A DNA stretch of 64,000 bases from NCBI RefSeq assembly GCF_004118155.1, contig NZ_SAIQ01000001.1, positions 1,364,001 to 1,428,000 of the forward strand, read 5' to 3'. The notes beneath the pieces were generated by a model. It did no database searches, had not been told where the DNA came from, and worked only from the letters and a program-made list of their open reading frames with translations. How positions within the stretch are numbered: position 1 is the first letter of the stretch; each line of letters begins with the position of its first letter. Positions 1 to 64,000 of the stretch are shown in pieces. The translations under genes and the position numbers were made by a program. This stretch comes from Edaphocola flava. Lineage in GTDB: Bacteria; Bacteroidota; Bacteroidia; Chitinophagales; Chitinophagaceae.

Positions 1-1
1 C

Positions 2-604
2 AATACGAAACAACGCCAGCTGCGTAATTTCGGTATGGCCAATCCTGAAGGATACCGTAAAGCACTGCGCCTGATGAAGATTGCAGAGAAATTTAACCGT
101 CCTATCGTAACCCTGATCGATACTCCGGGAGCCTTTCCTGGTCTGGAAGCAGAGGAGCGCGGACAGGGAGAGGCGATTGCCCGTAACCTGTTTGAAATGA
201 TCAACCTGAAAGTTCCGGTGATCTGTATCATTATCGGTGAAGGTGCATCCGGTGGCGCTTTAGGTATCGGTATCGGCGACAAAGTTGTGATGCTGGAAAA
301 TACCTGGTACACCGTAATTTCTCCGGAAAACTGCTCTACGATCTTGTGGCACAGCTGGGATTTCAAAGTGAAAGCCGCAGAGCAATTGAAATTAACCTCA
401 AAAGATATGTCTTCTTTCGGTCTGGTAGATGACGTGATTGCAGAACCGGAAGGTGGTGCACACAATCAACCGGAAGCAATGGCAGAATCGTTGAAGAAAT
501 ATATCCTGGATACTATCAAGACCCTGTCTAAAATCGCTCCGGAAAAACGTATTGAACAAAGAATTGAGAAATTCTCCAATATGGGCTTCTACGAAGAATT
601 ATAA
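2..604 (+). CDS. accA: Acetyl-CoA carboxylase carboxyltransferase subunit alpha (5'-truncated)
   Basis: This is the C-terminal two thirds of the alpha subunit of the carboxyltransferase half of acetyl-CoA carboxylase. That complex moves carboxyl from carboxybiotin to acetyl-CoA to make malonyl-CoA, the first step of fatty acid synthesis. The reading frame is open from base 2, upstream of the first ATG at 35, and reads [11 protein letters not shown] into [10 protein letters not shown], so the true start lies outside the window. About 201 of the usual ~315 residues are visible. The crotonase-type stretches [12 protein letters not shown] and the helix after WYTVISPE are typical of AccA. It is followed 40 bp downstream by dapA on the same strand. 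Identification is firm. Confidence 0.95.
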
Positions 605-644
605 GCATATCCGTTTTAAAAAACCATACCCAATTTATTATTAA

Positions 645-1514
645 ATGATGTTTAAAGGTACAGGTGTAGCATTAGTCACACCTTTTAAAAAAGACCAATC
701 TGTTGATTTTGACGCATTACGCAAACTGGTAGACTTCACTATCGATGGCGGTGTAGATTTCCTGGTAGCCTTAGGTACTACCGCAGAGACACCTACATTG
801 ACCAAGGCAGAGAAGCTGGAAGTATTAGATTGTATCCTGAAACATAATAATAAACGAAAGCCTGTTGTATTAGGCCTGGGTTCCAATAACACACAAGAGC
901 TGCTGGAAAGCCTCAGCCATTACCCGATGCAGGATGTAGACGGTATCCTGAGCGTGGTTCCTTATTATAACAAACCTTCTCAGGAAGGATTGTTCCAGCA
1001 TTTCAGCGCATTGGCAGAAGCAACTGACAAACCGATCATCCTGTACAATGTACCGGGCAGAACGGTTGCCAATATGTTGCCTGCTACTACTTTGCGTCTG
1101 GCCAATAAATACAAACACATCGTTGCGATCAAAGAAGCCAGTGGCAATATGGCGCAATGTATGGAACTGGTGCAAGGTGCGCCCGACCACTTCGCTGTTT
1201 TATCTGGCGATGATAACCTGATCGTGCCACAACTGTCTATCGGTTTCCACGGAGTGATCTCCGTAGCGGCAAACAGCTTCCCGGTAGATTTCTGTGCTAT
1301 GGTGAATGCCGGAATACAAGAAGACTTCGTTACTGCGCGTAAGCTGCACTACAAATTACTGAAGGGTATTGACCTGCTGTTTGCAGAAGGTAATCCGACC
1401 GGTGTAAAATATGTTTTACACAAGTCTGGTCTTATGGAAAACGTATTGCGCCTGCCTTTAATTGCAGCCAGCGAAAGCCTGAGTCAGCAACTGGACCAAT
1501 ATCTCAACGCTTAA
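645..1514 (+). CDS. dapA: 4-hydroxy-tetrahydrodipicolinate synthase
   Basis: This enzyme condenses pyruvate with aspartate semialdehyde in the lysine/diaminopimelate pathway and so feeds peptidoglycan synthesis. The 289-residue protein has the full family length. The TIM-barrel Schiff-base lysine is K163 in VAIKEASGN. The catalytic tyrosine is Y134 in YNVPGRT, with R139 for substrate carboxylate binding, and the GTTAE motif near residue 44 carries the proton-relay threonine. Two adjacent ATGs (645 and 648) could start it; either gives a normal N-terminus. It sits 23 bp before pssA in a tightly packed rightward run of housekeeping genes that is probably co-transcribed. Confidence 0.95.
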   Translation: MMFKGTGVALVTPFKKDQSVDFDALRKLVDFTIDGGVDFLVALGTTAETPTLTKAEKLEVLDCILKHNNKRKPVVLGLGSNNTQELLESLSHYPMQDVDGILSVVPYYNKPSQEGLFQHFSALAEATDKPIILYNVPGRTVANMLPATTLRLANKYKHIVAIKEASGNMAQCMELVQGAPDHFAVLSGDDNLIVPQLSIGFHGVISVAANSFPVDFCAMVNAGIQEDFVTARKLHYKLLKGIDLLFAEGNPTGVKYVLHKSGLMENVLRLPLIAASESLSQQLDQYLNA

Positions 1515-1537
1515 CCCAATCAAGAAGCTTTCTTTAG

Positions 1538-2317
1538 ATGAAGCATTTGCCTAATATCCTTACTTTATGTAACCTGGTTTGCGGCTGTGTCGCCGTTACC
1601 TTTATCCTGGGTGCATATCCCGAACTGAAAACAGTAACAGGGGAAACATTCTTCCCGGTTATGGGGGCACACAAACTGGTGTACGGTAGCATATTTATCT
1701 TGCTGGCCGCACTGTTTGATGTACTGGACGGACTGGCCGCACGTGCCTTAAATGCCCAGTCTCCGATCGGTAAGGACCTGGATTCACTGGCAGATGTAGT
1801 CTCTTTCGGAGTAGCGCCTGCAATGATTGTATACCAGTTATTATGGATGGCCCTGATGTCAGAACCTAAAGCAATGAGCGTAAGTCCGCTGGCTACTCTG
1901 CCTGCTTTCCTGCTGCCTTGCTTCGGTGCCCTGAGACTGGCCCGCTTCAATCAAAACAATAAAGCACAGTCTGCATACTTTAGCGGTATGCCTATCCCGG
2001 CTGCAGGTATTATGGTCGCTTTACTGCCCCTGATCCTGGCTTATGGAGAAGGCAGCATCATCGGCCTGTTCAGCAATAAATGGATGCTGTATGCACTGGT
2101 TGCTCTATTGAGTTTCCTTATGGTGAGCAAAATTAAGTTCTTAAAATGGAAAGCACCGGCACAGGGCATTATCGCCTGGTGGCCGCATATACTCATTGTA
2201 CTGACCGCCGTGATCGGATACTTCATCGTTGGTTATAGTGCATTGCTCCTGGCATTTGCAGTATATATTATTGCCTCTATGCTGTACAAGTATCCAGAAA
2301 ACAAACAATTAGCTTAA
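1538..2317 (+). CDS. pssA: CDP-diacylglycerol--serine O-phosphatidyltransferase
   Basis: This is an integral membrane enzyme of the CDP-alcohol phosphatidyltransferase family. The most likely product is phosphatidylserine, the precursor of phosphatidylethanolamine. The signature DG-x2-AR-x8-G-x3-D-x3-D is complete at about residues 64-86 (DGLAAR, then G, then D and D of LDSLAD). About seven hydrophobic segments cover the rest of the 259 residues. The N-terminus (MKHLPNILTLCNLVCG) is typical of the PssA subgroup rather than PgsA, but substrate choice is by family resemblance only. No phosphatidylserine decarboxylase gene is adjacent. It lies between dapA and purS with short gaps. Confidence 0.88.
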   Translation: MKHLPNILTLCNLVCGCVAVTFILGAYPELKTVTGETFFPVMGAHKLVYGSIFILLAALFDVLDGLAARALNAQSPIGKDLDSLADVVSFGVAPAMIVYQLLWMALMSEPKAMSVSPLATLPAFLLPCFGALRLARFNQNNKAQSAYFSGMPIPAAGIMVALLPLILAYGEGSIIGLFSNKWMLYALVALLSFLMVSKIKFLKWKAPAQGIIAWWPHILIVLTAVIGYFIVGYSALLLAFAVYIIASMLYKYPENKQLA

Positions 2318-2344
2318 TATTTTTATACATATTTTTATTTTATT

Positions 2345-2596
2345 ATGAAATTCACTGCACAAATTACGGTAATGCCTTTAAAAGAATTATTAGACCCTCA
2401 AGGTAAAGCAGTTACTGAGAGCCTGCACAAATTAGGTCTGAGTGGTCTGGATAATGTTAGAGTAGGTAAACACATTACCCTGCAAGTAGAAGCTGCTTCT
2501 GAAGCAGAAGCAAAAGCAAACACTGAAGAAGCATGTAAGAAATTACTGGTAAATGCGGTAATGGAATCTTACGAATATACACTGACTGCAATTTAA
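2345..2596 (+). CDS. purS: Phosphoribosylformylglycinamidine synthase subunit PurS
   Basis: PurS is the small 83-residue subunit that joins PurL and PurQ in the three-part FGAM synthase of purine synthesis, where it is needed for complex assembly and ammonia channelling. The protein has the family's length and pattern: an N-terminal beta strand (KFTAQITVMP), the motif LLDPQGKAV, a central VRVGKHITLQVE strand and a C-terminal helix. Neither purL nor purQ lies next to it, so the three subunit genes are dispersed here. It ends 10 bp before rsmI. Confidence 0.9.
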   Translation: MKFTAQITVMPLKELLDPQGKAVTESLHKLGLSGLDNVRVGKHITLQVEAASEAEAKANTEEACKKLLVNAVMESYEYTLTAI

Positions 2597-2606
2597 TTCG
2601 AACCGG

Positions 2607-3335
2607 ATGAAGTTGTACCTGGTACCCACACCTGTAGGCAATCTCGGCGATATAACCATGAGAGCACTGGAGGTACTGAAAGGAGCCGATGCGATTTTAT
2701 GTGAGGATACCCGTACCAGTGGTAAACTGATGAAACTTTATGAGATTCAGAAGCCACTATACAGCTATCATCAGCATAATGAGCATAAGGTGACTGAGGG
2801 GCTTGTGCAGCAGCTCAAAGCCGGTAAGACCTTTGCGCTGGTCACCGACGCCGGAACACCTGCGATCTCCGATCCGGGCTTCTTCCTCGTCAGAGCTTGT
2901 ATACAGGAAAATATACCGGTTGAATGCCTGCCCGGAGCAACGGCTTTTGTGCCTGCGCTCGCCGTGTCTGGCCTGCCTACAAACCGTTTCTCTTTTGAAG
3001 GGTTTCTGCCTCAGAAAAAGGGCAGAAAAACAATGCTGGAAAAGCTGCAGACGGAAGAGCGCACCATGGTGCTCTACGAATCCCCGCATCGGCTGGTCAA
3101 ATGCCTTGAAGAACTGAAAGCCCATCTGGGCGCAGATCGTCAGGCATCAGTAAGCCGCGAGCTGAGCAAAATGTTTGAAGATACCCGCAGGGGTACGCTG
3201 GAAGAACTGATTGCTTTTTATACACAGCACCCTGCCAAAGGCGAAATCGTAATTGTAGTTGCCGGTAAGCCGGAGAAGGAAAAGAAGGCAAAGTATGCCC
3301 ACCTCGAAGAGGAAGATGAAGACGATGATGAATAG
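2607..3335 (+). CDS. rsmI: 16S rRNA (cytidine(1402)-2'-O)-methyltransferase
   Basis: This is a SAM-dependent tetrapyrrole-methylase-fold enzyme that methylates the ribose of C1402 in the decoding centre of 16S rRNA. The N-terminus MKLYLVPTPVGNLGDIT, the EDTR motif at 33-36, DAGTPAISDPG at 81-91 and LPGATAF near 108-114 are all diagnostic. The C-terminus carries an acidic tail of about 14 residues (from about 229, mainly E and D), which is not part of the catalytic fold. It follows purS by 10 bp and precedes a Skp-like gene. Confidence 0.93.
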   Translation: MKLYLVPTPVGNLGDITMRALEVLKGADAILCEDTRTSGKLMKLYEIQKPLYSYHQHNEHKVTEGLVQQLKAGKTFALVTDAGTPAISDPGFFLVRACIQENIPVECLPGATAFVPALAVSGLPTNRFSFEGFLPQKKGRKTMLEKLQTEERTMVLYESPHRLVKCLEELKAHLGADRQASVSRELSKMFEDTRRGTLEELIAFYTQHPAKGEIVIVVAGKPEKEKKAKYAHLEEEDEDDDE

Positions 3336-3359
3336 TGAAACAATAATAAATCTACTATC

Positions 3360-4019
3360 ATGAATAAAATAAAATGGAGTCTTGGTACAGTAGCGATTGC
3401 ATGCAGCGTATTATTCGCAGCCTGTAACAGAGATCAGAAAAAAGCGGACGCGGCACCAAAAGCCAATACAGAACAAGCTGCAGGAAATAATGCAGGTCTG
3501 AAACTGGCTTATGTAAACGGGGATACCCTGAATGCGAATTACATTTTCCTGAAAGAGCAGAAAGCCGCTTACGAAAAAAAGCAGAATGCCTTTGAAAATG
3601 AAATGCAGCAGAAAGAGAAAGCCCTGCAGGCAGAAGCAATGGCCTTCCAGAAAAAAATTCAGGCAGGAACAATGAGTCAGGCTGAAGGTGAGGCTACACA
3701 AAAGCGCCTTGGTCAGCAGCAGCAGGCTTTAGAGCAGCGCCACCAGACCATTACTGCTCAGCTCATGAAAGAGCAAACAGAAATCCAGGATGAGTTCCAG
3801 AAGCGCTTAGACGCCTTCCTGGAAAAATTCAACAAGGAAAAAAAGTATGATTTCATATTTACTTATTCCAAAGCCGGTGGTCAGATACTGTATGCCAACA
3901 AAGCATTAGATATCACCAAAGAGGTACTGGATGCCATGAATGCAGAGAGCGGTAGTATACCTGCAGAATCCGCTTCAAATAATCCTTTATTAAAAGCCGG
4001 AGCAGATGCTCAAAAATAA
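3360..4019 (+). CDS. OmpH/Skp family lipoprotein
   Basis: This is a predicted periplasmic chaperone-like protein related to Skp/OmpH, which helps outer-membrane proteins reach the membrane. The N-terminus has a positively charged start, a hydrophobic stretch and a lipobox ending at C22 (LFAAC), so it should be lipid-anchored, unlike soluble E. coli Skp. Residues ~50-135 are a long glutamine- and glutamate-rich coiled coil (KEQKAAYEKKQNAFENEMQQ), followed by the family's YDFIFTYSKAGG-type strand and a helix. The last gene of the rightward run; a terminator begins 8 bp after the stop codon. Confidence 0.82.
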   Translation: MNKIKWSLGTVAIACSVLFAACNRDQKKADAAPKANTEQAAGNNAGLKLAYVNGDTLNANYIFLKEQKAAYEKKQNAFENEMQQKEKALQAEAMAFQKKIQAGTMSQAEGEATQKRLGQQQQALEQRHQTITAQLMKEQTEIQDEFQKRLDAFLEKFNKEKKYDFIFTYSKAGGQILYANKALDITKEVLDAMNAESGSIPAESASNNPLLKAGADAQK

Positions 4020-4026
4020 TTTTCAG

Positions 4027-4057
4027 ATCGCCATCCATAAAGGGTGGCGATTTTTTT
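4027..4057 (+). terminator. Rho-independent terminator after the Skp-like gene
   Basis: A 10-bp stem (ATCGCCATCC with GGGTGGCGAT, one G-T pair) has a five-base ATAAA loop and is followed by seven T. It closes the accA-dapA-pssA-purS-rsmI-skp run. Confidence 0.88.
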
Positions 4058-4077
4058 ATCATTCCTTTTTGAAAATC

Positions 4078-4085
4078 TATCTTTG
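4078..4085 (+). promoter_or_regulatory. Bacteroidota -7 box TATCTTTG before the decarboxylase gene
   Basis: TATCTTTG matches the Bacteroidota -7 consensus TAnnTTTG and lies 17 bp before the ATG at 4103, just after a terminator. A good -33 TTG at the right spacing is not seen, so this is a partial promoter match. Confidence 0.5.
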
Positions 4086-4102
4086 CAGCCTAAATAATAA
4101 TA

Positions 4103-5341
4103 ATGAAGTACTGGAAAAAGCTGAGTCATGAGCAACAGGATGCCCGCATCACCGAAGCACTGGCAGAAAATATTGATTATAGTAAAAGAGTATCGCTCGG
4201 TGTACCGGCCTCAAAACTGGACGGACAAGTGTTCTACGATAAAGCCAGCTTCCTTAAAGATGCGCCGCTATTGCGTACAGTAGTACAGAATCCCAATCAT
4301 ATCGGTTGCCATACCCTTACCGATTCAGAACCATTCTTTAACGGTACCCAGGAGATAGAGCGTGAGCTGATCGAAACCCTGGCGGTAGATATGTTTGGCG
4401 CTGAAGTAAACAGCTGTGATGGCTATGTAGCCACCGGCGGTACGGAAGCCAATATCCAGGCCATATGGATGTACCGCAACCTGTTCATGCAGGAATATGA
4501 TGCGCAGCTCTCTGAGATTGCTATTCTGGCCTCCTCTGATACCCACTACTCCGTAGTGAAAGGCTCTAACCTGCTCAGCATTGCTTATTACAGTGTACCG
4601 GTAGATGATCAGACCCGTATTGTCGTTCCGGAATTGCTGGACAGCACCATTCAAAAAGCCATTGCAGCAGGAATCAAGTATGTGATTGTGTTGAACAATA
4701 TGGGCACCACCATGTTCGGCTCTATCGACAATCCCGATGTGTATGCACAATACCTGCAACAATATAATATTCCATTCAAACTGCACCTGGACGGGGCTTT
4801 TGGCGGATTTATATACCCGACTTCCGATCCCGATCATAACCTGAATTTTAAGAACCCTCATGTATCCTCCATTACCCTGGATGCACATAAAATGCTACAG
4901 GCGCCTTACGGTACCGGTATATTCCTGTCCCGTAAAGACCTGATGAAGTATGTCTTCACCAAAGAGGCCAGCTATGTGCATGGTATGGATATCACCCTAT
5001 GCGGCAGCCGTTCGGGTGCCAACGCGATTGCAGTATGGATGATCCTGTATAACTATGGTCCTTACGGATGGCTGGAAAAGATCAATACTTTACTATACCG
5101 TACCGACTGGTGTTGCCAGCAGCTGGATGCCATGAATGTAACTTACTATCGTCATCCTAAAATGAATATCATTACCATTCGTGCAGCACATGTGCCAGTG
5201 GCTATTGCAGAACAGTTCCTGCTGGTGCCGGATAGTCATGGTGATGCCGTAAACTGGTATAAGATTGTGGTGATGGATCACGTACAGATCGAGCACCTGC
5301 AGGAATTTATCGATGCCTTAAAAGCAGCTGAAAAAGGATAA
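4103..5341 (+). CDS. PLP-dependent group II amino acid decarboxylase, substrate unknown
   Basis: This is a 412-residue fold-type I pyridoxal-phosphate enzyme of the histidine/tyrosine/glutamate decarboxylase superfamily. The PLP lysine is K263 in SSITLDAHKM. H148 in SSDTHYS should stack on the cofactor and D230 in HLDGAFGG should contact the pyridine nitrogen. The ATGGTEAN stretch at 110-117 binds phosphate. The active-site set is complete, so it is probably active. The substrate cannot be told from the sequence: aromatic or acidic amino acids are both possible. It is followed after 1 bp by a HAD phosphatase gene, so the two are probably co-expressed. Confidence 0.82.
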   Translation: MKYWKKLSHEQQDARITEALAENIDYSKRVSLGVPASKLDGQVFYDKASFLKDAPLLRTVVQNPNHIGCHTLTDSEPFFNGTQEIERELIETLAVDMFGAEVNSCDGYVATGGTEANIQAIWMYRNLFMQEYDAQLSEIAILASSDTHYSVVKGSNLLSIAYYSVPVDDQTRIVVPELLDSTIQKAIAAGIKYVIVLNNMGTTMFGSIDNPDVYAQYLQQYNIPFKLHLDGAFGGFIYPTSDPDHNLNFKNPHVSSITLDAHKMLQAPYGTGIFLSRKDLMKYVFTKEASYVHGMDITLCGSRSGANAIAVWMILYNYGPYGWLEKINTLLYRTDWCCQQLDAMNVTYYRHPKMNIITIRAAHVPVAIAEQFLLVPDSHGDAVNWYKIVVMDHVQIEHLQEFIDALKAAEKG

Positions 5342-5342
5342 T

Positions 5343-5969
5343 ATGGAAAATATTAAACACATTATATTCGACCTGGGCGGCGTGCTCATCAATATCGATT
5401 ATAACCGTACTGCCGAAGCTTTTAAAGCCTTAGGCGTTACTGACTTTGATGATCGCTATTCACAGGCCGCACAGACCGATCTTTTTTCCGATTTTGAAAC
5501 CGGTAAGATAGATGAGGCCGAATTTGTAAAGGCCTTACAGGAATGGACAGGCACACACATCAGCCACCAGCAGATACTGGATGCCTGGAATGAGATGCTG
5601 CTGGACATTCCGCTGCGCAGGCTACAGATATTGCAGCAACTGCAGTTGCATTATGATATAGTATTATTAAGCAATACCAACGAAACGCATGAGCGTGCTT
5701 TCAATAAAATATTGAAGGAAGTCTGTGGTTTTGATAACCTCGGCGTATTCTTTGATAAAGTATTTTACAGCCATCGCATTGGTATGCGTAAACCGAATGC
5801 AGATATCTTCCAGCATGTTCTGGATTATACCGGCTTCGACCCGGCGCATACTTTATTCCTGGACGACAGCTTCCAGCATATAGAAGGGGCCCGCGCAGCG
5901 GGGATCCAGACAATATGGATGGAACCGGGTATGACGATGGAAGAAACCATATTCCGCCCCAAACAATAA
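5343..5969 (+). CDS. HAD superfamily (subfamily IA) phosphatase, YihX-like
   Basis: This is a 208-residue haloacid-dehalogenase-type hydrolase. The nucleophile is D10 in HIIFDLGGVLIN. Motif II is S110 in LLSNTN, motif III is K150 in MRKPNADIF, and motif IV is the acidic pair D174-D175 in LFLDDS. The second aspartate of the usual DxD is a glycine (D-L-G). The same replacement occurs in the YihX sugar-phosphatase group, so a sugar or nucleotide phosphate substrate is plausible but not shown. Its cap domain is the small helical type. The gene begins 1 bp after the decarboxylase, and its end overlaps the possible upstream start of meaB. Confidence 0.8.
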   Translation: MENIKHIIFDLGGVLINIDYNRTAEAFKALGVTDFDDRYSQAAQTDLFSDFETGKIDEAEFVKALQEWTGTHISHQQILDAWNEMLLDIPLRRLQILQQLQLHYDIVLLSNTNETHERAFNKILKEVCGFDNLGVFFDKVFYSHRIGMRKPNADIFQHVLDYTGFDPAHTLFLDDSFQHIEGARAAGIQTIWMEPGMTMEETIFRPKQ

Positions 5970-6988
5970 GTACTATATTTGTTCTGCATACCAACATCTT
6001 GAGACGCGCATTACCCGACATACACGTATTAAAAGAAGGCATACTGGCAGGCGATATCGCCCTGCTCAGCCGTGCTATTACCCTCGTCGAGTCAACTAAC
6101 CCACAGCACCAGGTGCTGGCGGCACAGCTGATCGATGAGATACTGCCGTATTCCGGAAAATCGCTGCGCATAGGCATCACCGGTGTGCCAGGTGTAGGTA
6201 AGAGTACCTTCATCGAATCTTTTGGAATGCATCTGATCGCCGAAGGCCGGAAGCTTGCCGTACTGGCCATCGATCCCAGCAGCAATATAAGCAAAGGAAG
6301 TATACTCGGGGATAAGACCCGTATGGAGCAACTCTCGGTGCATCCTCATGCATATATACGCCCTTCATCGGCCAGTGGCAGTCTCGGAGGGGTAACCTAT
6401 AAAACGCGGGAAACAACACTGCTTTGTGAAGCCGCAGGCTTTGATACCATTATTGTAGAAACAGTAGGGGTAGGCCAGAGCGAGACCGAAGTAAGCCAGA
6501 TCACCGACTTCTTTCTCCTGCTGATGCTGGCCGGTGCCGGAGATGAATTGCAGGGCATCAAAAGAGGCATCATGGAAATGGCCGATGGAATGGTCATCAC
6601 TAAAGCAGATGGAGACAATATACATAAGGCCAAAGCCGCCCGCAGTGAGTATGCCAGAGCCTTACACTTTATGCCACCCAATGCCTCGGGTTGGATACCG
6701 GAAGTGAAAATCTGCTCCTCGTACGAAAATGCCGGAATTGCGGAAGTGGCAGCCATGATCGATAAATTTCATCATCACCAGGTTTCCAATGGCCATTTTG
6801 AACAAAAGCGCAGCAACCAGAACCTGTTTGCCTTTCGTCAGTTACTGAATGAGGGACTGTTTCGCCGCCTGCTGGCACAGCATGGGGTGCAGGACCATAT
6901 TCATCAACTGGAGGCCCGCGTACTTAATCATACCCTCAGCCCCTATACCGCAGTACACCAGGTATTGCAGCATCTTTCCCTCGGTTAG
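5915..6988 (+). CDS. meaB: MeaB-type GTPase, methylmalonyl-CoA mutase chaperone
   Basis: This is a G3E-family GTPase that guards cobalamin loading and reactivation of methylmalonyl-CoA mutase. From the ATG at 5915 it has 357 residues, with the P-loop GITGVPGVGKST at about 87-98. IDPSS, ETVGVGQSE and ITKADGDN supply the other G motifs, and a C-terminal dimerisation region follows. The ATG at 5915 overlaps the preceding gene by 55 bp. A TTG at 5999 (LRRALPDIHVLK) would give about 329 residues, nearer the family norm, so the start is uncertain. No mutase gene is in the window. Confidence 0.87.
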   Translation: MDGTGYDDGRNHIPPQTISTIFVLHTNILRRALPDIHVLKEGILAGDIALLSRAITLVESTNPQHQVLAAQLIDEILPYSGKSLRIGITGVPGVGKSTFIESFGMHLIAEGRKLAVLAIDPSSNISKGSILGDKTRMEQLSVHPHAYIRPSSASGSLGGVTYKTRETTLLCEAAGFDTIIVETVGVGQSETEVSQITDFFLLLMLAGAGDELQGIKRGIMEMADGMVITKADGDNIHKAKAARSEYARALHFMPPNASGWIPEVKICSSYENAGIAEVAAMIDKFHHHQVSNGHFEQKRSNQNLFAFRQLLNEGLFRRLLAQHGVQDHIHQLEARVLNHTLSPYTAVHQVLQHLSLG

Positions 6989-7009
6989 TCTTTACGATTA
7001 TTTTATCGC

Positions 7010-7037
7010 TTGGTCAGCACGATATGTTTTATCTTTG
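7010..7037 (+). promoter_or_regulatory. Candidate promoter for queE (TTG and TATCTTTG)
   Basis: TATCTTTG at 7030-7037 matches the Bacteroidota -7 box and lies 20 bp before the queE start. A TTG lies 17 bp upstream of it, slightly shorter than the usual 19-21 bp spacing. Confidence 0.5.
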
Positions 7038-7057
7038 CGCACAAGTTTTAATGAATT

Positions 7058-7681
7058 ATGTCTGTTGCAACCGATTATTTAGCCGTTCAATACCCAGTAA
7101 TGGAGCACTTCTACACCCTGCAGGGTGAGGGAGCCTATGCGGGGCATGCCGCTTATTTTATTCGCCTTGGAGGATGTGATGTTGGCTGTGTGTGGTGCGA
7201 CGTAAAAGAAAGCTGGGACGCTGATGTGCATCCTAAAATGAGCGTAGCAGCAATCGTAGCAGCGGCAAGTGCATACCCGGGCCGTATCGCCGTTATTACC
7301 GGTGGTGAACCCTCCATGTATGATCTGGCCCCCTTAACTACTGGTCTTAAAGCCGCTGGTTTCAGAACACATATCGAAACCTCTGCCTCATCTCCTTTAA
7401 GCGGAGATTTTGACTGGGTTACTTTATCGCCTAAAAAATTCAAAGCACCATTGCCGGAGAATATGTCCTGGGCTCATGAACTGAAAATTGTAGTCTTTAA
7501 TAAACATGATTTTCAATGGGCAGAAACCTATGCCGCACTGGTACCGGAATCCTGTAAGCTGTACCTGCAAACGGAATGGGATAAAAGAGAGCAAATGACC
7601 CCGGAAATCCTGGAATATATTCGCCAGCATCCGCAATGGTCCCTATCTTTACAAACACACAAATACTTAAACATACCTTAG
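7058..7681 (+). CDS. queE: 7-carboxy-7-deazaguanine synthase
   Basis: This is a radical SAM enzyme that contracts the ring of carboxy-tetrahydropterin to make CDG, an intermediate of queuosine and other 7-deazaguanines. The iron-sulfur cluster ligands are C40, C44 and C47 in GGCDVGCVWCDVKESWD. This CX3CX2C spacing is the normal radical-SAM pattern. The N-terminal FYTLQGEGAYAG and the central ITGGEPSMYDL are characteristic of QueE. At 207 residues it is full length. No queC, queD or queF gene is nearby. uppP starts 4 bp downstream and is probably co-transcribed. Confidence 0.92.
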   Translation: MSVATDYLAVQYPVMEHFYTLQGEGAYAGHAAYFIRLGGCDVGCVWCDVKESWDADVHPKMSVAAIVAAASAYPGRIAVITGGEPSMYDLAPLTTGLKAAGFRTHIETSASSPLSGDFDWVTLSPKKFKAPLPENMSWAHELKIVVFNKHDFQWAETYAALVPESCKLYLQTEWDKREQMTPEILEYIRQHPQWSLSLQTHKYLNIP

Positions 7682-7685
7682 TTTT

Positions 7686-8480
7686 ATGAATTATCTGCAG
7701 GCCATTATCCTGGCGATCATCGAAGGACTGACCGAGTTTTTACCGGTATCTTCAACAGGACATATGATCATTGCCAGCTCCATAATGGGATTACAGCCTA
7801 CGGCATTTACCAAACTGTTCCTGATCGTTATACAGTTGGGTACGATCCTTTCCGTACTGGCCTTATATTACAAGCGTTTCTTCCGTTCGGTATCTTTTTA
7901 CATCAAGCTGATTGTAGCGGCGATACCAGCCTCTATACTGGGTGTATTGCTGAATGATCAGATAGACCAATGGCTGGAAAGCCCTACCATGGTGGCGGTA
8001 ATGCTGGTACTGGGCGGTATTATATTGCTGTTTGTAGATAAATGGTTCAATAAACCGGTCATTGAAGATTCAGATAATATCTCTTATAAGCAAGCATTCA
8101 TCATAGGTGTATACCAGTGTCTGGCCCTGATTCCAGGTACCTCACGTTCTGCCAGCACTATTGTAGGTGCCATGACGCAGAAGCTGACCCGTAAAGCAGC
8201 CGCAGAGTTTTCTTTCTTCCTGGCCCTGCCTATGATGTTCGGCGCCTCGCTGATCAAAATGCTGAAATTCTTTAAAGAAGGCAATACCTTCACTCCGGAA
8301 GAGATCAAGCTGCTTGTTGTAGGTAATGTAGTCGGATTTGTGGTGGCGATTATTGCCATCAAAGGCTTTATCAGCCTGCTTACCCGTCACGGTTTTAAAG
8401 CCTTTGGCTGGTACCGCATCATCCTCGGACTGGCTATCCTGATCCTGATCTTCAGTGGTCATGAATTGAACATTCTTTAA
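7686..8480 (+). CDS. uppP: Undecaprenyl-diphosphatase (UppP/BacA)
   Basis: This is an integral membrane phosphatase that recycles undecaprenyl pyrophosphate to the monophosphate lipid carrier used for peptidoglycan and surface glycan synthesis. Both catalytic motifs are intact: EGLTEFLPVSSTGH at 13-26 and PGTSRSAS at 150-157, where R154 contacts the phosphate. Several hydrophobic segments fill the 264 residues, the normal length. The family also gives basal bacitracin tolerance. It starts 4 bp after queE and is followed by a terminator. Confidence 0.94.
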   Translation: MNYLQAIILAIIEGLTEFLPVSSTGHMIIASSIMGLQPTAFTKLFLIVIQLGTILSVLALYYKRFFRSVSFYIKLIVAAIPASILGVLLNDQIDQWLESPTMVAVMLVLGGIILLFVDKWFNKPVIEDSDNISYKQAFIIGVYQCLALIPGTSRSASTIVGAMTQKLTRKAAAEFSFFLALPMMFGASLIKMLKFFKEGNTFTPEEIKLLVVGNVVGFVVAIIAIKGFISLLTRHGFKAFGWYRIILGLAILILIFSGHELNIL

Positions 8481-8501
8481 AACGTATAAAAATATTTTCA
8501 G

Positions 8502-8537
8502 AAAAAAGGTTTCCATTCTTTATGGAAATCTTTTTTT
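8502..8537 (+). terminator. Terminator after uppP
   Basis: The inverted repeat AAAAAAGGTTTCCAT / ATGGAAATCTTTTTT has one G-T pair and a loop of about five bases, and ends in seven T. It separates uppP from the VIT-domain gene. Confidence 0.85.
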
Positions 8538-8568
8538 ATGTACATCTTAGGAGTATAAATCCTATTGT

Positions 8569-11500
8569 ATGATACGCCAACTCCTCTTATGCTGCCTGCT
8601 GCTTTGCACCACATTCATTGCGCGCGCCCAGCATCCCACCCTTGCCCTCTCCGATGGGTCGCATGATGTACAGCTCGATAAAGTGTCTGTAGACATCAAT
8701 ATTGTAGGCAATATTGCCACCACGCAAATGACCCTTACCTTCCTGAACAAGAGCGATCGTACGCTGGAAGGAACCCTTACATTTCCTATGCCGCAAGGCG
8801 TTACCGTCAGTGGCTTTGCCCTGGATATAAATGGTAAAATGCGCCAGGCAGTACCGGTTTCAAAGGCCAAGGCTACAGAAGTGTTTGAAAGTATTGAGAA
8901 CCGCAGGGTAGACCCCGGCTTGCTGGAACAGGTAGAGGGAAATAATTTCCGTACCCGCATTTATCCATTCCTGCCACATGCCAGTCGCACTATCATTATT
9001 ACTTATGAAGAGGTATTGAAGCTGGACAGCCGCTACCAGTTACGATATCACCTGCCTCTGGACTATGCACAACCCGTCGCCAGTTTTGACCTCAAAGCGA
9101 CTGTGACTGCCAGCACGGCGAAACCAGTATTGGCAGAGCAGCCCGATGGTAGTTTCTCCTTTACCCAGACCGGGCCCTCTTATATAGCACAACTGCATAA
9201 AACATCATTTCAGCCACGTCGTGCCCTGACCATTAATCTGCCCAAAGAGATCAATACAGTTGAGGCCTTATATGCACCCAATACAGATAATTCGGCCTAC
9301 TTTGTCATCAACGATTACAGGAAAGCGCAGTTTAAACAAAAGCAATGGTCTTCAAAGATTGACCTGATCTGGGATGTATCTTTAAGTGGCCTGGAACGGA
9401 ATCATGAAAAAGAACTACAGGTCCTTGATTTGTTTTTTAAACAGCAGCCCAATGCCATTGTGGACCTTAAGCTGCTGAATCACCGCCTGGTTAATTCCGG
9501 CACCTATGCCATTCAAAATGGTAACTGGTCTGCATTGAGAAAGAAATTGCAAGCCCTGGTATACGACGGGGCCACTGATTTCAGCGTACTGAATAAGGCT
9601 TATATCCTGGATAAGAATAACAGAGACGTGCTATTGTTTACCGATGGTATGAGTACTTATGGTCCGCAGGCAGGCCGTATTCCTACCAGCTTCTTTACTT
9701 TTATTGCAGCGCAGAAAGCCGACTTTGTAGCCATGCAGCAGTTGAGCAGCGGTGGTAAACTCATAAACCTGAACACGGCTACAGTAGCCGATGCCGTGGC
9801 ACAGATCAACACTATATATTACCGCTTTATGGGCATAGAGCAGGCCAATGTGTCTGAGGTATACCCGGTACGCAATACAGAGGTATCCGGACATATGGTT
9901 ATTACAGGTTTGCTCCCTGCAAATATGCATGAGGTAACACTCTTGTATGGCTGGGATGGCAAGGTGACCGAGCGCAGAAAAGTAGTGCTGCAACGCAGTA
10001 ATAATACAGCTCTGAACATACATAAGTTGTGGGCACAGCAAAAGATAGATGCCCTAAATGGAGATTATAAACAAAATGCAGCTACTATAACGGAACTGGC
10101 ACAGCAGTTCGGAATTGTAACCCGCAATACCAGCCTGATGGTTCTGGAAGAAGTGGCAGACTATGTACGCTATAACATTACCCCGCCGCAGGAATTGATG
10201 GAAGAGTATCTGCGTCTGAAAAAAGAATCAGCCGTAGCAGAGGAGGAACGCATGAATGATCTGCTGAACCGCTCTGTAGAGATGACCAGCCAGTTGAAAA
10301 CCTGGTGGCAGACCATATTTACCGCACAGAAAAGGTATCCTCAACCGGCTGCAAATCCAGAAATGGCAAGGGCTGCAGCGGTAGAAGTGGTAGAAGACCG
10401 TATGGTAGATAAGTCCGTTTCATCGGCTCATGATGTGGAGTACCAGCTGGCACCGGCAGCAAGTGCAAGACCGGCTGCAGAGGCGGTAATGAAGAAAGAA
10501 GCTGAAGAAAGCAATACTTTGCAATTTACCGATCCGGTTACCCAGGAAAGTAATTTTACGACCAGTGCTGCCACAACGTATAACTGGACTGCAACGGACA
10601 GTACTGCGACAGATGGTATTGATATTGCCGCCAGTGATGCTGCTGCAGAAGCCACTATTGCGGATGATGGGTATGGATCGGAAACCGTAGTGCCGGTATC
10701 TGACGAACCGTATATGCAGGCGCTGAAAAGCAGTAAACAACCTTATGCAACTTACCTGCGTGAAAGAAAACAATACCAGGATAAAGCAACCTTCTATTAT
10801 AATGTGGCCCAGTATTTCTATAAAAGAAAATCGGTTGATACGGCTATACAGATCCTGAGTAATATCGCCGAGCTGAATATTGAAGATGCACCCCTGATGA
10901 AAATACTGGTGTATAAGCTGAAAGAATGGAAGCAGTATGAAAAAGAATTATGGTGTGCCGGCAAAGTACTGGAATGGCGTCCTATGGACTTACAGAGCCA
11001 CCGTGACTATGCCCTGGCAATGGAAGACAATGGACGCTACCAGGAAGCTCTGGATGCCTTGTATGGCATATTGCAGGGTAGCTACAGCCCGGAAGCAGCC
11101 GATCGTGATGCAGGAGTGGAAGAGATCCTGGTTATGGAAATTAACCGCCTGATCAGCCTGCATAAAGGACAACTAAATACTAAGCATATCCGCAAAGAAC
11201 TGATCCAGGAACTGCCGGTAGATATACGGGTAGTGATTAACTGGAATCACCTGAATACGGACATTGACCTTTGGGTTACGCAACCTAATGGCGAGCGTTG
11301 TATGTATAATACCCCTACAACCTCTGCCGGAGGCCGCATCAGCAACGACTTTACCAATGGTTACGGACCAGAGCAGTTCTTACTGAAAAAAGCCATAAAA
11401 GGGAAATATACTATAGAGACCAATTACTTTGGAGAATCCCGTTTTGTATTGAGCGGTGCAACTACTGTAATGGCAGAAGTCTATCTCTATTACGCATCAG

Positions 11501-11589
11501 GAAAAGAACAACGGAAGGTGATTACGGTACAGATGAGTGAAGCCGGACATACACAGGACGGAGCACTGATCGGGACATTCACCTTCTAA
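8569..11589 (+). CDS. Large secreted VIT / vWA-like / TPR / DUF2135 protein
   Basis: This is a 1006-residue exported protein. A signal peptide covers the first ~21 residues (ending FIARAQ). Residues ~25-150 are a VIT domain (inter-alpha-trypsin inhibitor type), with VSVDINIVGNIATTQMTLTF and RTRIYPFLPHASRTIIITYEE. Residues ~265-400 look like a von Willebrand A fold, with a DVSLS stretch like a MIDAS motif and LLFTDG. A low-complexity alanine/glutamate region (~600-720) precedes TPR-like helices (~740-860). The last ~120 residues resemble the YfaP/DUF2135 beta domain (VVINWNHLNTDIDLWVTQPNGE). Function is unknown; the family may act in surface adhesion or complex assembly. It stands alone between two terminators. 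Confidence 0.8.
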   Translation: MIRQLLLCCLLLCTTFIARAQHPTLALSDGSHDVQLDKVSVDINIVGNIATTQMTLTFLNKSDRTLEGTLTFPMPQGVTVSGFALDINGKMRQAVPVSKAKATEVFESIENRRVDPGLLEQVEGNNFRTRIYPFLPHASRTIIITYEEVLKLDSRYQLRYHLPLDYAQPVASFDLKATVTASTAKPVLAEQPDGSFSFTQTGPSYIAQLHKTSFQPRRALTINLPKEINTVEALYAPNTDNSAYFVINDYRKAQFKQKQWSSKIDLIWDVSLSGLERNHEKELQVLDLFFKQQPNAIVDLKLLNHRLVNSGTYAIQNGNWSALRKKLQALVYDGATDFSVLNKAYILDKNNRDVLLFTDGMSTYGPQAGRIPTSFFTFIAAQKADFVAMQQLSSGGKLINLNTATVADAVAQINTIYYRFMGIEQANVSEVYPVRNTEVSGHMVITGLLPANMHEVTLLYGWDGKVTERRKVVLQRSNNTALNIHKLWAQQKIDALNGDYKQNAATITELAQQFGIVTRNTSLMVLEEVADYVRYNITPPQELMEEYLRLKKESAVAEEERMNDLLNRSVEMTSQLKTWWQTIFTAQKRYPQPAANPEMARAAAVEVVEDRMVDKSVSSAHDVEYQLAPAASARPAAEAVMKKEAEESNTLQFTDPVTQESNFTTSAATTYNWTATDSTATDGIDIAASDAAAEATIADDGYGSETVVPVSDEPYMQALKSSKQPYATYLRERKQYQDKATFYYNVAQYFYKRKSVDTAIQILSNIAELNIEDAPLMKILVYKLKEWKQYEKELWCAGKVLEWRPMDLQSHRDYALAMEDNGRYQEALDALYGILQGSYSPEAADRDAGVEEILVMEINRLISLHKGQLNTKHIRKELIQELPVDIRVVINWNHLNTDIDLWVTQPNGERCMYNTPTTSAGGRISNDFTNGYGPEQFLLKKAIKGKYTIETNYFGESRFVLSGATTVMAEVYLYYASGKEQRKVITVQMSEAGHTQDGALIGTFTF

Positions 11590-11627
11590 ACAATAAAGGC
11601 TGCACTGAGTGCAGCCTTTATTGTTTT
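11588..11627. terminator. Bidirectional terminator between convergent genes
   Basis: A 16-bp perfect stem (CAATAAAGGCTGCACT and its complement) has A and T runs on its two sides. It lies between the VIT gene (rightward) and the MauE-thioredoxin gene (leftward) and can serve both. Confidence 0.88.
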
Positions 11628-12549
11628 AATTCGATTTAATCCATAACTGGAATTCCTTCTGATTCAGATCCGGTACATTGAGTTTCTTTACAATCGCAGA
11701 ATCATTAACCCAGTACATAGCAGGTACAAATAGGCCCGCTATATCGCGGAATGGTTTCTGCTCCAGGAAGCTGTAAGGGATATTTGTCGCTTTAGTATCT
11801 TCCAGGAAATCGTTGAGCATAGTATTGCGGGTACTATCCACCTCAGGGTCCATAAACACCAGTTGAATAGGCAGTGTGCTATCTGCTTTTTTCATAGCAC
11901 TAAGGCTGCGGGCGGCATCACGGCAATGAGAACAGGTCATACTCAGGAAGCCAACAAAATGTTTACCATGTCGTAAATCGGCTTGCGGAATATGTTTCGC
12001 CTGTGGTCCGTATAATTTGGATACCGGAATATGCTTCAGTTGTGCAGGGAAGATTACGAATGGCACTGCAATGATTACCGGCACTACGAGCAGGCTGGTA
12101 ATCTGCTGCCAGGTACTACGCTCCGGTTTGGAAGTATACTTCCACAGCAGACCGAACAAGATCAGCAGTACTATATTTTTCAGTATAGAGGCCAGGGGAG
12201 TCATAGGAACCATGCTGCCCATACAGCCACAGTTTACATCATTACCCGCATTGAAATACAGTATAGTCAGGTGAATGGTAAACAGGATCAGCAGCCAGAA
12301 CGAGGCCCTGATTACCCATTTGCGACTACCATAAATATTTAACAGCAGCAGTAGACCCAGAGCTGCTTCCAGCCCTATAAAAAAGCGGGCCGCATACACC
12401 GATACCAGCTGTGGTACATACAGCTGCGAGTGGATCGTGTATTCAAAATGCTGGATCGGCTGGGTTTTGGTAAATGCAGAAAAGATAAAGAAACAGCCTA
12501 ATAAAGAAGATAGCAGGAAGATCAGGAACTGTTTTACACTATATTTCAT
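11626..12549 (-). CDS. MauE/DoxX-like membrane protein fused to a thioredoxin-like domain
   Basis: This is a 307-residue protein. The first ~165 residues hold about four to five transmembrane helices in the MauE/DoxX pattern, with a C107-x-C109 pair (VNCGCMG) in a loop. The rest (~185-307) is a thioredoxin-like domain with C206-S-H-C209, preceded by a GKHFVGFLSM strand. The topology suggests electron transfer between the membrane pair and the periplasmic CxxC, as in DsbB/VKOR- or MauE-type redox relays. This is inference. The partner is unknown. It lies downstream of a small lipoprotein gene on the same strand but is separated from it by a terminator. Confidence 0.72.
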   Translation of the reverse strand: MKYSVKQFLIFLLSSLLGCFFIFSAFTKTQPIQHFEYTIHSQLYVPQLVSVYAARFFIGLEAALGLLLLLNIYGSRKWVIRASFWLLILFTIHLTILYFNAGNDVNCGCMGSMVPMTPLASILKNIVLLILFGLLWKYTSKPERSTWQQITSLLVVPVIIAVPFVIFPAQLKHIPVSKLYGPQAKHIPQADLRHGKHFVGFLSMTCSHCRDAARSLSAMKKADSTLPIQLVFMDPEVDSTRNTMLNDFLEDTKATNIPYSFLEQKPFRDIAGLFVPAMYWVNDSAIVKKLNVPDLNQKEFQLWIKSN

Positions 12550-12569
12550 AACTCAATAATTAAGGATAG

Positions 12570-12612
12570 GTACGAAAATAAAACCGATATTCTGTAAATA
12601 GAATATCGGTTT
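12570..12612 (-). terminator. Terminator for the leftward lipoprotein gene
   Basis: A perfect 12-bp stem (AAACCGATATTC / GAATATCGGTTT) has an eight-base loop and, read on the minus strand, a TTTTATTTTC tract after it. It follows the stop codon of the gene at 12636-13145. Confidence 0.85.
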
Positions 12613-12635
12613 GTCTATAAAACGTTAAATATTGT

Positions 12636-13145
12636 TTATTGAATATCAAATGTACCTTCTGTCAGTACTATTTTGTTAGATGTATTACCCACCTCAGCTA
12701 CTGCTGTATTGAAGGTTCCTACATAACTACCGGTAGTCGTTACATGATAGTTTGCATTGGTCGTATTGCTGGTATAATTCGTTGCATAACCGTCAACCAT
12801 GATGGTGTATACAACTTGTACATTACCACCTACCGGATATTTTTTATTACCGTCGTAGTTGCTGATGGTGAATCCTACGCTTCTGAAGTTTTTGTCATCA
12901 CGTTCAAAACCATATTGAATACCGGTTACTGTCAGGGTTTTTACGCCGTTTACATCTGTCAGTGTTGCAGATTGTTGTTCTGCTATAAACATGTCGCCGT
13001 CAATCTTACATTTGAATGTGCCTTTGAAAGGATTGTTTGTAACAGGCTCTTGAACGTCAGGTGTTGCATCATAATCTTTCTGACAAGAAACAAATGAAAA
13101 GCATAAAGCCAGTAGCAGCGCTGATAATTTGAAAATTTGTTTCAT
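12636..13145 (-). CDS. Small lipoprotein, DUF6252-like
   Basis: This is a 169-residue predicted lipoprotein. The N-terminus MKQIFKLSALLLALCFSFVSC gives a lipobox with the lipidated cysteine at about residue 21, and QKD follows. The mature part is rich in beta strands and in T, N and V. It begins with FKGTFKCKIDGDMFIAEQ, which resembles a group of Bacteroidota lipoproteins (DUF6252 type) of unknown role. No catalytic motif is seen. A TACTTTTG box on the minus strand (13201-13194) lies about 49 bp before the start and could be its -7 element. Confidence 0.6.
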   Translation of the reverse strand: MKQIFKLSALLLALCFSFVSCQKDYDATPDVQEPVTNNPFKGTFKCKIDGDMFIAEQQSATLTDVNGVKTLTVTGIQYGFERDDKNFRSVGFTISNYDGNKKYPVGGNVQVVYTIMVDGYATNYTSNTTNANYHVTTTGSYVGTFNTAVAEVGNTSNKIVLTEGTFDIQ

Positions 13146-13213
13146 AATGATTTATAGCGTTTATGTATATGTAAGAGGTAAAGATAATTATTACAAAAGT
13201 AATTTCAAAACAT

Positions 13214-14164
13214 TTATGGTTTAAAAAATGGCTGTGCCGCAGCATCGCGGAACTCCTGCCAGATCTGGCTCACAATCTTGCCGGCTGGCATAATATCCTG
13301 TATCATGCTACTCACCTGTCCTATCTCCAGCTCTCCTTCTTCCATATCTCCTTCAAACATTCCTTTCTTTGCCCTTGCGCGCCCCAGGATCTGTTCCAGT
13401 TGCTCCAGTGTTGCCCCTTCGCCTTCTGCACGGGAAACTTCCTGGTAGAACTTGTTTTTGAGCAATCTTACAGGGGTGTGTTTTTTGAGTGATAATTGTG
13501 TGTCTCCTTCCTGTGCAGTGATTACCGCCTGTTTGAAACTTGCATGACTACTGGCCTCTTCACTGCATACAAATCTGCTGCCGATCTGAACGCCTTCTGC
13601 GCCCAGTACCATTGCAGCCATCATGCTGCGACCACTACCGATACCCCCTGCTGCGATCAGTGGAATATCAATGGCTTTGCGCACATTAGGGATCAGGCAC
13701 AGGGTGGTGGTCTCTTCCCTACCGTTATGTCCGCCGGCTTCGAAACCCTCGGCTACAACAGCATCTACACCTGCATCCTGGCTCTTAAGTGCAAACTTGG
13801 CACTGGATACCACATGTACTACCGTAATGCCCGCATCTTTCAGCATTGGGGTCCATGTTTTTGGATTACCGGCTGAGGTAAATACGATAGGCACTTTTGC
13901 TTCAATAATATGTTTGATATGCTGATCAATATCCGGGTATAATAAAGGCAGGTTAACGCCAAAAGGCTTGTCTGTAGCCGCTTTACACTTGTCCAGATGT
14001 TCCTTCAATATTTCGGGGTACATACTTCCTGCACCGATAAGGCCCAGTCCGCCGGCATTACTTACTGCCGAGGCCAGGCGCCAGCCCGATGCCCAGATCA
14101 TACCGGCTTGTATAATAGGGTATTCAATCTGGAACAATTGGGTAATTCTGTTGTCTGTTAACAT
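13214..14164 (-). CDS. Nitronate monooxygenase / NAD(P)H-dependent flavin oxidoreductase family
   Basis: This is a 316-residue FMN-binding TIM-barrel protein of the NMO/2-nitropropane dioxygenase family. It opens with ITQLFQIEYPIIQAGMIWASG and carries the family strands SAVSNAGGLGLIGAG, VVAEGFEAGGHNGRE (H in the active-site motif) and AAGGIGSGRSMMAAMVLGAEGVQIGSRF for FMN phosphate binding. The same family includes enoyl-ACP reductase FabK, so the physiological substrate is open. It is the gene after the nucleotidyltransferase (27 bp gap), same strand. Confidence 0.82.
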   Translation of the reverse strand: MLTDNRITQLFQIEYPIIQAGMIWASGWRLASAVSNAGGLGLIGAGSMYPEILKEHLDKCKAATDKPFGVNLPLLYPDIDQHIKHIIEAKVPIVFTSAGNPKTWTPMLKDAGITVVHVVSSAKFALKSQDAGVDAVVAEGFEAGGHNGREETTTLCLIPNVRKAIDIPLIAAGGIGSGRSMMAAMVLGAEGVQIGSRFVCSEEASSHASFKQAVITAQEGDTQLSLKKHTPVRLLKNKFYQEVSRAEGEGATLEQLEQILGRARAKKGMFEGDMEEGELEIGQVSSMIQDIMPAGKIVSQIWQEFRDAAAQPFFKP

Positions 14165-14191
14165 AAATCTGCTGCGTAAAAAATGATATGA

Positions 14192-15190
14192 TTATTTGCC
14201 GAAATCGATATCTGTATTGTCACCGATATTCAGGCTCTGGCTCATGCCCCTTACAAAGGCATCACTACCAATAATAGAAGATTTGAGTACCACTTCTTCC
14301 AGTACAGCAAAGGACCCTATAATAGAGTTGCTGACAATAGAAGAATTGATGGTGGAATGCTCACCGATAGTTGCATTGGGACCAATGATCGAGTTCTCGA
14401 TCTTACAGCCTTCTGCAATACTAACAGGAGGTAGAATTACGGTATTGGGAAACTGGTAATTGTACGTCAGGCTGCCCTTCTGACCTTTCAGCAAGATCGC
14501 ATTGGTCTCCAGCAAAGTTTCCTTCTTACCACAGTCAAACCAGTTATTAACCTTAAAAGATTTGAACACTGCACCATCATCGATCATGAGCTGCAAGGCT
14601 TCTGTAAGATGGTATTCGCCATCTATAGTACCGATGTTATGCTCTATACAATAGTCAAGTGTTTTGTATAGCGATTGTGATTCTTTGATCTTGAAGACAC
14701 CTACCAATGCCATATTTGATTTAGGGATCAGCGGTTTCTCCACCAGTCTGAAGACTGTTCTGTCATCCCCGATTTCTGCTACCCCGAACGAACGAGGATC
14801 ATCTACCCTCCTGACACCGATTTCGGAATGCGGGCTATTGATAATGGCCTTGATATCATAATCACAGATTGTATCTCCGTACACAATAAAGATTTCATCA
14901 TCATTGACGATGTCTTTGGTAAGCCAAATGGCATGGCCCGTACCTTTACGGTCATTTTGTGTTACGAAATGGCATTTCAGCTCAGGGTATTTCTTGTTGA
15001 TATAATCCTGGATTTTATCGCCGAGGTACCCGATCACAAAAATAAATTCATGGATTCCGTTTTCCAGTAGCTGTTCAACAATAACACTTAAGATCGTTTT
15101 CCCGGCTATAGGGATTAAAGCTTTGGGCTGTGTATATGTGTGCGGGCGTAATTTGGTGCCTGCTCCAGCCAGAGGGATGATCGCTTTCAT
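14192..15190 (-). CDS. Sugar-1-phosphate nucleotidyltransferase with left-handed beta-helix tail
   Basis: This is a 332-residue NDP-sugar pyrophosphorylase. The N-terminal signature LAGAGTKLRPHTYTQPKALIPIAGK spans about 7-31 (activator loop, with the lysine of the PKAL motif). The catalytic part includes FVIGYLGDKI and VYGDTICDYD. The C-terminal ~90 residues form hexapeptide-like turns (IENSIIGPNATIGEHSTI, SSIVSNSIIGSFAV) typical of a left-handed beta-helix. The family makes dTDP-, UDP- or GDP-sugars for surface glycans; the sugar cannot be assigned. It faces the divergent gene at 15326. Confidence 0.83.
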   Translation of the reverse strand: MKAIIPLAGAGTKLRPHTYTQPKALIPIAGKTILSVIVEQLLENGIHEFIFVIGYLGDKIQDYINKKYPELKCHFVTQNDRKGTGHAIWLTKDIVNDDEIFIVYGDTICDYDIKAIINSPHSEIGVRRVDDPRSFGVAEIGDDRTVFRLVEKPLIPKSNMALVGVFKIKESQSLYKTLDYCIEHNIGTIDGEYHLTEALQLMIDDGAVFKSFKVNNWFDCGKKETLLETNAILLKGQKGSLTYNYQFPNTVILPPVSIAEGCKIENSIIGPNATIGEHSTINSSIVSNSIIGSFAVLEEVVLKSSIIGSDAFVRGMSQSLNIGDNTDIDFGK

Positions 15191-15325
15191 CGGATGTTAA
15201 TTGATACTGCAAAATAAGTTAATTGCCCGGCTCAAAAAAGTTATTTTATGATTTCTTAAAAAAGATTAATGCCAAAAAATTATATCTTTAAGATGAATTT
15301 AATCACACTTTAAAAACAAAACACT

Positions 15326-15589
15326 ATGAGTAACATTATTTTTTGGATCATTTTCGGAGGTATAGCGGGCGTAATTGCCAAATGGATCATGCCTGGTAAG
15401 AACGAGCCCCAGGGGTGTCTTATCACCATCATCCTGGGTATTGTAGGTGCCCTGGTCGGAGGCTTTATCGGAAATTTATTATGGGGGTCTACCGGTGTTA
15501 CTGGCTTTGGCGTTAAAAGTTTTGCCTTAGCAGTAGGTGGCGCATTGATAGTACTCTGGATATATGGCAGGTTTGCCGGCAAACGCTAG
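15326..15589 (+). CDS. GlsB/YeaQ/YmgE family small membrane protein
   Basis: This is an 87-residue protein with three hydrophobic segments and the family pattern NIIFWIIFGGIAGVIAKWIMPG, GCLITIILGIVGALVGGFIG and a final ALIVLWIYGRF segment. The group is also called transglycosylase-associated protein. It is often stress-induced in other bacteria, but its function is not known. It is transcribed alone, divergently from the nucleotidyltransferase gene, with a TATCTTTA sequence about 40 bp before the start that weakly resembles a -7 box. Confidence 0.88.
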   Translation: MSNIIFWIIFGGIAGVIAKWIMPGKNEPQGCLITIILGIVGALVGGFIGNLLWGSTGVTGFGVKSFALAVGGALIVLWIYGRFAGKR

Positions 15590-15633
15590 GTATATAAAGT
15601 AATAATACAATAATACAGTGTGCAGTGTCATAT

Positions 15634-16026
15634 TTAATGAGCATCAAACCATAGTGGCCTGGCATCATCCCAATCGCCATTATAGTTAATCAGCAATTCC
15701 TCATTAGCATTGATGCTGCGCACTGTTCTTATCATGATGATCTGCTGTTCGAAATCCATGTAATACTCACAATTGGAACTATAGCTATGATTGTACATAG
15801 AGATGTAGCCCCATGCAGCACAACACAGTTCATTATTTTCACCCCACTCAAATATATAATCATGCAGCGGTGTCTGATCCAGCAGTTTGCGGTCTGCACC
15901 ACTCATAGCCAGTACAGGAGATATTTCTATAATTACATTTTCGGGTAAGTCTTCAGAGGTATATACACCTCTCCCTTTGGTACTCGTCTGATCTATATAC
16001 AGGCATTCCGCTATCTGTAATTGCAT
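15634..16026 (-). CDS. Small SET-domain protein
   Basis: This is a 130-residue protein that is essentially a bare SET domain, a protein lysine methyltransferase fold. The N-terminal strand TSTKGRGVYTSEDLPENVIIEISP matches the SET start. MYNHSYSSNCEYY at 78-90 gives the NHS-x2-SN-type SAM-binding pseudoknot (N79, H80, N85). NANEELLINYNGD at 106-118 gives the second knot strand with the catalytic-region tyrosine Y115. There are no cysteine-rich pre- or post-SET modules. Its target is unknown. It lies upstream of clpX on the same strand, with a hairpin between them. Confidence 0.8.
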   Translation of the reverse strand: MQLQIAECLYIDQTSTKGRGVYTSEDLPENVIIEISPVLAMSGADRKLLDQTPLHDYIFEWGENNELCCAAWGYISMYNHSYSSNCEYYMDFEQQIIMIRTVRSINANEELLINYNGDWDDARPLWFDAH

Positions 16027-16045
16027 ATATTCTTCTTTTAAGCAA

Positions 16046-16076
16046 CAAAATGCATACCGTTATGATATGCATTTTG
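16046..16076 (-). terminator. Hairpin between the SET gene and clpX
   Basis: An 11-bp perfect stem (CAAAATGCATA / TATGCATTTTG) has a nine-base loop. Read leftward it follows the SET gene's start rather than its stop: it lies downstream of clpX and upstream of the SET gene. The trailing T run is weak, so termination is only probable. Confidence 0.5.
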
Positions 16077-16095
16077 CCATGATTTTAAATATTGA

Positions 16096-17340
16096 TTAGC
16101 CCGCAGTGCGTAAGACATCCAGCTTACCGCGGTCCAGTTTTTCCTTTGCATATTCCAGCGTAATGGTGAATAATCCATTATGCTCTGCAGATGGTAATTC
16201 ATACATAGCATCGGTCAGGATCATTTCACAGATCGTTCTTAAACCACGGCCACCCAGTTTGTATGTGTGTGCCTTATCTACCATATACTCCAATGCATCG
16301 TCATCTACTTTCAGATCTATGTTCTCATATTCAAACAAACGCTTGTATTGTCTGATGAGTGCATTCTTAGGTTCTGTAAGGATGCGCTTTAAAGCAGGTT
16401 TGTCTAATGGATTCAGATAGGTAACTACAGGTAAACGACCCAGTAATTCCGGGATCAGTCCGAATGCCCTCAGATCCTGTGCATTTACATATTGCAGCAG
16501 ATTGCTTCTGTCCAGTTTATTCTTTTCTTCTGTGCTTTTAAAACCTATAGCGCTGGTTTCGATACGACGTGAAATCATTTTGTCGATACCTTCAAACGCT
16601 CCGCCACAGATAAACAGGATATTTTGTGTGTTGATCTTCACCATTTTCTGATCGGGGTGCTTGCGGCCGCCTTGTGGTGGCACCAGTACTTCCGAACCTT
16701 CCAGTAATTTCAACAGTGATTGCTGCACGCCCTCACCACTTACATCTCTGGTAATGGATGGATTATCACTTTTACGACCGATCTTATCGATCTCATCAAT
16801 GTACACAATACCTTTCTCAGCTGCCGTTACATCGTAGTCGCAAGCCTGTAACAGACGGGTCAGGATACTTTCTACGTCCTCTCCCACATAACCTGCTTGT
16901 GTAAACACAGTAGCATCGGCGATGGCAAACGGAACCTGTAAAATACGGGCCACTGTTTTGGCCAGCAGGGTCTTACCAGTACCGGTTTCGCCCACCATGA
17001 TGATATTTGATTTTTCAATCTCCACATCATCAGTAGTTACATGCTTTAATCGCTTGTAGTGATTATACATGGCTACTGCCATTACTTTCTTAGCATCGTC
17101 CTGGCCGATAATATACTGGTCCAGGAAATTGGTAATTTCTTTGGGCTTCAGAATTTTATGCTGATTAATGTCGTACTGTGCGGATACACTCTTTTTTGCT
17201 TCCGGCTTGTCATTAATCATATTGCTGGCCTGCTGTATACAATCGTCACAGATATTTCCCTGAACACCTGTGATGAGCAGTCCTACTTCCTGTTCACTCC
17301 TTCCACAAAAAGAGCAGGACTGGCCATTTTTTTTTGCCAT
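16096..17340 (-). CDS. clpX: ATP-dependent Clp protease ATP-binding subunit ClpX
   Basis: This is the AAA+ unfoldase that feeds tagged proteins to ClpP. The 414-residue protein has the N-terminal C4 zinc finger (C9, C12, C31, C34), Walker A GETGTGKT at 117-124, Walker [12 protein letters not shown], the pore-region sequence around AGYVGEDVE and the IGF-like loop that docks ClpP (near [12 protein letters not shown]). The gene is not next to clpP, which it commonly is in other bacteria. Instead a HIT-family gene lies 38 bp upstream on the same strand. Confidence 0.96.
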
Positions 17341-17378
17341 AATTTAATTAGTCAGTTTTATGAATACTTTACTTGGGA

Positions 17379-17768
17379 TTAAAGGTGTGCCAGGATTTTT
17401 TCCTGTACCATCTTCAGCTCCTCATTACTTAATTTCAGCTTTTCGTTGGTGAAATTGATGTCGTCTGCATTATTGATCGGCAGCAGGTGCATATGTGCAT
17501 GCGGTACTTCAATACCGATCACACTCATGCCGCAACGATTGCAGGGAAATGCTTTTTCAATAGCCAACGCAATTGGTTTTGCAAAGTTCAGCCATTTAGA
17601 CAGAATATCTGCATCTACATCCCATATTTTATCAGTTTCCTTTTTAGGAACCACCAATACATGTCCCTCTTTTAAAGGGAATATATCCAGGAATGCATAA
17701 AAATCATTGTCTTCCGCTATTTTAAAGCTTGGGATCTCACCTGCAATAATCTTAGTGAATATGGACAT
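17379..17768 (-). CDS. HIT family protein
   Basis: This is a 129-residue histidine-triad nucleotide-binding protein. The triad H90-A-H92-M-H94 lies in VPHAHMHLLPI, and the N-terminal SIFTKIIAGEIPSFKIAED and DIFPLKEGHVLVVPKKE are characteristic. Members of this branch hydrolyse nucleoside phosphoramidates or dinucleotides; the substrate here is not determined. It sits in a leftward group greA - membrane protein - HIT - clpX with gaps of 12, 6 and 38 bp. Confidence 0.9.
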   Translation of the reverse strand: MSIFTKIIAGEIPSFKIAEDNDFYAFLDIFPLKEGHVLVVPKKETDKIWDVDADILSKWLNFAKPIALAIEKAFPCNRCGMSVIGIEVPHAHMHLLPINNADDINFTNEKLKLSNEELKMVQEKILAHL

Positions 17769-17774
17769 ATGCGA

Positions 17775-18248
17775 TTAGAATTTAAAAATTACGCTATCAT
17801 TACCTGTCCCATTATAGGGTGCAGTCTGTATAGCCTTTTTATAATTATTGATCTGAACCCAGTAAATGATCCAGCAGACAATGGCTGCAATACCGGATAA
17901 GAAACCAAGCAAGGGCACAACGGTTGTACACCTGAGTACGCTCATTGCAATACCGGTTCCATTGGACGGGTTGGCCTCTGAAAGCGGGAATAACCTCACC
18001 TTTGATTCCTTAAGAATGGATTCAGACAGATTGTTTACTACAATGAATGACCATACCAGGTTGAAAACAGGAATGAGCAGCAGCCAGGTGTTATTAGGTG
18101 CCATGGTCATGTTCTGTTCTGAAATGGCTTTGAATGTATTTCTTAATGTAAGAATGTACAGGATATTAACCAATAAGTACACTGCCACAATGCCGATAAG
18201 TATCAGCACAATGGTTACATCAAAACTATCCCGGTATATCAGGCCCAT
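17775..18248 (-). CDS. Small membrane protein, DUF4328-like
   Basis: This is a 157-residue protein with three clear hydrophobic segments (near 10-33, 50-70 and 105-130). The pattern LLLIPVFNLVWSFIVVNNLSESILKE resembles the DUF4328 family of bacterial membrane proteins, whose function is unknown. There is no signal peptide and no catalytic motif. It lies between greA and the HIT gene with very short gaps, so it is probably in the same transcript. Confidence 0.6.
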   Translation of the reverse strand: MGLIYRDSFDVTIVLILIGIVAVYLLVNILYILTLRNTFKAISEQNMTMAPNNTWLLLIPVFNLVWSFIVVNNLSESILKESKVRLFPLSEANPSNGTGIAMSVLRCTTVVPLLGFLSGIAAIVCWIIYWVQINNYKKAIQTAPYNGTGNDSVIFKF

Positions 18249-18260
18249 TAACAGTATATA

Positions 18261-18734
18261 TTAGATTCCGATTTCTTCGATTCTGAATTGCAGTTTTCCG
18301 GCAGGCACATCGATATCAGCGATTTCGCCTACGGCTTTACCCAGTAAGCCTCTTCCGATAGGGGAGGTTACAGAGATCTTGCCGGCTTTAAGGTCGGCTT
18401 CTTTTTCTGATACTAAATGATACTCTACCAGTTTTTTGGTTTTCATATTTGTAATCTTAACCTTGCTCAGTACGGATACTTTACTCAGGTCCAGATCTTT
18501 TGTATCAATTACTCTGCTATTGGCAATAATACTTTCCAGCTTGGCGATTTTGGCCTCATGAAGGCCCTGAGCCTCTTTGGCCGCATCATATTCAGCATTT
18601 TCTTTCAAGTCGCCTTTTTCGCGTGCTTCAGCAATAGCTTGTGCTATTTCTGATCTACCCGCGGTTTTTAATTCGGCAAGCTCTCCTCTCATTAGCTCCA
18701 GGCTTTCTTTCGTAACATAGTTTACCGTTGACAT
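18261..18734 (-). CDS. greA: Transcription elongation factor GreA
   Basis: GreA rescues backtracked RNA polymerase by stimulating cleavage of the transcript 3' end. The protein has the N-terminal antiparallel coiled coil with the acidic tip (EAREKGDLKENAEYDAAKEAQ, residues ~37-57; D and E are the essential tip residues) and a C-terminal FKBP-like domain (SPIGRGLLGKAVGEI). The ATG at 18734 (MSTVNYVTKE) gives 157 residues, the usual length. A TTG nine bases upstream is in frame but is not needed. It heads the leftward group greA - DUF4328-like - HIT - clpX. Confidence 0.95.
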   Translation of the reverse strand: MSTVNYVTKESLELMRGELAELKTAGRSEIAQAIAEAREKGDLKENAEYDAAKEAQGLHEAKIAKLESIIANSRVIDTKDLDLSKVSVLSKVKITNMKTKKLVEYHLVSEKEADLKAGKISVTSPIGRGLLGKAVGEIADIDVPAGKLQFRIEEIGI

Positions 18735-18847
18735 AATAATCAATTTTTAGGTTATTACATAAAAATAAAACACACAATGTACCCGATAGTTGCGAGATAC
18801 ATTGCGTGCATTAACTATAGCGAAGTTAAGGCTTTACAATCAATTGA

Positions 18848-19789
18848 TCAAATTATAAATCCTAATTTTTTCTTTAATGTAAGACACATTTTAGTGTTGG
18901 CATCATAGGTATAACCGCCTATATGTGCGGTGCCTATAAAGTTGGGCATATGCAGCATTTCCATAGCTATAGCAAACATCTTATCATCCATTTTGCTGAT
19001 AGGCTCTTTTTCCCATACATCAAGGGCAGCACCAACAATTTTACCACGGAGTAATCCATCATAGACAGCATATTGCTCCGCTACTTCGCCTCTTGATAAA
19101 TTAAGCAGGGTGAACGGATGTTGCATACGATTACAAAACTCCTGGTTGAAGTAATGATGGGTAGCCTTTGTATACGGAACGTGAAAGCTGATCATAGTAG
19201 CCTCCTGGTATATTTGCTCAAGGTCGGTACACCATATAATTCCGGGATTGGGTGGATAATCTTTAGTTTCAATATCGAAGCCCAGTACCTTTACCCCCAT
19301 TGCGGTCAGCTTTTGTGCAAAGCGGTAACCATTATTGCCCATACCGATAATACCGGCCGTTGTGCCTTCTATCTCAAAGCCACGGTTAGCGTCCCTTAGC
19401 CAGATGTCCTGGCGCAGTTCTGTATGTGACTTTACAATGCGGTGCTGCAATGCCAGGTACATACCCAGGGCCTGTTCTGCTACGGCATTGGCATTCCCTT
19501 CCGGGCTGCTGATGCAGATGATATTACGGCTTTTGGCATAGGCTACATCTATATGTTCCATACCGCTGCCCATACGGCCTATCCAGTGCAGGTTTTCAGC
19601 CTTTTCCAGCAAAGGCTGATCAAACTTTATTTTGGTGGAGGTAATGATACCCGTATAGTCCTGAATACACTGCGAGAGTTGCTCATAATCGAGCGAAAAG
19701 CCTTCTTCCAGTGTATACCCCTTCTCCAGGAGGAAATCAGACAGTACCGGTTCTATTTTAGTGATAAGCAATACGCGTTTCACACTCAT
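18848..19789 (-). CDS. D-2-hydroxyacid dehydrogenase family (phosphoglycerate dehydrogenase-like)
   Basis: This is a 313-residue NAD-dependent dehydrogenase with a split catalytic domain and a central Rossmann domain. GIIGMGNNG at 146-154 is the dinucleotide fold. The catalytic set R233 (LSRGEV), E262 (DVWEKEP) and H289 (GTAHIGG) is complete. It lacks an ACT domain, so it may be a glyoxylate/hydroxypyruvate reductase or a D-lactate-type enzyme rather than canonical SerA. Its start overlaps the end of rsmA by 4 bp, so translation may be coupled. Confidence 0.85.
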   Translation of the reverse strand: MSVKRVLLITKIEPVLSDFLLEKGYTLEEGFSLDYEQLSQCIQDYTGIITSTKIKFDQPLLEKAENLHWIGRMGSGMEHIDVAYAKSRNIICISSPEGNANAVAEQALGMYLALQHRIVKSHTELRQDIWLRDANRGFEIEGTTAGIIGMGNNGYRFAQKLTAMGVKVLGFDIETKDYPPNPGIIWCTDLEQIYQEATMISFHVPYTKATHHYFNQEFCNRMQHPFTLLNLSRGEVAEQYAVYDGLLRGKIVGAALDVWEKEPISKMDDKMFAIAMEMLHMPNFIGTAHIGGYTYDANTKMCLTLKKKLGFII

Positions 19790-20544
19790 TTTTTAAAGTA
19801 TTGATTGTACATCGCAACAAATTCTGCTACAGAAAGCTGTTCTGCACGTTTATTGAATATTTCATCGCCCAATTGTTCAGGAGCAATCAAAGGTCTTAAC
19901 GCATTACGCAGTGTTTTTCGTCTTTGTCCGAATGCAGTTTTAACCATTTTCTGAAACTTAGGAAACTGGTCAATCTGGTATTTGTTGCCGGCATTCTTCA
20001 ACCTGATCACTCCTGATTTAACTTTAGGAGGAGGGGTGAAGCAATTCTCATGCACATCAAACAGGTAAGTAACATCAAAGTATGCTTGTATCAATACACT
20101 GAGTATGCCATAATCTTTCTTCCCGGATGCAGCGGCTACGCGCAGTGCAACCTCCTTCTGGAACATACCAATTACCTCATCGACCTGGTCATGCCAGTCC
20201 AGTACCTTAAACAGGATCTGGGAAGAGATATTATAAGGGAAGTTACCGACCAAGGAGAACTTACCCTCAAAAGGTACAGTAGATTTCAGAAAATCGATAT
20301 GGATCAGTTTGTCGGTTATGGCCGGGTAAGTTGCCTTCAGATAATTCACCTTATCATCGTCAATCTCAATAGCCTTGTAATGGATATTTGGAATCTCTAG
20401 CAAGTACTTGGACAGTGCGCCGCCGCCGGGTCCTACTTCTACAAGATTTAAACCTTCACTGAGGGTAACCTGGTCTACAATTTTAAGGCACATGTTTTCA
20501 TCATGCAGGAAGTGCTGACCCAGGCTTTTCTTTAAAATATACAT
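19786..20544 (-). CDS. rsmA: 16S rRNA (adenine(1518)-N6/adenine(1519)-N6)-dimethyltransferase
   Basis: This is KsgA/RsmA, which dimethylates two adjacent adenines in the 3'-terminal hairpin of 16S rRNA during small-subunit maturation. The 252-residue protein has KKSLGQHFLHDENM at the N-terminus, the SAM motif VEVGPGGG at 35-42, the catalytic NFPYNIS at 101-107 and a C-terminal FGQRRKTLRNAL motif. A TACTTTTG -7 box on the minus strand (20569-20562) lies 18 bp before the ATG. It overlaps the dehydrogenase gene by 4 bp. Confidence 0.95.
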   Translation of the reverse strand: MYILKKSLGQHFLHDENMCLKIVDQVTLSEGLNLVEVGPGGGALSKYLLEIPNIHYKAIEIDDDKVNYLKATYPAITDKLIHIDFLKSTVPFEGKFSLVGNFPYNISSQILFKVLDWHDQVDEVIGMFQKEVALRVAAASGKKDYGILSVLIQAYFDVTYLFDVHENCFTPPPKVKSGVIRLKNAGNKYQIDQFPKFQKMVKTAFGQRRKTLRNALRPLIAPEQLGDEIFNKRAEQLSVAEFVAMYNQYFKK

Positions 20545-20561
20545 ATATGAAGATTAGTGTA

Positions 20562-20569
20562 CAAAAGTA
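20562..20569 (-). promoter_or_regulatory. -7 box TACTTTTG before rsmA
   Basis: On the minus strand TACTTTTG matches TAnnTTTG, 18 bp before the ATG at 20544. No convincing -33 TTG at 19-21 bp spacing is seen. It sits immediately downstream of a terminator, consistent with a fresh transcription start. Confidence 0.5.
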
Positions 20570-20574
20570 AGCAT

Positions 20575-20610
20575 AAAAAGAAAGCCCGCATTGCTGCGGG
20601 CTTTCTTTTT
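20575..20610 (-). terminator. Terminator after the OmpA-type outer-membrane protein gene
   Basis: A perfect stem of 16 bp (AAAAAGAAAGCCCGCA and its complement) has a TTGC loop. The A and T tracts are inside the stem, so the signal works in both directions. It lies 28 bp past the stop codon of the leftward gene at 20639. Confidence 0.9.
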
Positions 20611-20638
20611 ATGATCTAAAGTATGGTTAACTTAAGAA

Positions 20639-22336
20639 TTATTTGCTTGTACCCAGGTGTGGGTGTGGAGGAGCTACAGAAGATGGACCTTCTTCGCCTT
20701 CGTTAGCTGAACGATACATAACAGAGTTGATATCGCCAGTAGCACCAGAGTATTGGAAGATGAAACGGTCACGGCTGATGTTTTGAGTTTCAGTCATGTA
20801 CTCGATTACATTGTTTACGCGGTCCCAAGCACGTTGTTGTTGTACTTTAGAAGCACCAGCGTTACCCATTACTACCACTTTACAAGAAGGGTTAGCGTTC
20901 ATCTGAGCAGCTAAGTTAGCCAGTTGGCTTTGAGCAGCTGGAGACAGACGAGCAGAGTTGCTAGAGAACATTACAGAACCTGCACCGATAGAACCACAAG
21001 ATTTAGTATCTGTACCACAACCATCTGGACAAGGGCATTTACCAACACCATCAGCATCAACTGGTTGACAGTAAGTAGGAGTGATTAATTCTTTATCCAT
21101 GTAATCAGGAACGCCATCACCATCAGTATCCAGAGGACAACCAGTAGCGTCAACTTTTACGCCAGCTTGAGTATCAGGACATTTGTCGAATTGGTTAGCA
21201 ACACCGTCTTTATCATCATCAGCCAGAACTGGATCAGGCAGCATCATGTGACGAGGAGCAGCCATTTCGTTGTAGATATGATCCATTGGATTAACCCACC
21301 ATAATGGTTGTACGTTTCTTTTCTTGTTACCCAGGTTGAAACCTAAACCAACAGAAGCATAGTTAATCAGATCTTTATCATTGTTCTGCAAGATTGGGCT
21401 TTCAGTTGCATCTAAGATGTCCAGACCAGTCCAAGTGATTTTATCTTCGAATTGTAAAGATACGCGATCACCTAATTTGAATTGGATACCCATACCACCA
21501 ACTAACGCAGGAACTAAACCCCATGTTTTGTCGCCGATGTCAAATTTAGCCTGACCTTTGTTCGTTAAGTTAGCGCGGTTAGCGTCAACATAAGTCGCAT
21601 CTTTCAGTGCTTTTTTGTATTCTTTCTGAGCATCTGTAGTTAATACGCCATTTGCGTCAACTGGCCAGCCAGCGAAATCAAATGGAGTACCGTTAGCTTG
21701 CATGTTACCAACTTGTGTGTTCCACAGTAAAGCACCAGCACCCGCAAAACCGTAGAAGCTGAATGCATTCTTAGCTTTGTGGAAACGGATGTTGTTAGTA
21801 GCAGCAACAACTTGTAAAGTTAACTCATGTGCACGGTATTTGTAGTTGTTATAAACCAGAGCACCTGGGTTAGTGTTGTACGCACCCCAAGAAGTACCTG
21901 CATTAACAGCCTCACGACCACGGTAGTCAATACCTTGAGCGTTTTGGAAGTTATACTGTAAACGACCAGAGAAAGTGTATCCGAAAGCTTTACGCAGAGA
22001 TGCGCCGAAGCCCATAGCGTTAAACGGATTAGTTGCAGTCCAAGGCATTTTGTCCGTAACGTCAGAGAATAAGTTTTGTGTACCAACGCTTACGCCTAAT
22101 TCCCACATGTTACGTGGTTTTGCAGGGAAGCCGTATTGATAGTTTAAATATTGGCGTTGTTGTTCCATTCTGCTTTTAGGAACATACGCGGTGTCTAATA
22201 CATCATATACTTGACCACGGTAAGTCATGTCTCTACCGCCCCAAGATGATGATTGTTGTGTTTCTTGCGCAAAGGCCGGTTGTAAAGCCATTGCCGAACA
22301 CAAACCTGCTAACAAGATGTACTTTTTGTTTACCAT
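20639..22336 (-). CDS. OmpA family outer-membrane protein with thrombospondin type 3 repeats
   Basis: This is a 565-residue outer-membrane protein. The signal peptide is residues 1-23 (ending QPAFA). Residues ~50-340 look like a beta-barrel, with many aromatic-ended strands. Calcium-binding-like thrombospondin type 3 repeats (DDDKDGVANQFDKCPDT, DTDGDGVPDYMDK) follow at about 370-415. The C-terminal ~110 residues are an OmpA-like peptidoglycan-binding domain (VMFSSNSARLSPAAQSQLANLA). It probably anchors the outer membrane to the wall. Codon use is strongly biased, as in tuf, and suggests high expression. It is transcribed alone from its own promoter. Confidence 0.85.
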   Translation of the reverse strand: MVNKKYILLAGLCSAMALQPAFAQETQQSSSWGGRDMTYRGQVYDVLDTAYVPKSRMEQQRQYLNYQYGFPAKPRNMWELGVSVGTQNLFSDVTDKMPWTATNPFNAMGFGASLRKAFGYTFSGRLQYNFQNAQGIDYRGREAVNAGTSWGAYNTNPGALVYNNYKYRAHELTLQVVAATNNIRFHKAKNAFSFYGFAGAGALLWNTQVGNMQANGTPFDFAGWPVDANGVLTTDAQKEYKKALKDATYVDANRANLTNKGQAKFDIGDKTWGLVPALVGGMGIQFKLGDRVSLQFEDKITWTGLDILDATESPILQNNDKDLINYASVGLGFNLGNKKRNVQPLWWVNPMDHIYNEMAAPRHMMLPDPVLADDDKDGVANQFDKCPDTQAGVKVDATGCPLDTDGDGVPDYMDKELITPTYCQPVDADGVGKCPCPDGCGTDTKSCGSIGAGSVMFSSNSARLSPAAQSQLANLAAQMNANPSCKVVVMGNAGASKVQQQRAWDRVNNVIEYMTETQNISRDRFIFQYSGATGDINSVMYRSANEGEEGPSSVAPPHPHLGTSK

Positions 22337-22386
22337 AACGAGATTTGTTTATTAACGTTTTTAGTTTTTATTTCTAAGTATTGCGA

Positions 22387-22394
22387 CAAAGGTA
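22387..22394 (-). promoter_or_regulatory. -7 box TACCTTTG for the OmpA-type gene
   Basis: On the minus strand TACCTTTG is an exact TAnnTTTG match, 50 bp before the ATG at 22336. Upstream of it is an A/T-rich tract without a clean TTG. Confidence 0.55.
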
Positions 22395-22615
22395 TATTCT
22401 ATTTCGAGAAAAAAAAAATAAATACCTGAATTTATGGCATATTCGTCTATTTTTTCAATTTGATAACAATCAGGGTATAACTGCATTTTGGACTTGTTAT
22501 TTGTTATCAGACTTGTTATAAATACATAAATTTAAATGTGATCAGAACTTATACATCGCTTTCCTGAAATAATAAGTACCTTAGCCGGACATTTTAATGA
22601 AGATATAATATTCGA

Positions 22616-23578
22616 ATGAAATTAGCCAAAAAAGTAATTGAGGAAGAGCTGAAAATATTTGAAGAGCACTTCGCTCAGAGTATGAAAAGTGGAAAAGGCT
22701 TGCTCGACCGTATCATGAGTTTTATCATTAAGCGTAAAGGGAAACAAATGAGACCAATGTTTGTTTTTCTGGCAGCGAAAGTGGCTGGTGGTACTGATGA
22801 GCGCACTTTTCGGGCAGCATCACTTATTGAATTGTTACATACGGCTACCCTGGTACATGATGATGTAGTGGATGAGGCTAATATGCGCAGGGGCTTTTTT
22901 TCAATCAATGCTTTATGGAAAAATAAGGTGGCTGTATTGGTAGGGGACTACCTGTTATCTAAGGGCTTATTGCTTTCTGTTGAGCATGGTGATTACCCCA
23001 TTCTTAAAATTGTATCTAAGGCAGTGAAGGAAATGAGTGAAGGGGAACTGCTGCAGATAGAAAAGACACGTAAACTGGATATTAAAGAAGATATTTATTT
23101 TGAGATCATACGCAGCAAAACAGCCTCATTGCTGGCTGCTGCCTGTAGTGCGGGTGCATGGTCTGTTACAGAGAACGAAGCAGAAGCCGAGAAAATGCGC
23201 CAGTTTGGCGAGAAACTGGGAATTAGTTTCCAGATAAAGGACGATCTGTTTGACTATGGTCATGATAATATTGGTAAGCCTACGGGAATAGATATCCGGG
23301 AGAAGAAAATGACCCTTCCCTTGATTTACACTTTGCAGACTGCAGAGGAAACTACAAGACGTAAGATAATATATATAGTTAAGAACCAGAATACGCAAAA
23401 AGATAAGGTTGAGGAAGTCATTGGATTGGTGAAGCAGCATGGTGGAATTGAATATGCCAAGACTAAAATGGAGGCCTATCAAAAAGAGGCACTGGACATA
23501 TTACATAGTTTCCCGCCGTCAGAAGCGAGAGACGCTATGGAAGATCTGGTTGCTTATGTGACCAGCCGTAAATATTAA
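22616..23578 (+). CDS. Polyprenyl diphosphate synthase (octaprenyl-type)
   Basis: This is a 320-residue trans-isoprenyl diphosphate synthase. The first aspartate-rich motif is DDVVD at 82-86 and the second is DDLFD at 209-213, with Q and K before it (QIKDD). Small residues precede the first motif (TATLVHDD), which normally allows a long product, such as the side chain of menaquinone. No quinone gene is adjacent. It is divergent from the outer-membrane protein gene, with a 279-bp gap, and 26 bp before an OmpA lipoprotein gene. Confidence 0.9.
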   Translation: MKLAKKVIEEELKIFEEHFAQSMKSGKGLLDRIMSFIIKRKGKQMRPMFVFLAAKVAGGTDERTFRAASLIELLHTATLVHDDVVDEANMRRGFFSINALWKNKVAVLVGDYLLSKGLLLSVEHGDYPILKIVSKAVKEMSEGELLQIEKTRKLDIKEDIYFEIIRSKTASLLAAACSAGAWSVTENEAEAEKMRQFGEKLGISFQIKDDLFDYGHDNIGKPTGIDIREKKMTLPLIYTLQTAEETTRRKIIYIVKNQNTQKDKVEEVIGLVKQHGGIEYAKTKMEAYQKEALDILHSFPPSEARDAMEDLVAYVTSRKY

Positions 23579-23604
23579 AACATCTAAATACCATATTGCT
23601 TATA

Positions 23605-24414
23605 ATGAAAAATATTGCAAAACCACTAATTGCCGCTGCCGCTTTACTTACGCTCAATACACAATATAGTTGTGTGTCCAGTAAGAAGTACAAAGATGCT
23701 AATGCAACTATTGCTTCTCTGCGTAATCGTAACAAAGATTTGAACACCAATATTGACAACCTCAGAGACCGGCTTGAATTAATGGAGTCGGCCAATAATA
23801 GCGCTGCCCAGGAAATCCAGGATAAGGAGTCGACCATTAGTGCGAAACAGTCTGAGCTGGATGCCAAACAGGCAGAGATTGCTGCTCAACAGGAAAGGCT
23901 GCGCACCCTGCAGGAATTGATTGATAAGCAGAAGGCCAAGACAGAAGAACTGAAAAACAAAATGTCTGAGGCATTGAAGGGATTCAAGGCCAGTGAACTG
24001 ACTGTATCTCAGAAAAACGGTAAGGTGTATGTAAGCCTCCAGGAAAGTCTTTTGTTCCCATCGGGTAGTGCTGTAGTAAATACCGGAGCCAAGAATGCTT
24101 TGTCAAAACTTGCTGAAGTATTAAATGCCAATCCGGATATTACTATCGCTGTAGAAGGACATACCGATTCCATTCCTATCCGTTTGAAATTTGAAGATAA
24201 CTGGGCACTTAGCGTGGCCCGTGCAACAGCTATCGTAAGGGTACTGACCAATGATTATAAAATTGATCCGGAGCGGATCATCGCCAGTGGCCGTAGCCAA
24301 TACTTCCCGGTTGCCGGCAATGAGAGTCCTGAAGGCAGGGCTTTGAACCGTAGAACGGAGATCATTCTGGAGCCTAAGCTGGATGCACTATATAATATTA
24401 TAGAACAACAATAA
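23605..24414 (+). CDS. OmpA-like lipoprotein with a coiled-coil stalk
   Basis: This is a 269-residue protein from the ATG at 23605; an in-frame TTG at 23596 is also possible but less likely. The signal peptide ends in NTQYSC, so the cysteine at about 23 is probably lipidated. Residues ~30-120 form a long coiled coil rich in K, E, Q and A. Residues ~145-260 are an OmpA C-terminal peptidoglycan-binding domain (VAVEGHTDSIPIR type; GRALNRRTEI for the peptide-binding site). It probably tethers the outer membrane to peptidoglycan. Its stop codon lies inside the left arm of a 58-bp palindrome. Confidence 0.82.
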   Translation: MKNIAKPLIAAAALLTLNTQYSCVSSKKYKDANATIASLRNRNKDLNTNIDNLRDRLELMESANNSAAQEIQDKESTISAKQSELDAKQAEIAAQQERLRTLQELIDKQKAKTEELKNKMSEALKGFKASELTVSQKNGKVYVSLQESLLFPSGSAVVNTGAKNALSKLAEVLNANPDITIAVEGHTDSIPIRLKFEDNWALSVARATAIVRVLTNDYKIDPERIIASGRSQYFPVAGNESPEGRALNRRTEIILEPKLDALYNIIEQQ

Positions 24415-24467
24415 GCTTATAAAAAATAGACCTGCCATATGGCAGGTCTATTTTTTATAAGCTTATT
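24410..24467. terminator. 58-bp perfect palindrome, bidirectional terminator
   Basis: The two 29-nt arms are exact reverse complements with no spacer (centre between 24438 and 24439). They contain AAAAAATAGACCTGCCAT and its complement, plus outer ATAAGCTTAT parts. It begins within the last codons of the OmpA lipoprotein gene and ends 5 bp before the stop of the leftward RNase G gene. It should work as a strong terminator for both. Confidence 0.92.
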
Positions 24468-24471
24468 CCAT

Positions 24472-26028
24472 TTACAGTTTTATGAAATCATCGGTTTGGG
24501 TATCGATGAATTTGTATTGTGTAATCGGGAAGTCATTATTAGGTTTGATCTTCAGCCAGATCTTGTGTTTGCGATACCATTTCCATTGAAGTGATTTCCA
24601 GAAGCCGCCATACTTAATATATGACTGCAACATCGGGTGACACATAATGGCCAGGTTTTTATGTCCCTGGTTGATCAGGTATTGCACATCTTTAGCCACC
24701 TCATCAGTAATCAGTATAGAAGGTTCGATCTTACCGCTGCCTTTGCAGGTAGGACAAACTTCCGTTGTATTGATATTGATTTCCGGGCGCAGGCGCTGAC
24801 GGGTCAGCTGCATCAGTCCGAATTTAGAGATGGGCAGTACTGTATTTCGGGCTCTGTCTTTAGTCATAAACTTAGACATTGCATCATGCAGTATCTTGCG
24901 GTTCTCTGGTAACTTCAGGTCAATAAAGTCGATGATAATAATACCGCCCAAGTCTCTCAATCTTAACTGGCGGGCAATTTCTTCTGCAGCTTCCAGGTTT
25001 GTCTTTAATGCACTTTCTTCCTGGTTGCTGTCTGCTGCACGGGTACCGCTGTTTACATCAATCACATGCATCGCTTCTGTATGCTCAATGATCAGGTAGG
25101 CACCACTGTTCAGGTTAACGGTTTTACCAAAAGAGGCCTTTACCTGGCGGGTAATGCCAAAGGAGTCAAAGATCGGTTGGTCCTGGTGATAAAACTGCAC
25201 AATCTCTTCCTTTTCAGGAGCGATCTTCGCAATATAGTCACGGGTATCGTTCAATATTCCTTTATCATTAACCACTACTTTCGAGAAACTGTCATTCAGC
25301 AGATCGCGCAGGATAGAAGTCGTTTTGGCTTTCTCGCTCAGGATACGCTGTGTCGGAACAGCACCTTTCAGGTTATTCTGAATATTCTGCCAGGTACTGG
25401 CCAGGTCAGAAAGATCGGAATGGAGTTCAGCTGTATTCTTTCCTTCAGCAGCAGTACGTACGATAACACCAAAGTTTTTAGGCTTGATGCTCTCTACGAT
25501 TTTCTGCAAACGTTTTCTTTCTTCAGCAGAATGTATTTTGCGGGAGATAGATACGAAGTTGTTGAAAGGAGTCAATACAACGAAACGCCCCGGAAGTGAA
25601 AGTTCGCAGCTTAAGCGGGGTCCTTTGGAGGAAATAGGTTCTTTTAGAATCTGTACCAGTATTTCAGGTTTCGGGTTGAATACATCCGTAATCTTACCGG
25701 TTTTCAGAATCTCATCTTCGTTTTTGAAATTACCGAAATCAAAGCCGTTTGGATTCGTGTCGAATCGGGCCTGATGGGTAAATTTGATTAGTGAGCGCAC
25801 ATAAGGGCTCAGATCGGTATAATGGAGAAATGCGTCTTTCTCGTAGCCAACATCTACAAATGCGGCATTAAGGCCTGGCATCAGTTTTTTGACCTTACCA
25901 AGATATAAATCGCCTACGGCAAAGGCAGTATTGCTTTGCTCGTAATGTAATTCTACAAGTTTTTTATCCTCTAACAACGCTATTGCTACTCCGTTATCCG
26001 ATGAATCGATAATCATTTCTTTGTTCAT
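24472..26028 (-). CDS. rng: Ribonuclease G/E family endoribonuclease
   Basis: This is a 518-residue single-strand-specific endoribonuclease for rRNA and mRNA processing. An S1 domain lies near 40-130 (AVGDLYLGKVKKLMPGLNAAFVDVG). The catalytic aspartates are in HVIDVNSGT and IIIDFIDL. The zinc-link motif CPTCKGSG joins the dimer. The RNase E-like scaffold tail is absent, so the length suits RNase G. In many bacteria RNase E controls its own mRNA through the leader, and a 348-bp hairpin-rich leader is present here (separate entry). Confidence 0.92.
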   Translation of the reverse strand: MNKEMIIDSSDNGVAIALLEDKKLVELHYEQSNTAFAVGDLYLGKVKKLMPGLNAAFVDVGYEKDAFLHYTDLSPYVRSLIKFTHQARFDTNPNGFDFGNFKNEDEILKTGKITDVFNPKPEILVQILKEPISSKGPRLSCELSLPGRFVVLTPFNNFVSISRKIHSAEERKRLQKIVESIKPKNFGVIVRTAAEGKNTAELHSDLSDLASTWQNIQNNLKGAVPTQRILSEKAKTTSILRDLLNDSFSKVVVNDKGILNDTRDYIAKIAPEKEEIVQFYHQDQPIFDSFGITRQVKASFGKTVNLNSGAYLIIEHTEAMHVIDVNSGTRAADSNQEESALKTNLEAAEEIARQLRLRDLGGIIIIDFIDLKLPENRKILHDAMSKFMTKDRARNTVLPISKFGLMQLTRQRLRPEININTTEVCPTCKGSGKIEPSILITDEVAKDVQYLINQGHKNLAIMCHPMLQSYIKYGGFWKSLQWKWYRKHKIWLKIKPNNDFPITQYKFIDTQTDDFIKL

Positions 26029-26376
26029 GAGTGATATCTTTTACATCGAACCCCAGGCGTTTGCACCAACTGGGTTCCGGCATTCTCCTCACTTATGGAT
26101 ACTAAGTACCGTACAACAGGTTTCTGACAAAGGCAGAGTCAGAAGAAATGCCGTCGGCATAATTAAGTTCGGGAAAGCAATTTAATGAATCTTACAATAC
26201 AAAACAGTACCATAGTACCAGCCCTGTATAACTTACACAGCTGTGGCAATTAATGCCGGGTGCTGTGGGTTACAGACCGGGAATTAGCATACGGTACAAA
26301 TAAGAATACAGATACCCGCAAAAAGTATACAAGTATCTGCATCAAATATTTAAAAACAAGTGGTAACGGGTACTAC
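26029..26376 (-). other. 348-nt non-coding leader before RNase G
   Basis: No ORF or coding pattern is seen. Read on either strand, this stretch holds several short hairpins: GAACCC/GGGTTC (26048-26077), TTCTGAC/GTCAGAA (26122-26144), ATGCCG-T-CGGCAT (26148-26160) and CAGATAC/GTATCTG (26309-26339). It is the 5' region of the rng transcript if rng is transcribed together with the small basic protein gene just upstream. A structured regulatory leader is possible but not demonstrated. Confidence 0.4.
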
Positions 26377-26472
26377 TTATCTCTTTTTGCTTTTATGACG
26401 ATTCTTTCTTAAACGTTTTTTGCGTTTGTGTGTTGCAATCTTATGACGTTTTCTTTTCTTACCACAAGGCAT
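26377..26472 (-). CDS. 31-residue basic AURKAIP1/COX24-type protein
   Basis: This is a short ORF on the minus strand, ATG at 26472, stop TAA at 26379-26377. The 31 residues read M-P-C-G-K-K-R-K-R-H-K-I-A-T-H-K-R-K-K-R, then L-R-K-N-R-H-K-S-K-K-R; more than half are lysine or arginine. This matches a tiny conserved protein of Bacteroidota grouped with the AURKAIP1/COX24 (mS38) domain of the mitochondrial ribosome. A role in the ribosome is likely by that relation only. It lies 348 bp upstream of rng on the same strand. Confidence 0.75.
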   Translation of the reverse strand: MPCGKKRKRHKIATHKRKKRLRKNRHKSKKR

Positions 26473-26539
26473 AATTAATTGATTTAATTAAGTTAATAAA
26501 ATGTTTACTATATATTTCAAGCGTTTCGCGCTATAAATT

Positions 26540-27460
26540 TTATGGTTTTTGCTGCTTATTGAAAGTAGCGATATATGCATCCATGTCTTTGTCAAATGCC
26601 GGGTTTTTCATAATCGCTTTTGCCTCATTGAATAATTCAATAGCTTTTTCGAGATTACCCTGCATTTTGTAAGCCTCACCCATAAACAGGTGCGCTTCCA
26701 GGTTGTTTTTGTCCAGTGCCAGTACTTTTACACCGCGTTCAATAGCCTTATCCGTTTGATTGGATTGTAATGCCATTTTACCGAGTGTAACCTGTGCGCG
26801 GATGTTCTGAGGGTGTTTTTCTGCAAAATCGCGCAGTTTAAATACACCATTCATCACATCGCCCCGGTCAATCATTGCGACAGCAATATCCATTTCAAGG
26901 GTATCACTTTTCGGATCAATGTTTATCACTTTATTCAAAGAAGCAATCCGGCCTTCGGCCAGCCATTGTCTCACAGCAGCATCTTTCTCTTCAGACAGAG
27001 CTTCCTGAAACAAATGGGCGGCAAAGTTCAGTATTTTTTCTGAATTTTCCAAATTACCCGCTTCAGCATAATAATGTGCCGCAATACCAAACTGGTTCAT
27101 TTTCTGCCAGCGATCGCCCAAAGCCTTATAGGAAGCGGCTTGCGCCGTCTTGTCTTTGTTTGTAAGGGCGTCTGTTTCCAGGTGATTTATTTCTGCAGCA
27201 GTCTGCGGAGACAGTAATTTTTTCTTGGTTGCAGCAAGTAAAGAGTCAAAATTAGCAGGTGGTACCATAGCCATTGCTCCACCCATCATGGGGCCGGCCG
27301 CTCCCGGGGCTTCTGCAGCATGGTCATGTCCGTCATCGGCACTATGGTTATGGCTCGCCTCAGCGCTTCCCTTTGCGGGTTTTACATTACTTGTACCCCA
27401 GTATATACCTGCTGTGGCAGCCAGTGCGACACCAATGGCGATCAATTGCTTACTGTTCAA
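26540..27460 (-). CDS. TPR-repeat protein with N-terminal membrane anchor and histidine-rich linker
   Basis: This is a 306-residue protein. The start is a TTG at 27460 (MNSKQLIAIGVALAATAGIYWG), with no ATG nearby. The TAATTTTG box on the minus strand at 27484-27477 lies 16 bp before it and supports this start. Residues ~4-24 form a single transmembrane or signal segment. A linker with SHNHSADDGHDHAAE (metal-binding-like) follows, then a methionine- and glycine-rich stretch. Residues ~120-300 are TPR-like helices. The function is unknown; TPR proteins usually scaffold protein complexes. Confidence 0.7.
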   Translation of the reverse strand: MNSKQLIAIGVALAATAGIYWGTSNVKPAKGSAEASHNHSADDGHDHAAEAPGAAGPMMGGAMAMVPPANFDSLLAATKKKLLSPQTAAEINHLETDALTNKDKTAQAASYKALGDRWQKMNQFGIAAHYYAEAGNLENSEKILNFAAHLFQEALSEEKDAAVRQWLAEGRIASLNKVINIDPKSDTLEMDIAVAMIDRGDVMNGVFKLRDFAEKHPQNIRAQVTLGKMALQSNQTDKAIERGVKVLALDKNNLEAHLFMGEAYKMQGNLEKAIELFNEAKAIMKNPAFDKDMDAYIATFNKQQKP

Positions 27461-27476
27461 AATATTAAAATTTTTG

Positions 27477-27484
27477 CAAAATTA
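27477..27484 (-). promoter_or_regulatory. -7 box TAATTTTG before the TPR gene
   Basis: On the minus strand TAATTTTG fits TAnnTTTG, 16 bp before the TTG start at 27460. A -33 TTG at the right spacing was not found. Confidence 0.45.
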
Positions 27485-27518
27485 ACGAAACTTACGTTTC
27501 TCATACGTTAAAACATGG

Positions 27519-28145
27519 TCAAAAAAGACCATTGATCTCCGCATCTATCTTACTGATTACCTGGGCAAAATCTTCGGTATTATCGGCGTAGTTACAGTTG
27601 TCAATATCAATGATCAACAGCTTGCCATCCTTATAATTATCTACCCAATGATTATAATGTTCATTAAGGCGCTTCAGGTAATCGAGCCGGATATTGTCCT
27701 CATATAAACGTCCTCTTTTTTGAATCTGGTCTACCAGTGTCGGAATCGAAGCCTTCAGGTAGATCATCAGGTCCGGTGGCTTCACCATACTCTTGATGGT
27801 ACGGAAGAACTGGGCATAGTTTTCAAAATCCCGGGAAGACATCAATCCCATCTCATGCAGGTTGGGCGCAAAGATGTGCGCATCCTCATAGATTGTTCTG
27901 TCTTGAATCACCGCATGAGCACTCTGCTGTATTTCGAGCAGTTGTTTCAGCCGGCTGTTCAGAAAGTAGATCTGCAGGTTGAAAGACCATCGCTGCATAT
28001 CATTGTAGAAATCGCTCAGGTAAGGATTATTCTCTACCGATTCAAATTGCGGTACCCATTTATAGTGTTTAGCCAGCATCTGGGTCAGGGTAGTTTTCCC
28101 TGCCCCGATATTTCCGGCTATGGCAATGTGCTTTAACGTACTCAT
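27519..28145 (-). CDS. Deoxynucleoside kinase
   Basis: This is a 208-residue P-loop kinase that phosphorylates deoxynucleosides for salvage. Walker A is GNIGAGKT at 11-18. The catalytic DRTIYEDAHIF takes the place of the DRS/ERS motif, and the LID-region arginines KRGRLYEDNIRLDYLKRL are present. The family includes deoxyadenosine and deoxyguanosine kinases; the base specificity is not readable. It lies 24 bp downstream of trpS on the same strand and may be co-transcribed. Confidence 0.88.
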   Translation of the reverse strand: MSTLKHIAIAGNIGAGKTTLTQMLAKHYKWVPQFESVENNPYLSDFYNDMQRWSFNLQIYFLNSRLKQLLEIQQSAHAVIQDRTIYEDAHIFAPNLHEMGLMSSRDFENYAQFFRTIKSMVKPPDLMIYLKASIPTLVDQIQKRGRLYEDNIRLDYLKRLNEHYNHWVDNYKDGKLLIIDIDNCNYADNTEDFAQVISKIDAEINGLF

Positions 28146-28169
28146 TATACTATTGTACAGTTCTGGAGA

Positions 28170-29171
28170 TTAATAATAGTTAATGCCGATTGCTTTGCGT
28201 GCTGCAGTCAGGGTCTGAACGGCACTTTCACGGGCACGTTCTGCTCCGGATTTCAGGATCTTACGCAGACGCTCTTCGTCTTTCTGCAATTCCAGTGCCT
28301 CTATTCTGATCGGATCCACAAAACGGATCATATCCTCAGCCAGTTGCTTTTTGAAATCACCGTAGCGGATACTGCAGCTATTGAACTGCTCTCTGAATAA
28401 TGCTGCCGTATCTTTTTCTGATACCAGATCCATCAGGTCAAACAGATTCTTTATATAATCAGGCATTACGCTGTTGGGTTCTGTCGGACCGCTGTCTGTC
28501 TTGGCCTTCATCATTTTTTTGCGGATCGTTTCTGCTTCATCATTCAGGTAGATGGTCGCATTCTGGTTCTCGCTTTTGCTCATTTTACCATTGCCATCCA
28601 GGCTCATGATTTTTACCGTCTGCTCGTCGAAGCGGTATACATGTGGTTCCGGGAATAGATCAACGTTATAGCGCTGGTTGAAACGGTTACCGAAGTTGCG
28701 GGCCATTTCCAGGTGTTGCTCCTGATCCTTGCCCACCGGTACTTTCACCGCACGGTGTATCAGTATGTCTGCTGCCATTAATACCGGATAAGTAAGCAGG
28801 CCGGCATTCACATTGTCCGGGTTTTGTCTCACTTTATCCTTAAAAGTAGGCACTTTTTCCAGTTCCCCTTTATAGGCCAGCATATTCAGCATTAAGTATA
28901 ATTCTGTAATCTCCGGTACGTCCGATTGTGCGTACAGGGACACCTTATCCGGATCCAGTCCACTGGCAATGTTCTCTGCGGCTACACGGAAAACGTTTTG
29001 CTTAAGGTCTTTAGGGTCAGGATGAGTGGTCAGGGAATGATAATCTGCTACAAAGAAGTAACAATTGTAATCATTCTGCATTTTGATATAATTATGAATG
29101 GCACCAAAATAGTTGCCCAAATGTAAAAATCCGGTGGAACGGATTCCACTAACTACGATATCTTTTTGCAT
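28170..29171 (-). CDS. trpS: Tryptophan--tRNA ligase
   Basis: This is a class I aminoacyl-tRNA synthetase of 333 residues, normal for the bacterial enzyme. The HIGH-equivalent motif is HLGN at 17-20 (FLHLGNYFGA) and the KMSKS loop is at 196-200 (GNGKMSKSENQ). VPVGKDQEQHLEMAR binds the substrate tryptophan region. It is the first gene of a leftward pair with the deoxynucleoside kinase gene. Confidence 0.96.
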   Translation of the reverse strand: MQKDIVVSGIRSTGFLHLGNYFGAIHNYIKMQNDYNCYFFVADYHSLTTHPDPKDLKQNVFRVAAENIASGLDPDKVSLYAQSDVPEITELYLMLNMLAYKGELEKVPTFKDKVRQNPDNVNAGLLTYPVLMAADILIHRAVKVPVGKDQEQHLEMARNFGNRFNQRYNVDLFPEPHVYRFDEQTVKIMSLDGNGKMSKSENQNATIYLNDEAETIRKKMMKAKTDSGPTEPNSVMPDYIKNLFDLMDLVSEKDTAALFREQFNSCSIRYGDFKKQLAEDMIRFVDPIRIEALELQKDEERLRKILKSGAERARESAVQTLTAARKAIGINYY

Positions 29172-29198
29172 AGTGCTGCAATTTACAATATTTTGAAT

Positions 29199-29213
29199 TC
29201 TCCCTAAGGGAGA
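29199..29213. repeat. Short hairpin TCTCCC-TAA-GGGAGA between trpS and the O-antigen ligase-like gene
   Basis: A perfect 6-bp stem with a TAA loop and no T run. A related C-run/G-run hairpin occurs at 40751-40767. They may be members of a small intergenic hairpin family, but two are too few to say. Confidence 0.35.
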
Positions 29214-29240
29214 TTAGTCTGAAATGAAATGAAAAATAAC

Positions 29241-30521
29241 TTAAAGGGCAGCGGCTATGGCTGCAGGAGAATTGACGGCGCGCAGGCGCCAGACAAATAA
29301 TACGAAGAAAAGATATACCAGTACACCAAACTGTACTTCCAGCATTGACTCTGCCATCATAGCAAAGATCAGTACTGCGGAAGTGGCTATGGCATACACT
29401 GCGCCAGGCCCTTTACTGAATATTGGTTGTACAATCATGAGTATAAAGATAAGACTTAATACGCAACCCAACGCAACCATCACAAAAAGTAACTGGTTAT
29501 GAGGGATCAGGCGGTTCTCTTCCGGTATCAGCGGGTAGTGCGCTGCATACTGATCTGCCATTGCTTTTTTCAGGTCTCCGGCACCTACACCCAGCACGGG
29601 ATGCTCTTTGATAATATTCAACGCCAGCTGATAAGAGATAATACGGCCCTGGTCGCTGTAGTTGTAGTCCAGCGCAGCATTGGGGTCGTTAGCCTGTTCG
29701 ATCTCTTTTTGTACGTAATCTATCTTGGCATGGATTGTCGGCACTTTTAAGTAGGCCAGAAAACTCAGGACAGGCAGAGACAGCAGGAATAATACGGCCA
29801 CCAGCTTATTGCGATTATAAATTTTACCAAAACCCAGTATGGCAATCATAATATAGAATCCGAGCAGGCCCGTTTTGGTTGCGAGCAAATGATTAAAACC
29901 TGTGAGTACCAGTATGAAAAAGAAGGCTAAAAACTTATCCCATTTTGTAATCCTGGTCCAGTGCTCCAATACTAAATACACATTTAAAAGCGTTGTCAAT
30001 ACCAATGCCAGGCTAAAGCGTATATAATCATTGTATATAGAAGTAGGTATCAGTTTAGATGAACCATAAGATTCTATGTAATAGCCCGGGTTTTGCATAA
30101 AAGTATACAGGCTCTGACTGATATTGATCAGCAATAGTCCCGAAATGCCATATATAAGTATGCGCAACATGTTCAGCTTATGAACCGGTAAGCTGAGAAA
30201 ACCAAATGGTAACAGGAGGAACGGAAGCTTGATCACGATGCGGGAAGCCCATTCAGCAGTGTTACTGCTCCACAAACCGGAGACAAGGTAGCTGGCAAAG
30301 AAAAGGGCGCTCCATAAAGCCAGCCGGCTTTTGCGGATTGTAGCCCAATGTTGCTTTATGGTACCCGGCATGCAGGCATTCAGAAAAAGGGCAATGGCAC
30401 CGATACTGACCAAAGCGCGTGCATGCAGCATTCCGGCGATCATCATCAGGCAGGAGAGTACCGCAATCCAATCCTGGATGCTATGCTTTTGGTGAATATT
30501 TCCGGTGGTTGTATGCGTCAT
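29241..30521 (-). CDS. O-antigen ligase / Wzy-like polytopic membrane protein
   Basis: This protein has about eleven hydrophobic segments and a large periplasmic loop between ~240 and ~350, the arrangement of O-antigen ligases and polymerases (Wzy_C family). ILGFGKIYNRNKL and the loop with GRIISYQLALNIIKEHPVLGVGAGDL contain the family's conserved arginine and the HP-x2-G-x-G motif. The ATG at 30521 (MTHTTTGN) is preferred. A GTG at 30593 in frame would add 24 residues, but a TGAATTTTG box at 30561-30553 lies between them. It is likely to attach or polymerise a surface glycan. No other glycan genes are nearby. Confidence 0.78.
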   Translation of the reverse strand: MTHTTTGNIHQKHSIQDWIAVLSCLMMIAGMLHARALVSIGAIALFLNACMPGTIKQHWATIRKSRLALWSALFFASYLVSGLWSSNTAEWASRIVIKLPFLLLPFGFLSLPVHKLNMLRILIYGISGLLLINISQSLYTFMQNPGYYIESYGSSKLIPTSIYNDYIRFSLALVLTTLLNVYLVLEHWTRITKWDKFLAFFFILVLTGFNHLLATKTGLLGFYIMIAILGFGKIYNRNKLVAVLFLLSLPVLSFLAYLKVPTIHAKIDYVQKEIEQANDPNAALDYNYSDQGRIISYQLALNIIKEHPVLGVGAGDLKKAMADQYAAHYPLIPEENRLIPHNQLLFVMVALGCVLSLIFILMIVQPIFSKGPGAVYAIATSAVLIFAMMAESMLEVQFGVLVYLFFVLFVWRLRAVNSPAAIAAAL

Positions 30522-30618
30522 CTGATGTGTGCTGTGCTTTAACAGGTTAGGCGCAAAATTCACCTTTTTAAATAACAATACAAAAAAAGCCACATTTTTC
30601 TAAGCAGTAGAATACTTG

Positions 30619-30626
30619 TACTTTTG
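30619..30626 (+). promoter_or_regulatory. -7 box TACTTTTG for the lipoprotein gene at 30647
   Basis: TACTTTTG matches TAnnTTTG and lies 20 bp before the TTG start at 30647, supporting that start. No clear -33 box is seen. Confidence 0.45.
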
Positions 30627-30646
30627 ATGCGTTAAAAATACCTTGT

Positions 30647-32158
30647 TTGAAACTAAATAAATATACAGGCTGGATTTTACCAGCGGCGATGGCCCTATTG
30701 TTTGCAGGATTGTACTCCTGTGCCAATATCGTTCCACCGTCCGGAGGGGAAAAGGACACTACTCCGCCAAAGTTGCTGTCCATGTCTCCTAAAGATTCTT
30801 TGCGCAATCAGAAGGTGAGTAAAATCGTATTGCACTTTGACAAATTCGTAGAACTGACTGATCTGCAGAAAAACCTGGACCTGTCTCCGCAACTGGAAAT
30901 TCAACCTTCCGTGGTCGCTATAGGTAAACGGGTAGAGATCAAAATTGTAGACAGTTTATTAAAGCCCAATACTACCTATCGCATTTCTCTGGGAAATGCA
31001 ATTACGGATAACCGGGAAAAAACGCCTTATGGAAATTTCCGGTATACGTTTACGACAGGCGACTATTTCGATTCCCTGCAGTTGCAGGGTAATGTGGCAG
31101 ATGTATACGGCGGACACCCTGATACCGGGGCTATAGTAGTATTGTATCCGGAACCATTCAATGATTCGATGCTGCTCACCAAAAAAGCGATGTATGTAAC
31201 GCGGGCAGATCAGAATGGTCATTTTAAATTAAGCGGACTGCCGGATAAGTCTTTCCACATATTTGCCATTGCGGATGCAGATGATAATAAGATGTATGGT
31301 GCGGAAGAGCGTATTGGATTTATAGCTGGAAGCCTTAAGCCAAAACCGGAATCAGATTCAACCAGTATAACCTTATATAGTTCCAAAGCCAGAGCGCCAG
31401 TCGCGGCAATAAAAGATACTACTGTTATTGCCAAACCGCTTACGGTAGGTAAAATCATTTCTACAGATAAGAATGCCCAGGTATATATTGTACAGGCCGA
31501 TTCTGCGCACCTAGAACGCGAGACTTTTGAGCTGAATAAACCTCTGGGCATCCTGCTGAATACGATTGTAGGCAAAATCGATTCTTCGAAAATATACCTT
31601 AGTTATATCAATACTGGTGGTATTGAAACAGAAGGACGCCGGACCATCAGCACAGATAGCAGCCGCATACTGATACACCATCGCTGGGAGCCGGAAACGG
31701 TATATACCCTGCGACTGGTGAAGGGATGGGCGTTAGATACTTCAGGCAAAGAGTTGCCTCCGGCAAAAGTAAGCTTCCGCACCAAACGTAATGAAGATTA
31801 TGCCATGATGAATATACATATCCCGGCAGCTTACCGTGCAGATAGTTTTGTGCTTTCGATATACAAAGATCAGGACAGCATCTATCAGCAAACAGTACGG
31901 GATAGTGTAGTAACCCTTACCTTACTGGATCCGGGAAAATATACGATCAAAATTATTGCAGACGGAAACAGGAATGGCATGTGGGATCCCGGTAATTTCT
32001 GGAAAAGGCTGCAGCCTGAGATGATATTTCCGCACCAGACAACAGTTGATCTGAAACCCGGTTGGGAGAATGATATTGATTTCGTCTTTGACCCTGCGGT
32101 ACTGATCGCACCGCAGCAACAATCAGCATTGAAGAAGAAGGCTGCCTTTGAACGGTAG
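30647..32158 (+). CDS. Ig-like (Big_5) domain lipoprotein
   Basis: This is a 503-residue lipoprotein starting at a TTG (30647). No in-frame ATG precedes a useful signal sequence, while the TTG gives MKLNKYTGWILPAAMALLFAGLYSC, a good lipobox (LYSC). After the cysteine comes NIVPPSGGEKDTTPP, the typical Bacteroidota Ig-like start, with RNQKVSKIVLHFDKFVELTDL and YRISLGNAITDN in the Big_5 domain. The later part is beta-rich with a carboxypeptidase-regulatory-like stretch. It probably sits on the outer or inner leaflet of the envelope. The function is unknown. A repeat element follows its stop. Confidence 0.75.
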   Translation: MKLNKYTGWILPAAMALLFAGLYSCANIVPPSGGEKDTTPPKLLSMSPKDSLRNQKVSKIVLHFDKFVELTDLQKNLDLSPQLEIQPSVVAIGKRVEIKIVDSLLKPNTTYRISLGNAITDNREKTPYGNFRYTFTTGDYFDSLQLQGNVADVYGGHPDTGAIVVLYPEPFNDSMLLTKKAMYVTRADQNGHFKLSGLPDKSFHIFAIADADDNKMYGAEERIGFIAGSLKPKPESDSTSITLYSSKARAPVAAIKDTTVIAKPLTVGKIISTDKNAQVYIVQADSAHLERETFELNKPLGILLNTIVGKIDSSKIYLSYINTGGIETEGRRTISTDSSRILIHHRWEPETVYTLRLVKGWALDTSGKELPPAKVSFRTKRNEDYAMMNIHIPAAYRADSFVLSIYKDQDSIYQQTVRDSVVTLTLLDPGKYTIKIIADGNRNGMWDPGNFWKRLQPEMIFPHQTTVDLKPGWENDIDFVFDPAVLIAPQQQSALKKKAAFER

Positions 32159-32177
32159 CGAGATGTATATAAAACAA

Positions 32178-32590
32178 ACTGAGTATCCTCTTTTAGGAAA
32201 CAAAGCTCTACATTATTTCTTTGATTTCATTTTGTATTATTGCTGGCTAAAATCAATGTGTTTGCCGTTCAGAAACCAGAACGCTGTACTCAGACAGTGG
32301 TTTGTAACTCTATCGACCGAGCCAATGATTTTTGTAACGCCGGATTTATAAGGCCTTTTAAGCGATCTGTACCTGTACAGATCGCTTATTGTTTTCATCA
32401 CAGCGATAGTCATTTTGGAGTGGAGATGCGATCGTTGAGCACCGAACGCATCACACGTTAAGCTCAGACGATCAATGCACGCAACGGTACAAAATGGCGG
32501 TGCTCTGCAATCGCCTTGATGAAAACAAAGGCATTTTTGGTCCTTTTGTTGCCTGGACAAAAGGACGAATAAAAGAGTTACCTACATGCG
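32178..32590 (-). repeat. Intergenic repeat element, copy A (reverse orientation)
   Basis: This stretch of about 413 bp between convergent genes matches, in reverse orientation, the region 57853-58316. From the CGCATGTAGG end (32590) the two agree over long runs: CTTTTGTCC, AAAAGGACCAAAAATGCC, TTTGTTTTCATCAAGG, CGTGCATTGATCG, and GGCTCGGTCGATAGAGTT. Internal features are a GTCCTTTTGT/ACAAAAGGAC hairpin and a central palindrome with 13-bp arms (32360-32372 and 32375-32387). A short open frame (32237-32560) is inside but looks non-functional. It lies 12 bp from the terminator of the gene to its right. Probably non-coding. Confidence 0.78.
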
Positions 32591-32602
32591 TATAGTCAGT
32601 TA

Positions 32603-32639
32603 AAACAATAAAGGAGGGCATTGCCCTCCTTTATTGTTT
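32603..32639 (-). terminator. Terminator of the PKD/T9SS gene
   Basis: A perfect 18-bp stem (AAACAATAAAGGAGGGCA and its complement) has a one-base spacer and T-rich flanks. It lies 20 bp past the stop codon of the leftward gene at 32659, with copy A of the repeat element just beyond. Confidence 0.9.
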
Positions 32640-32658
32640 CTATATAATGTTGAAATGC

Positions 32659-35600
32659 TTATCGCATAAGGGTTACATTACCCTGTTTCTTGGTAGTAGA
32701 GCCATCAAAGAAATCGGCAGTAAGCAAGTAACCATAAGTATCCATTTCCTGGAGTACACCTTTATACTTACCATCCCATCCTTTATCCAGTTCACTGGTC
32801 TCGAATACTTTTTCTCCCCAGCGGTTAAAGATTTGCAGGTTTACCTTGTCAATACCATAACCCCTGATACGCAGGATGTCATTATTACCATCTCCATTCG
32901 GACTGAATGCTGTAGGCAGATCTACGATAGGGTAAATGCTCGCGGTCAGTTCCTTGCATACTTTGTCACTACAATTGAATTCATTGGTGGCGGTCAGGCA
33001 TACTTCGTATGTTCCACTACGTCTGTACTCAAATACAGGATTAGTTTCCGTACTGCTTCTGCCATCACCGAAATTCCATAAGTAGCTGCTCGCTCCTGTA
33101 CTTTGGTTGGAAAAAGTAAACGGTTCATTCGGTTCTCCTATTGTCGGACTAAAGGTGAATGCAGCAGTCGGTGCCGGATTTACCTTGACAGTTACATAGA
33201 TCGTATCGAATTTATTACAGGTATTGGGATTGCCCACAATCAAACGAGCGGTATACGTTCCAGCCTGGGTATATACGTGGCTGGTTGGAGAAGTGGTCGC
33301 CTGAGTGCCATCGCCAAAATCCCACTGATAAGAGATCGCATTGCTGCTGGAATCCGGGAAGTCCACTGCCGCATGTACACAAGCGCTTATGTCCGGGAGC
33401 GGATTAGCGTTTACAAACAGGTTAGAAAAATTAATCGTTTTGATCACACTGTCTGGGTTATTACAGGCACCAGGCATCGTCATTTTCAGTTTAATGTTGT
33501 ATGGTCCCGTACCGGCATAGGAGTGCACCGGAGGGTTGGCACCGGTAAAGCTATTACCATCGCCGAAATCCCATACAAATGTAGCACCCGTGGTAGGGCC
33601 GCCGTTAATACCTACAGAAGTATTATTGAACTGCACTTTAGGGTTAAAGCAGCTATCCAGTATAGTATAAGTAAAGTCAGCATTAACGGTATCTGCACGT
33701 ACGACAATGGTTACATAACTGGTATCTTCCGTAATACAGCCTTCGGGATTGCTTCCGATCAGGCGCACGCTATAAGTGCCCGGTGTGGTATATGTATGCG
33801 TAGGGGTTTGTGCCGTGCTGAAGCCCCCGTCGCCAAAGGCCCAGCTCCATGAGGTAGCATTGGAAGAGTTGTCCTGGAATTGTACGGTAAATGGTACACA
33901 ACCAGAAGTAGAAGGGCTCGCCGCAGCATTCACCGACACACTACCCAGGTTAAACGCGATTTTTACCGCACCAAGGTTACAGTTAGAACTGCCTTTTGTC
34001 GTTGCATAGGCACCCGGTGTAGATGGAAATGCAGAGCCTGCACCGCAACTGGCACATATAGCCTGGTATACCACCCCTTTAGGATCAAAGCGGCTGGTAC
34101 CACCATCTACGTGCTCCTCTTTAGACGGAGCACCAAAGTAGGTGCCATAAAGGAGGCTCTGGGCACCACTGCTTAATACAATAAAGTAAAAGTCTGCACC
34201 ATCGGTTGTAGGTTGTATTGCATTGCTGGTTATAGGCATACCCAGTACACTGGTTGCCGGTGCAGCAGATGTAAGACCACCCCAGCCGGAGATATATACA
34301 TTCTCACAGGTATCTACAAGAAATGCAACCGGAGAGATATTTGCATTGGCTACATTACTGCCGCTGCCATATACAGTAGAGTAAATCCGTGTGGCGAGCG
34401 TGCTATCCAGCTTCAGCAAAAACTGGCGTGAACCCGGATTGTTATATACACCGGGACTCACCGGGAAGCTACCCTGTGTTTGTCCCATTACATATACATT
34501 ATTTTCTTTGTCGACCTGTATACCATAGTTCTGGTCATAAGCCGGAGTGCCCACATAAGTTGTACGGATCAAAGGATAAGTACCGCTATTCTGGAAGCGC
34601 ATGATATATCCGTCGATACCTCCCGCATTACTGGATTGCCATGCACCAGCCGTACTGCTGCTATGGAAGTCGGTACTCTGCGTACCTCCGGAAACATATA
34701 CCATAGCCTGTGTTTTGTCCAGGGCAATGCTATAGGCTCCGTCTACGCTGGTGCCACCGAGGTAAGTACCATAGGTAAGCGTGGTCAGGGTTGGATTAAA
34801 TTTCAGAAATACACCATCCTGTGTACCGCCCAGCGATGATTTAAGCGCATTGGAGCTTACCGGAAAGTTTGCAGATTGCGTATTGCTGGACAGGTATATA
34901 TTACCTGTATTATCAACAATAACCTCGCTCCGGGAGTCATCACCGTAGTTATGTTTTAAGGTAGAAAATGTATTATAGTTGGCAGAGATGTTTACACCAT
35001 CTGCAGCCGTGCCTCCGATATAGGTAGATCCGACAAGTGCAGTGCCACCGGCATTCAGTTTGGTAACTATGATATCAAAGTCTCCTGCATTGGTGGTACG
35101 GAAAGCGCCGGTAGTAGTTGGGTAATTGGTAGAAGCAGATTTTCCGCTGATCACCAGATTGTTATTCTGATCTACAATAAGGCTGTGCGGCATTTCGTTG
35201 CTGCTGCCACCTATATATGTTGAGTAAACCAGGGAAGTACCTGAAGCATTAAATTTAGAGATAGAAATATCACAGTCTATACCCAGACTTGCAGACCCGC
35301 TACCACCGCCATAAGTGGTCTGGAAGGCACCGGTACCCACCGGATAACCAGCTCCTCTGGCAATACCCCCGGCATACAGATTGCCGGCAGCATCGTACGT
35401 GGCGGTAAAGCCCCAGTTATCTGCAATAGAACCCGTCAGTGTAGCAAACACCATCTGCGGGTCAATAGTCAGTACCTGGCTTTTGTCGTAACCTTTAGGA
35501 AATTTAAAGCTCAGCACATCACCATTCAGTACATACTCGCACTTTACTTCTTTACGAACGCCATCTACATACTGGAAAGCGTACGGCTTTTGTTCTATAA

Positions 35601-36183
35601 TCTTACCAACGGAGGTCTGGATCTGTAAGTTGCCTTTTTCAAGGCTTAGTCCGTTTGTACCTTCGTACTGCAGTTTTATTTTATTAATATCTGCATTGGG
35701 TTGCACCACCAGGTCATACTTCAGGTAGCTGTTTTCAGAATAGAAATAAAAATCTATACCCTGGTAGATCTCTTTAAAAGTAACATTGCCAAATAAGGAC
35801 ACATTACTTTTCCAGCGTTGAGGATCGCTGCCCAGATAATAGTTGTGATAAGCAGTTTGCTTGCTTTGCGGCACCACAGCAGCCTGCTGGTTCCCGTTAA
35901 GCCATTTCATTTTATAAGCATGAAACTTCAGCGTAGGGGCATCAATATTACCATCCTTATACTGCTCGATCAGGGCATTGTTTTCCGGAGCGCCGGTAAG
36001 GTAAGTAATCCCTCCATGTTCCAGGTATATGTCTACATTCGGAGAGATACCCTTATAGAGAAAATCCTGTGACCATTGCCCTTCATTAGGGATAAAGAGA
36101 ACGCTGCTGCTCTGTGCCTGCGCGCTATAGCCGGGACATAAAAGCAGTATGCATCCGATTATCCAAAAAAACTGTTTTATCAT
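32659..36183 (-). CDS. Giant secreted PKD-domain protein with type IX secretion (CHU_C type) C-terminal domain
   Basis: This is a 1174-residue protein with a signal peptide (1-24, ending SAQA). Residues ~30-230 look like the DUF7948 domain. Residues ~240-740 are repeated beta-propeller-type SBBP units, with many G-x-S-x-Y-x-T and ISGKS-like strands. PKD domains follow at about 752-831, 832-923, 924-1005 and 1006-1085, each with the WxFGDG motif. The last 89 residues, from IVDLPTAFSPNGDGNND, are a gliding-type T9SS sorting domain. The protein should be secreted across the outer membrane and attached to the surface. It may bind polymers or act in adhesion. No catalytic domain is seen. Confidence 0.87.
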   Translation of the reverse strand: MIKQFFWIIGCILLLCPGYSAQAQSSSVLFIPNEGQWSQDFLYKGISPNVDIYLEHGGITYLTGAPENNALIEQYKDGNIDAPTLKFHAYKMKWLNGNQQAAVVPQSKQTAYHNYYLGSDPQRWKSNVSLFGNVTFKEIYQGIDFYFYSENSYLKYDLVVQPNADINKIKLQYEGTNGLSLEKGNLQIQTSVGKIIEQKPYAFQYVDGVRKEVKCEYVLNGDVLSFKFPKGYDKSQVLTIDPQMVFATLTGSIADNWGFTATYDAAGNLYAGGIARGAGYPVGTGAFQTTYGGGSGSASLGIDCDISISKFNASGTSLVYSTYIGGSSNEMPHSLIVDQNNNLVISGKSASTNYPTTTGAFRTTNAGDFDIIVTKLNAGGTALVGSTYIGGTAADGVNISANYNTFSTLKHNYGDDSRSEVIVDNTGNIYLSSNTQSANFPVSSNALKSSLGGTQDGVFLKFNPTLTTLTYGTYLGGTSVDGAYSIALDKTQAMVYVSGGTQSTDFHSSSTAGAWQSSNAGGIDGYIMRFQNSGTYPLIRTTYVGTPAYDQNYGIQVDKENNVYVMGQTQGSFPVSPGVYNNPGSRQFLLKLDSTLATRIYSTVYGSGSNVANANISPVAFLVDTCENVYISGWGGLTSAAPATSVLGMPITSNAIQPTTDGADFYFIVLSSGAQSLLYGTYFGAPSKEEHVDGGTSRFDPKGVVYQAICASCGAGSAFPSTPGAYATTKGSSNCNLGAVKIAFNLGSVSVNAAASPSTSGCVPFTVQFQDNSSNATSWSWAFGDGGFSTAQTPTHTYTTPGTYSVRLIGSNPEGCITEDTSYVTIVVRADTVNADFTYTILDSCFNPKVQFNNTSVGINGGPTTGATFVWDFGDGNSFTGANPPVHSYAGTGPYNIKLKMTMPGACNNPDSVIKTINFSNLFVNANPLPDISACVHAAVDFPDSSSNAISYQWDFGDGTQATTSPTSHVYTQAGTYTARLIVGNPNTCNKFDTIYVTVKVNPAPTAAFTFSPTIGEPNEPFTFSNQSTGASSYLWNFGDGRSSTETNPVFEYRRSGTYEVCLTATNEFNCSDKVCKELTASIYPIVDLPTAFSPNGDGNNDILRIRGYGIDKVNLQIFNRWGEKVFETSELDKGWDGKYKGVLQEMDTYGYLLTADFFDGSTTKKQGNVTLMR

Positions 36184-36216
36184 GTGATTAAAGCGTTTAT
36201 AGAATAGTAAATGGGG

Positions 36217-36858
36217 TTATATAAATTTGTTCATACGGGCTGTTTTAATGGCTTCTGCTTTAGAATGAACATCAAGCTTACTGTATATATTTTTCAGGTG
36301 TGATTTTACGGTCTCCAGGTCTATAAAGAATTCATCTGCTATTTTGCCCCGCGTCTTTCCATTGGCAATCTGCTCCAGTATCTCTGTCTCTCTCTTGGTG
36401 AGGGGAGATTCTTTGCTGCGCTGGAAGGAGTTAACAACCATACGGGCTATGTGCGCGCTCATTGGTCCGCCGCCCAGCATTACTTCATTCACCGCATCCA
36501 GTATTTTCTGTGGGGGCGTGTTTTTGGTCAGGTAGCCGGAGGCTCCTTTGGTCAGCGCCTCAAATACGGCATCCTGGTGCTCGTTTACAGACAGAATAAT
36601 TACAGCCGTATCGGGACATATTTCTTTAATCCTGGGTAAAGCCTGCAAACCCGAGAGTCCCGGCAACTGTATATCCAGCAGCACAACATCCGGAGCAATT
36701 GCAGGAAGCTGCTTCAGCGCACTTTCTGCATCTGCAAATACTGCTTTTACCTGGTAGCCTTCAGCATCGTTCAGTAAGACCTGGAAGCTCTCCCGGATTA
36801 TAGCGTCATCTTCAATCAATGCAATAACAATATCATTCGTAGTAGTATTCTTTTTCAT
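36217..36858 (-). CDS. NarL/FixJ-type response regulator
   Basis: From the ATG at 36858 (MKKNTTTND) it has 213 residues. The upstream GTG at 36876 would lie in the -7 box, so it is rejected. The receiver domain has the acidic pair E16-D17-D18, phospho-acceptor D62 in VVLLDIQLPG and K112. The C-terminal LuxR-type helix-turn-helix is LTKRETEILEQIANGKT to LETVKSHLKNIYSKLDVHSKAEAI. A sensor kinase gene is not adjacent. The gene lies immediately upstream of the PKD gene on the same strand (33-bp gap), so it may be co-transcribed or control it. Confidence 0.9.
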   Translation of the reverse strand: MKKNTTTNDIVIALIEDDAIIRESFQVLLNDAEGYQVKAVFADAESALKQLPAIAPDVVLLDIQLPGLSGLQALPRIKEICPDTAVIILSVNEHQDAVFEALTKGASGYLTKNTPPQKILDAVNEVMLGGGPMSAHIARMVVNSFQRSKESPLTKRETEILEQIANGKTRGKIADEFFIDLETVKSHLKNIYSKLDVHSKAEAIKTARMNKFI

Positions 36859-36875
36859 TATCTGGTTTATACACA

Positions 36876-36883
36876 CAAATTTA
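36876..36883 (-). promoter_or_regulatory. -7 box TAAATTTG of the response regulator gene
   Basis: On the minus strand TAAATTTG matches TAnnTTTG and ends next to the ORF's upstream GTG, 17 bp before the ATG at 36858. It fixes the start at 36858. Confidence 0.5.
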
Positions 36884-36907
36884 ACTATTTCTGCCTAGAA
36901 TAAAACA

Positions 36908-37627
36908 TTACACATAACAGGGCTCATATCCATCGCTGCTTTGCTGTGTCAGGCGCAGGTAGACCAGCGCGGTAGTATAGATATCGCTCATGCAGTAATG
37001 GGCAATGCCGGGCAGGTCATTTTCTATCCAGTAGTTATGTCCTACTTCACTACCACTCATCTCCGTTTTAGAAGACGGCAATTTTAAGGTGCGGGCAAGC
37101 AGATCCAGTGAAATAAAATGTTTGTAATCGCCAAATCGCCATAGATTAAGGGTATCAATATGAGGTACTTCCCATGGTTTCAGGCCATTCAGCTGTAAGC
37201 AATCGGGCAGGCTCAGGCCCTGTACGGTAAATCGCCTGCAGAGATAAGGCAGGTCGAACTCCTTAATATTATGGCCACAGAATATTATGGAAGGATGCTG
37301 TTCCGAGATCTCTTTAATGGTATCGGCAAAGGTCTGCAAGACAGTTTGCTCATCGTGATCAGCTATAGACTTAATACGGATTTGTTTGTTTTTAGTATCA
37401 ATGATGCCCAGGCCTATGCAGATTACTTTGCCAAACTCTGCATAGATGCTGGCCCTGTTACGATAACTTTCGGCCGGATCGGCCAGTTCTGTTTCGTTAA
37501 GCTTTAAAAATGAAGACTTGTGTATCCAATGCTCCCGGATGCTTTCTTCCAGGTTTGTAATGTCTGCATGTTCGCTAACGGTCTCAATGTCAATAATTAG
37601 GATTTGTGGGCTGGTTTTAGATTTCAT
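36908..37627 (-). CDS. Predicted 3'-5' exonuclease, PolB-like DEDD family
   Basis: This is a 239-residue RNase H-like exonuclease. Motif I is LIIDIETV (D and E), motif II is FCGHNIKEFDLPYL (D), and motif III is YCMSDIYTTALVY (Y-x3-D), the DEDDy arrangement. It has no polymerase domain, so it resembles stand-alone PolB-like exonucleases. Its target, DNA or RNA, is unknown. The gene lies upstream of the response regulator with a 49-bp gap on the same strand. Confidence 0.8.
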   Translation of the reverse strand: MKSKTSPQILIIDIETVSEHADITNLEESIREHWIHKSSFLKLNETELADPAESYRNRASIYAEFGKVICIGLGIIDTKNKQIRIKSIADHDEQTVLQTFADTIKEISEQHPSIIFCGHNIKEFDLPYLCRRFTVQGLSLPDCLQLNGLKPWEVPHIDTLNLWRFGDYKHFISLDLLARTLKLPSSKTEMSGSEVGHNYWIENDLPGIAHYCMSDIYTTALVYLRLTQQSSDGYEPCYV

Positions 37628-37818
37628 TATGGTAGTTTTAAAGTAACATTAATAATATTACATAAAGTTATCATATAGTTTTTTAAGTGTGGTAGGAAAT
37701 ATGAAAATATTGTTTTAGTTTTACTCTACCTCCTTATATGAACTGATTGAAAGAGTAACCTCTCAGCCCTAAAAAAAAACGTAGTAGTAAATAGTAAAAA
37801 TTTAAAAATAAAGTTTAT

Positions 37819-38481
37819 ATGAGGTTTCTCGTGTTATTGATGGCACAGTTATGTGCATTTTGTGTAGTTTGGTCGCAGGAAAAGACGACGTATTTCCAGG
37901 GCAAGATTTCATACGTAATGAATTATTCCGATTTTAAAGGGAATAATATTAACAGCAAAGTGGCGGCATTTTTTGACCGCGAGCAGCATTTGTACATTAA
38001 TGAGCAGAACTATAAGTTACTGGATCAGAACAAAAATCATGTGAAATTGTACAATGCTGGTAATAATGCCTATTTCTTCTTTAATAGGGATCATACCGCT
38101 TATAAGATCGATGTAACCAGCAAGACGACCCAGCGCGTAAAAGTGTTTGAGGTTGAAGATACGGACACTATTCTGGGTCATGTCTGTAAGGCGGTTAAGG
38201 TCGAGGCGGACTTCAGGGCGTACATATACTTCTACAGTCCCGAGATCAGGATTAATCCCGAGGTATACAATAACTACAACATGGAAGAGTGGAATGTGTA
38301 TATCAAGGCTTCTAAAGGAGCCCTGCCGCTTCGTGTGATTACCCTTGACCTGCGCGGAAAGTATGTAGAAGATAAAGAAGCAGTGTCTATTACCCCAATG
38401 TCACTGGTGGCTGCCGACTTCACATTTCCTAAAGATGTTAAGCTGAAAAGGCTGAAATATGGCCTTGACATGGTCTGGTAG
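37819..38481 (+). CDS. Secreted protein of unknown function, DUF4412/GLPGLI-like
   Basis: This is a 220-residue protein with a signal peptide (MRFLVLLMAQLCAFCVVWSQ). The mature part has alternating strands with the pattern of the GLPGLI/DUF4412 beta-rich proteins: GKISYVMNYSDF, YKLLDQNKNHVKLYN, ILGHVCKAVKVEA. The central HVCKAVKV segment, with a single cysteine, is typical of that group. It may bind a lipid or polymer, but nothing is known directly. It stands alone, with a 191-bp gap upstream. Confidence 0.55.
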   Translation: MRFLVLLMAQLCAFCVVWSQEKTTYFQGKISYVMNYSDFKGNNINSKVAAFFDREQHLYINEQNYKLLDQNKNHVKLYNAGNNAYFFFNRDHTAYKIDVTSKTTQRVKVFEVEDTDTILGHVCKAVKVEADFRAYIYFYSPEIRINPEVYNNYNMEEWNVYIKASKGALPLRVITLDLRGKYVEDKEAVSITPMSLVAADFTFPKDVKLKRLKYGLDMVW

Positions 38482-38523
38482 GCAGCAATCCAATATTAAT
38501 TAATTATTAACTCTGGCGTTTTG

Positions 38524-38556
38524 ATTGCATAGCCCGGTATTATATTGATACATTTG
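38524..38556 (+). promoter_or_regulatory. Promoter of the DUF47-Pit operon
   Basis: ATTG (38524-38527), 21 bp, then TACATTTG (38549-38556) fits the Bacteroidota -33/-7 consensus, 32 bp before the ATG at 38589. No Pho-box repeat was recognised. Confidence 0.6.
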
Positions 38557-38588
38557 CCCCAAATTTTAAAAGCATAACATAAAATTAT

Positions 38589-39236
38589 ATGGGTTTAAAT
38601 TCATTTTTGAAGGCTTTCCTTCCTAAGGACAAGATTTTTTTCAGCTTATTTGAGCAAATCGGAGTAAACCTTCAGGGAATGTCCAAGGCATTTGTAGCAG
38701 CATTGAACGATCCGAACTATGATAGCAGAAGAGCGGCATTGCTCAAACTGGAAGATTGGGAGCACAAAAACGATAACTTATCGCACAAAGTGTTTGTTGA
38801 ACTGGGCCAGAATTTCATCACCCCATTTGACCGTGAGGATATCCACTACCTGGCTACCGCACTGGATGATGTAGCTGATTTTATGTATGCAGCCGGTAAC
38901 AAGATCGTTACTTACGACGTTACAGAGCCTAATGATTATATGAAGAAAATGGCGGAGATTGTACAACTGTCTGTTGAACAATTGGCTATTGCGGTAGATA
39001 ACCTGCGCGATATGAAAAATATCCGTGCGATTACAGAATGTTGTGTAAAAGTAAACAGCTACGAGAATGAAGCTGATGATGTGTACACGGCAAGCATTAC
39101 CGACCTGTTCTCTTCTAACCTGCCTGCGGTAGAAATTATCAAATTAAAAGACGTATATCAGGATCTGGAATTTATCACCGATAAATGTGAAGATGCTACA
39201 AATATTATTGAATCGATAATCGTTAAATATGCTTAA
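38589..39236 (+). CDS. DUF47 (PhoU-like) phosphate transport regulator
   Basis: This is a 215-residue all-helical PhoU-like protein of the DUF47/TIGR00153 group. Helices with ETL- and D/E-rich metal-binding patterns are visible (LKLEDWEHKNDNLSHKVFVELGQ; REDIHYLATALDDVADF; EFITDKCEDATNIIESI). Such proteins normally sit beside a Pit transporter and modulate it. That is the case here: pit begins 52 bp downstream on the same strand. Confidence 0.88.
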   Translation: MGLNSFLKAFLPKDKIFFSLFEQIGVNLQGMSKAFVAALNDPNYDSRRAALLKLEDWEHKNDNLSHKVFVELGQNFITPFDREDIHYLATALDDVADFMYAAGNKIVTYDVTEPNDYMKKMAEIVQLSVEQLAIAVDNLRDMKNIRAITECCVKVNSYENEADDVYTASITDLFSSNLPAVEIIKLKDVYQDLEFITDKCEDATNIIESIIVKYA

Positions 39237-39288
39237 TCCGTTGCGGGTTAATCAATTCTTTTACATTTTATCTCAATAGTATTTTTAT

Positions 39289-40686
39289 ATGTTTACTTTA
39301 CTGATTGTCATTATAGCATTAGCCTTAATATTTGACTATATTAACGGCTTCCACGATGCGGCAAATGCGATTGCGACCGTAGTGTCTACAAAGGTATTGA
39401 CACCTTTGCAGGCTGTAGTATGGGCAGCATTTTTCAACTTTGCAGCATATTTTATCTTTGACCACGGGGTAGCCAATACCATTGCCAAGACGGTAAAGAC
39501 GGAGTACATTACCCTGGCGGTTATCCTGGCCGGTCTCATAGCAGCCATTGCCTGGAACCTTATTACCTGGTGGTTCGGAATACCTTCCAGCTCCTCCCAC
39601 ACCCTTATCGGGGGCTTCGGCGGGGCGGCCATAGCACATGCCTTACTATCCAGCAGTGGAGCTACCGGATTAGGTGCTATCGATGGTCCTACCATTATCA
39701 AGATTATTTCCTTCATTGTACTGGCACCGTTTATGGGTATGCTGGTCGCCTTTATCATCTCACTATGGTTCCTGCACTCCTTCAAGAAAGGAGCGTGGCC
39801 GAAGGTTATATCAGTGTCGATCATTATCCTTTCCCTGTACTCTATGTCAAGAGTGCTGGAGACACCAAAGGCAACCATGTATAATTCGCAGGTAAAGATT
39901 GAAGAAACAACTGCAAAAATCACCGCTTTAAACCTGACTACCGATCAGAAAGTAAAAGAGATCGCAGATGAGACGCTGAGAAAAGAAGCAGAACCATTGT
40001 TTAAAGATCTGAAAGAAGCGAAAAAGAAAGCTGAGGCTGCACAGAAATCAATCGACAGCCAGAAGCCGTATATCCTTAAGTTATTACTGTTTGGGCATAA
40101 TATGAAATGGGCATTATTGTTCTTCATCCTCATGTCTATGTCCATCTTTACCCTGTTCCTGAGCTCTTTGAACTATGCACAATCTGAGCGTTGGTTCAAA
40201 CGCATGCAGCTGGTTTCCTCTGCCGCATTCAGTATTGGTCACGGTGGTAATGACTCACAGAAAGTAATGGGTATCATTATGGCGGCCTATATCGCCTACG
40301 ATCCGACCAAGTATAACCTGGATCATATGGTGGCCTGGGTACCGCTGGCATGTTATACAGCAATCGCTTTGGGTACTATGAGTGGTGGTTGGAAGATCAT
40401 TAAAACCATGGGTACCAAGATCACTAAAGTAACTCCTTTCGAAGGGGTGGCTGCTGAGACAGCCGGTGCCTTAACCCTGTTTATCACAGAGATGCTGAAA
40501 ATACCGGTGAGTACAACACATACCATTACCGGTTCTATTATCGGGGTAGGGGCCACCAAGCGTCTGTCTGCCGTTCGTTGGGGTGTAACCATCAGCCTTT
40601 TATGGGCATGGATTATTACCATTCCGATCTCAGCCCTGTTCGCAGGAGCTGTATACCTGATCTTATCAGCATTCGGTCTGAAATAG
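39289..40686 (+). CDS. pit: Inorganic phosphate transporter, PiT family
   Basis: This is a 465-residue polytopic membrane protein with the PiT signature GFHDAANAIATVVST near 20-34 and a second copy near GHGGNDSQKVMGI. Both halves end in PVSTTHTITG-type motifs (GIPSSSSHTLIGG and IPVSTTHTITGS). The central cytoplasmic loop (~205-265) is a lysine- and glutamate-rich coiled coil, longer than in small PiT proteins. It should import phosphate by symport with H+ or Na+. It is the second gene of the DUF47-Pit operon and is followed by a terminator. Confidence 0.93.
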   Translation: MFTLLIVIIALALIFDYINGFHDAANAIATVVSTKVLTPLQAVVWAAFFNFAAYFIFDHGVANTIAKTVKTEYITLAVILAGLIAAIAWNLITWWFGIPSSSSHTLIGGFGGAAIAHALLSSSGATGLGAIDGPTIIKIISFIVLAPFMGMLVAFIISLWFLHSFKKGAWPKVISVSIIILSLYSMSRVLETPKATMYNSQVKIEETTAKITALNLTTDQKVKEIADETLRKEAEPLFKDLKEAKKKAEAAQKSIDSQKPYILKLLLFGHNMKWALLFFILMSMSIFTLFLSSLNYAQSERWFKRMQLVSSAAFSIGHGGNDSQKVMGIIMAAYIAYDPTKYNLDHMVAWVPLACYTAIALGTMSGGWKIIKTMGTKITKVTPFEGVAAETAGALTLFITEMLKIPVSTTHTITGSIIGVGATKRLSAVRWGVTISLLWAWIITIPISALFAGAVYLILSAFGLK

Positions 40687-40705
40687 AATATTAATCTTAC
40701 ATATC

Positions 40706-40740
40706 AAAAAGAGCTGCATCCCTCGGATGCAGCTCTTTTT
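40706..40740 (+). terminator. Terminator after pit
   Basis: A perfect 16-bp stem (AAAAAGAGCTGCATCC and its complement) with a CTC loop, followed by more T. A second small hairpin of C and G runs follows at 40751-40767. Confidence 0.92.
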
Positions 40741-40828
40741 TGTTACAATCTCCCCCCGAAAGGGGGACAGGCTTACTATTGAAATTAGTTTATCTTTACT
40801 GCTTCAATACCAGAAAAATTAATTGCTT

Positions 40829-42916
40829 ATGTCAAAATTAAAAATAGGAATGATGATGCTATCAGGAGCTTTAGCATTTGCTTCTTGTAAAGGAACCACT
40901 TCCGGTACTACGGATGGAAAAGAAAAAGCCGCAAGCGGTTACAGTAAAGATTTTAAAGTAGAGGCAGAAGCCTTTGCAGACCTGCAACTGCTGCGCTACG
41001 AAGTGCCGGGTTGGGATGAGCTGACACTGCAGCAAAAAACACTGGCGTACTACCTTTATGAAGCAGCCCTGTGTGGTAGAGATATCTATTACGATCAGGC
41101 CAATATTCATGGTTTAACGTTACGCAAGACCATCGAAACAATTTATACAACGTATAAAGGAGATAAGAACTCCGAAGACTGGAAAAAATTCATGGAATAT
41201 GCTGGTCGTTTCTGGTTCAGCACCGGTAATCACCACCACTATTCAAAAGATAAATTTATTCCGGAGTGTTCTGAAGAATATTTCAAATCACTGGTAAAGA
41301 ATAGTGATACCACAAAGCTGCCTTTAGAGCAGGGCGAAAACGTAGATGCATTCCTGACCCGCATTCATGCGCCACTGTATGATATGAGCTATATGCCTAA
41401 GATGGTGGATCTGCGTGCTGGTGTGGATAACATTGCCAACTCTTCAAACAACTTCTACGAAGGTGTTACACAGAAAGAGGTAGAAGCATTCTACAACAAT
41501 CCAGCATTGTTCCCGCACTCTGACCGCGAGCCGGAATGGGGACTGAACTCTAAGGTAATGAAAGATGCTTCCGGTAAATTAATCGAGAAGGTATGGAAAC
41601 AAGGTGGCATGTATGATGCAGCAATCACTAAAATGGTTTCCTGGCTGGAAAAGGCAGTTACTGTAGCGGAAAATGAAGCACAGAAAAAAGCACTGTCTTT
41701 ACTGGTTGAATACTACAAAACCGGTGACCTGAAAAAATGGGATGAATACAACATCGCTTGGACTGCAGATACCGCAAGCCGTATAGATGCGTCTATAGGC
41801 TTTATAGAGGTGTATAACGACGCAATAGGCAAGAAAGGTAGTTATGAGGCCGTAGTGTCTCTGAAAGACCTGGAAACAACCAAAATTGTTTCTAAAATTG
41901 CCAGTGAAGCACAATGGTTTGAGGACAACTCTCCACTGATGCCGGAGCATAAGAAAAAACAAGTTAAAGGGATTACCGCTAAAGGTATTACAGTGATTGT
42001 AGAAGCCGGAGATGCGGCGCCAAGTACTCCAATCGGTATCAACCTGCCTAACTCTGACTGGGTTAGAAAAGAACATGGCTCTAAATCAGTATCCCTGACC
42101 AATATCGTACATGCCTATAATGAAAGCAGCAAATCAAGTGGTATGCTGGAAGAGTTTGTAGATGGTAAAGAAGATATGGATCGTATTAAACAATACGGTA
42201 GCCTGGCCAGCGATCTGCATACAGATATGCATGAATGTATCGGTCACGCATCAGGACAGATCAACCCGGGTGTAGGTACTCCGGATAAAACCCTGAAAAA
42301 CTATGCCAGTGCCCTGGAAGAGGCTCGTGCCGACCTGGTTGCGCTGTATTACATCATGGACAAAAAACTGGTAGATATCGGTGTGATGCCTTCTCTGGAA
42401 GTAGGTAAAGCAGAATACTATAACTACATGATGAATGGCCTGATGACGCAGCTGACCCGCCTGAAACTGGGTGATAAAATTGAAGAAGCACATATGCGCA
42501 ACAGAGCCCTGAATGCATACTGGGTATATGAAAAAGGTAAGAAAGATAACGTAGTTGAACTGATCAAGAAAGACGGTAAAACCTTCGTAAAAATCAATGA
42601 TTACAATAAGCTGCGTACCCTGTTCGGCGAACTGCTGAAAGAGATTCAGCGTATTAAATCTGAAGGGGATTTCAATGCCGGTAAAAACCTGGTGGAAACC
42701 TATGGTGTAAAAGTAGATCCGGTATTACATAAAGAGATCCTGGATCGTTATGCAAAACTGAATACCAAACCGTACAAAGGGTTTGTACAACCAAGACTGG
42801 TTCCGGTTATGAATGGCGATAAGATCACTGATGTTAAGATCGAATATCCAACTTCATTCTACGAGCAAATGGCTGAATATGCTAAAGGATATTCCCTGCT
42901 GCCGGTTAAGAATTAA
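40829..42916 (+). CDS. Lipid-anchored dipeptidyl peptidase III (M49 family)
   Basis: From the ATG at 40829 it has 695 residues; a TTG at 40823 in frame is less likely. The N-terminus MSKLKIGMMMLSGALAFASC is a lipoprotein signal. Zinc ligands are in HECIGH (HExxxH, 468-473), with EEARAD at 497-502 providing the third ligand, the M49 arrangement. The active-site context DLHTDMHECIGH is intact. Such enzymes cut dipeptides from peptide N-termini. Here it should act in the periplasm or on the outer-membrane face. No related transporter is adjacent. Confidence 0.88.
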   Translation: MSKLKIGMMMLSGALAFASCKGTTSGTTDGKEKAASGYSKDFKVEAEAFADLQLLRYEVPGWDELTLQQKTLAYYLYEAALCGRDIYYDQANIHGLTLRKTIETIYTTYKGDKNSEDWKKFMEYAGRFWFSTGNHHHYSKDKFIPECSEEYFKSLVKNSDTTKLPLEQGENVDAFLTRIHAPLYDMSYMPKMVDLRAGVDNIANSSNNFYEGVTQKEVEAFYNNPALFPHSDREPEWGLNSKVMKDASGKLIEKVWKQGGMYDAAITKMVSWLEKAVTVAENEAQKKALSLLVEYYKTGDLKKWDEYNIAWTADTASRIDASIGFIEVYNDAIGKKGSYEAVVSLKDLETTKIVSKIASEAQWFEDNSPLMPEHKKKQVKGITAKGITVIVEAGDAAPSTPIGINLPNSDWVRKEHGSKSVSLTNIVHAYNESSKSSGMLEEFVDGKEDMDRIKQYGSLASDLHTDMHECIGHASGQINPGVGTPDKTLKNYASALEEARADLVALYYIMDKKLVDIGVMPSLEVGKAEYYNYMMNGLMTQLTRLKLGDKIEEAHMRNRALNAYWVYEKGKKDNVVELIKKDGKTFVKINDYNKLRTLFGELLKEIQRIKSEGDFNAGKNLVETYGVKVDPVLHKEILDRYAKLNTKPYKGFVQPRLVPVMNGDKITDVKIEYPTSFYEQMAEYAKGYSLLPVKN

Positions 42917-42923
42917 TCAGATT

Positions 42924-42977
42924 ACAAGTCATAAAAAAAGCCCCCGCCGGAAGGCGGGGGCTTTTTTTATGACTTGT
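42924..42977. terminator. Long bidirectional terminator between convergent genes
   Basis: Two perfect 25-nt arms (from ACAAGTCATAAAAAAAG, then CCCCCGCC, to the mirror sequence) enclose a GGAA loop. It serves the M49 gene (rightward) and DUF4293 gene (leftward). Confidence 0.93.
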
Positions 42978-42988
42978 CTGAATTTTAA

Positions 42989-43435
42989 TTATCGTAAACG
43001 GTCCAGAGACTTGATTAATTTTTCATCTTTACGCAGGCCTCTTAAGGCAAATAGCAAGAGGAATACGGTAATAAAAGGAAGAAACATTCCTATCCATAAA
43101 CTACCCTCAACACCCGGATATTTATTCCAGAAATTATTCAGACCTACAAACAGCCAGAACAATAATCCGATGCAAAGCAGGATATTGATCCATACCATCC
43201 CGATCTGTCTTTTGCGGTTTTTGAACATAAAGATCGCAACCAGGCTTAATACTACACTGATGCCGGAAAGCACTATAGCCAGGTAGTTATTGTTGATATT
43301 CTTAACGCTGTTGTAAACGCCCTGTGTGGCATCGTCCGGTGCAGCTGCAGCAAAGTGGTATACATCAAAGTAAAACATGCCTGCCATCACTAATGCAGCC
43401 AGCAACAGCCATATCGATTGTATTCTTTGTATCAT
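42989..43435 (-). CDS. DUF4293 family membrane protein
   Basis: This is a 148-residue membrane protein with four hydrophobic segments. The N-terminus MIQRIQSIWLLLAALVMAGMFYFDVYHF and the C-terminal RDEKLIKSLDRLR match the Bacteroidota family DUF4293, whose function is not known. The gene is 12 bp after serS on the same strand. Confidence 0.83.
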   Translation of the reverse strand: MIQRIQSIWLLLAALVMAGMFYFDVYHFAAAAPDDATQGVYNSVKNINNNYLAIVLSGISVVLSLVAIFMFKNRKRQIGMVWINILLCIGLLFWLFVGLNNFWNKYPGVEGSLWIGMFLPFITVFLLLFALRGLRKDEKLIKSLDRLR

Positions 43436-43447
43436 AAGTGTTTCAGA

Positions 43448-44725
43448 TTAGTTGATGATTTCGAAAGGTACATAATTTTTCAACACTTCCGGCAGGCGTA
43501 TGCCCTCGGCAGTCTGGTTGTTCTCCAGCAGGCAAGCCAGTATGCGTGGCAGTGCAAGAGAGCTTCCGTTCAGGGAATGCAACAGTTCTACTTTACCTTC
43601 CGCATTGCGGTAACGGATCTTCATACGATTGGTCTGGAAGTTCTCAAAGTTAGACACAGAGCTTACTTCAAGCCATCTCTGCTGTGCCGCGGAGTAAACC
43701 TCGAAATCGTAAGTAAGCGCAGAAGTAAAGCTCATATCGCCACCACATAAACGCAGGATGCGATAGGGCAGGCCCAATGATTTGATCAGGTTCTCTACAT
43801 GTAAAACCATCTCTTCCAGCGCTGCATAAGAGTGCTCCGGTTGTATCATCTGTACAATCTCTACTTTATCGAATTGATGCAGTCTGTTCAGGCCACGTAC
43901 ATCTTTACCATAGCTACCCGCTTCTCTGCGGAAGCAAGGAGTATAACCGGTCATTTTAACCGGCAATTGTTCTGCTTTTACAATCTCATCGCGGTAAATA
44001 TTGGTTACCGGCACCTCAGCTGTAGGGATCAGGAAGAAGTTATCATCTTTGGCATGATACATTTGTCCTTCCTTATCGGGCAATTGTCCGGTACCATAAG
44101 CAGACGCTTCATTAACCATATGCGGTACCTGCAGCTCTTCGTAACCGGCTTTGGTATTATAATCCAGGAAATACTGGATCAGTCCTCTCTGTAAACGCGC
44201 GCCTTTACCGCGGTATACAGGAAAGCCACTTCCGGTAATCTTATTACCCAGTTCAAAATCGATCAGGTTGTATTTGGTCGTTAGTTCCCAATGCGGCAAT
44301 GCTTCACCTTCAAATTCCGGCATGTCACCACCACTGCGCACCACTTCATTTTCTTCTGGCGTCTTGCCTTCCGGAACGCTGCTGTGCGGTAGGTTAGGCA
44401 AGCTTACGATTTTATCATGCAGTTCTGCTTCCAGGCGGTTTAATTCCTGTTGCAGCACTGCCGATTGTTCTTTATGTGCAGCCACTTCTTTTTTAGCGGC
44501 TTCTGCTTGTTCTTTTTCTCCTTTAGCCATCAGTGCACCAATCGTTTTCGATGCCTGGTTCTGCAGAGCCGTCAATGACTCCGATTGCTGTTGAATAGTT
44601 CTTTTTTGTTCGTCCAGCGCGATAATTTCATCTACAATTTCAACTTGCTTGAAATGTTTTTTGCGAAGGCCATCCAGGATGCGCTCTTTTTCCTGTGCTT
44701 GTCTGAATAGGGTAATCGGTAACAT
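43448..44725 (-). CDS. serS: Serine--tRNA ligase
   Basis: This is a class II aminoacyl-tRNA synthetase of 425 residues. An N-terminal tRNA-binding coiled coil of two long helices (~20-105) precedes the catalytic core with motif 2 (PCFRREAGSYGKDVRGLNRLHQFDKVE) and motif 3 (LNGSSLALPRILACLLENNQ). A TACATTTG -7 box on the minus strand lies at 44767-44760. Probably the first gene of a leftward pair with DUF4293. Confidence 0.96.
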   Translation of the reverse strand: MLPITLFRQAQEKERILDGLRKKHFKQVEIVDEIIALDEQKRTIQQQSESLTALQNQASKTIGALMAKGEKEQAEAAKKEVAAHKEQSAVLQQELNRLEAELHDKIVSLPNLPHSSVPEGKTPEENEVVRSGGDMPEFEGEALPHWELTTKYNLIDFELGNKITGSGFPVYRGKGARLQRGLIQYFLDYNTKAGYEELQVPHMVNEASAYGTGQLPDKEGQMYHAKDDNFFLIPTAEVPVTNIYRDEIVKAEQLPVKMTGYTPCFRREAGSYGKDVRGLNRLHQFDKVEIVQMIQPEHSYAALEEMVLHVENLIKSLGLPYRILRLCGGDMSFTSALTYDFEVYSAAQQRWLEVSSVSNFENFQTNRMKIRYRNAEGKVELLHSLNGSSLALPRILACLLENNQTAEGIRLPEVLKNYVPFEIIN

Positions 44726-44759
44726 AATCTATAGAAATGTTTTGTGCTCGTTATACTTG

Positions 44760-44767
44760 CAAATGTA
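44760..44767 (-). promoter_or_regulatory. -7 box TACATTTG before serS
   Basis: On the minus strand TACATTTG is an exact TAnnTTTG match, 34 bp before the serS ATG at 44725. Confidence 0.5.
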
Positions 44768-44886
44768 TTGATTTGTTTGTGTACTTTAATGATTAAATAT
44801 TGATTAGGATCATCAATGATAAAAGGCGTGTAATGCCCGCTGAAAAGGGACTTTGAAAAAAAATTTGAAAAAAAAGCAAAAAAAGT

Positions 44887-44917
44887 TTTGCAGATAAAAA
44901 AAGGTTTTCTACCTTTG
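44887..44917 (+). promoter_or_regulatory. Promoter of the tRNA-tuf operon (TTTG-N19-TACCTTTG)
   Basis: TTTG at 44887-44890, a 19-bp spacer and TACCTTTG at 44910-44917 match the Bacteroidota vegetative promoter exactly. It lies 52 bp before the first tRNA, after a long A-rich tract that may act as an UP-like element. Confidence 0.85.
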
Positions 44918-44969
44918 CAATCCCAAACGGGAACAAAGTTCTTTAAGAAAATAAAAAACGAAGTAACGC

Positions 44970-45042
44970 GCCGCTTTAGCTCAGTTGGTAGAGCAGCTGA
45001 TTTGTAATCAGCAGGTCGCTGGTTCAAGTCCGGCAAGCGGCT
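44970..45042 (+). tRNA. tRNA-Thr (anticodon UGU)
   Basis: This 73-nt sequence folds into a cloverleaf: acceptor GCCGCTT/AAGCGGC, D-arm with TAGCTCAGTTGGTAGAGC, anticodon stem GCTGA/TCAGC with loop TTTGTAA (anticodon at 45003-45005), and T-arm GGTTCAAGTCC. The 3' CCA is not encoded, so the CCA-adding enzyme (61.2 kb) is needed. First gene of the tRNA-tuf cluster. Confidence 0.95.
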
Positions 45043-45097
45043 CTTATTGAGGCGAAATTTCGAATGTGTTTATTCATGTTTTAAGCTAGTCTCACTA

Positions 45098-45180
45098 GGG
45101 TAGGTGGCCGAGTGGTTAAAGGCGGCAGACTGTAAATCTGCTCACTCACGTGTACGGAGGTTCGAATCCTTCCCTGCCCA
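45098..45180 (+). tRNA. tRNA-Tyr (anticodon GUA)
   Basis: 83 nt with a long variable arm, as expected for Tyr. The acceptor GGGTAGG pairs with CCTGCCC (one G-U). The anticodon loop is CTGTAAA (anticodon at 45132-45134). The T-arm is GGTTCGAATCC. CCA is not encoded. The anticodon loop G34 is a target for queuosine, for which queE is present at 7.1 kb. Confidence 0.95.
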
Positions 45181-45218
45181 CATTTTTTATTTAGCGAATA
45201 GCACTCTTTAGTGCTTTT

Positions 45219-45291
45219 GCGGGAGTAGCTCAATTGGTAGAGCGACAGCCTTCCAAGCTGTAGGTCGCGAGTTCGAGACTCGTCTCCCGCT
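45219..45291 (+). tRNA. tRNA-Gly (anticodon UCC)
   Basis: 73 nt with acceptor GCGGGAG/CTCCCGC, D-arm TAGCTCAATTGGTAGAGC, anticodon stem ACAGC/GCTGT with loop CTTCCAA (anticodon at 45252-45254) and T-arm GAGTTCGAGACTC. CCA is not encoded. Confidence 0.95.
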
Positions 45292-45394
45292 CATTATTGT
45301 AGTCTGAGATGAATTGTCGTATGGTATGTTAATAGTTGTTCACAACGGCAGCCCTACCGCAGTTCATTTTTTTTGACAATAAATCCAACAACAA

Positions 45395-45466
<72 letters not shown>

Positions 45467-45556
45467 CTTAATAATATACTTTCTTTGCCTTGTTTTAAAC
45501 AAGACGGAGTGCATAAATTAAGATGATGATTTTTTAATATTGTTTTACAATTAAAA

Positions 45557-45589
45557 TTTGTACAATATGAGAAAATATGCATATATTTG
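45557..45589 (+). promoter_or_regulatory. Second promoter before tuf (TTTG-N21-TATATTTG)
   Basis: TTTG at 45557-45560, a 21-bp spacer and TATATTTG at 45582-45589 fit the Bacteroidota consensus, 76 bp before the tuf ATG. tuf can thus be expressed apart from the tRNAs, though read-through from the upstream promoter is also expected. Confidence 0.75.
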
Positions 45590-45664
45590 CACTCTGTTTT
45601 GAAAAAGGGCAAAACAGAAAGTGTATATTTTAACGTTTAACACAACTCTTTAAAAAAAATAACA

Positions 45665-46852
45665 ATGGCAAAAGAGACCTTTAACAGGGAGAAACCCCAC
45701 GTAAACATTGGTACAATCGGTCACGTTGACCACGGAAAAACAACTTTAACAGCTGCTATCACTTCTGTATTAGCATCAAAAGGTATGGCTGCTAAAAAAG
45801 GTTATGATGAAATTGATGGTGCTCCAGAAGAAAGAGAGCGTGGTATCACGATCAACACTGCACACGTAGAGTATCAAACTGAAAATCGTCACTATGCGCA
45901 CGTTGACTGTCCGGGTCACGCCGATTATGTAAAAAACATGATCACTGGTGCTGCTCAGATGGACGGTGCTATCCTGGTAGTAGCTGCTACTGATGGTCCG
46001 ATGCCTCAAACTAAAGAGCACATCCTGCTGGCTCGCCAGGTAGGTGTACCTCGTATCGTAGTTTTCATGAACAAAGTTGACTTAGTTGACGATCCTGAGA
46101 TCTTAGAATTAGTTGAATTAGAAGTTCGCGAATTATTATCTAAATATGATTATGATGGAGATAACACTCCAATCATCAAAGGTTCTGCATTAGCAGGTCT
46201 GAACGGTGATGCTGCTGGTGTAGCTCAAATCGAAGAGTTAATGGCTGCTGTAGATGAGTACATTCCTCTGCCTCCACGTGCTGTTGACCAACCATTCCTG
46301 ATGTCTGTAGAGGACGTATTCACTATCACTGGTCGTGGTACTGTTGCTACAGGTCGTATCGAGCGTGGTGTGATCAATGTAGGTGATAACGTTGAAATCG
46401 TTGGTTTCAATGAGTCTCCTCTGACTTCTACTTGTACTGGTGTAGAAATGTTCAAAAAATTATTGGATCGTGGTGAAGCTGGTGATAACGCTGGTCTGCT
46501 GTTACGTGGTATCGATAAGAAAGATATCCGTCGTGGTATGGTAATCGTTGCTCCTAAATCTATCACTCCTCACACTGAGTTCAGAGGTGAAGTTTACGTT
46601 CTGTCTAAAGAAGAAGGTGGCCGTCACACTCCGTTCTTTAACAAATACCGTCCTCAGTTCTACTTCCGTACTACGGATGTAACTGGTGAGTGTATGTTAC
46701 CAGAAGGTACTGAAATGGTTATGCCTGGTGATAACGTAAACCTGTTCGTGAAACTGATCGCTCCTATCGCTATGGAGAAAGGTCTGAAATTCGCGATCCG
46801 TGAAGGTGGTCGTACAGTAGGTGCTGGTCAAGTTACCGAAATCGTTAAATAA
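45665..46852 (+). CDS. tuf: Elongation factor Tu
   Basis: This is EF-Tu, which delivers aminoacyl-tRNA to the ribosome. It is a 395-residue protein with the P-loop GHVDHGKTT (residues 18-26), the effector-region [24 protein letters not shown], the guanine motif NKVD and domains II and III. Codon use is extremely biased (GGT, GCT, CGT and others), as expected of high expression. It follows four tRNA genes and ends in a terminator. The usual downstream secE-nusG-rplK cluster is absent here; a secreted nuclease gene follows. Confidence 0.98.
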
Positions 46853-46872
46853 GAAATATCATTCTTATATAC

Positions 46873-46902
46873 AAAAGCTCCCGTTTTACGGGAGCTTTTT
46901 TT
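46873..46902 (+). terminator. Terminator after tuf
   Basis: A stem of about 11 bp (AAAAGCTCCCG and complement) with a TTTTA loop and seven to eight T. It ends the tRNA-tuf operon 21 bp after the stop codon. Confidence 0.9.
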
Positions 46903-46957
46903 ATGTGCCCCACCCATGCTTTTCTCTAAAGGAAATATGGGCTTAATATTGGATAAT

Positions 46958-46965
46958 TATTTTTG
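46958..46965 (+). promoter_or_regulatory. -7 box TATTTTTG before the endonuclease gene
   Basis: TATTTTTG matches TAnnTTTG and lies 11 bp before the ATG at 46976. It excludes the upstream ATG at 46916 as the start. Confidence 0.5.
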
Positions 46966-46975
46966 TACTATATTA

Positions 46976-48853
46976 ATGATCAGATATATGTATAAGAGTA
47001 TTTGTACACTTGCTGTTATAATCATTTCTGCGTTCAGTACGCTGGCGCAGTCGGGGAGCTATTATAATGGCACACAGAACCTGCAGGGCTATCGTCTTAA
47101 AACGAAACTGCATGATATTGTAGCCCATAAGACCATCAGCTGGAACTATGGAGACCTTCCATCTTTCTACCAACAGACAGACAGGGATCTGTATTATGAA
47201 AACGACAGTTCCTTGCTGGATATCTATTCCGAAAACCCCGTCGGCCTTGATCCTTATAATTACTATTATCAGAATAACAGCCTGATCAGTGGTGCATCTA
47301 CCGAAGGCCTGGGCTGGAACAGGGAGCATATTTATTCCCAGAGTTTCTTTAATAGTTATTACCCCATGTACTCTGACCTGCACTTTATCTTGCCGACCGA
47401 TGCCCGTGTAAACCAGCGCAGGAGCAATTATCCGTATGCGAAGGTGGGTAACGCAGCCTTTACCTCATTAAACGGTACAAAGGTCGGACCATCTGCCACA
47501 GCCAATTATACCAATACGGTTACAGAGCCTATAGATGAGTTTAAGGGAGATATAGCGCGTATGCTTATGTATGTAGCAGTCCGTTATGAAAACCTCTTGC
47601 CATTTTTTGAATATGCCAATGTGCGCAACCCGATAGATAGTCTTTCTGAAAAGTCGTTTAAGGATTGGTACATACCCTTACTCTTGAGCTGGCACCAGCA
47701 GGATCCGGTATCGCAAAAAGAGATGGAGCGCAATAATGCGGTATATGCCATACAGGGTAACCGCAATCCGTTTATTGATCACCCGGAATGGGTACAATCT
47801 ATCTGGGGCAACCTTCCCAATGATAATACCGTGCCCGACGCGCCTTTCCAGGTGGTGATGCAGGAGAAAGGAAAGCAATTTATCACTATTGAATGGCCAT
47901 ATGTACAGGGAGGAAATATTGCAGGCTATGAGGTATTGCTGAATGGAAATTTCGTGGGCTCTACGCAAGGTCTTAGCTACACTTTTGATCAGCTGACCGA
48001 AAACACAACTTACGATATTACCGTGCGTAGCTATAGTACAAGCTATGTGAAAAGTGCTTTAGCACCAGCTATCTCCGCAACGACAACAACAACTGATACT
48101 TTTGCAGGTGATCTGCTGATCAGCAAACTTATTACAGGCTCTGCCTATAATAAGGCCATTGAAATCAGTAATAAGACGGGGCATCCAGTGGATCTGAGGC
48201 ATTATTACCTGAATATGCGCCAGGAAAATAGTACTTCAGGTGCTTTATACTGGTCATCAAATAAGATTCAGCTGGAAGGTACGCTGGCACATGGACGAAA
48301 GCTGGTCATCATCAATCCTCATGCGCAGCTGGCCTGCTTTGCAGTAGATAGTGCTGATATTGTTTCCAATGGATTACCCATGAACTTTGATGGCACACTC
48401 GCCATTGATTTGTTACATGATAACACTACCATTGATCGTATAGGTGATGCTTCTGTTCGGGCAAACTTTGCCACTGGCCGTAGCCTTTATCGTAAAGGTT
48501 CAGTTACACTACCTACTGCTGTGTATGATAGTACAGAATGGAATACGTACCCGTTAAATTACTGTGATGGACTGGGAAATCTTCCTGAAGAACCGACCAT
48601 GATTAGTATCACCGCGAAAGAGTCATTGAATATTTATCCGAATCCCGTAGCGGCTGGCAGCTATATTTATGTGGAAGGAAAGTCCTTAAACCATGTAAAA
48701 GAAGCACTGCTACAGAGTATAGATGGCCGCGTATTAGAGAGGTATAAGAGTCCTTTCCGTAAGAGTTGCAGCATACAGCTCCCGGATCAGCTGGTACCTG
48801 GTATATATATATTGAGGATTGACGGACAAGGCTACAAACTTTTGGTGAAATAA
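46976..48853 (+). CDS. Secreted endonuclease I with fibronectin III-like, lamin-tail-like and T9SS sorting regions
   Basis: The ATG at 46976 (or 46988, MYKSICTLAVI) is chosen because the ATG at 46916 precedes a -7 box. From 46976 the protein has 625 residues. The signal peptide ends near STLAQS. Residues ~60-300 are an endonuclease I (NucA/EndA-like HNH/beta-beta-alpha-metal) domain with WNREHIYSQSFF. Then come a fibronectin type III domain (~305-395), a lamin-tail-like beta domain (~400-540) and a C-terminal T9SS sorting domain (LNIYPNPVAAGSYIYV to LRIDGQGYKLLVK). It probably digests extracellular DNA for nutrients or biofilm control. Confidence 0.82.
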   Translation: MIRYMYKSICTLAVIIISAFSTLAQSGSYYNGTQNLQGYRLKTKLHDIVAHKTISWNYGDLPSFYQQTDRDLYYENDSSLLDIYSENPVGLDPYNYYYQNNSLISGASTEGLGWNREHIYSQSFFNSYYPMYSDLHFILPTDARVNQRRSNYPYAKVGNAAFTSLNGTKVGPSATANYTNTVTEPIDEFKGDIARMLMYVAVRYENLLPFFEYANVRNPIDSLSEKSFKDWYIPLLLSWHQQDPVSQKEMERNNAVYAIQGNRNPFIDHPEWVQSIWGNLPNDNTVPDAPFQVVMQEKGKQFITIEWPYVQGGNIAGYEVLLNGNFVGSTQGLSYTFDQLTENTTYDITVRSYSTSYVKSALAPAISATTTTTDTFAGDLLISKLITGSAYNKAIEISNKTGHPVDLRHYYLNMRQENSTSGALYWSSNKIQLEGTLAHGRKLVIINPHAQLACFAVDSADIVSNGLPMNFDGTLAIDLLHDNTTIDRIGDASVRANFATGRSLYRKGSVTLPTAVYDSTEWNTYPLNYCDGLGNLPEEPTMISITAKESLNIYPNPVAAGSYIYVEGKSLNHVKEALLQSIDGRVLERYKSPFRKSCSIQLPDQLVPGIYILRIDGQGYKLLVK

Positions 48854-48904
48854 AAACTTTAAATGAAATATACCAGTTATATATGAATTTTCATTTAATG
48901 TGAA

Positions 48905-48912
48905 TATATTTG
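48905..48912 (+). promoter_or_regulatory. -7 box TATATTTG before the small secreted protein gene
   Basis: TATATTTG matches TAnnTTTG, 34 bp before the ATG at 48947. No -33 TTG at proper spacing. Confidence 0.45.
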
Positions 48913-48946
48913 TAATGCATTCACATTCACCCTAAAAACAAAAATT

Positions 48947-49360
48947 ATGAAAAAGGTATTATCACTGATGCTGCTTTTGGCAGCTTCTACTGGTTTATGG
49001 GCACAAAAAGGCCAGGTATGGCCCAGCGAAACCCGTCAGGAATTTGAAATTGATGAAAACGGCAAGATCACCAAAGAATATGCCGCAGCCGATTACAATT
49101 CCTATTATTTATTCATCAACAATAATGAATTCGTTCATTGTACGGGTACCATTACCAGTCTGTATAAGATTGTGAACCGTAAACAAAGAGATGGTGGAGT
49201 AGAGTATTCTGTTGTAAGCGAAGTGGGCAATAACTACCAGATGTTCTTTCATGAAAAAGATAAATACATTGTATTATCCTCTCGCGACAAAGGTTTCAGT
49301 GTGTATATAGAATGTAAAGCACCATATACCACACAAGTCTTTGACAATATCAATCGTTAA
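48947..49360 (+). CDS. Small secreted protein of unknown function
   Basis: This is a 137-residue protein with a signal peptide (MKKVLSLMLLLAASTGLWAQ). The mature part of ~117 residues is beta-rich (DYNSYYLFINNNEFVHCTGT; VEYSVVSEVGNNYQMFFHEKD). No family is recognised with confidence. A TATATTTG box (48905-48912) lies 34 bp upstream of the ATG and may be its promoter. It is followed by an unusually long terminator. Confidence 0.5.
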   Translation: MKKVLSLMLLLAASTGLWAQKGQVWPSETRQEFEIDENGKITKEYAAADYNSYYLFINNNEFVHCTGTITSLYKIVNRKQRDGGVEYSVVSEVGNNYQMFFHEKDKYIVLSSRDKGFSVYIECKAPYTTQVFDNINR

Positions 49361-49363
49361 ACG

Positions 49364-49419
49364 CAACTATAAAAAGTAATGGCCTGATCTTTAGATCAGG
49401 CCATTACTTTTTATAGTTG
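49364..49419. terminator. Long bidirectional terminator
   Basis: Two perfect 26-nt arms (from CAACTATAAAAAGTAATGG to CCTGATC and mirror) with a TTTA loop. It lies between a rightward secreted-protein gene and the leftward superoxide dismutase gene. Confidence 0.93.
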
Positions 49420-49427
49420 TAAATATA

Positions 49428-50027
49428 TTACAGCGCAGCTTCGTAGCGTTTGCTTACTTCTGCCCAGTTGATTACATTCCAGATAGCAGACAGGTAATCA
49501 GGACGTTTGTTCTGATATTTCAGGTAGTAAGCATGTTCCCATACATCAATACCCAGTACCGGTGTACCTTTTACATCAGCAACATCCATCAGCGGATTGT
49601 CCTGGTTAGGAGTAGAGCTTACTTCCAGTTTACCGTCTTTTACGATCAGCCATGCCCAGCCACTACCGAAACGGGTAGCACCTGCAGTAGCCAGTTTTTC
49701 TTTCAGGGTATCCATACCGCCTAATTCAGCAATAGCAGCCGCTAATTTTTCAGAAGGCTGGCTACCGTTGTTGCTCAGGATTTCCCAGAACAGACTGTGA
49801 TTATAGTGGCCACCACCGTTGTTACGTACAGCAGCAGGGTATTTAGAAATATTGGCCATCAGATCTTCCAGGGAAAGATCAGCAGCTTCAGTTCCTTCGA
49901 TCGCTTTATTCAGGTTGTCAACATACGCTTTGTGGTGGCGATCATGGTGAATCTCCATAGTCGTAGCGTCGATATGCGGTTCTAAAGCATCGAATGCATA
50001 TGGTAATGCAGGAAGTGTGTGTGCCAT
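49428..50027 (-). CDS. sod: Superoxide dismutase (Fe/Mn family, Mn-type residues)
   Basis: This is a 199-residue superoxide dismutase that removes superoxide in the cytoplasm. The metal ligands are H27, H77, D161 and H165 ([29 protein letters not shown]). The glycine-rich [12 protein letters not shown] and Q142 in [10 protein letters not shown] follow the manganese-type pattern of the second-shell glutamine, so Mn (or cambialistic) use is likely. A TACATTTG -7 box on the minus strand at 50075-50068 lies before the gene. Confidence 0.93.
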
Positions 50028-50067
50028 AATGTGTCTATTTATTTTTGTTTTTAAATTAATCTCTTTA

Positions 50068-50075
50068 CAAATGTA
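50068..50075 (-). promoter_or_regulatory. -7 box TACATTTG before sod
   Basis: On the minus strand TACATTTG is an exact TAnnTTTG match, 40 bp before the ATG at 50027. Confidence 0.5.
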
Positions 50076-50129
50076 GCTGTAAAATGCCTTTCCCTTTATT
50101 GATTAATAATATTTTAAGATTATCAAAAC

Positions 50130-51863
50130 CTATTTGCCGGTATATTTACGCTTGCGGATAAAGGTATAAATCAATGCCAGTAAGCCTACCAGGATCACCG
50201 GTACGGCAATTGCAATCATCTGCCACTGGCTTCTCTCCGCCTCTATACGCTTAGGGTCCAGGATACGGTTTTCAAAAGATTTTTCTCTTGCCGCCAGCAG
50301 GTTCTGATCATCTACCAGGTAAGTCAACGCATTTTGCAGGAACGTAATATTATCGAATCGATAAGACTTATTGAAACGGTATACGCCCATATCCATCGGG
50401 CGCTGCTCTTCTTCAGATACTTCATTCAGAAGGATATCTGCATCGCTCAATACAATAATTTTACTGTTGGCAGGTGCAGCGGGCTTCAGGATAATATGGT
50501 TTGCCGCCATAAAGTTAGCCACTTCCTTACTATACTGTCCATTGAATGCTGAGGTAAAAGCCCCTTCCAGTAAGGTTGCTACAACTAAATTCTTTTTGGT
50601 GAAGGTTGCCGGATTCGACTCATCCAGTATGGTTTTGAACATAATAACAGCTGGCGCTCCTTCCGTTTTGGAATAGGCAGAAGTAGTCAGCAGGGCGGTC
50701 TTCTTAATATTATTATTGTTCTTATTAATGTCGATACTGCTGGCAAAACGGGCAAATACCCCATCCAGATTTTTGGAAATAGGATGCCCTTCTGCTCCTG
50801 GTTGTAAAATAGGAAAGTATGGCCAGGAGAACATTTTAGGCTGTGCCTGTCCTTCTGAATTGACTGGTATACCCGCATTAGAAGCGGCATCCAGCACCAG
50901 GTCATTATTGATGCGCACACCATAATGGAACAGCATATCATTCAGCTTCAGCTCTACAGGCATGGCCATAAAGGTCTCCTTCTTTCTGAAACTATCAATA
51001 GAGGCCTGCACAGGATCAATAGCAAAGATAACTTTACCACCGTTCATGATATACTGATCGATTTTGAACTGATCCAATTCTTCAAAAGCTTTGAACGGGC
51101 GATTGATGATAACCGCTTTATAATGCTTGGGATCTATCGCTACCTGACTTTGCAGGTTTACTGTATCCAGTCCGTATTGCGCACCGATGGTTGCAAAGAG
51201 GCTCGCAATTTCCGGGGTAAAAATTTCATCATTACCGGTAAGATAGGCTACAAAATCCTGCTGATCTTTCTGCAGGTTCATGATTGTATTTGCCAGGTTG
51301 TATTCAAGCAACATTTCTGATCTGCTCAGGATTGTTTTGGACAGAACCATAGAGTTGGTCTGCTGCAGAAATACAGGAGTAGCCCTTTCCGGAGCACCAT
51401 TATCCGGTTTGTAGCGCACCAGTGCCCATGGGTAAACCATCTTCTGCTCCGAGCCACCGCCCTCACCGTTAATGGTTACCGGATAGCCGGTAATGTGGTA
51501 ACGTGCCAGGGTGCCGATCACCGCCGTATCATCTCCCTCAGTAGGGTCAACAAAATCGTAAGTGATGCGCTGCCCGCTGTTATTACTGAAAGTTTTCAGC
51601 ATCTCCTCCGTGCTTACAGACAGGTTCTTAAACGCTGCAGGAATCTTTTTTCCTTTCAGGAATACCGTGATATGGACTTTCCCTTTCAGCGATTTCAGGA
51701 ACTGATGTGTAGCCTCTGTGGTAGAGTACTTTTTGTCTTTAGTCAGGTCCAGCTGAGCATACCAGCGGTATGCAGCGATGTTTACTATAATCAATAAAGC
51801 AATTACTCCGAGTAATCTGAAGAGTAATTGCTTTTTCTTGTTGTTTGATATATTATCAGACAT
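50130..51863 (-). CDS. gldG: Gliding-associated ABC transporter subunit GldG
   Basis: This is a 577-residue membrane-anchored ABC-type protein of the GldG family. From the ATG at 51863 (MSDNISNNKKKQ) the N-terminal transmembrane helix (LLFRLLGVIALLIIVNIAAYRWY) is followed by a large periplasmic region with YRWYAQLDLTKDKKYSTTEATHQFLKSLKG. The C-terminus is a second membrane helix (IAIAVPVILVGLLALIYTFI) with a basic tail. It works with GldF (permease) and GldA (ATPase) in gliding motility. gldF is not adjacent in this window: a bifunctional nuclease gene lies 48 bp upstream instead. Confidence 0.84.
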   Translation of the reverse strand: MSDNISNNKKKQLLFRLLGVIALLIIVNIAAYRWYAQLDLTKDKKYSTTEATHQFLKSLKGKVHITVFLKGKKIPAAFKNLSVSTEEMLKTFSNNSGQRITYDFVDPTEGDDTAVIGTLARYHITGYPVTINGEGGGSEQKMVYPWALVRYKPDNGAPERATPVFLQQTNSMVLSKTILSRSEMLLEYNLANTIMNLQKDQQDFVAYLTGNDEIFTPEIASLFATIGAQYGLDTVNLQSQVAIDPKHYKAVIINRPFKAFEELDQFKIDQYIMNGGKVIFAIDPVQASIDSFRKKETFMAMPVELKLNDMLFHYGVRINNDLVLDAASNAGIPVNSEGQAQPKMFSWPYFPILQPGAEGHPISKNLDGVFARFASSIDINKNNNNIKKTALLTTSAYSKTEGAPAVIMFKTILDESNPATFTKKNLVVATLLEGAFTSAFNGQYSKEVANFMAANHIILKPAAPANSKIIVLSDADILLNEVSEEEQRPMDMGVYRFNKSYRFDNITFLQNALTYLVDDQNLLAAREKSFENRILDPKRIEAERSQWQMIAIAVPVILVGLLALIYTFIRKRKYTGK

Positions 51864-51911
51864 ACGAGATGTGTTCTTTAAATATAAAGGTGAATGTTCC
51901 GGAATCAATAA

Positions 51912-52568
51912 CTAAGATCCTGCCCCGCGCGCGCGCAGTTCATCTCTGAACTGTATGGCCAGATCATAATCTTCATTATCCAGTGCTTTCTGCATCATTT
52001 CTTCCAGTTCTGCAATCGTATAATGGCTTAAGCTGGATTTTGGCATCGCCTTTTTCGGGGCTTCCTGTTCTGTCTTGCCTGTTGGCGCAGGAGTCGGTGT
52101 ACTGCCGCTATCCGCTGCCTGAGACTCTGTGTTTTCTTCAGGTGTATCCGTTTGGTCTTCGTTAAATCCGGCTGCTTCGTTAAGGATGTTCTCGTAAGTA
52201 TAAATCGGGCATCCGCAGCGTATTGCCAGGGCAATCGCATCAGATGTACGGGAATCAATTTCAATCACATCACCGTCGCGCTCACAGATCAGCAAAGCAT
52301 AGAAAATGCCTTCAGACAACTTATAAATAATCACTTCCTGCAGGTCAATCTGGAAAGAAGCAAGTACGCTGGTCATCAGGTCGTGTGTCAGCGGACGTGC
52401 AGGTTTGATCTGCTCTAATGCCACCGCAATGGACTGTGCTTCGTAGCTTCCGATCACAATAGGGATACGCCTTAAACCACCTACCTCACCCAATACTACA
52501 GCATAAGACTGCAATTGCGTAACACTACTGGATAAGGCAACTATTTCTAATGGAATCTTATTCATCAT
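51912..52568 (-). CDS. Bifunctional nuclease (BFN/DUF151) with C-terminal UVR motif
   Basis: This is a 218-residue protein. The first ~140 residues match the BFN/DUF151 family (nuclease active on DNA and RNA in plants; also in bacteria), with IPIVIGSYEAQSIAVALEQ, RPLTHDLM and SRTSDAIALAIRCGCPIY. A proline- and threonine-rich linker (~145-175) precedes a UvrB/C-type motif (YTIAELEEMMQKALDNEDYDLAIQFRDELRA). The UVR part may bind a partner protein. It is the gene upstream of gldG on the same strand. Confidence 0.8.
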   Translation of the reverse strand: MMNKIPLEIVALSSSVTQLQSYAVVLGEVGGLRRIPIVIGSYEAQSIAVALEQIKPARPLTHDLMTSVLASFQIDLQEVIIYKLSEGIFYALLICERDGDVIEIDSRTSDAIALAIRCGCPIYTYENILNEAAGFNEDQTDTPEENTESQAADSGSTPTPAPTGKTEQEAPKKAMPKSSLSHYTIAELEEMMQKALDNEDYDLAIQFRDELRARGAGS

Positions 52569-52637
52569 AACAATTCTAATACATCAACAGCATTAGCCGG
52601 ACGGTAAAGCTAATGAATTATTCAGTTTTTATTAAAT

Positions 52638-55211
52638 TTAAAATAAAGTTGGGGCCGCATTTGCCTCTCCTTCATCATGGTGTTCTTCTTCCTGAGAAGC
52701 CTGCTCCGCTACAGGAGGATAACTGTCTTCAATTTGGATCAGATCATTGTCACAAAGTTTAACGCCGATGGTTTTCCAGCCGGTTATTTCTACCTGCTCT
52801 GCCGGTTTCCACTCTGTGCTCACAGCATCTGCTTTTTTCTTCCCGGCCCATACCAGTAAAGTAGGGTTAGGATGAACGGTTACAAATTTGAGATAGTTCT
52901 TATTGCCCTCTTTAATAAACAGGAACTTATTCTTTAAGGTTTGCGTTTCTATGCGGAAACGCTTAATGTTGAACTGTTTCTTATCGTTGTCAAAGTACAC
53001 TGCGGTAATCGGATCCTGCGGCGACCATTTGTCTATAGCCAGGATAGAATCTGTTTCGTAGCGGTTGCTCAGGTCAAAGTCTGTCAGTTCATAATGTCCG
53101 TCTTTATAGAATACGATAATACGGTCTTCTGTATTAAAGCTGCCCAGCAGTCTGCCGTAGCCATCCGTATTCAGACGGCCCACCTGCTCGTCATACCAGA
53201 TTTTAGGAGCCGATAAAGTGCTTCTTCCCTGCTCTTTAAATTTGATCTGGCGTACCGGGTACTTCGTTACCTGGTTACCCTGCGAGCTACGGCCTTTAAT
53301 GGCCAGTTCTTCAAAATAAAAATCGAATGTTTTGATTCTGGCAGAGCTGCCCGGCGATAAAGTAATGCTTACCACTTCCGCTTCACCATTAGGGTTAGAC
53401 GTAAAGTATACTACTTTGCTGCCTTTATTGCCTTTAGTCAGATCATATTCCTTGTCGCGGGTAATACCGGTTACATTGAATCTTTTGCCATAAACGATAC
53501 CACTGATGCCATCCATGTACATCATGTTATACGTTGTACGTTCATCATTTTTACGGAATACATCTACATGCAGAATGTCTTTGCCCACAAAGGTTTTGTC
53601 GGCCATTTTTGTAATCTGCATAATACCGTCTCTGCGGAAGATAATGATATCATCCAGGTCAGAACAGTCACATACAAACTCGTCTTTCTTTAATGACGAT
53701 CCGATAAATCCTTCCTTACGGTTTACATACAGTTTGGTATTGGCGATGGCCACTTTTGTGGCATGAATCGTATCAAATACTTTAATCTCCGTTTTGCGCT
53801 CTTTACCCTTTCCGTACTTCTTCAGCAGGTTTTCATAATAGGTAACCGCAAAATCAGTCAGGTGTTCAATATTGTGCAGCACCGTATTGATCTCCTCTTC
53901 CACATTTTTGATATGCTCATCCGCTTTGAAGCTGTCGAATTTAGATATACGTTTGATCTTGATCTCCGTCAGTCGGATAATATCTTCCTGTACAATCTCT
54001 CTTCTGAACATAGATTTGTAAGGAGCCAGACCTTTGTCGATGGCCTGCAGTACCCCTTCCCAGGTCGTTTCTTCCTCGATGTCGCGATAGATACGTTTTT
54101 CGATAAATATTTTCTCCAGAGAAGAATAATGCCAGTCATTTTCCAGTTCCCGGAGCTTAATCTCCAGTTCCTTTTTCAGCAACTCCTTCGTCAATTCTAC
54201 AGAACGTCGCAGCAGATCAGATACTCCTACAAAGTGAGGTTTATCATTGATGATGATACAGGCATTCGGAGAGATAGAAATCTGGCAATCGGTAAAGGCA
54301 TACAGTGCATCAATCGTCTGATCTATAGATACACCTTGTGCCAGTTGCACGACCAGTTCTACTACCGCAGCAGTATTGTCCGTTACACTCTTGATCTTGA
54401 TTTTTCCCTTTTCATTGGCTTTCAGAATACTCTCAATCAGTCCGGAGGTGGTTACTCCATAAGGAACATCACGGATGGCTATACTTTTCTTATCTATCTC
54501 TTCTATACGGGCACGCACCAGTACCTTACCACCACGCATACCATCATTATAATTGCTGATGTCTGCCATACCTTCGGTAAGAAAGTCGGGATATAGCGTA
54601 AAGGGTTTGCCCTTCAGGTGCTTGATAGAAGCGTCGATCAGCTCTATAAAGTTGTGGGGTAATATTTTGGTAGACAGACCCACTGCGATACCATCTGCAC
54701 CCTGTGAGAGTAGCAGTGGAAACTTCATGGGTAGTGTGGTCGGTTCATTCTTACGGCCGTCGTAACTCAATTGCCATTCCGTAGTTTTAGCATTAAAAGC
54801 CACATCCAGTGCAAATTTGGTCAGTCTTGCCTCAATATAACGGGCTGCCGCTGCACGGTCACCCGTACGCACATCTCCCCAGTTACCCTGCGTTTCAATC
54901 ATGAGGTCCTTCTGCCCCAGGTTGGTAATGGCATCTCCGATACTGGCATCACCATGCGGGTGATACTGCATCGTCTGCCCTATGATGTTGGCCACCTTAT
55001 TAAAACGGCCATCATCCATTTCTTTCATAGCATGCAGGATACGGCGTTGCACCGGCTTAAGCCCGTCCTCTACCGCAGGTACTGCACGCTCCAGTATTAC
55101 ATAACTTGCATATTCTAAAAACCAGCTCTGATACATTTTGTCAATCGAGGCGGCATTTTCTTCATGCGGCACCTCTTGTGACTGCTCTTCCGGTAATTCC
55201 ATTTCACTCAT
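52638..55211 (-). CDS. parC: Type II DNA topoisomerase subunit A (topoisomerase IV ParC / GyrA-like)
   Basis: This is an 857-residue type IIA topoisomerase A subunit that breaks and rejoins DNA. The active-site tyrosine is Y125 (AAARYIEARLTKFA). The QRDR-equivalent YHPHGDASIGDAI (83-95) has alanine (A89) at the position of E. coli GyrA Ser83. The C-terminal half holds beta-propeller-like blades without the GyrA box (QRRGGKG), which favours ParC over GyrA. parE is not adjacent. The last ~25 residues are acidic. Confidence 0.85.
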   Translation of the reverse strand: MSEMELPEEQSQEVPHEENAASIDKMYQSWFLEYASYVILERAVPAVEDGLKPVQRRILHAMKEMDDGRFNKVANIIGQTMQYHPHGDASIGDAITNLGQKDLMIETQGNWGDVRTGDRAAAARYIEARLTKFALDVAFNAKTTEWQLSYDGRKNEPTTLPMKFPLLLSQGADGIAVGLSTKILPHNFIELIDASIKHLKGKPFTLYPDFLTEGMADISNYNDGMRGGKVLVRARIEEIDKKSIAIRDVPYGVTTSGLIESILKANEKGKIKIKSVTDNTAAVVELVVQLAQGVSIDQTIDALYAFTDCQISISPNACIIINDKPHFVGVSDLLRRSVELTKELLKKELEIKLRELENDWHYSSLEKIFIEKRIYRDIEEETTWEGVLQAIDKGLAPYKSMFRREIVQEDIIRLTEIKIKRISKFDSFKADEHIKNVEEEINTVLHNIEHLTDFAVTYYENLLKKYGKGKERKTEIKVFDTIHATKVAIANTKLYVNRKEGFIGSSLKKDEFVCDCSDLDDIIIFRRDGIMQITKMADKTFVGKDILHVDVFRKNDERTTYNMMYMDGISGIVYGKRFNVTGITRDKEYDLTKGNKGSKVVYFTSNPNGEAEVVSITLSPGSSARIKTFDFYFEELAIKGRSSQGNQVTKYPVRQIKFKEQGRSTLSAPKIWYDEQVGRLNTDGYGRLLGSFNTEDRIIVFYKDGHYELTDFDLSNRYETDSILAIDKWSPQDPITAVYFDNDKKQFNIKRFRIETQTLKNKFLFIKEGNKNYLKFVTVHPNPTLLVWAGKKKADAVSTEWKPAEQVEITGWKTIGVKLCDNDLIQIEDSYPPVAEQASQEEEHHDEGEANAAPTLF

Positions 55212-55351
55212 TACGATCAGTATAAATTTAGATTGCGAAAATAATCAAAATCGGGCAGAAATCCGGCCCCGTTAAACCCATCCTAATTTAAGTATTTACC
55301 TATGCTAATCAATTAAAATCCTTAATTTGCTGTTTCAAAACCATAATTACT

Positions 55352-57034
55352 ATGTATTGGAGCAGGAAAATAGCCCTAAGCCTGAGCCTGTGCGGCTTCA
55401 GCATGGGTGCTTTTGCACAGTTCAACAACGATGAGGCAGATAAATTCTTTGAAATCTCTAAAAATCTGGAGATCTATACGAATGTGTTAAAGGAGTTAAA
55501 TACCTTTTACGTTGATCCCATCAACCCCGGGAAAATGACCAAAACGGGACTGGATGCAATGTTGAACGAACTGGATCCTTATACCAATTTCATCACCGAA
55601 GCCGAGGCAGAGGAGTTTGAAATGCAGTTTAACGGAAAATACGGAGGGGTAGGTACCACCGTAAAAATCGATTCTACCGAAAACATAATTGTGGAAGCCA
55701 TAAGACAAGGCAGTCCCATTGATAAAGCCGGTGTAAAGCCAGGCGATATCATTATTTCTATAGATGGCAATGCCGTAAAGGGTAAAAAGGACGAAGAGGT
55801 TGGCTTATTGCTTAAGGGAGCACCCGGCACTAAACTTACTATGGTACTGCAGAATCCGGTAACGAAAAAGCAGTTTACCAAAGAAGTAACACGTGAGGAA
55901 ATTACGATTCCCGCTATCCCTTATTATGGCTTTGTAGATAAAGACAAACAGATCGGCTATGTGCTGCTCTCTCAGTTTACACCAAACTGTGGCCGCGAAG
56001 TGCGTAATGCACTGGATACCCTTAAAGCGCAGGCCAATGGCGGGCTTAAGGGTGTTGTACTGGACCTGAGAGGCAATCCCGGAGGGCTGGTTACGGAAGC
56101 AGTTAATATCTGTAACCTTTTTGTGGAAAAAGGAAAGATGATCGTAAGTACCAAGGCCAAACACCAGGAGTGGAGTAAAGAATACAGTGCTACCAATGAG
56201 CCCTGGGATGTAAATATACCGCTGGCTGTGCTGATCAACGGCAATTCTGCATCTGCATCCGAGATCGTATCCGGTGCCCTGCAGGACCTGGATCGTGCAG
56301 TCATTATCGGAAGCAAAAGCTTCGGTAAAGGCCTGGTACAGGTAGTGCGCCCGGTAGGCTATAACTCACGCCTGAAAGTAACTACAGCCAAGTACTACAT
56401 TCCTTCCGGACGTTGTATACAGGCATTGGATTACACCCACCGTAACGAAGATGGTACCGTAGCTGCTGTGCCGGATTCCTTAAAGAAAGCCTTTAAAACA
56501 AACCTGGGCAGAGTGGTATATGACGGCGGCGGCATTGAGCCCGATGTAAAGATCGAAAGCGAATATTACAGCATACTGTCTGCACAGCTGATGAAGGATG
56601 ATTATATCTTCAACTATGTAACAGACTATTATTACAGTCATCCTACCATTGCACCGGCAAAGGAATATCGCTTCTCTGATGCAGATTATACTGACTTTCA
56701 GTCCTGGCTGGTTAAGCGTAAGTTTAAATACGAAACCCGTAATGAGTATATCCTGAGTGCAATGAAGAAAAATGCGGAAGAGGAAAAGAACTTTGACGGC
56801 ATTAAAAATGAGTACAATACTTTGCTGGCAAAGATCGAAGCAGAAAAGAAACAGGACTTTATCAAAAACAAATCGGAATTGCAGGAATTGCTGTCCTCTG
56901 AAGTGGTATCCCGTTACTATTATCAGAAAGGGCAGATCGAGAATCAGCTGAATAATTATAACGCTGCGCTGAAAAAAGCAGTAGAGTTATTAACCACCAA
57001 TACAGCGGAGTATAAAAAAGTATTAAAAAAATAA
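55352..57034 (+). CDS. S41 family carboxyl-terminal processing protease (CtpA/Prc-like)
   Basis: This is a 560-residue exported serine protease. The signal peptide covers ~1-22 (ending GAFAQ). A PDZ domain lies near 85-170 (GVGTTVKIDSTENIIVEAIRQGSPIDKAGVKPGDIIISIDG). The catalytic pair is S301 in NSASASEI and K326 in GSKSFGKGLVQ, 25 residues apart as in Prc/CtpA. The C-terminal part contains a lysine-rich coiled coil. It may trim envelope proteins, including lipoproteins. Confidence 0.9.
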   Translation: MYWSRKIALSLSLCGFSMGAFAQFNNDEADKFFEISKNLEIYTNVLKELNTFYVDPINPGKMTKTGLDAMLNELDPYTNFITEAEAEEFEMQFNGKYGGVGTTVKIDSTENIIVEAIRQGSPIDKAGVKPGDIIISIDGNAVKGKKDEEVGLLLKGAPGTKLTMVLQNPVTKKQFTKEVTREEITIPAIPYYGFVDKDKQIGYVLLSQFTPNCGREVRNALDTLKAQANGGLKGVVLDLRGNPGGLVTEAVNICNLFVEKGKMIVSTKAKHQEWSKEYSATNEPWDVNIPLAVLINGNSASASEIVSGALQDLDRAVIIGSKSFGKGLVQVVRPVGYNSRLKVTTAKYYIPSGRCIQALDYTHRNEDGTVAAVPDSLKKAFKTNLGRVVYDGGGIEPDVKIESEYYSILSAQLMKDDYIFNYVTDYYYSHPTIAPAKEYRFSDADYTDFQSWLVKRKFKYETRNEYILSAMKKNAEEEKNFDGIKNEYNTLLAKIEAEKKQDFIKNKSELQELLSSEVVSRYYYQKGQIENQLNNYNAALKKAVELLTTNTAEYKKVLKK

Positions 57035-57121
57035 AATAAATGTAAACCGTGCATAGGGCATGATATTTAAAAAAAATGCCCTAAATTCGCACCCTCAAAT
57101 CTTTATATTAAACATTTCAAA

Positions 57122-57775
57122 ATGGAATATAGACAAATTGTAGCAGTAACCGGCTTGACAGGACTATATCAATTAGTAAGTACAAAGAACGATGGTGCTT
57201 TGGTACGCAGCTTGGCAGATAAAAGTATCAAATTTGTATCTTCAAGATTACACCAGATCACTCCTTTAGAGAGTATTGAAATCTATACTTACAGTGACAA
57301 TGTTCGTCTGCACAACGTGTTAGAGAGCATGAAAGAAAATGATGCTGCTATCACTGAGCTGGTATCCGGTAAAAAGGCTGCTGCAAATGATATTAGAGCA
57401 TACTTTGCTACAGTATTGCCTGACTTCGATCAGGAGCGCGTATATACCAGTGATATCAAAAAAATCATGAAATGGTATGAGCTGCTGAAAGCAAACGATT
57501 TACTGAACTTCGAAATATACAACCAACAAATGGCTGATATGGATGAAGCGGTAATGGAAGAAGATGCTGCTGAAGAAGAAGCACCTAAGAAAGCCGCTAA
57601 GAAGGCAGTTGCGAAAGAAGAAGGTGAAGAAAAACCAGCTAAGAAAGCAGCTAAGAAGGCAGTTGCGAAAGAAGAAGGTGAAGAAAAACCTGCTAAGAAA
57701 GCCGCTAAAAAAGCCGTTGCGAAAGAAGAAGGTGAAGAAAAACCTAAGAAAGCCGCTAAAAAGAAAGAAGATTAA
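57122..57775 (+). CDS. DUF5606 protein with lysine/alanine-rich tandem-repeat tail
   Basis: This is a 217-residue protein. Residues 1-145 match the Bacteroidota family DUF5606 (MEYRQIVAVTGLTGLYQLVSTKN; SRLHQITPLESIEIYTYSDNV), whose function is not known. Residues ~155-217 form a histone H1-like tail built from three copies of an 18-residue unit (KPAKKAAKKAVAKEEGEE type), 54 bp each. The repeats differ mostly at silent sites. The tail may bind nucleic acid or a polyanion. A TAAATTCG box at 57082-57089 may act as its -7 element. It is transcribed alone. Confidence 0.75.
   Translation: MEYRQIVAVTGLTGLYQLVSTKNDGALVRSLADKSIKFVSSRLHQITPLESIEIYTYSDNVRLHNVLESMKENDAAITELVSGKKAAANDIRAYFATVLPDFDQERVYTSDIKKIMKWYELLKANDLLNFEIYNQQMADMDEAVMEEDAAEEEAPKKAAKKAVAKEEGEEKPAKKAAKKAVAKEEGEEKPAKKAAKKAVAKEEGEEKPKKAAKKKED
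57588..57770 (+). repeat. Tandem 54-bp repeat inside the DUF5606 gene
   Basis: Three in-frame copies of a 54-bp unit encode the lysine/alanine-rich tail; the last ends in a shorter KPKKAAKKKED. Copies one and two differ by a few bases and copy three by several silent changes (AAA for AAG and others). This suggests repeat slippage or expansion. Confidence 0.85.
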
Positions 57776-57794
57776 TTATTTCGCTTATAGCCAT

Positions 57795-57833
57795 AAAAAA
57801 ACGGAGCATCGTAAAAGATGCTCCGTTTTTTTT
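57795..57833. terminator. Terminator after the DUF5606 gene
   Basis: A perfect stem of at least 16 bp (AAAAAAACGGAGCATC and complement) with a GTAAAA loop and a run of eight T. Copy B of the intergenic repeat begins 19 bp beyond it. Confidence 0.92.
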
Positions 57834-57852
57834 ATTGCTACTACTTTCAACT

Positions 57853-58316
57853 CGCATGTAGGCAACTATTTTATTCGTCCTTTTGTCCGGCAACAAAAGG
57901 ACCAAAAATGCCTTTGTTTTCATCAAGGCGATTGCGTTGCACCACCATTTTGTACCGTTGCGTGCATTGATCGTTTGAGCTTAACGTATAATGCAATCGG
58001 TGCTCAACGATCGCAGCTCCAACCAAAATTGCTATCGCTGTGATGAAAACAACAAGCGATCTGTACGGTACAGATCGCCTAAAATGGCCTTATAAATCCG
58101 GCGTTAATAAAATCATTGGCTCGGTCGATAGAGTTGCAAAGCACTGTCTGAGCGCAGCGTTCTGGATTGTGACAGACCGACGCATTGATTTAGCCAGGGA
58201 TTTATACAGCCTTGATTTTTTGGCGCTACCTTTTGCATCAAGGCAAAAGGTAGCAAATTCTAAATGGAAAATAAAGGAATAATGTAAGTCTTGTTTCCTG
58301 CAAGCGGATTCTCAGT
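57853..58316 (+). repeat. Intergenic repeat element, copy B
   Basis: This stretch of 464 bp between convergent genes is the forward copy of the element at 32178-32590, sharing long identical runs with it in reverse orientation. It contains a hairpin GTCCTTTTGT/ACAAAAGGAC (57877-57902), a palindrome GCGATCTGTAC/GTACAGATCGC (58056-58077) and a second hairpin GCTACCTTTTGC/GCAAAAGGTAGC (58225-58254). The latter and about 50 bp around it are absent from copy A. Apparent short ORFs (57564-58043, 58040-58282) are probably spurious. It ends 8 bp before the stop of the leftward C40 gene. Confidence 0.78.
58225..58254. repeat. Internal 12-bp hairpin of repeat copy B
   Basis: GCTACCTTTTGC, six bases, then GCAAAAGGTAGC: perfect inverted repeat. 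It mirrors the other end's GTCCTTTTGT/ACAAAAGGAC hairpin in its CCTTTTG core. Confidence 0.85.
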
Positions 58317-58324
58317 ATACTTAT

Positions 58325-59116
58325 TTAAGCAGGAAGTATTCGTTTTATAATGCGCAGCTGATGTGTACGCTTTTTATGTTTAACACTAATGATGCCGCCA
58401 TTATCTATGGCATCAACGACAACACCGCCGGCAATCTCTGTAGCATGTATAATCGTATTACTGTCCAGCAGCAGGCCTACATGATCAATGAAACCTTCTG
58501 CGTTATCGAAAAAAGCCAGGTCGCCACATTGCGCTTCCTGTAAGAATCCTACAGATTCTCCTACTTCTGATTGCTGTCTGGAATTACGGGGTATACGGAT
58601 GTTCATCATTTTGTATACCATCTGTGTGAGGCCGGAGCAATCAATGCCCATGATCGAGCGGCCGCCCCATTGGTAAGGTGCGCCGTAATACTCCATAGCA
58701 GCAGCACGTATGGCAGCAGGATCGCTTGTCAGTTGTGCAACAGCTTTCTTCTTTCCCCTGAACTTAAGTGCAGATTGGTCCAGCCATTCGAAAGAACGTC
58801 TTTTTAAGGCAAAAAGATCGGATCCAGGAGAGAGTAGAATATTTCCGGAAGGTCCGGTCAGTTTATCACTTGTTGAGGTATTGACAAACTTATTCGGCTT
58901 ACGGTAAGCTTTCAGTTCGATCAGCTGCATTTGCCCGGCAGACACCCAGCCTTCATAGTGGTCCCAGTCACACACAATATACATCCAGTTACCTTCCCGG
59001 CGCATGACTTCTGCACGCTCTCCGAATAATAGCTGGGATATGATAGGCGCATGATGAGAAGCCTCCGTCCTTAAAGGAGCCGCGGGTACTGCACAAACGA
59101 CATAAGAAAAAATCAT
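58325..59116 (-). CDS. C40 (NlpC/P60) family cell-wall peptidase
   Basis: This is a 263-residue protein. Residues ~5-65 are a bacterial SH3-like domain (APLRTEASHHAPIISQLLFGE). The NlpC/P60 domain spans ~135-263 with catalytic C160 (GIDCSGLTQMVYKMMNI), H212 (DHVGLLLDSN) and H224 (TIIHATEIAGG). It should cleave gamma-D-glutamyl-diaminopimelate-type bonds in murein peptides. No signal peptide or lipobox is visible; the start ATG at 59116 leads directly into the SH3-like domain. So a cytoplasmic role on imported muropeptides is likely. Confidence 0.85.
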   Translation of the reverse strand: MIFSYVVCAVPAAPLRTEASHHAPIISQLLFGERAEVMRREGNWMYIVCDWDHYEGWVSAGQMQLIELKAYRKPNKFVNTSTSDKLTGPSGNILLSPGSDLFALKRRSFEWLDQSALKFRGKKKAVAQLTSDPAAIRAAAMEYYGAPYQWGGRSIMGIDCSGLTQMVYKMMNIRIPRNSRQQSEVGESVGFLQEAQCGDLAFFDNAEGFIDHVGLLLDSNTIIHATEIAGGVVVDAIDNGGIISVKHKKRTHQLRIIKRILPA

Positions 59117-59132
59117 AGACTGATCTTACTGT

Positions 59133-59169
59133 GTTAAAAGAAAAAAGTGCAATAATCAATTATTGCACT
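59133..59169 (-). terminator. Terminator of hemD
   Basis: On the minus strand a perfect 11-bp stem (AGTGCAATAAT/ATTATTGCACT) with a two-base spacer is followed by TTTTTTCTTTT. It lies 12 bp beyond the hemD stop and upstream of the C40 gene. Confidence 0.9.
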
Positions 59170-59181
59170 CCTTGTATTCGA

Positions 59182-60054
59182 TTATTTATTGTTTTGCTCG
59201 GCAAGGAATCGGTCCAGTGCTGCTACCATAGAAGGGGCACTAGGGACAGGTGCTTTGATTCTGACCTCAAGGCCCACATCTTCCAGTGCTTTCTGGGTGG
59301 TGCCTCCAAATCCGCCAAAGACAATGCCATTTTGTTTAAAGTCAGGATGCACACTCAGAATGGCTTCTACGCCAAATGGACTGAACAGGATCATCGCATC
59401 ATATTCAGTGCCTGTCTTCAGTATAGTCTCCATATCATTCGGTACCGTTCTGTACAATACCGCTTCTACAAATTGATACTTATTTTTGACCAGGCTTGGA
59501 GAGATATCATTCTTGGTGTTTTCCGATACAGGGATCAGGAATTTTTCCGTATCCTTATATTTAGCCAGCACATCCATCAAACCATCTACAGAACCATCGG
59601 CAGAGAAGAATACTTTACGCTTACGGTACAGGATAAATTTCTGCAGGTACAGGGCGATCGCTTCTGTGATACAGAAATAACGCATTTCCTGCGATACTTT
59701 GAATTTCATCTCTTCGCAGATACGAAAGAAGTGGTCTACGGCATTGCGGCTGTTCAGGATTACTGCGTTGTATTCAGATAACTCTATTTTTTGCTTTCTG
59801 AATTCTTTTGCAGAGAACGGCTCCAGTTTAATGAACTGGTGGAAAGTGAGCTTTACATTATACTTACGCTCCAGATCGTAGTACGGAGATTTTTCACTCT
59901 CCGGCCTCGGTTGGGAGACAAGTATGCGCTCTACTTTTTTTACAGCAACTTTCTTTGCAGCAGCCTTCTTTGGTGATTCGGGCTTGTTGTCTGCTGAAGT
60001 AGCCTTCTTAGCAACAACTGCTTTAGGGGTTGCAGATTTAGTAGCTTTTGCCAT
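59182..60054 (-). CDS. hemD: Uroporphyrinogen-III synthase with lysine/alanine-rich N-terminal extension
   Basis: This is a 290-residue protein. Residues ~45-290 resemble uroporphyrinogen-III synthase, which cyclises hydroxymethylbilane in haem synthesis: KILVSQPRPESEKSPY-type N-term (here RILVSQPRPESE), YNAVILNSRNAVDHFF, FFSADGSVDGLMDVL and ILFSPFGVEAILSV. The first ~42 residues (MAKATKSATPKAVVAKKATS and further KKAAAKKVAVKK) are an unusual basic, histone H1-like extension. The neighbour upstream, DUF4271, often accompanies hemD in Bacteroidota. Sequence conservation is low in this family, so the call rests on several motifs and context. Confidence 0.78.
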   Translation of the reverse strand: MAKATKSATPKAVVAKKATSADNKPESPKKAAAKKVAVKKVERILVSQPRPESEKSPYYDLERKYNVKLTFHQFIKLEPFSAKEFRKQKIELSEYNAVILNSRNAVDHFFRICEEMKFKVSQEMRYFCITEAIALYLQKFILYRKRKVFFSADGSVDGLMDVLAKYKDTEKFLIPVSENTKNDISPSLVKNKYQFVEAVLYRTVPNDMETILKTGTEYDAMILFSPFGVEAILSVHPDFKQNGIVFGGFGGTTQKALEDVGLEVRIKAPVPSAPSMVAALDRFLAEQNNK

Positions 60055-60131
60055 TTTCAGAGTTTATAAGTATAAACTAATTATTTATATTTAACGCAAA
60101 CTATAACGATCAGATACCGGGTATTATTACG

Positions 60132-61028
60132 CTATACTAAAGTATTGTAAGTAAGTTTGACCAGGATCGCTAAAGGCAATAATTCCGAGGCGCAAAAGTA
60201 CATAAAAAAATGGAATTTGCTATATTGGAAAAATGAGCCTAATGAGCTCCATGATCGGGTATAGCGATTGATGAGCAGAATACCGGTGAGCATACAGGCT
60301 ACAGCTAGTATTAAACGCAACCAGGACCCTTGTCCGAAAGCCAGTATAATAGCAAAAGGGAGTAATACGACAGATAAAATTTTATTGATCAGGAATACAT
60401 TATAGGTATATGCTTCCGTAACCTGGTCTATTTTAAATACCCAGCCTACAAACTTTAATAATAAATACTTAATGAGGTATATACAGCCGACCATCAGTAT
60501 AAGGCCGCACAGCACCATATTAGCGCTGTAGCTTGATTCCTGGATAATATTACTTTGTGTAAATAATACGGCATACAGGAAGAAGCCTATGGAAATGCTG
60601 AAGAAAATATTCATGGCTGCATTGGCCTGCACATTTTGCTCAATCTGCTCTCTGAGCTGGCGTTTATTCATCATCGGGCTCATAAAGGCATTGTACAGGT
60701 GCCTGAAATAAGTAGGAAAGATGAGTCGCAGTATGCCTAGTACAAACAGCAGCAGCAAGACCAGGTAGAAGCTGGTTGTCTTGTTCACAAAATGATGCGC
60801 TTTCTGTACCTGGTTGATGACCGTAACCTGCTTACCCAGCATCGGATGCCCGGCAAAGTAGCTGTAAAAGGCAGAATCAGCTTTGACACGCACTACACTA
60901 TCCGGGATGTTATACCCGTAAAGCGTTATTGCATGGACATCTGCACAATATAATAAACCCGTAAGGATCAGCAGCGGTAATAATATATATATGTATCGAT
61001 TGTTCTGAAACAATTTCCCTGAAAACAT
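60132..61028 (-). CDS. DUF4271 polytopic membrane protein
   Basis: This is a 298-residue protein with about seven hydrophobic segments. The N-terminal part (~1-75) holds a possible anchor plus a periplasmic loop with FYSYFAGHPMLG; the remaining segments match DUF4271 (FMYFCASELLPLAILVKLTY at the C-terminus is typical). Its function is unknown. In Bacteroidota it is commonly the partner gene of hemD, as here (77-bp gap, same strand). A TACTTTTG -7 box lies 18 bp before the start. Confidence 0.82.
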   Translation of the reverse strand: MFSGKLFQNNRYIYILLPLLILTGLLYCADVHAITLYGYNIPDSVVRVKADSAFYSYFAGHPMLGKQVTVINQVQKAHHFVNKTTSFYLVLLLLFVLGILRLIFPTYFRHLYNAFMSPMMNKRQLREQIEQNVQANAAMNIFFSISIGFFLYAVLFTQSNIIQESSYSANMVLCGLILMVGCIYLIKYLLLKFVGWVFKIDQVTEAYTYNVFLINKILSVVLLPFAIILAFGQGSWLRLILAVACMLTGILLINRYTRSWSSLGSFFQYSKFHFFMYFCASELLPLAILVKLTYNTLV

Positions 61029-61045
61029 TTTTTTAAGTTGCTGTA

Positions 61046-61053
61046 CAAAAGTA
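61046..61053 (-). promoter_or_regulatory. -7 box TACTTTTG of the DUF4271-hemD operon
   Basis: On the minus strand TACTTTTG matches TAnnTTTG, 17 bp before the ATG at 61028. No clear -33 TTG is visible. Confidence 0.45.
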
Positions 61054-61157
61054 AAGTTTTAATCTATACGGTGAGTGTATCTTACAGATTAAGGATTGTA
61101 AAATCCGGAGCTGTCAAATGCATACAAATGATTAACCCTTAAGACATTTGCTTTGCA

Positions 61158-61165
61158 TATCTTTG
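61158..61165 (+). promoter_or_regulatory. -7 box TATCTTTG of the CCA-adding enzyme gene
   Basis: TATCTTTG matches TAnnTTTG and lies 14 bp before the TTG start at 61180. The -33 element is not evident. Confidence 0.5.
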
Positions 61166-61179
61166 CCAGCATAATTTAA

Positions 61180-62610
61180 TTGTACATTTTGGAGATAAAG
61201 TATACCAGGGAAGAGCAGTTCATTATGGACGTGGTGGCTGATGCCGCTGCTCAGGCCGGAGTGTCGGCTTACCTGATCGGGGGCTTTGTGCGGGATAAGA
61301 TCCTGGGCAGGGCTACCAAAGATATTGATGTGGTTTGTGATGGTGATGGTATCGAACTGGCACATGCTGTTGCCGGGTTGTTGCCCAATCGTCCTAAGGT
61401 TGCCTTTTTTAAAAATTTCGGCACAGCGCAACTGATCATAAAAGGAATAGAAGTAGAATTTGTAGGCGCACGGAAAGAGTCTTACCGTGCCCATTCCCGC
61501 AATCCGGATGTCAGCCCGGGTACATTGGAAGATGATCAGAAAAGAAGAGATTTTACGATAAATGCGCTGGCCATCAGTTTGAACCGAGAGGACAAAGGCC
61601 GGCTGATAGATCCGTTTGACGGCTTGCTGGATATGGAAGATAAGATTATCCGTACCCCATTGTTGCCGGATCAGACGTTTAGCGACGATCCCTTGCGTAT
61701 GATGCGGGCTATTCGTTTTGCCACGCAGCTGCAGTTTCATATTGATGTAGCCTGCTTTGACAGCATCAAATCCCAGAAGGACCGGATTAAAATCATCTCC
61801 AAAGAGCGTATTGCCGATGAGCTGAACAAGATCATGATGAGTGCCAAACCCTCAATCGGTTTTGATCTGCTGTTCCGAAGCGGATTGCTGGATATTATAT
61901 TGCCACAGCTGGCAGCCTTATCCGGTACGGAGTATGTAGATAATAAAGGCCATAAAGATAACTTTTATCACTCCATACAGGTGCTGGATAATATAGTGCC
62001 GCATACAGATAATTTATGGCTGAGATGGGCCGCATTACTGCATGATATTGGTAAAGCCCCGACAAAGAAATATGAAAAAGGTCATGGCTGGACCTTTCAC
62101 GGGCATGAAGTTGTGAGTGGCAGAATGATACCAAAGGTATTTGGTAATCTTAAGTTGCCCATGAATGAAAAAATGGAGTATACCCGTAAGATTATCGAGT
62201 TGCACCACCGGCCGGTCGCCCTTACCAAAGAGAATATTACGGATTCTGCCATCCGCAGACTACTGTTTGATGCAGGAGATGATATTGATGACCTTATGAC
62301 TTTGTGTGAGGCAGATATCACCTCTAAGAATGCACAAAAAGTAAAACGATACCTGGAGAATTTTGAGATCGTAAGAGAAAAACTGAAAGAAGTAGAGGCG
62401 AATGACCAGATTCGTAACTGGCAGCCTCCGATCAGTGGAGAAGAGATCATGGAGACCTTCGGACTGGAACCTTCCCGCACAGTAGGCATCATAAAGACTG
62501 CTATCCGTGAAGGAATCCTGGACGGACATATCCCGAACAACTATGAAGGAGCGAAAGCATTTATGATTGCATTCGCCCGACAGGAGTTAAACCTGGAGCC
62601 CCGGAACTAA
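61180..62610 (+). CDS. cca: CCA-adding tRNA nucleotidyltransferase with HD domain
   Basis: This is a 476-residue protein that adds the universal 3' CCA to tRNAs; it is needed here because the window's four tRNA genes do not encode CCA. The nucleotidyltransferase head has GGFVRDKIL, the metal-binding KDIDVVCDGDG and RRDFTINALAI. The middle is the class II neck/body region (RMMRAIRFATQLQF). The HD domain has LLHDIGKAPTK. The start is a TTG at 61180, with an ATG at 61225 (MDVVADAAAQ) as the alternative, which gives 461 residues. Confidence 0.88.
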   Translation: MYILEIKYTREEQFIMDVVADAAAQAGVSAYLIGGFVRDKILGRATKDIDVVCDGDGIELAHAVAGLLPNRPKVAFFKNFGTAQLIIKGIEVEFVGARKESYRAHSRNPDVSPGTLEDDQKRRDFTINALAISLNREDKGRLIDPFDGLLDMEDKIIRTPLLPDQTFSDDPLRMMRAIRFATQLQFHIDVACFDSIKSQKDRIKIISKERIADELNKIMMSAKPSIGFDLLFRSGLLDIILPQLAALSGTEYVDNKGHKDNFYHSIQVLDNIVPHTDNLWLRWAALLHDIGKAPTKKYEKGHGWTFHGHEVVSGRMIPKVFGNLKLPMNEKMEYTRKIIELHHRPVALTKENITDSAIRRLLFDAGDDIDDLMTLCEADITSKNAQKVKRYLENFEIVREKLKEVEANDQIRNWQPPISGEEIMETFGLEPSRTVGIIKTAIREGILDGHIPNNYEGAKAFMIAFARQELNLEPRN

Positions 62611-62666
62611 AGCCGGCAACTACCCCTAAGTATAAAAACCTCTATTTTAACCTTTAAATAAAATCT

Positions 62667-63257
62667 ATGTTATTTAAATTCTTTGAATCTGACAGCTACT
62701 TTATTGACGAGAAGGTAAACTTTCTCAAGTTCGAAAATGAGTACAAGATTTATGATGATCATGCAATCCAGATTGGCATGGTAAAACAAAAACTGAGCGG
62801 CGGCCAGAAAGCATTGCGCTTATTGCTGAACAAAGCCATGCTGCCGTTTCACCTGGAGATCCAGAACCACCAGGGCGAAGTACAGTCCAGCATCAGACGC
62901 GGTTGGACTTTCTTCATGTCTAAAATCTCCGTATTTGACGGGAATGAAAACCTGGTCGGAACTATTCAGCAAAAGTTCAAACTGTTCAAACCTACCTTTA
63001 AAATCTTTGACCCGCAGGGTATGCAGATCGCAGAAATAAACGGGGATTGGAAAGCCTGGAACTTTGCTATTAAAGATGCCTCAGGAAACCAGATCGGTTC
63101 AGTAAATAAGAAATGGGCTGGTATTGCAAAAGAATTCTTTACGACCGCAGATAAGTATAATGTAAGCATCGACCAGTCTTATCCGGAAGATAATAATAAA
63201 ATACTGATTCTCTCCAGCGCGATCACCATCGATATGGTTTTGAAAGAAGCTAAGTAA
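62667..63257 (+). CDS. LURP-one/phospholipid scramblase-related protein
   Basis: This is a 196-residue protein of the LOR/Tubby-like fold. The pattern matches this group: FENEYKIYDDHAIQIGMVKQK, NLVGTIQQKFKLFKPTFKIFDPQGMQIAEINGDW and GNQIGSVNKKWAG. No signal peptide is visible. The function in bacteria is unknown; the fold binds phosphoinositides or acts as a scaffold in eukaryotes. It follows the cca gene by 56 bp and is closed by a terminator. Confidence 0.78.
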   Translation: MLFKFFESDSYFIDEKVNFLKFENEYKIYDDHAIQIGMVKQKLSGGQKALRLLLNKAMLPFHLEIQNHQGEVQSSIRRGWTFFMSKISVFDGNENLVGTIQQKFKLFKPTFKIFDPQGMQIAEINGDWKAWNFAIKDASGNQIGSVNKKWAGIAKEFFTTADKYNVSIDQSYPEDNNKILILSSAITIDMVLKEAK

Positions 63258-63279
63258 GTTTATTAATAAGATAAAAAGT

Positions 63280-63308
63280 AAAGGAGTGCCAGACGGCACT
63301 CCTTTTTT
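63280..63308. terminator. Terminator after the LURP-one-like gene
   Basis: An 11-bp perfect stem (AAAGGAGTGCC/GGCACTCCTTT) with an AGAC loop and T run. It may act for both convergent genes. Confidence 0.88.
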
Positions 63309-63333
63309 TCGCTATGAAAGGGTTTATGGCGAA

Positions 63334-64000
63334 TTATTTTCGGTCACTCATCATATAGATGACCTTATCTTTTTTACCCAGGAAGTAGAACAGGGAGAAC
63401 TGTACATTAGGGTATTGGTATAATTGTGTAGACAGCTGAGAAGTCTTACTTACGTTTGTCCATAAATTATGGCTTATACGCATATCCAGGCTTATGTTTT
63501 TCGACAGATCATAAACTATACCTGCAGTATAACCCAGTCCCATGCGGGAACGGAAGTCCTGCTGATTGATCTTGCCGCTGCCAGATACCAGTGCTGTTTC
63601 AGACAGTACCGTTTTCGCAGCTTCCATATCCTTGTTCAGGATAGAAGTATACTTAACCGGTGAGAAGTAAGTGGCTTGTAATCCTCCGAAAACAGAGAAC
63701 TTGCTCAACTGATATCTTAACGTAACCGGAATCTCAAAGCTGTTGATATTATCTAACTGATAGCTGTTTTGTTTGTTATATTCGGTAGCACTGTACATCG
63801 TTTGACCATTAACTACAGTACTGGTTTGGTTTTCGTATGATTTAAAAGATTCCAGGATATTCTGAGGCAGTAAACCCTGGTGGCTGTATTTCAGCTCTGC
63901 ACCTAAGGTCAGGCGCTCTTTTAATTCATAATAACCACCGATACTGAAATGATAACCGGTAGGCATATAAGTGCTCAGGGTAGAGTTCATACCTATGGCA
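63334..64000 (-). CDS. Outer-membrane beta-barrel protein (PorT-like), truncated at the window end
   Basis: The frame runs leftward from beyond the window edge to a stop at 63334; about 222 residues are visible. The first ATG at 63990 is internal: upstream codons read A-I-G before it. Amphipathic strands ending in aromatic residues are repeated: YHFSIGGYYELKERLTLGAEL, FEIPVTLRYQLSKFSVFGGLQATYF, GLGYTAGIVYDLSKNISLDMR, PNVQFSLFYFL. This suits a PorT/outer-membrane protein beta-barrel. Identity beyond that is not readable. The N-terminus and signal peptide lie outside. Confidence 0.7.
   Translation of the reverse strand, partial: AIGMNSTLSTYMPTGYHFSIGGYYELKERLTLGAELKYSHQGLLPQNILESFKSYENQTSTVVNGQTMYSATEYNKQNSYQLDNINSFEIPVTLRYQLSKFSVFGGLQATYFSPVKYTSILNKDMEAAKTVLSETALVSGSGKINQQDFRSRMGLGYTAGIVYDLSKNISLDMRISHNLWTNVSKTSQLSTQLYQYPNVQFSLFYFLGKKDKVIYMMSDRK

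Follow-up and report, generated by a model that had tools for sequence, protein, structure and literature searches.

The pair of intergenic repeats lying in opposite orientation in the 64,000-bp window (the whole stretch of Edaphocola flava DNA analysed here) represents, with a probability that we place near 0.87, two copies of a high-copy MITE family with an IS1595-type mobiliser, probably orphaned, and an interior from captured palindromic modules. In the proposed mechanism, a DDE transposase would recognise ACTGA[G/C]TATCCGC and a few further inward bases at the terminal inverted repeats, move the element and insert it at an AT-rich target of 8 bp, thereby duplicating the target; the interior most likely arose through the capture, between ends of the IS1595 type, of two oppositely oriented palindromic modules. 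The original prediction had offered either a mobile element without its own transposase or a structured RNA family, and the first of these is borne out in the form of a MITE by terminal inverted repeats, 8-bp target-site duplications, copy number, empty sites and an IS1595-type transposase elsewhere.

Copy number, ends and insertion sites

BLASTN within the window pairs positions 32243-32590 with 57853-58197 read in reverse, 313 of 349 columns (90%) being identical, so that the oppositely oriented pair first noticed from the sequence alone is real; the outer 62 columns of the alignment are 79% identical, and the three shared blocks and the outer GTTTCCT and CTCAGT motifs quoted at that time are present in both copies. 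The parts of copies A and B are given in Table 1. Copy A measures 423 bp instead of about 480 bp because its module-1 tag hairpin is missing, and copy B retains the full interior but has a decayed right end and no intact target-site duplication. Elsewhere in the window, four tRNA genes are clustered at 44970-45466.

Table 1 Features of the two MITE copies, in window positions
Feature	Position	Strand	Remarks
MITE copy A	32178..32600	+	Terminal inverted repeat pair and family alignment; site empty in E. aurantiacus
Copy A left target-site duplication TAAAACAA	32170..32177	.	
Copy A right target-site duplication TAAAACAA	32601..32608	.	Is the base of the adjoining terminator hairpin
Copy A left terminal inverted repeat ACTGAGTATCCTCTT	32178..32192	+	1 mismatch to ACTGASTATCCGCWT
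Copy A right terminal inverted repeat	32586..32600	-	Minus strand reads ACTGACTATACGCAT; 1 mismatch
Copy A module 1 long imperfect hairpin, tag hairpin deleted	32241..32355	+	Sequence; consensus fold of other copies
Copy A central small palindrome GCGATCTGTAC..GTACAGATCGC	32362..32385	+	Sequence; helix 8 of the covariation analysis
Copy A module 2 long imperfect hairpin, compensatory changes across copies	32389..32528	+	Helices 9-13, from alignment A1, which is made of copies other than A
Copy A module 2 tag hairpin GTCCTTTTG..CAAAAGGAC	32540..32566	+	Sequence; helix 15
MITE copy B	about 57843..58316	-	About 474 bp; site empty in E. aurantiacus
Copy B left terminal inverted repeat ACTGAGAATCCGCTT	58302..58316	-	1 mismatch
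Copy B module 1 tag hairpin GCTACCTTTTG..CAAAAGGTAGC	58225..58254	-	Self-palindrome in BLASTN; helix 2
Copy B module 1 long imperfect hairpin	58086..58211	-	Sequence; consensus fold
Copy B central small palindrome	58056..58078	-	Self-palindrome in BLASTN
Copy B module 2 long imperfect hairpin, bounds approximate	57912..58053	-	Sequence; consensus fold
Copy B module 2 tag hairpin	57877..57902	-	Sequence; consensus fold

Searched against its own genome (G000; 3.54 Mb, 15 contigs), copy A returned 61 matches, and at least 40 places with an identity of 85% or higher over 257-431 bp were found (40 scored of 102 candidates, the query and copy B counted). The repeat is far beyond chance; the genome-wide count that the original prediction had proposed stands far above two copies, and no already named element was matched in the data searched. 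Matches were found in 9 of 39 genomes, the window genome counted, near-full-length copies being confined to this genome, Edaphocola aurantiacus H2 (G001) and Taibaiella sp. KBW10 (G002), both of which are placed in the same genus.

Pairing of elements by profile models of both ends, within fetched loci, yielded 88 rows (51 from the window genome, 28 from E. aurantiacus and 9 from KBW10), which still contain one mis-pairing from the window genome (L081, 3295 bp). By this measure the window genome holds at least 50 elements, 31 of them 467-484 bp long. Forty-nine of the 50 span 96-515 bp and contain no transposase, and the remaining one is interrupted by another transposon; short forms of 96-220 bp retain both ends. 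One element of 515 bp, with duplication TATTATTA, has an alternative second half. Variants at L087 2047-2561, L072 2921-3315 and L075 from 2526 onward have their second half swapped for other hairpins (of the CCCTGAGGTCCTCGAAGGG and TTCTCGACTTCGCT..GAAATGACG types), which suggests cassette exchange.

The family is bounded by the inverted ends ACTGAGTATCCGCTT and ACTGACTATCCGCAT. When 30 copies were aligned with their flanks, similarity ended outside ACTGAGTATCCGCTT and ATGCGGATAGTCAGT, which are inverted repeats of one another, and ACTGASTATCCGCWT at up to two mismatches occurs at 113 sites in the window genome versus 12 for the reversed control. An exact 8-bp target-site duplication flanks 37 of the 88 rows, against 0.3% in a control of mismatched left and right flanks, and exact repeats of 4, 5, 6, 7, 9 and 10-12 bp occur in 2, 5, 1, 3, 2 and 0 rows, respectively; a first impression of a 9-bp duplication was discarded on this count by length. 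Allowing shifts of up to two bases raises the perfect duplications to 48 of 88 (control, 1.5%), leaving 40 without one. Because four ancestral insertions were counted in both species, 33 of the 37 exact duplications are independent. The duplicated target is AT-rich, beginning with T in 35 and ending with A in 29 of the 37. One perfect match to the terminal inverted repeat pattern, at G004:C9:238291, falls in an apparent coding region and was dismissed as a chance match.

The window and E. aurantiacus share synteny at 95-97% identity, and an empty-site comparison covered both window copies and a large E. aurantiacus transposon described below. At site A, E. aurantiacus has the equivalents of 32177 and 32601 directly next to each other, with a single TAAAACAA, an exact empty target; the same gap lacks the element in G002 and G003 as well. 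Site A is a textbook insertion. Site B is also empty in E. aurantiacus, the exact junction being available for site A only, as the end and duplication of copy B have decayed. Nine elements of the window genome have a counterpart at the same location among the 28 elements compared from E. aurantiacus, and each of these pairs is the same ancestral insertion; in three of the nine the lengths clearly differ (336/474, 350/305 and 372/479 bp), which is read as internal deletion.

Interior modules and genomic location

The interior has a small central palindrome flanked by two oppositely oriented modules, each of which comprises a CCTTTTG..CAAAAGG tag hairpin and a long imperfect hairpin. A covariation analysis with RNAalifold on 29 selected near-full-length copies from three species (12, 12 and 5) gave 111 consensus pairs with 98.7% of cells paired. 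Eleven of the 111 pairs are changed on both sides, compared with a mean of 3.2 in shuffled alignments (0 of 500 reaching 11) and 2-5 in slid structures, a difference to be read in the light of the relatedness among the 29 copies, which is only partly controlled and can by itself lift copies above shuffles without structure. The compensatory changes fall mostly in module 2 and its tag hairpin, and most module 1 pairs are invariant and thus uninformative either way.

Both modules also occur without MITE ends. In G004, module 1 is found in this state at three or four longer sites, of which two lie at contig ends; module 2, apart from module 1, occurs at one place in G004 and, partially, at one in G003. 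The left-end profile found no match in the examined stretches of G003, G004, G005, G011, G017 and G027. Free repeats captured between IS1595 ends would be the simplest reading of this distribution, although the short copies in G004 may be remnants of MITEs and not their precursors. An extension of the capture model, possible but with the odds well against it, would make the MITE a vehicle: two free-standing structured elements with a function of their own, as RNA or cruciform, would have been captured between IS1595 ends and spread genome-wide, their structure still being under selection after the transposase was lost from the species.

Both window copies sit in convergent gaps, as originally described. 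Among the 86 rows of up to 1000 bp (two longer rows being left out, and gene calls being ORF heuristics), 35 lie in convergent, 32 in tandem and 7 in divergent gaps, 10 lie in called ORFs and 2 are unclassifiable, compared with 53 in convergent gaps among the 728 matching target positions of the control (the window, three E. aurantiacus stretches and two from KBW10). This excess would be explained if copies are retained at sites where they do no harm. Terminator-like hairpins stand no more than 40 bp away from 26 of 49 elements in the window genome, 6 of 28 in E. aurantiacus and 2 of 9 in KBW10. The proximity to terminators that had drawn attention to both copies is true of each but not special, since it is shared by 44 of the 53 control positions that lie in convergent gaps (compared with 38 of 432 tandem and 0 of 243 divergent positions); a targeting of terminators was accordingly rejected, and the terminator neighbourhood is read as a by-product of the convergent location.

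It is unlikely that a structured RNA or cis-regulatory element maintains the copies by its function, with mobility secondary. The 111 pairs with 11 two-sided changes above shuffled and slid controls, together with the enrichment in convergent gaps, are what such an element could leave behind, but kinship among copies can produce the first, and selection against harmful insertions is equally expected to produce the second. Furthermore, a search of the whole window assigned neither repeat to an Rfam family at gathering score, and copy B, searched on its own, gave nothing below an E value of 0.08, its best match (E 0.089) being on the adjoining terminator. The structured-RNA part of the original prediction holds for a conserved, covarying interior structure, and RNA action is not supported.

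A candidate mobiliser in the IS1595 family

A MITE of this kind calls for a transposase acting on its ends, and we propose, from the similarity of ends and proteins, that the mobiliser was one clade of zinc-ribbon IS1595-family transposases, because the ends match and the end motif pairs with this enzyme clade. A longer end pattern searched across the order matched 19 of 396 genomes, three of them in the genus; outside the genus there were 22 matches in 16 genomes, a count that is meaningless because the reversed control also gave 22, and G096 and G136 alone were retained because they hold inverted pairs with exact target-site duplications. The element in the distant relative G096 (contig C33) is 2468 bp long, with identical 24-bp ends facing inward and duplication ATATCTTA, and encodes, besides small ORFs, a 314-aa protein with DDE_Tnp_IS1595 and IS1595 zinc ribbon domains.

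The match to the MITE ends is closer in E. aurantiacus, which carries an autonomous transposon of 14,678 bp (G001:C3:246386-261063; duplication TAATTGAT) whose two ends read ACTGAGTCTCCGCTTTTAGGAAACAAAG, are identical over 28 bp and match the MITE left end at 25 of the 28 positions. Its transposase, of 319 aa, is 49.5% identical to that of G096, and PF12762 and PF12760 score above cut-off in both, whereas the 17 further IS1595-domain transposases in the five genomes of the genus share 21-26% identity with the E. aurantiacus enzyme.

At an E value of 1e-50 or below, the clade is present in 7 of the 396 genomes of the order, two of which had defined the end motif. In three of the five other clade loci, the gene is flanked on either side by inverted TGACTATCCGC-like ends (0-2 mismatches); one of the three shows an exact 8-bp duplication, TTTTTTGT, and no duplication was seen at the other two, L253 and L256. 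A fourth locus, with an exact duplication, TAATTTTA, but a weaker pair of terminal inverted repeats, is only suggestive, and the fifth has a single end. Single end matches with up to two mismatches are by estimate expected about once or twice per locus, and it is the inverted pairs that count. Short elements of about 120-130 bp with similar ends also occur in further families of the order, in G136 (L184 1529-1649; exact 8-bp duplication TTATAAAA) and in a Saprospiraceae MAG contig (L109, JAEUUR010000209.1; 8-bp duplication read by eye), which makes it probable that the system extends beyond the genus.

Domain and homology searches of the genes of the window genome found no transposase of the matching clade, and because the partner clade was not found there as a gene, the MITE family is probably orphaned in this genome. 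At the locus of the 14.7-kb transposon, the unit and an adjoining MITE are absent from the window genome and the flanks join within a few bases. A relic of the large element is nonetheless present, as 240 bp of its left end at 93% identity.

The window genome does hold four other IS1595-domain (PF12762) genes, none of the matching clade, and one of them might have been thought to move the MITE in place of the E. aurantiacus clade. This is improbable, as the enzymes in question are just 21-26% identical to the clade with matching ends. The most suggestive of them, a 363-aa gene between perfect MITE ends at G000:C9:10186-14892, was rejected as the partner because it belongs to another transposon nested inside a MITE copy (L073 2746-6964), an element of 4219 bp with duplication CTATTTAT and different terminal inverted repeats, GGCATTAATATACG. 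Ends of the other three genes were not found within 1.5 kb of flank.

The REPIN possibility raised in the original prediction is wrong on the present evidence, and we regard it as very improbable that the repeats are REPIN/REP elements moved as single-stranded hairpins by a RAYT (REP-associated tyrosine transposase). Two hairpin-tagged modules in opposite orientation are superficially REPIN-like, and the window genome has one Y1_Tnp-domain gene (G000:C8:295709), but the elements have terminal inverted repeats and 8-bp target-site duplications, which are signatures of DDE transposition; HUH single-strand transposition is not known to generate such duplications. A PF01797 search, as had been advised, recovered 15 Y1_Tnp loci, and in the ten examined no RAYT was linked to the family palindrome, the best match of the family profile being at an E value of 0.28. 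The RAYT-like gene of the window genome is not flanked by the family's hairpins, and KBW10, with many elements, has no PF01797 match. A different palindrome of 47 bp, AATTGCCTGTTCTTAGTG.., lies beside the RAYT-like gene in the window genome and in E. aurantiacus (L064 1235-1281, L065 1957-2003) and is possibly the true REP of that RAYT. Finally, a single old segmental duplication of an intergenic region, which two oppositely oriented copies within 64 kb might have suggested, is ruled out by the roughly 50 genomic copies, the target-site duplications and the empty sites.

Relation to known elements and cargo of the proposed partner transposon

We found no literature on repeats in Edaphocola, and one comparison is with Cardinium, likewise a bacterium of the Bacteroidota. 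The work on its IS982-derived MITE describes a lineage-specific expansion with a parental IS, like that proposed here, but from another IS family and with the parental element intact in the same genome (PMC9769881).

IS1595-type MITEs have already been tabulated in archaea, and the kind of element is therefore already known. The MITE of Haloquadratum walsbyi, a putative ISHwa6 derivative, is listed with 165 bp, 7 copies and 8-bp direct repeats; it resembles the present family in being non-coding and IS1595-type, with 8-bp direct repeats and inverted repeats (25 bp in H. walsbyi), whereas the family described here is bacterial, from Bacteroidota, and has mostly elements of about 480 bp, about 50 copies and a palindromic composite interior (PMC3852290). 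According to two further sources, IS1595 elements usually make 8-bp duplications and have a zinc finger outside the IS1016 group (PMC8101967), and ISApl4 has AT-rich 8-bp repeats (PMC12561309). The present family shares the 8-bp target duplications, and its proposed partners have DDE_Tnp_IS1595 and a zinc finger; unlike those insertion sequences, the window elements encode no transposase, and the proposed partner ends begin with ACTGA or AATGA rather than the terminal GG of related Merlin elements (PMC8101967, PMC12561309). REPINs and the GTAG- and CGTC-tagged REPs, of which the CGTC repeats are reported from Bacteroidetes, are also high-copy palindromes, but the elements here have terminal inverted repeats, target-site duplications and no linked RAYT (PMC3733652). 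The available text of a MITE review mentions neither IS1595 nor Bacteroid- (PMC10969869).

This family provides a worked case of MITE spread and apparent orphaning in Bacteroidota. It brings together a sister species of 95-97% identity, an empty site with an exact junction, an insertion nested in one of the copies and a partner transposon that has survived, and through it the IS1595 family gains a clade that has an end motif of its own. With the interior modules one could ask what keeps palindromic repeats in the 3' intergenic regions of bacteria.

The E. aurantiacus 14.7-kb transposon (L144/L212/L214) carries a TIR-domain protein matching the PADLOC PDC-S66 and ThsB models, which suggests that an IS1595-type transposon of this size can carry a TIR-domain defence candidate. 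It also encodes a response regulator of the LuxR type and a protein of 966 aa whose match to a Por-secretion tail is below cut-off.
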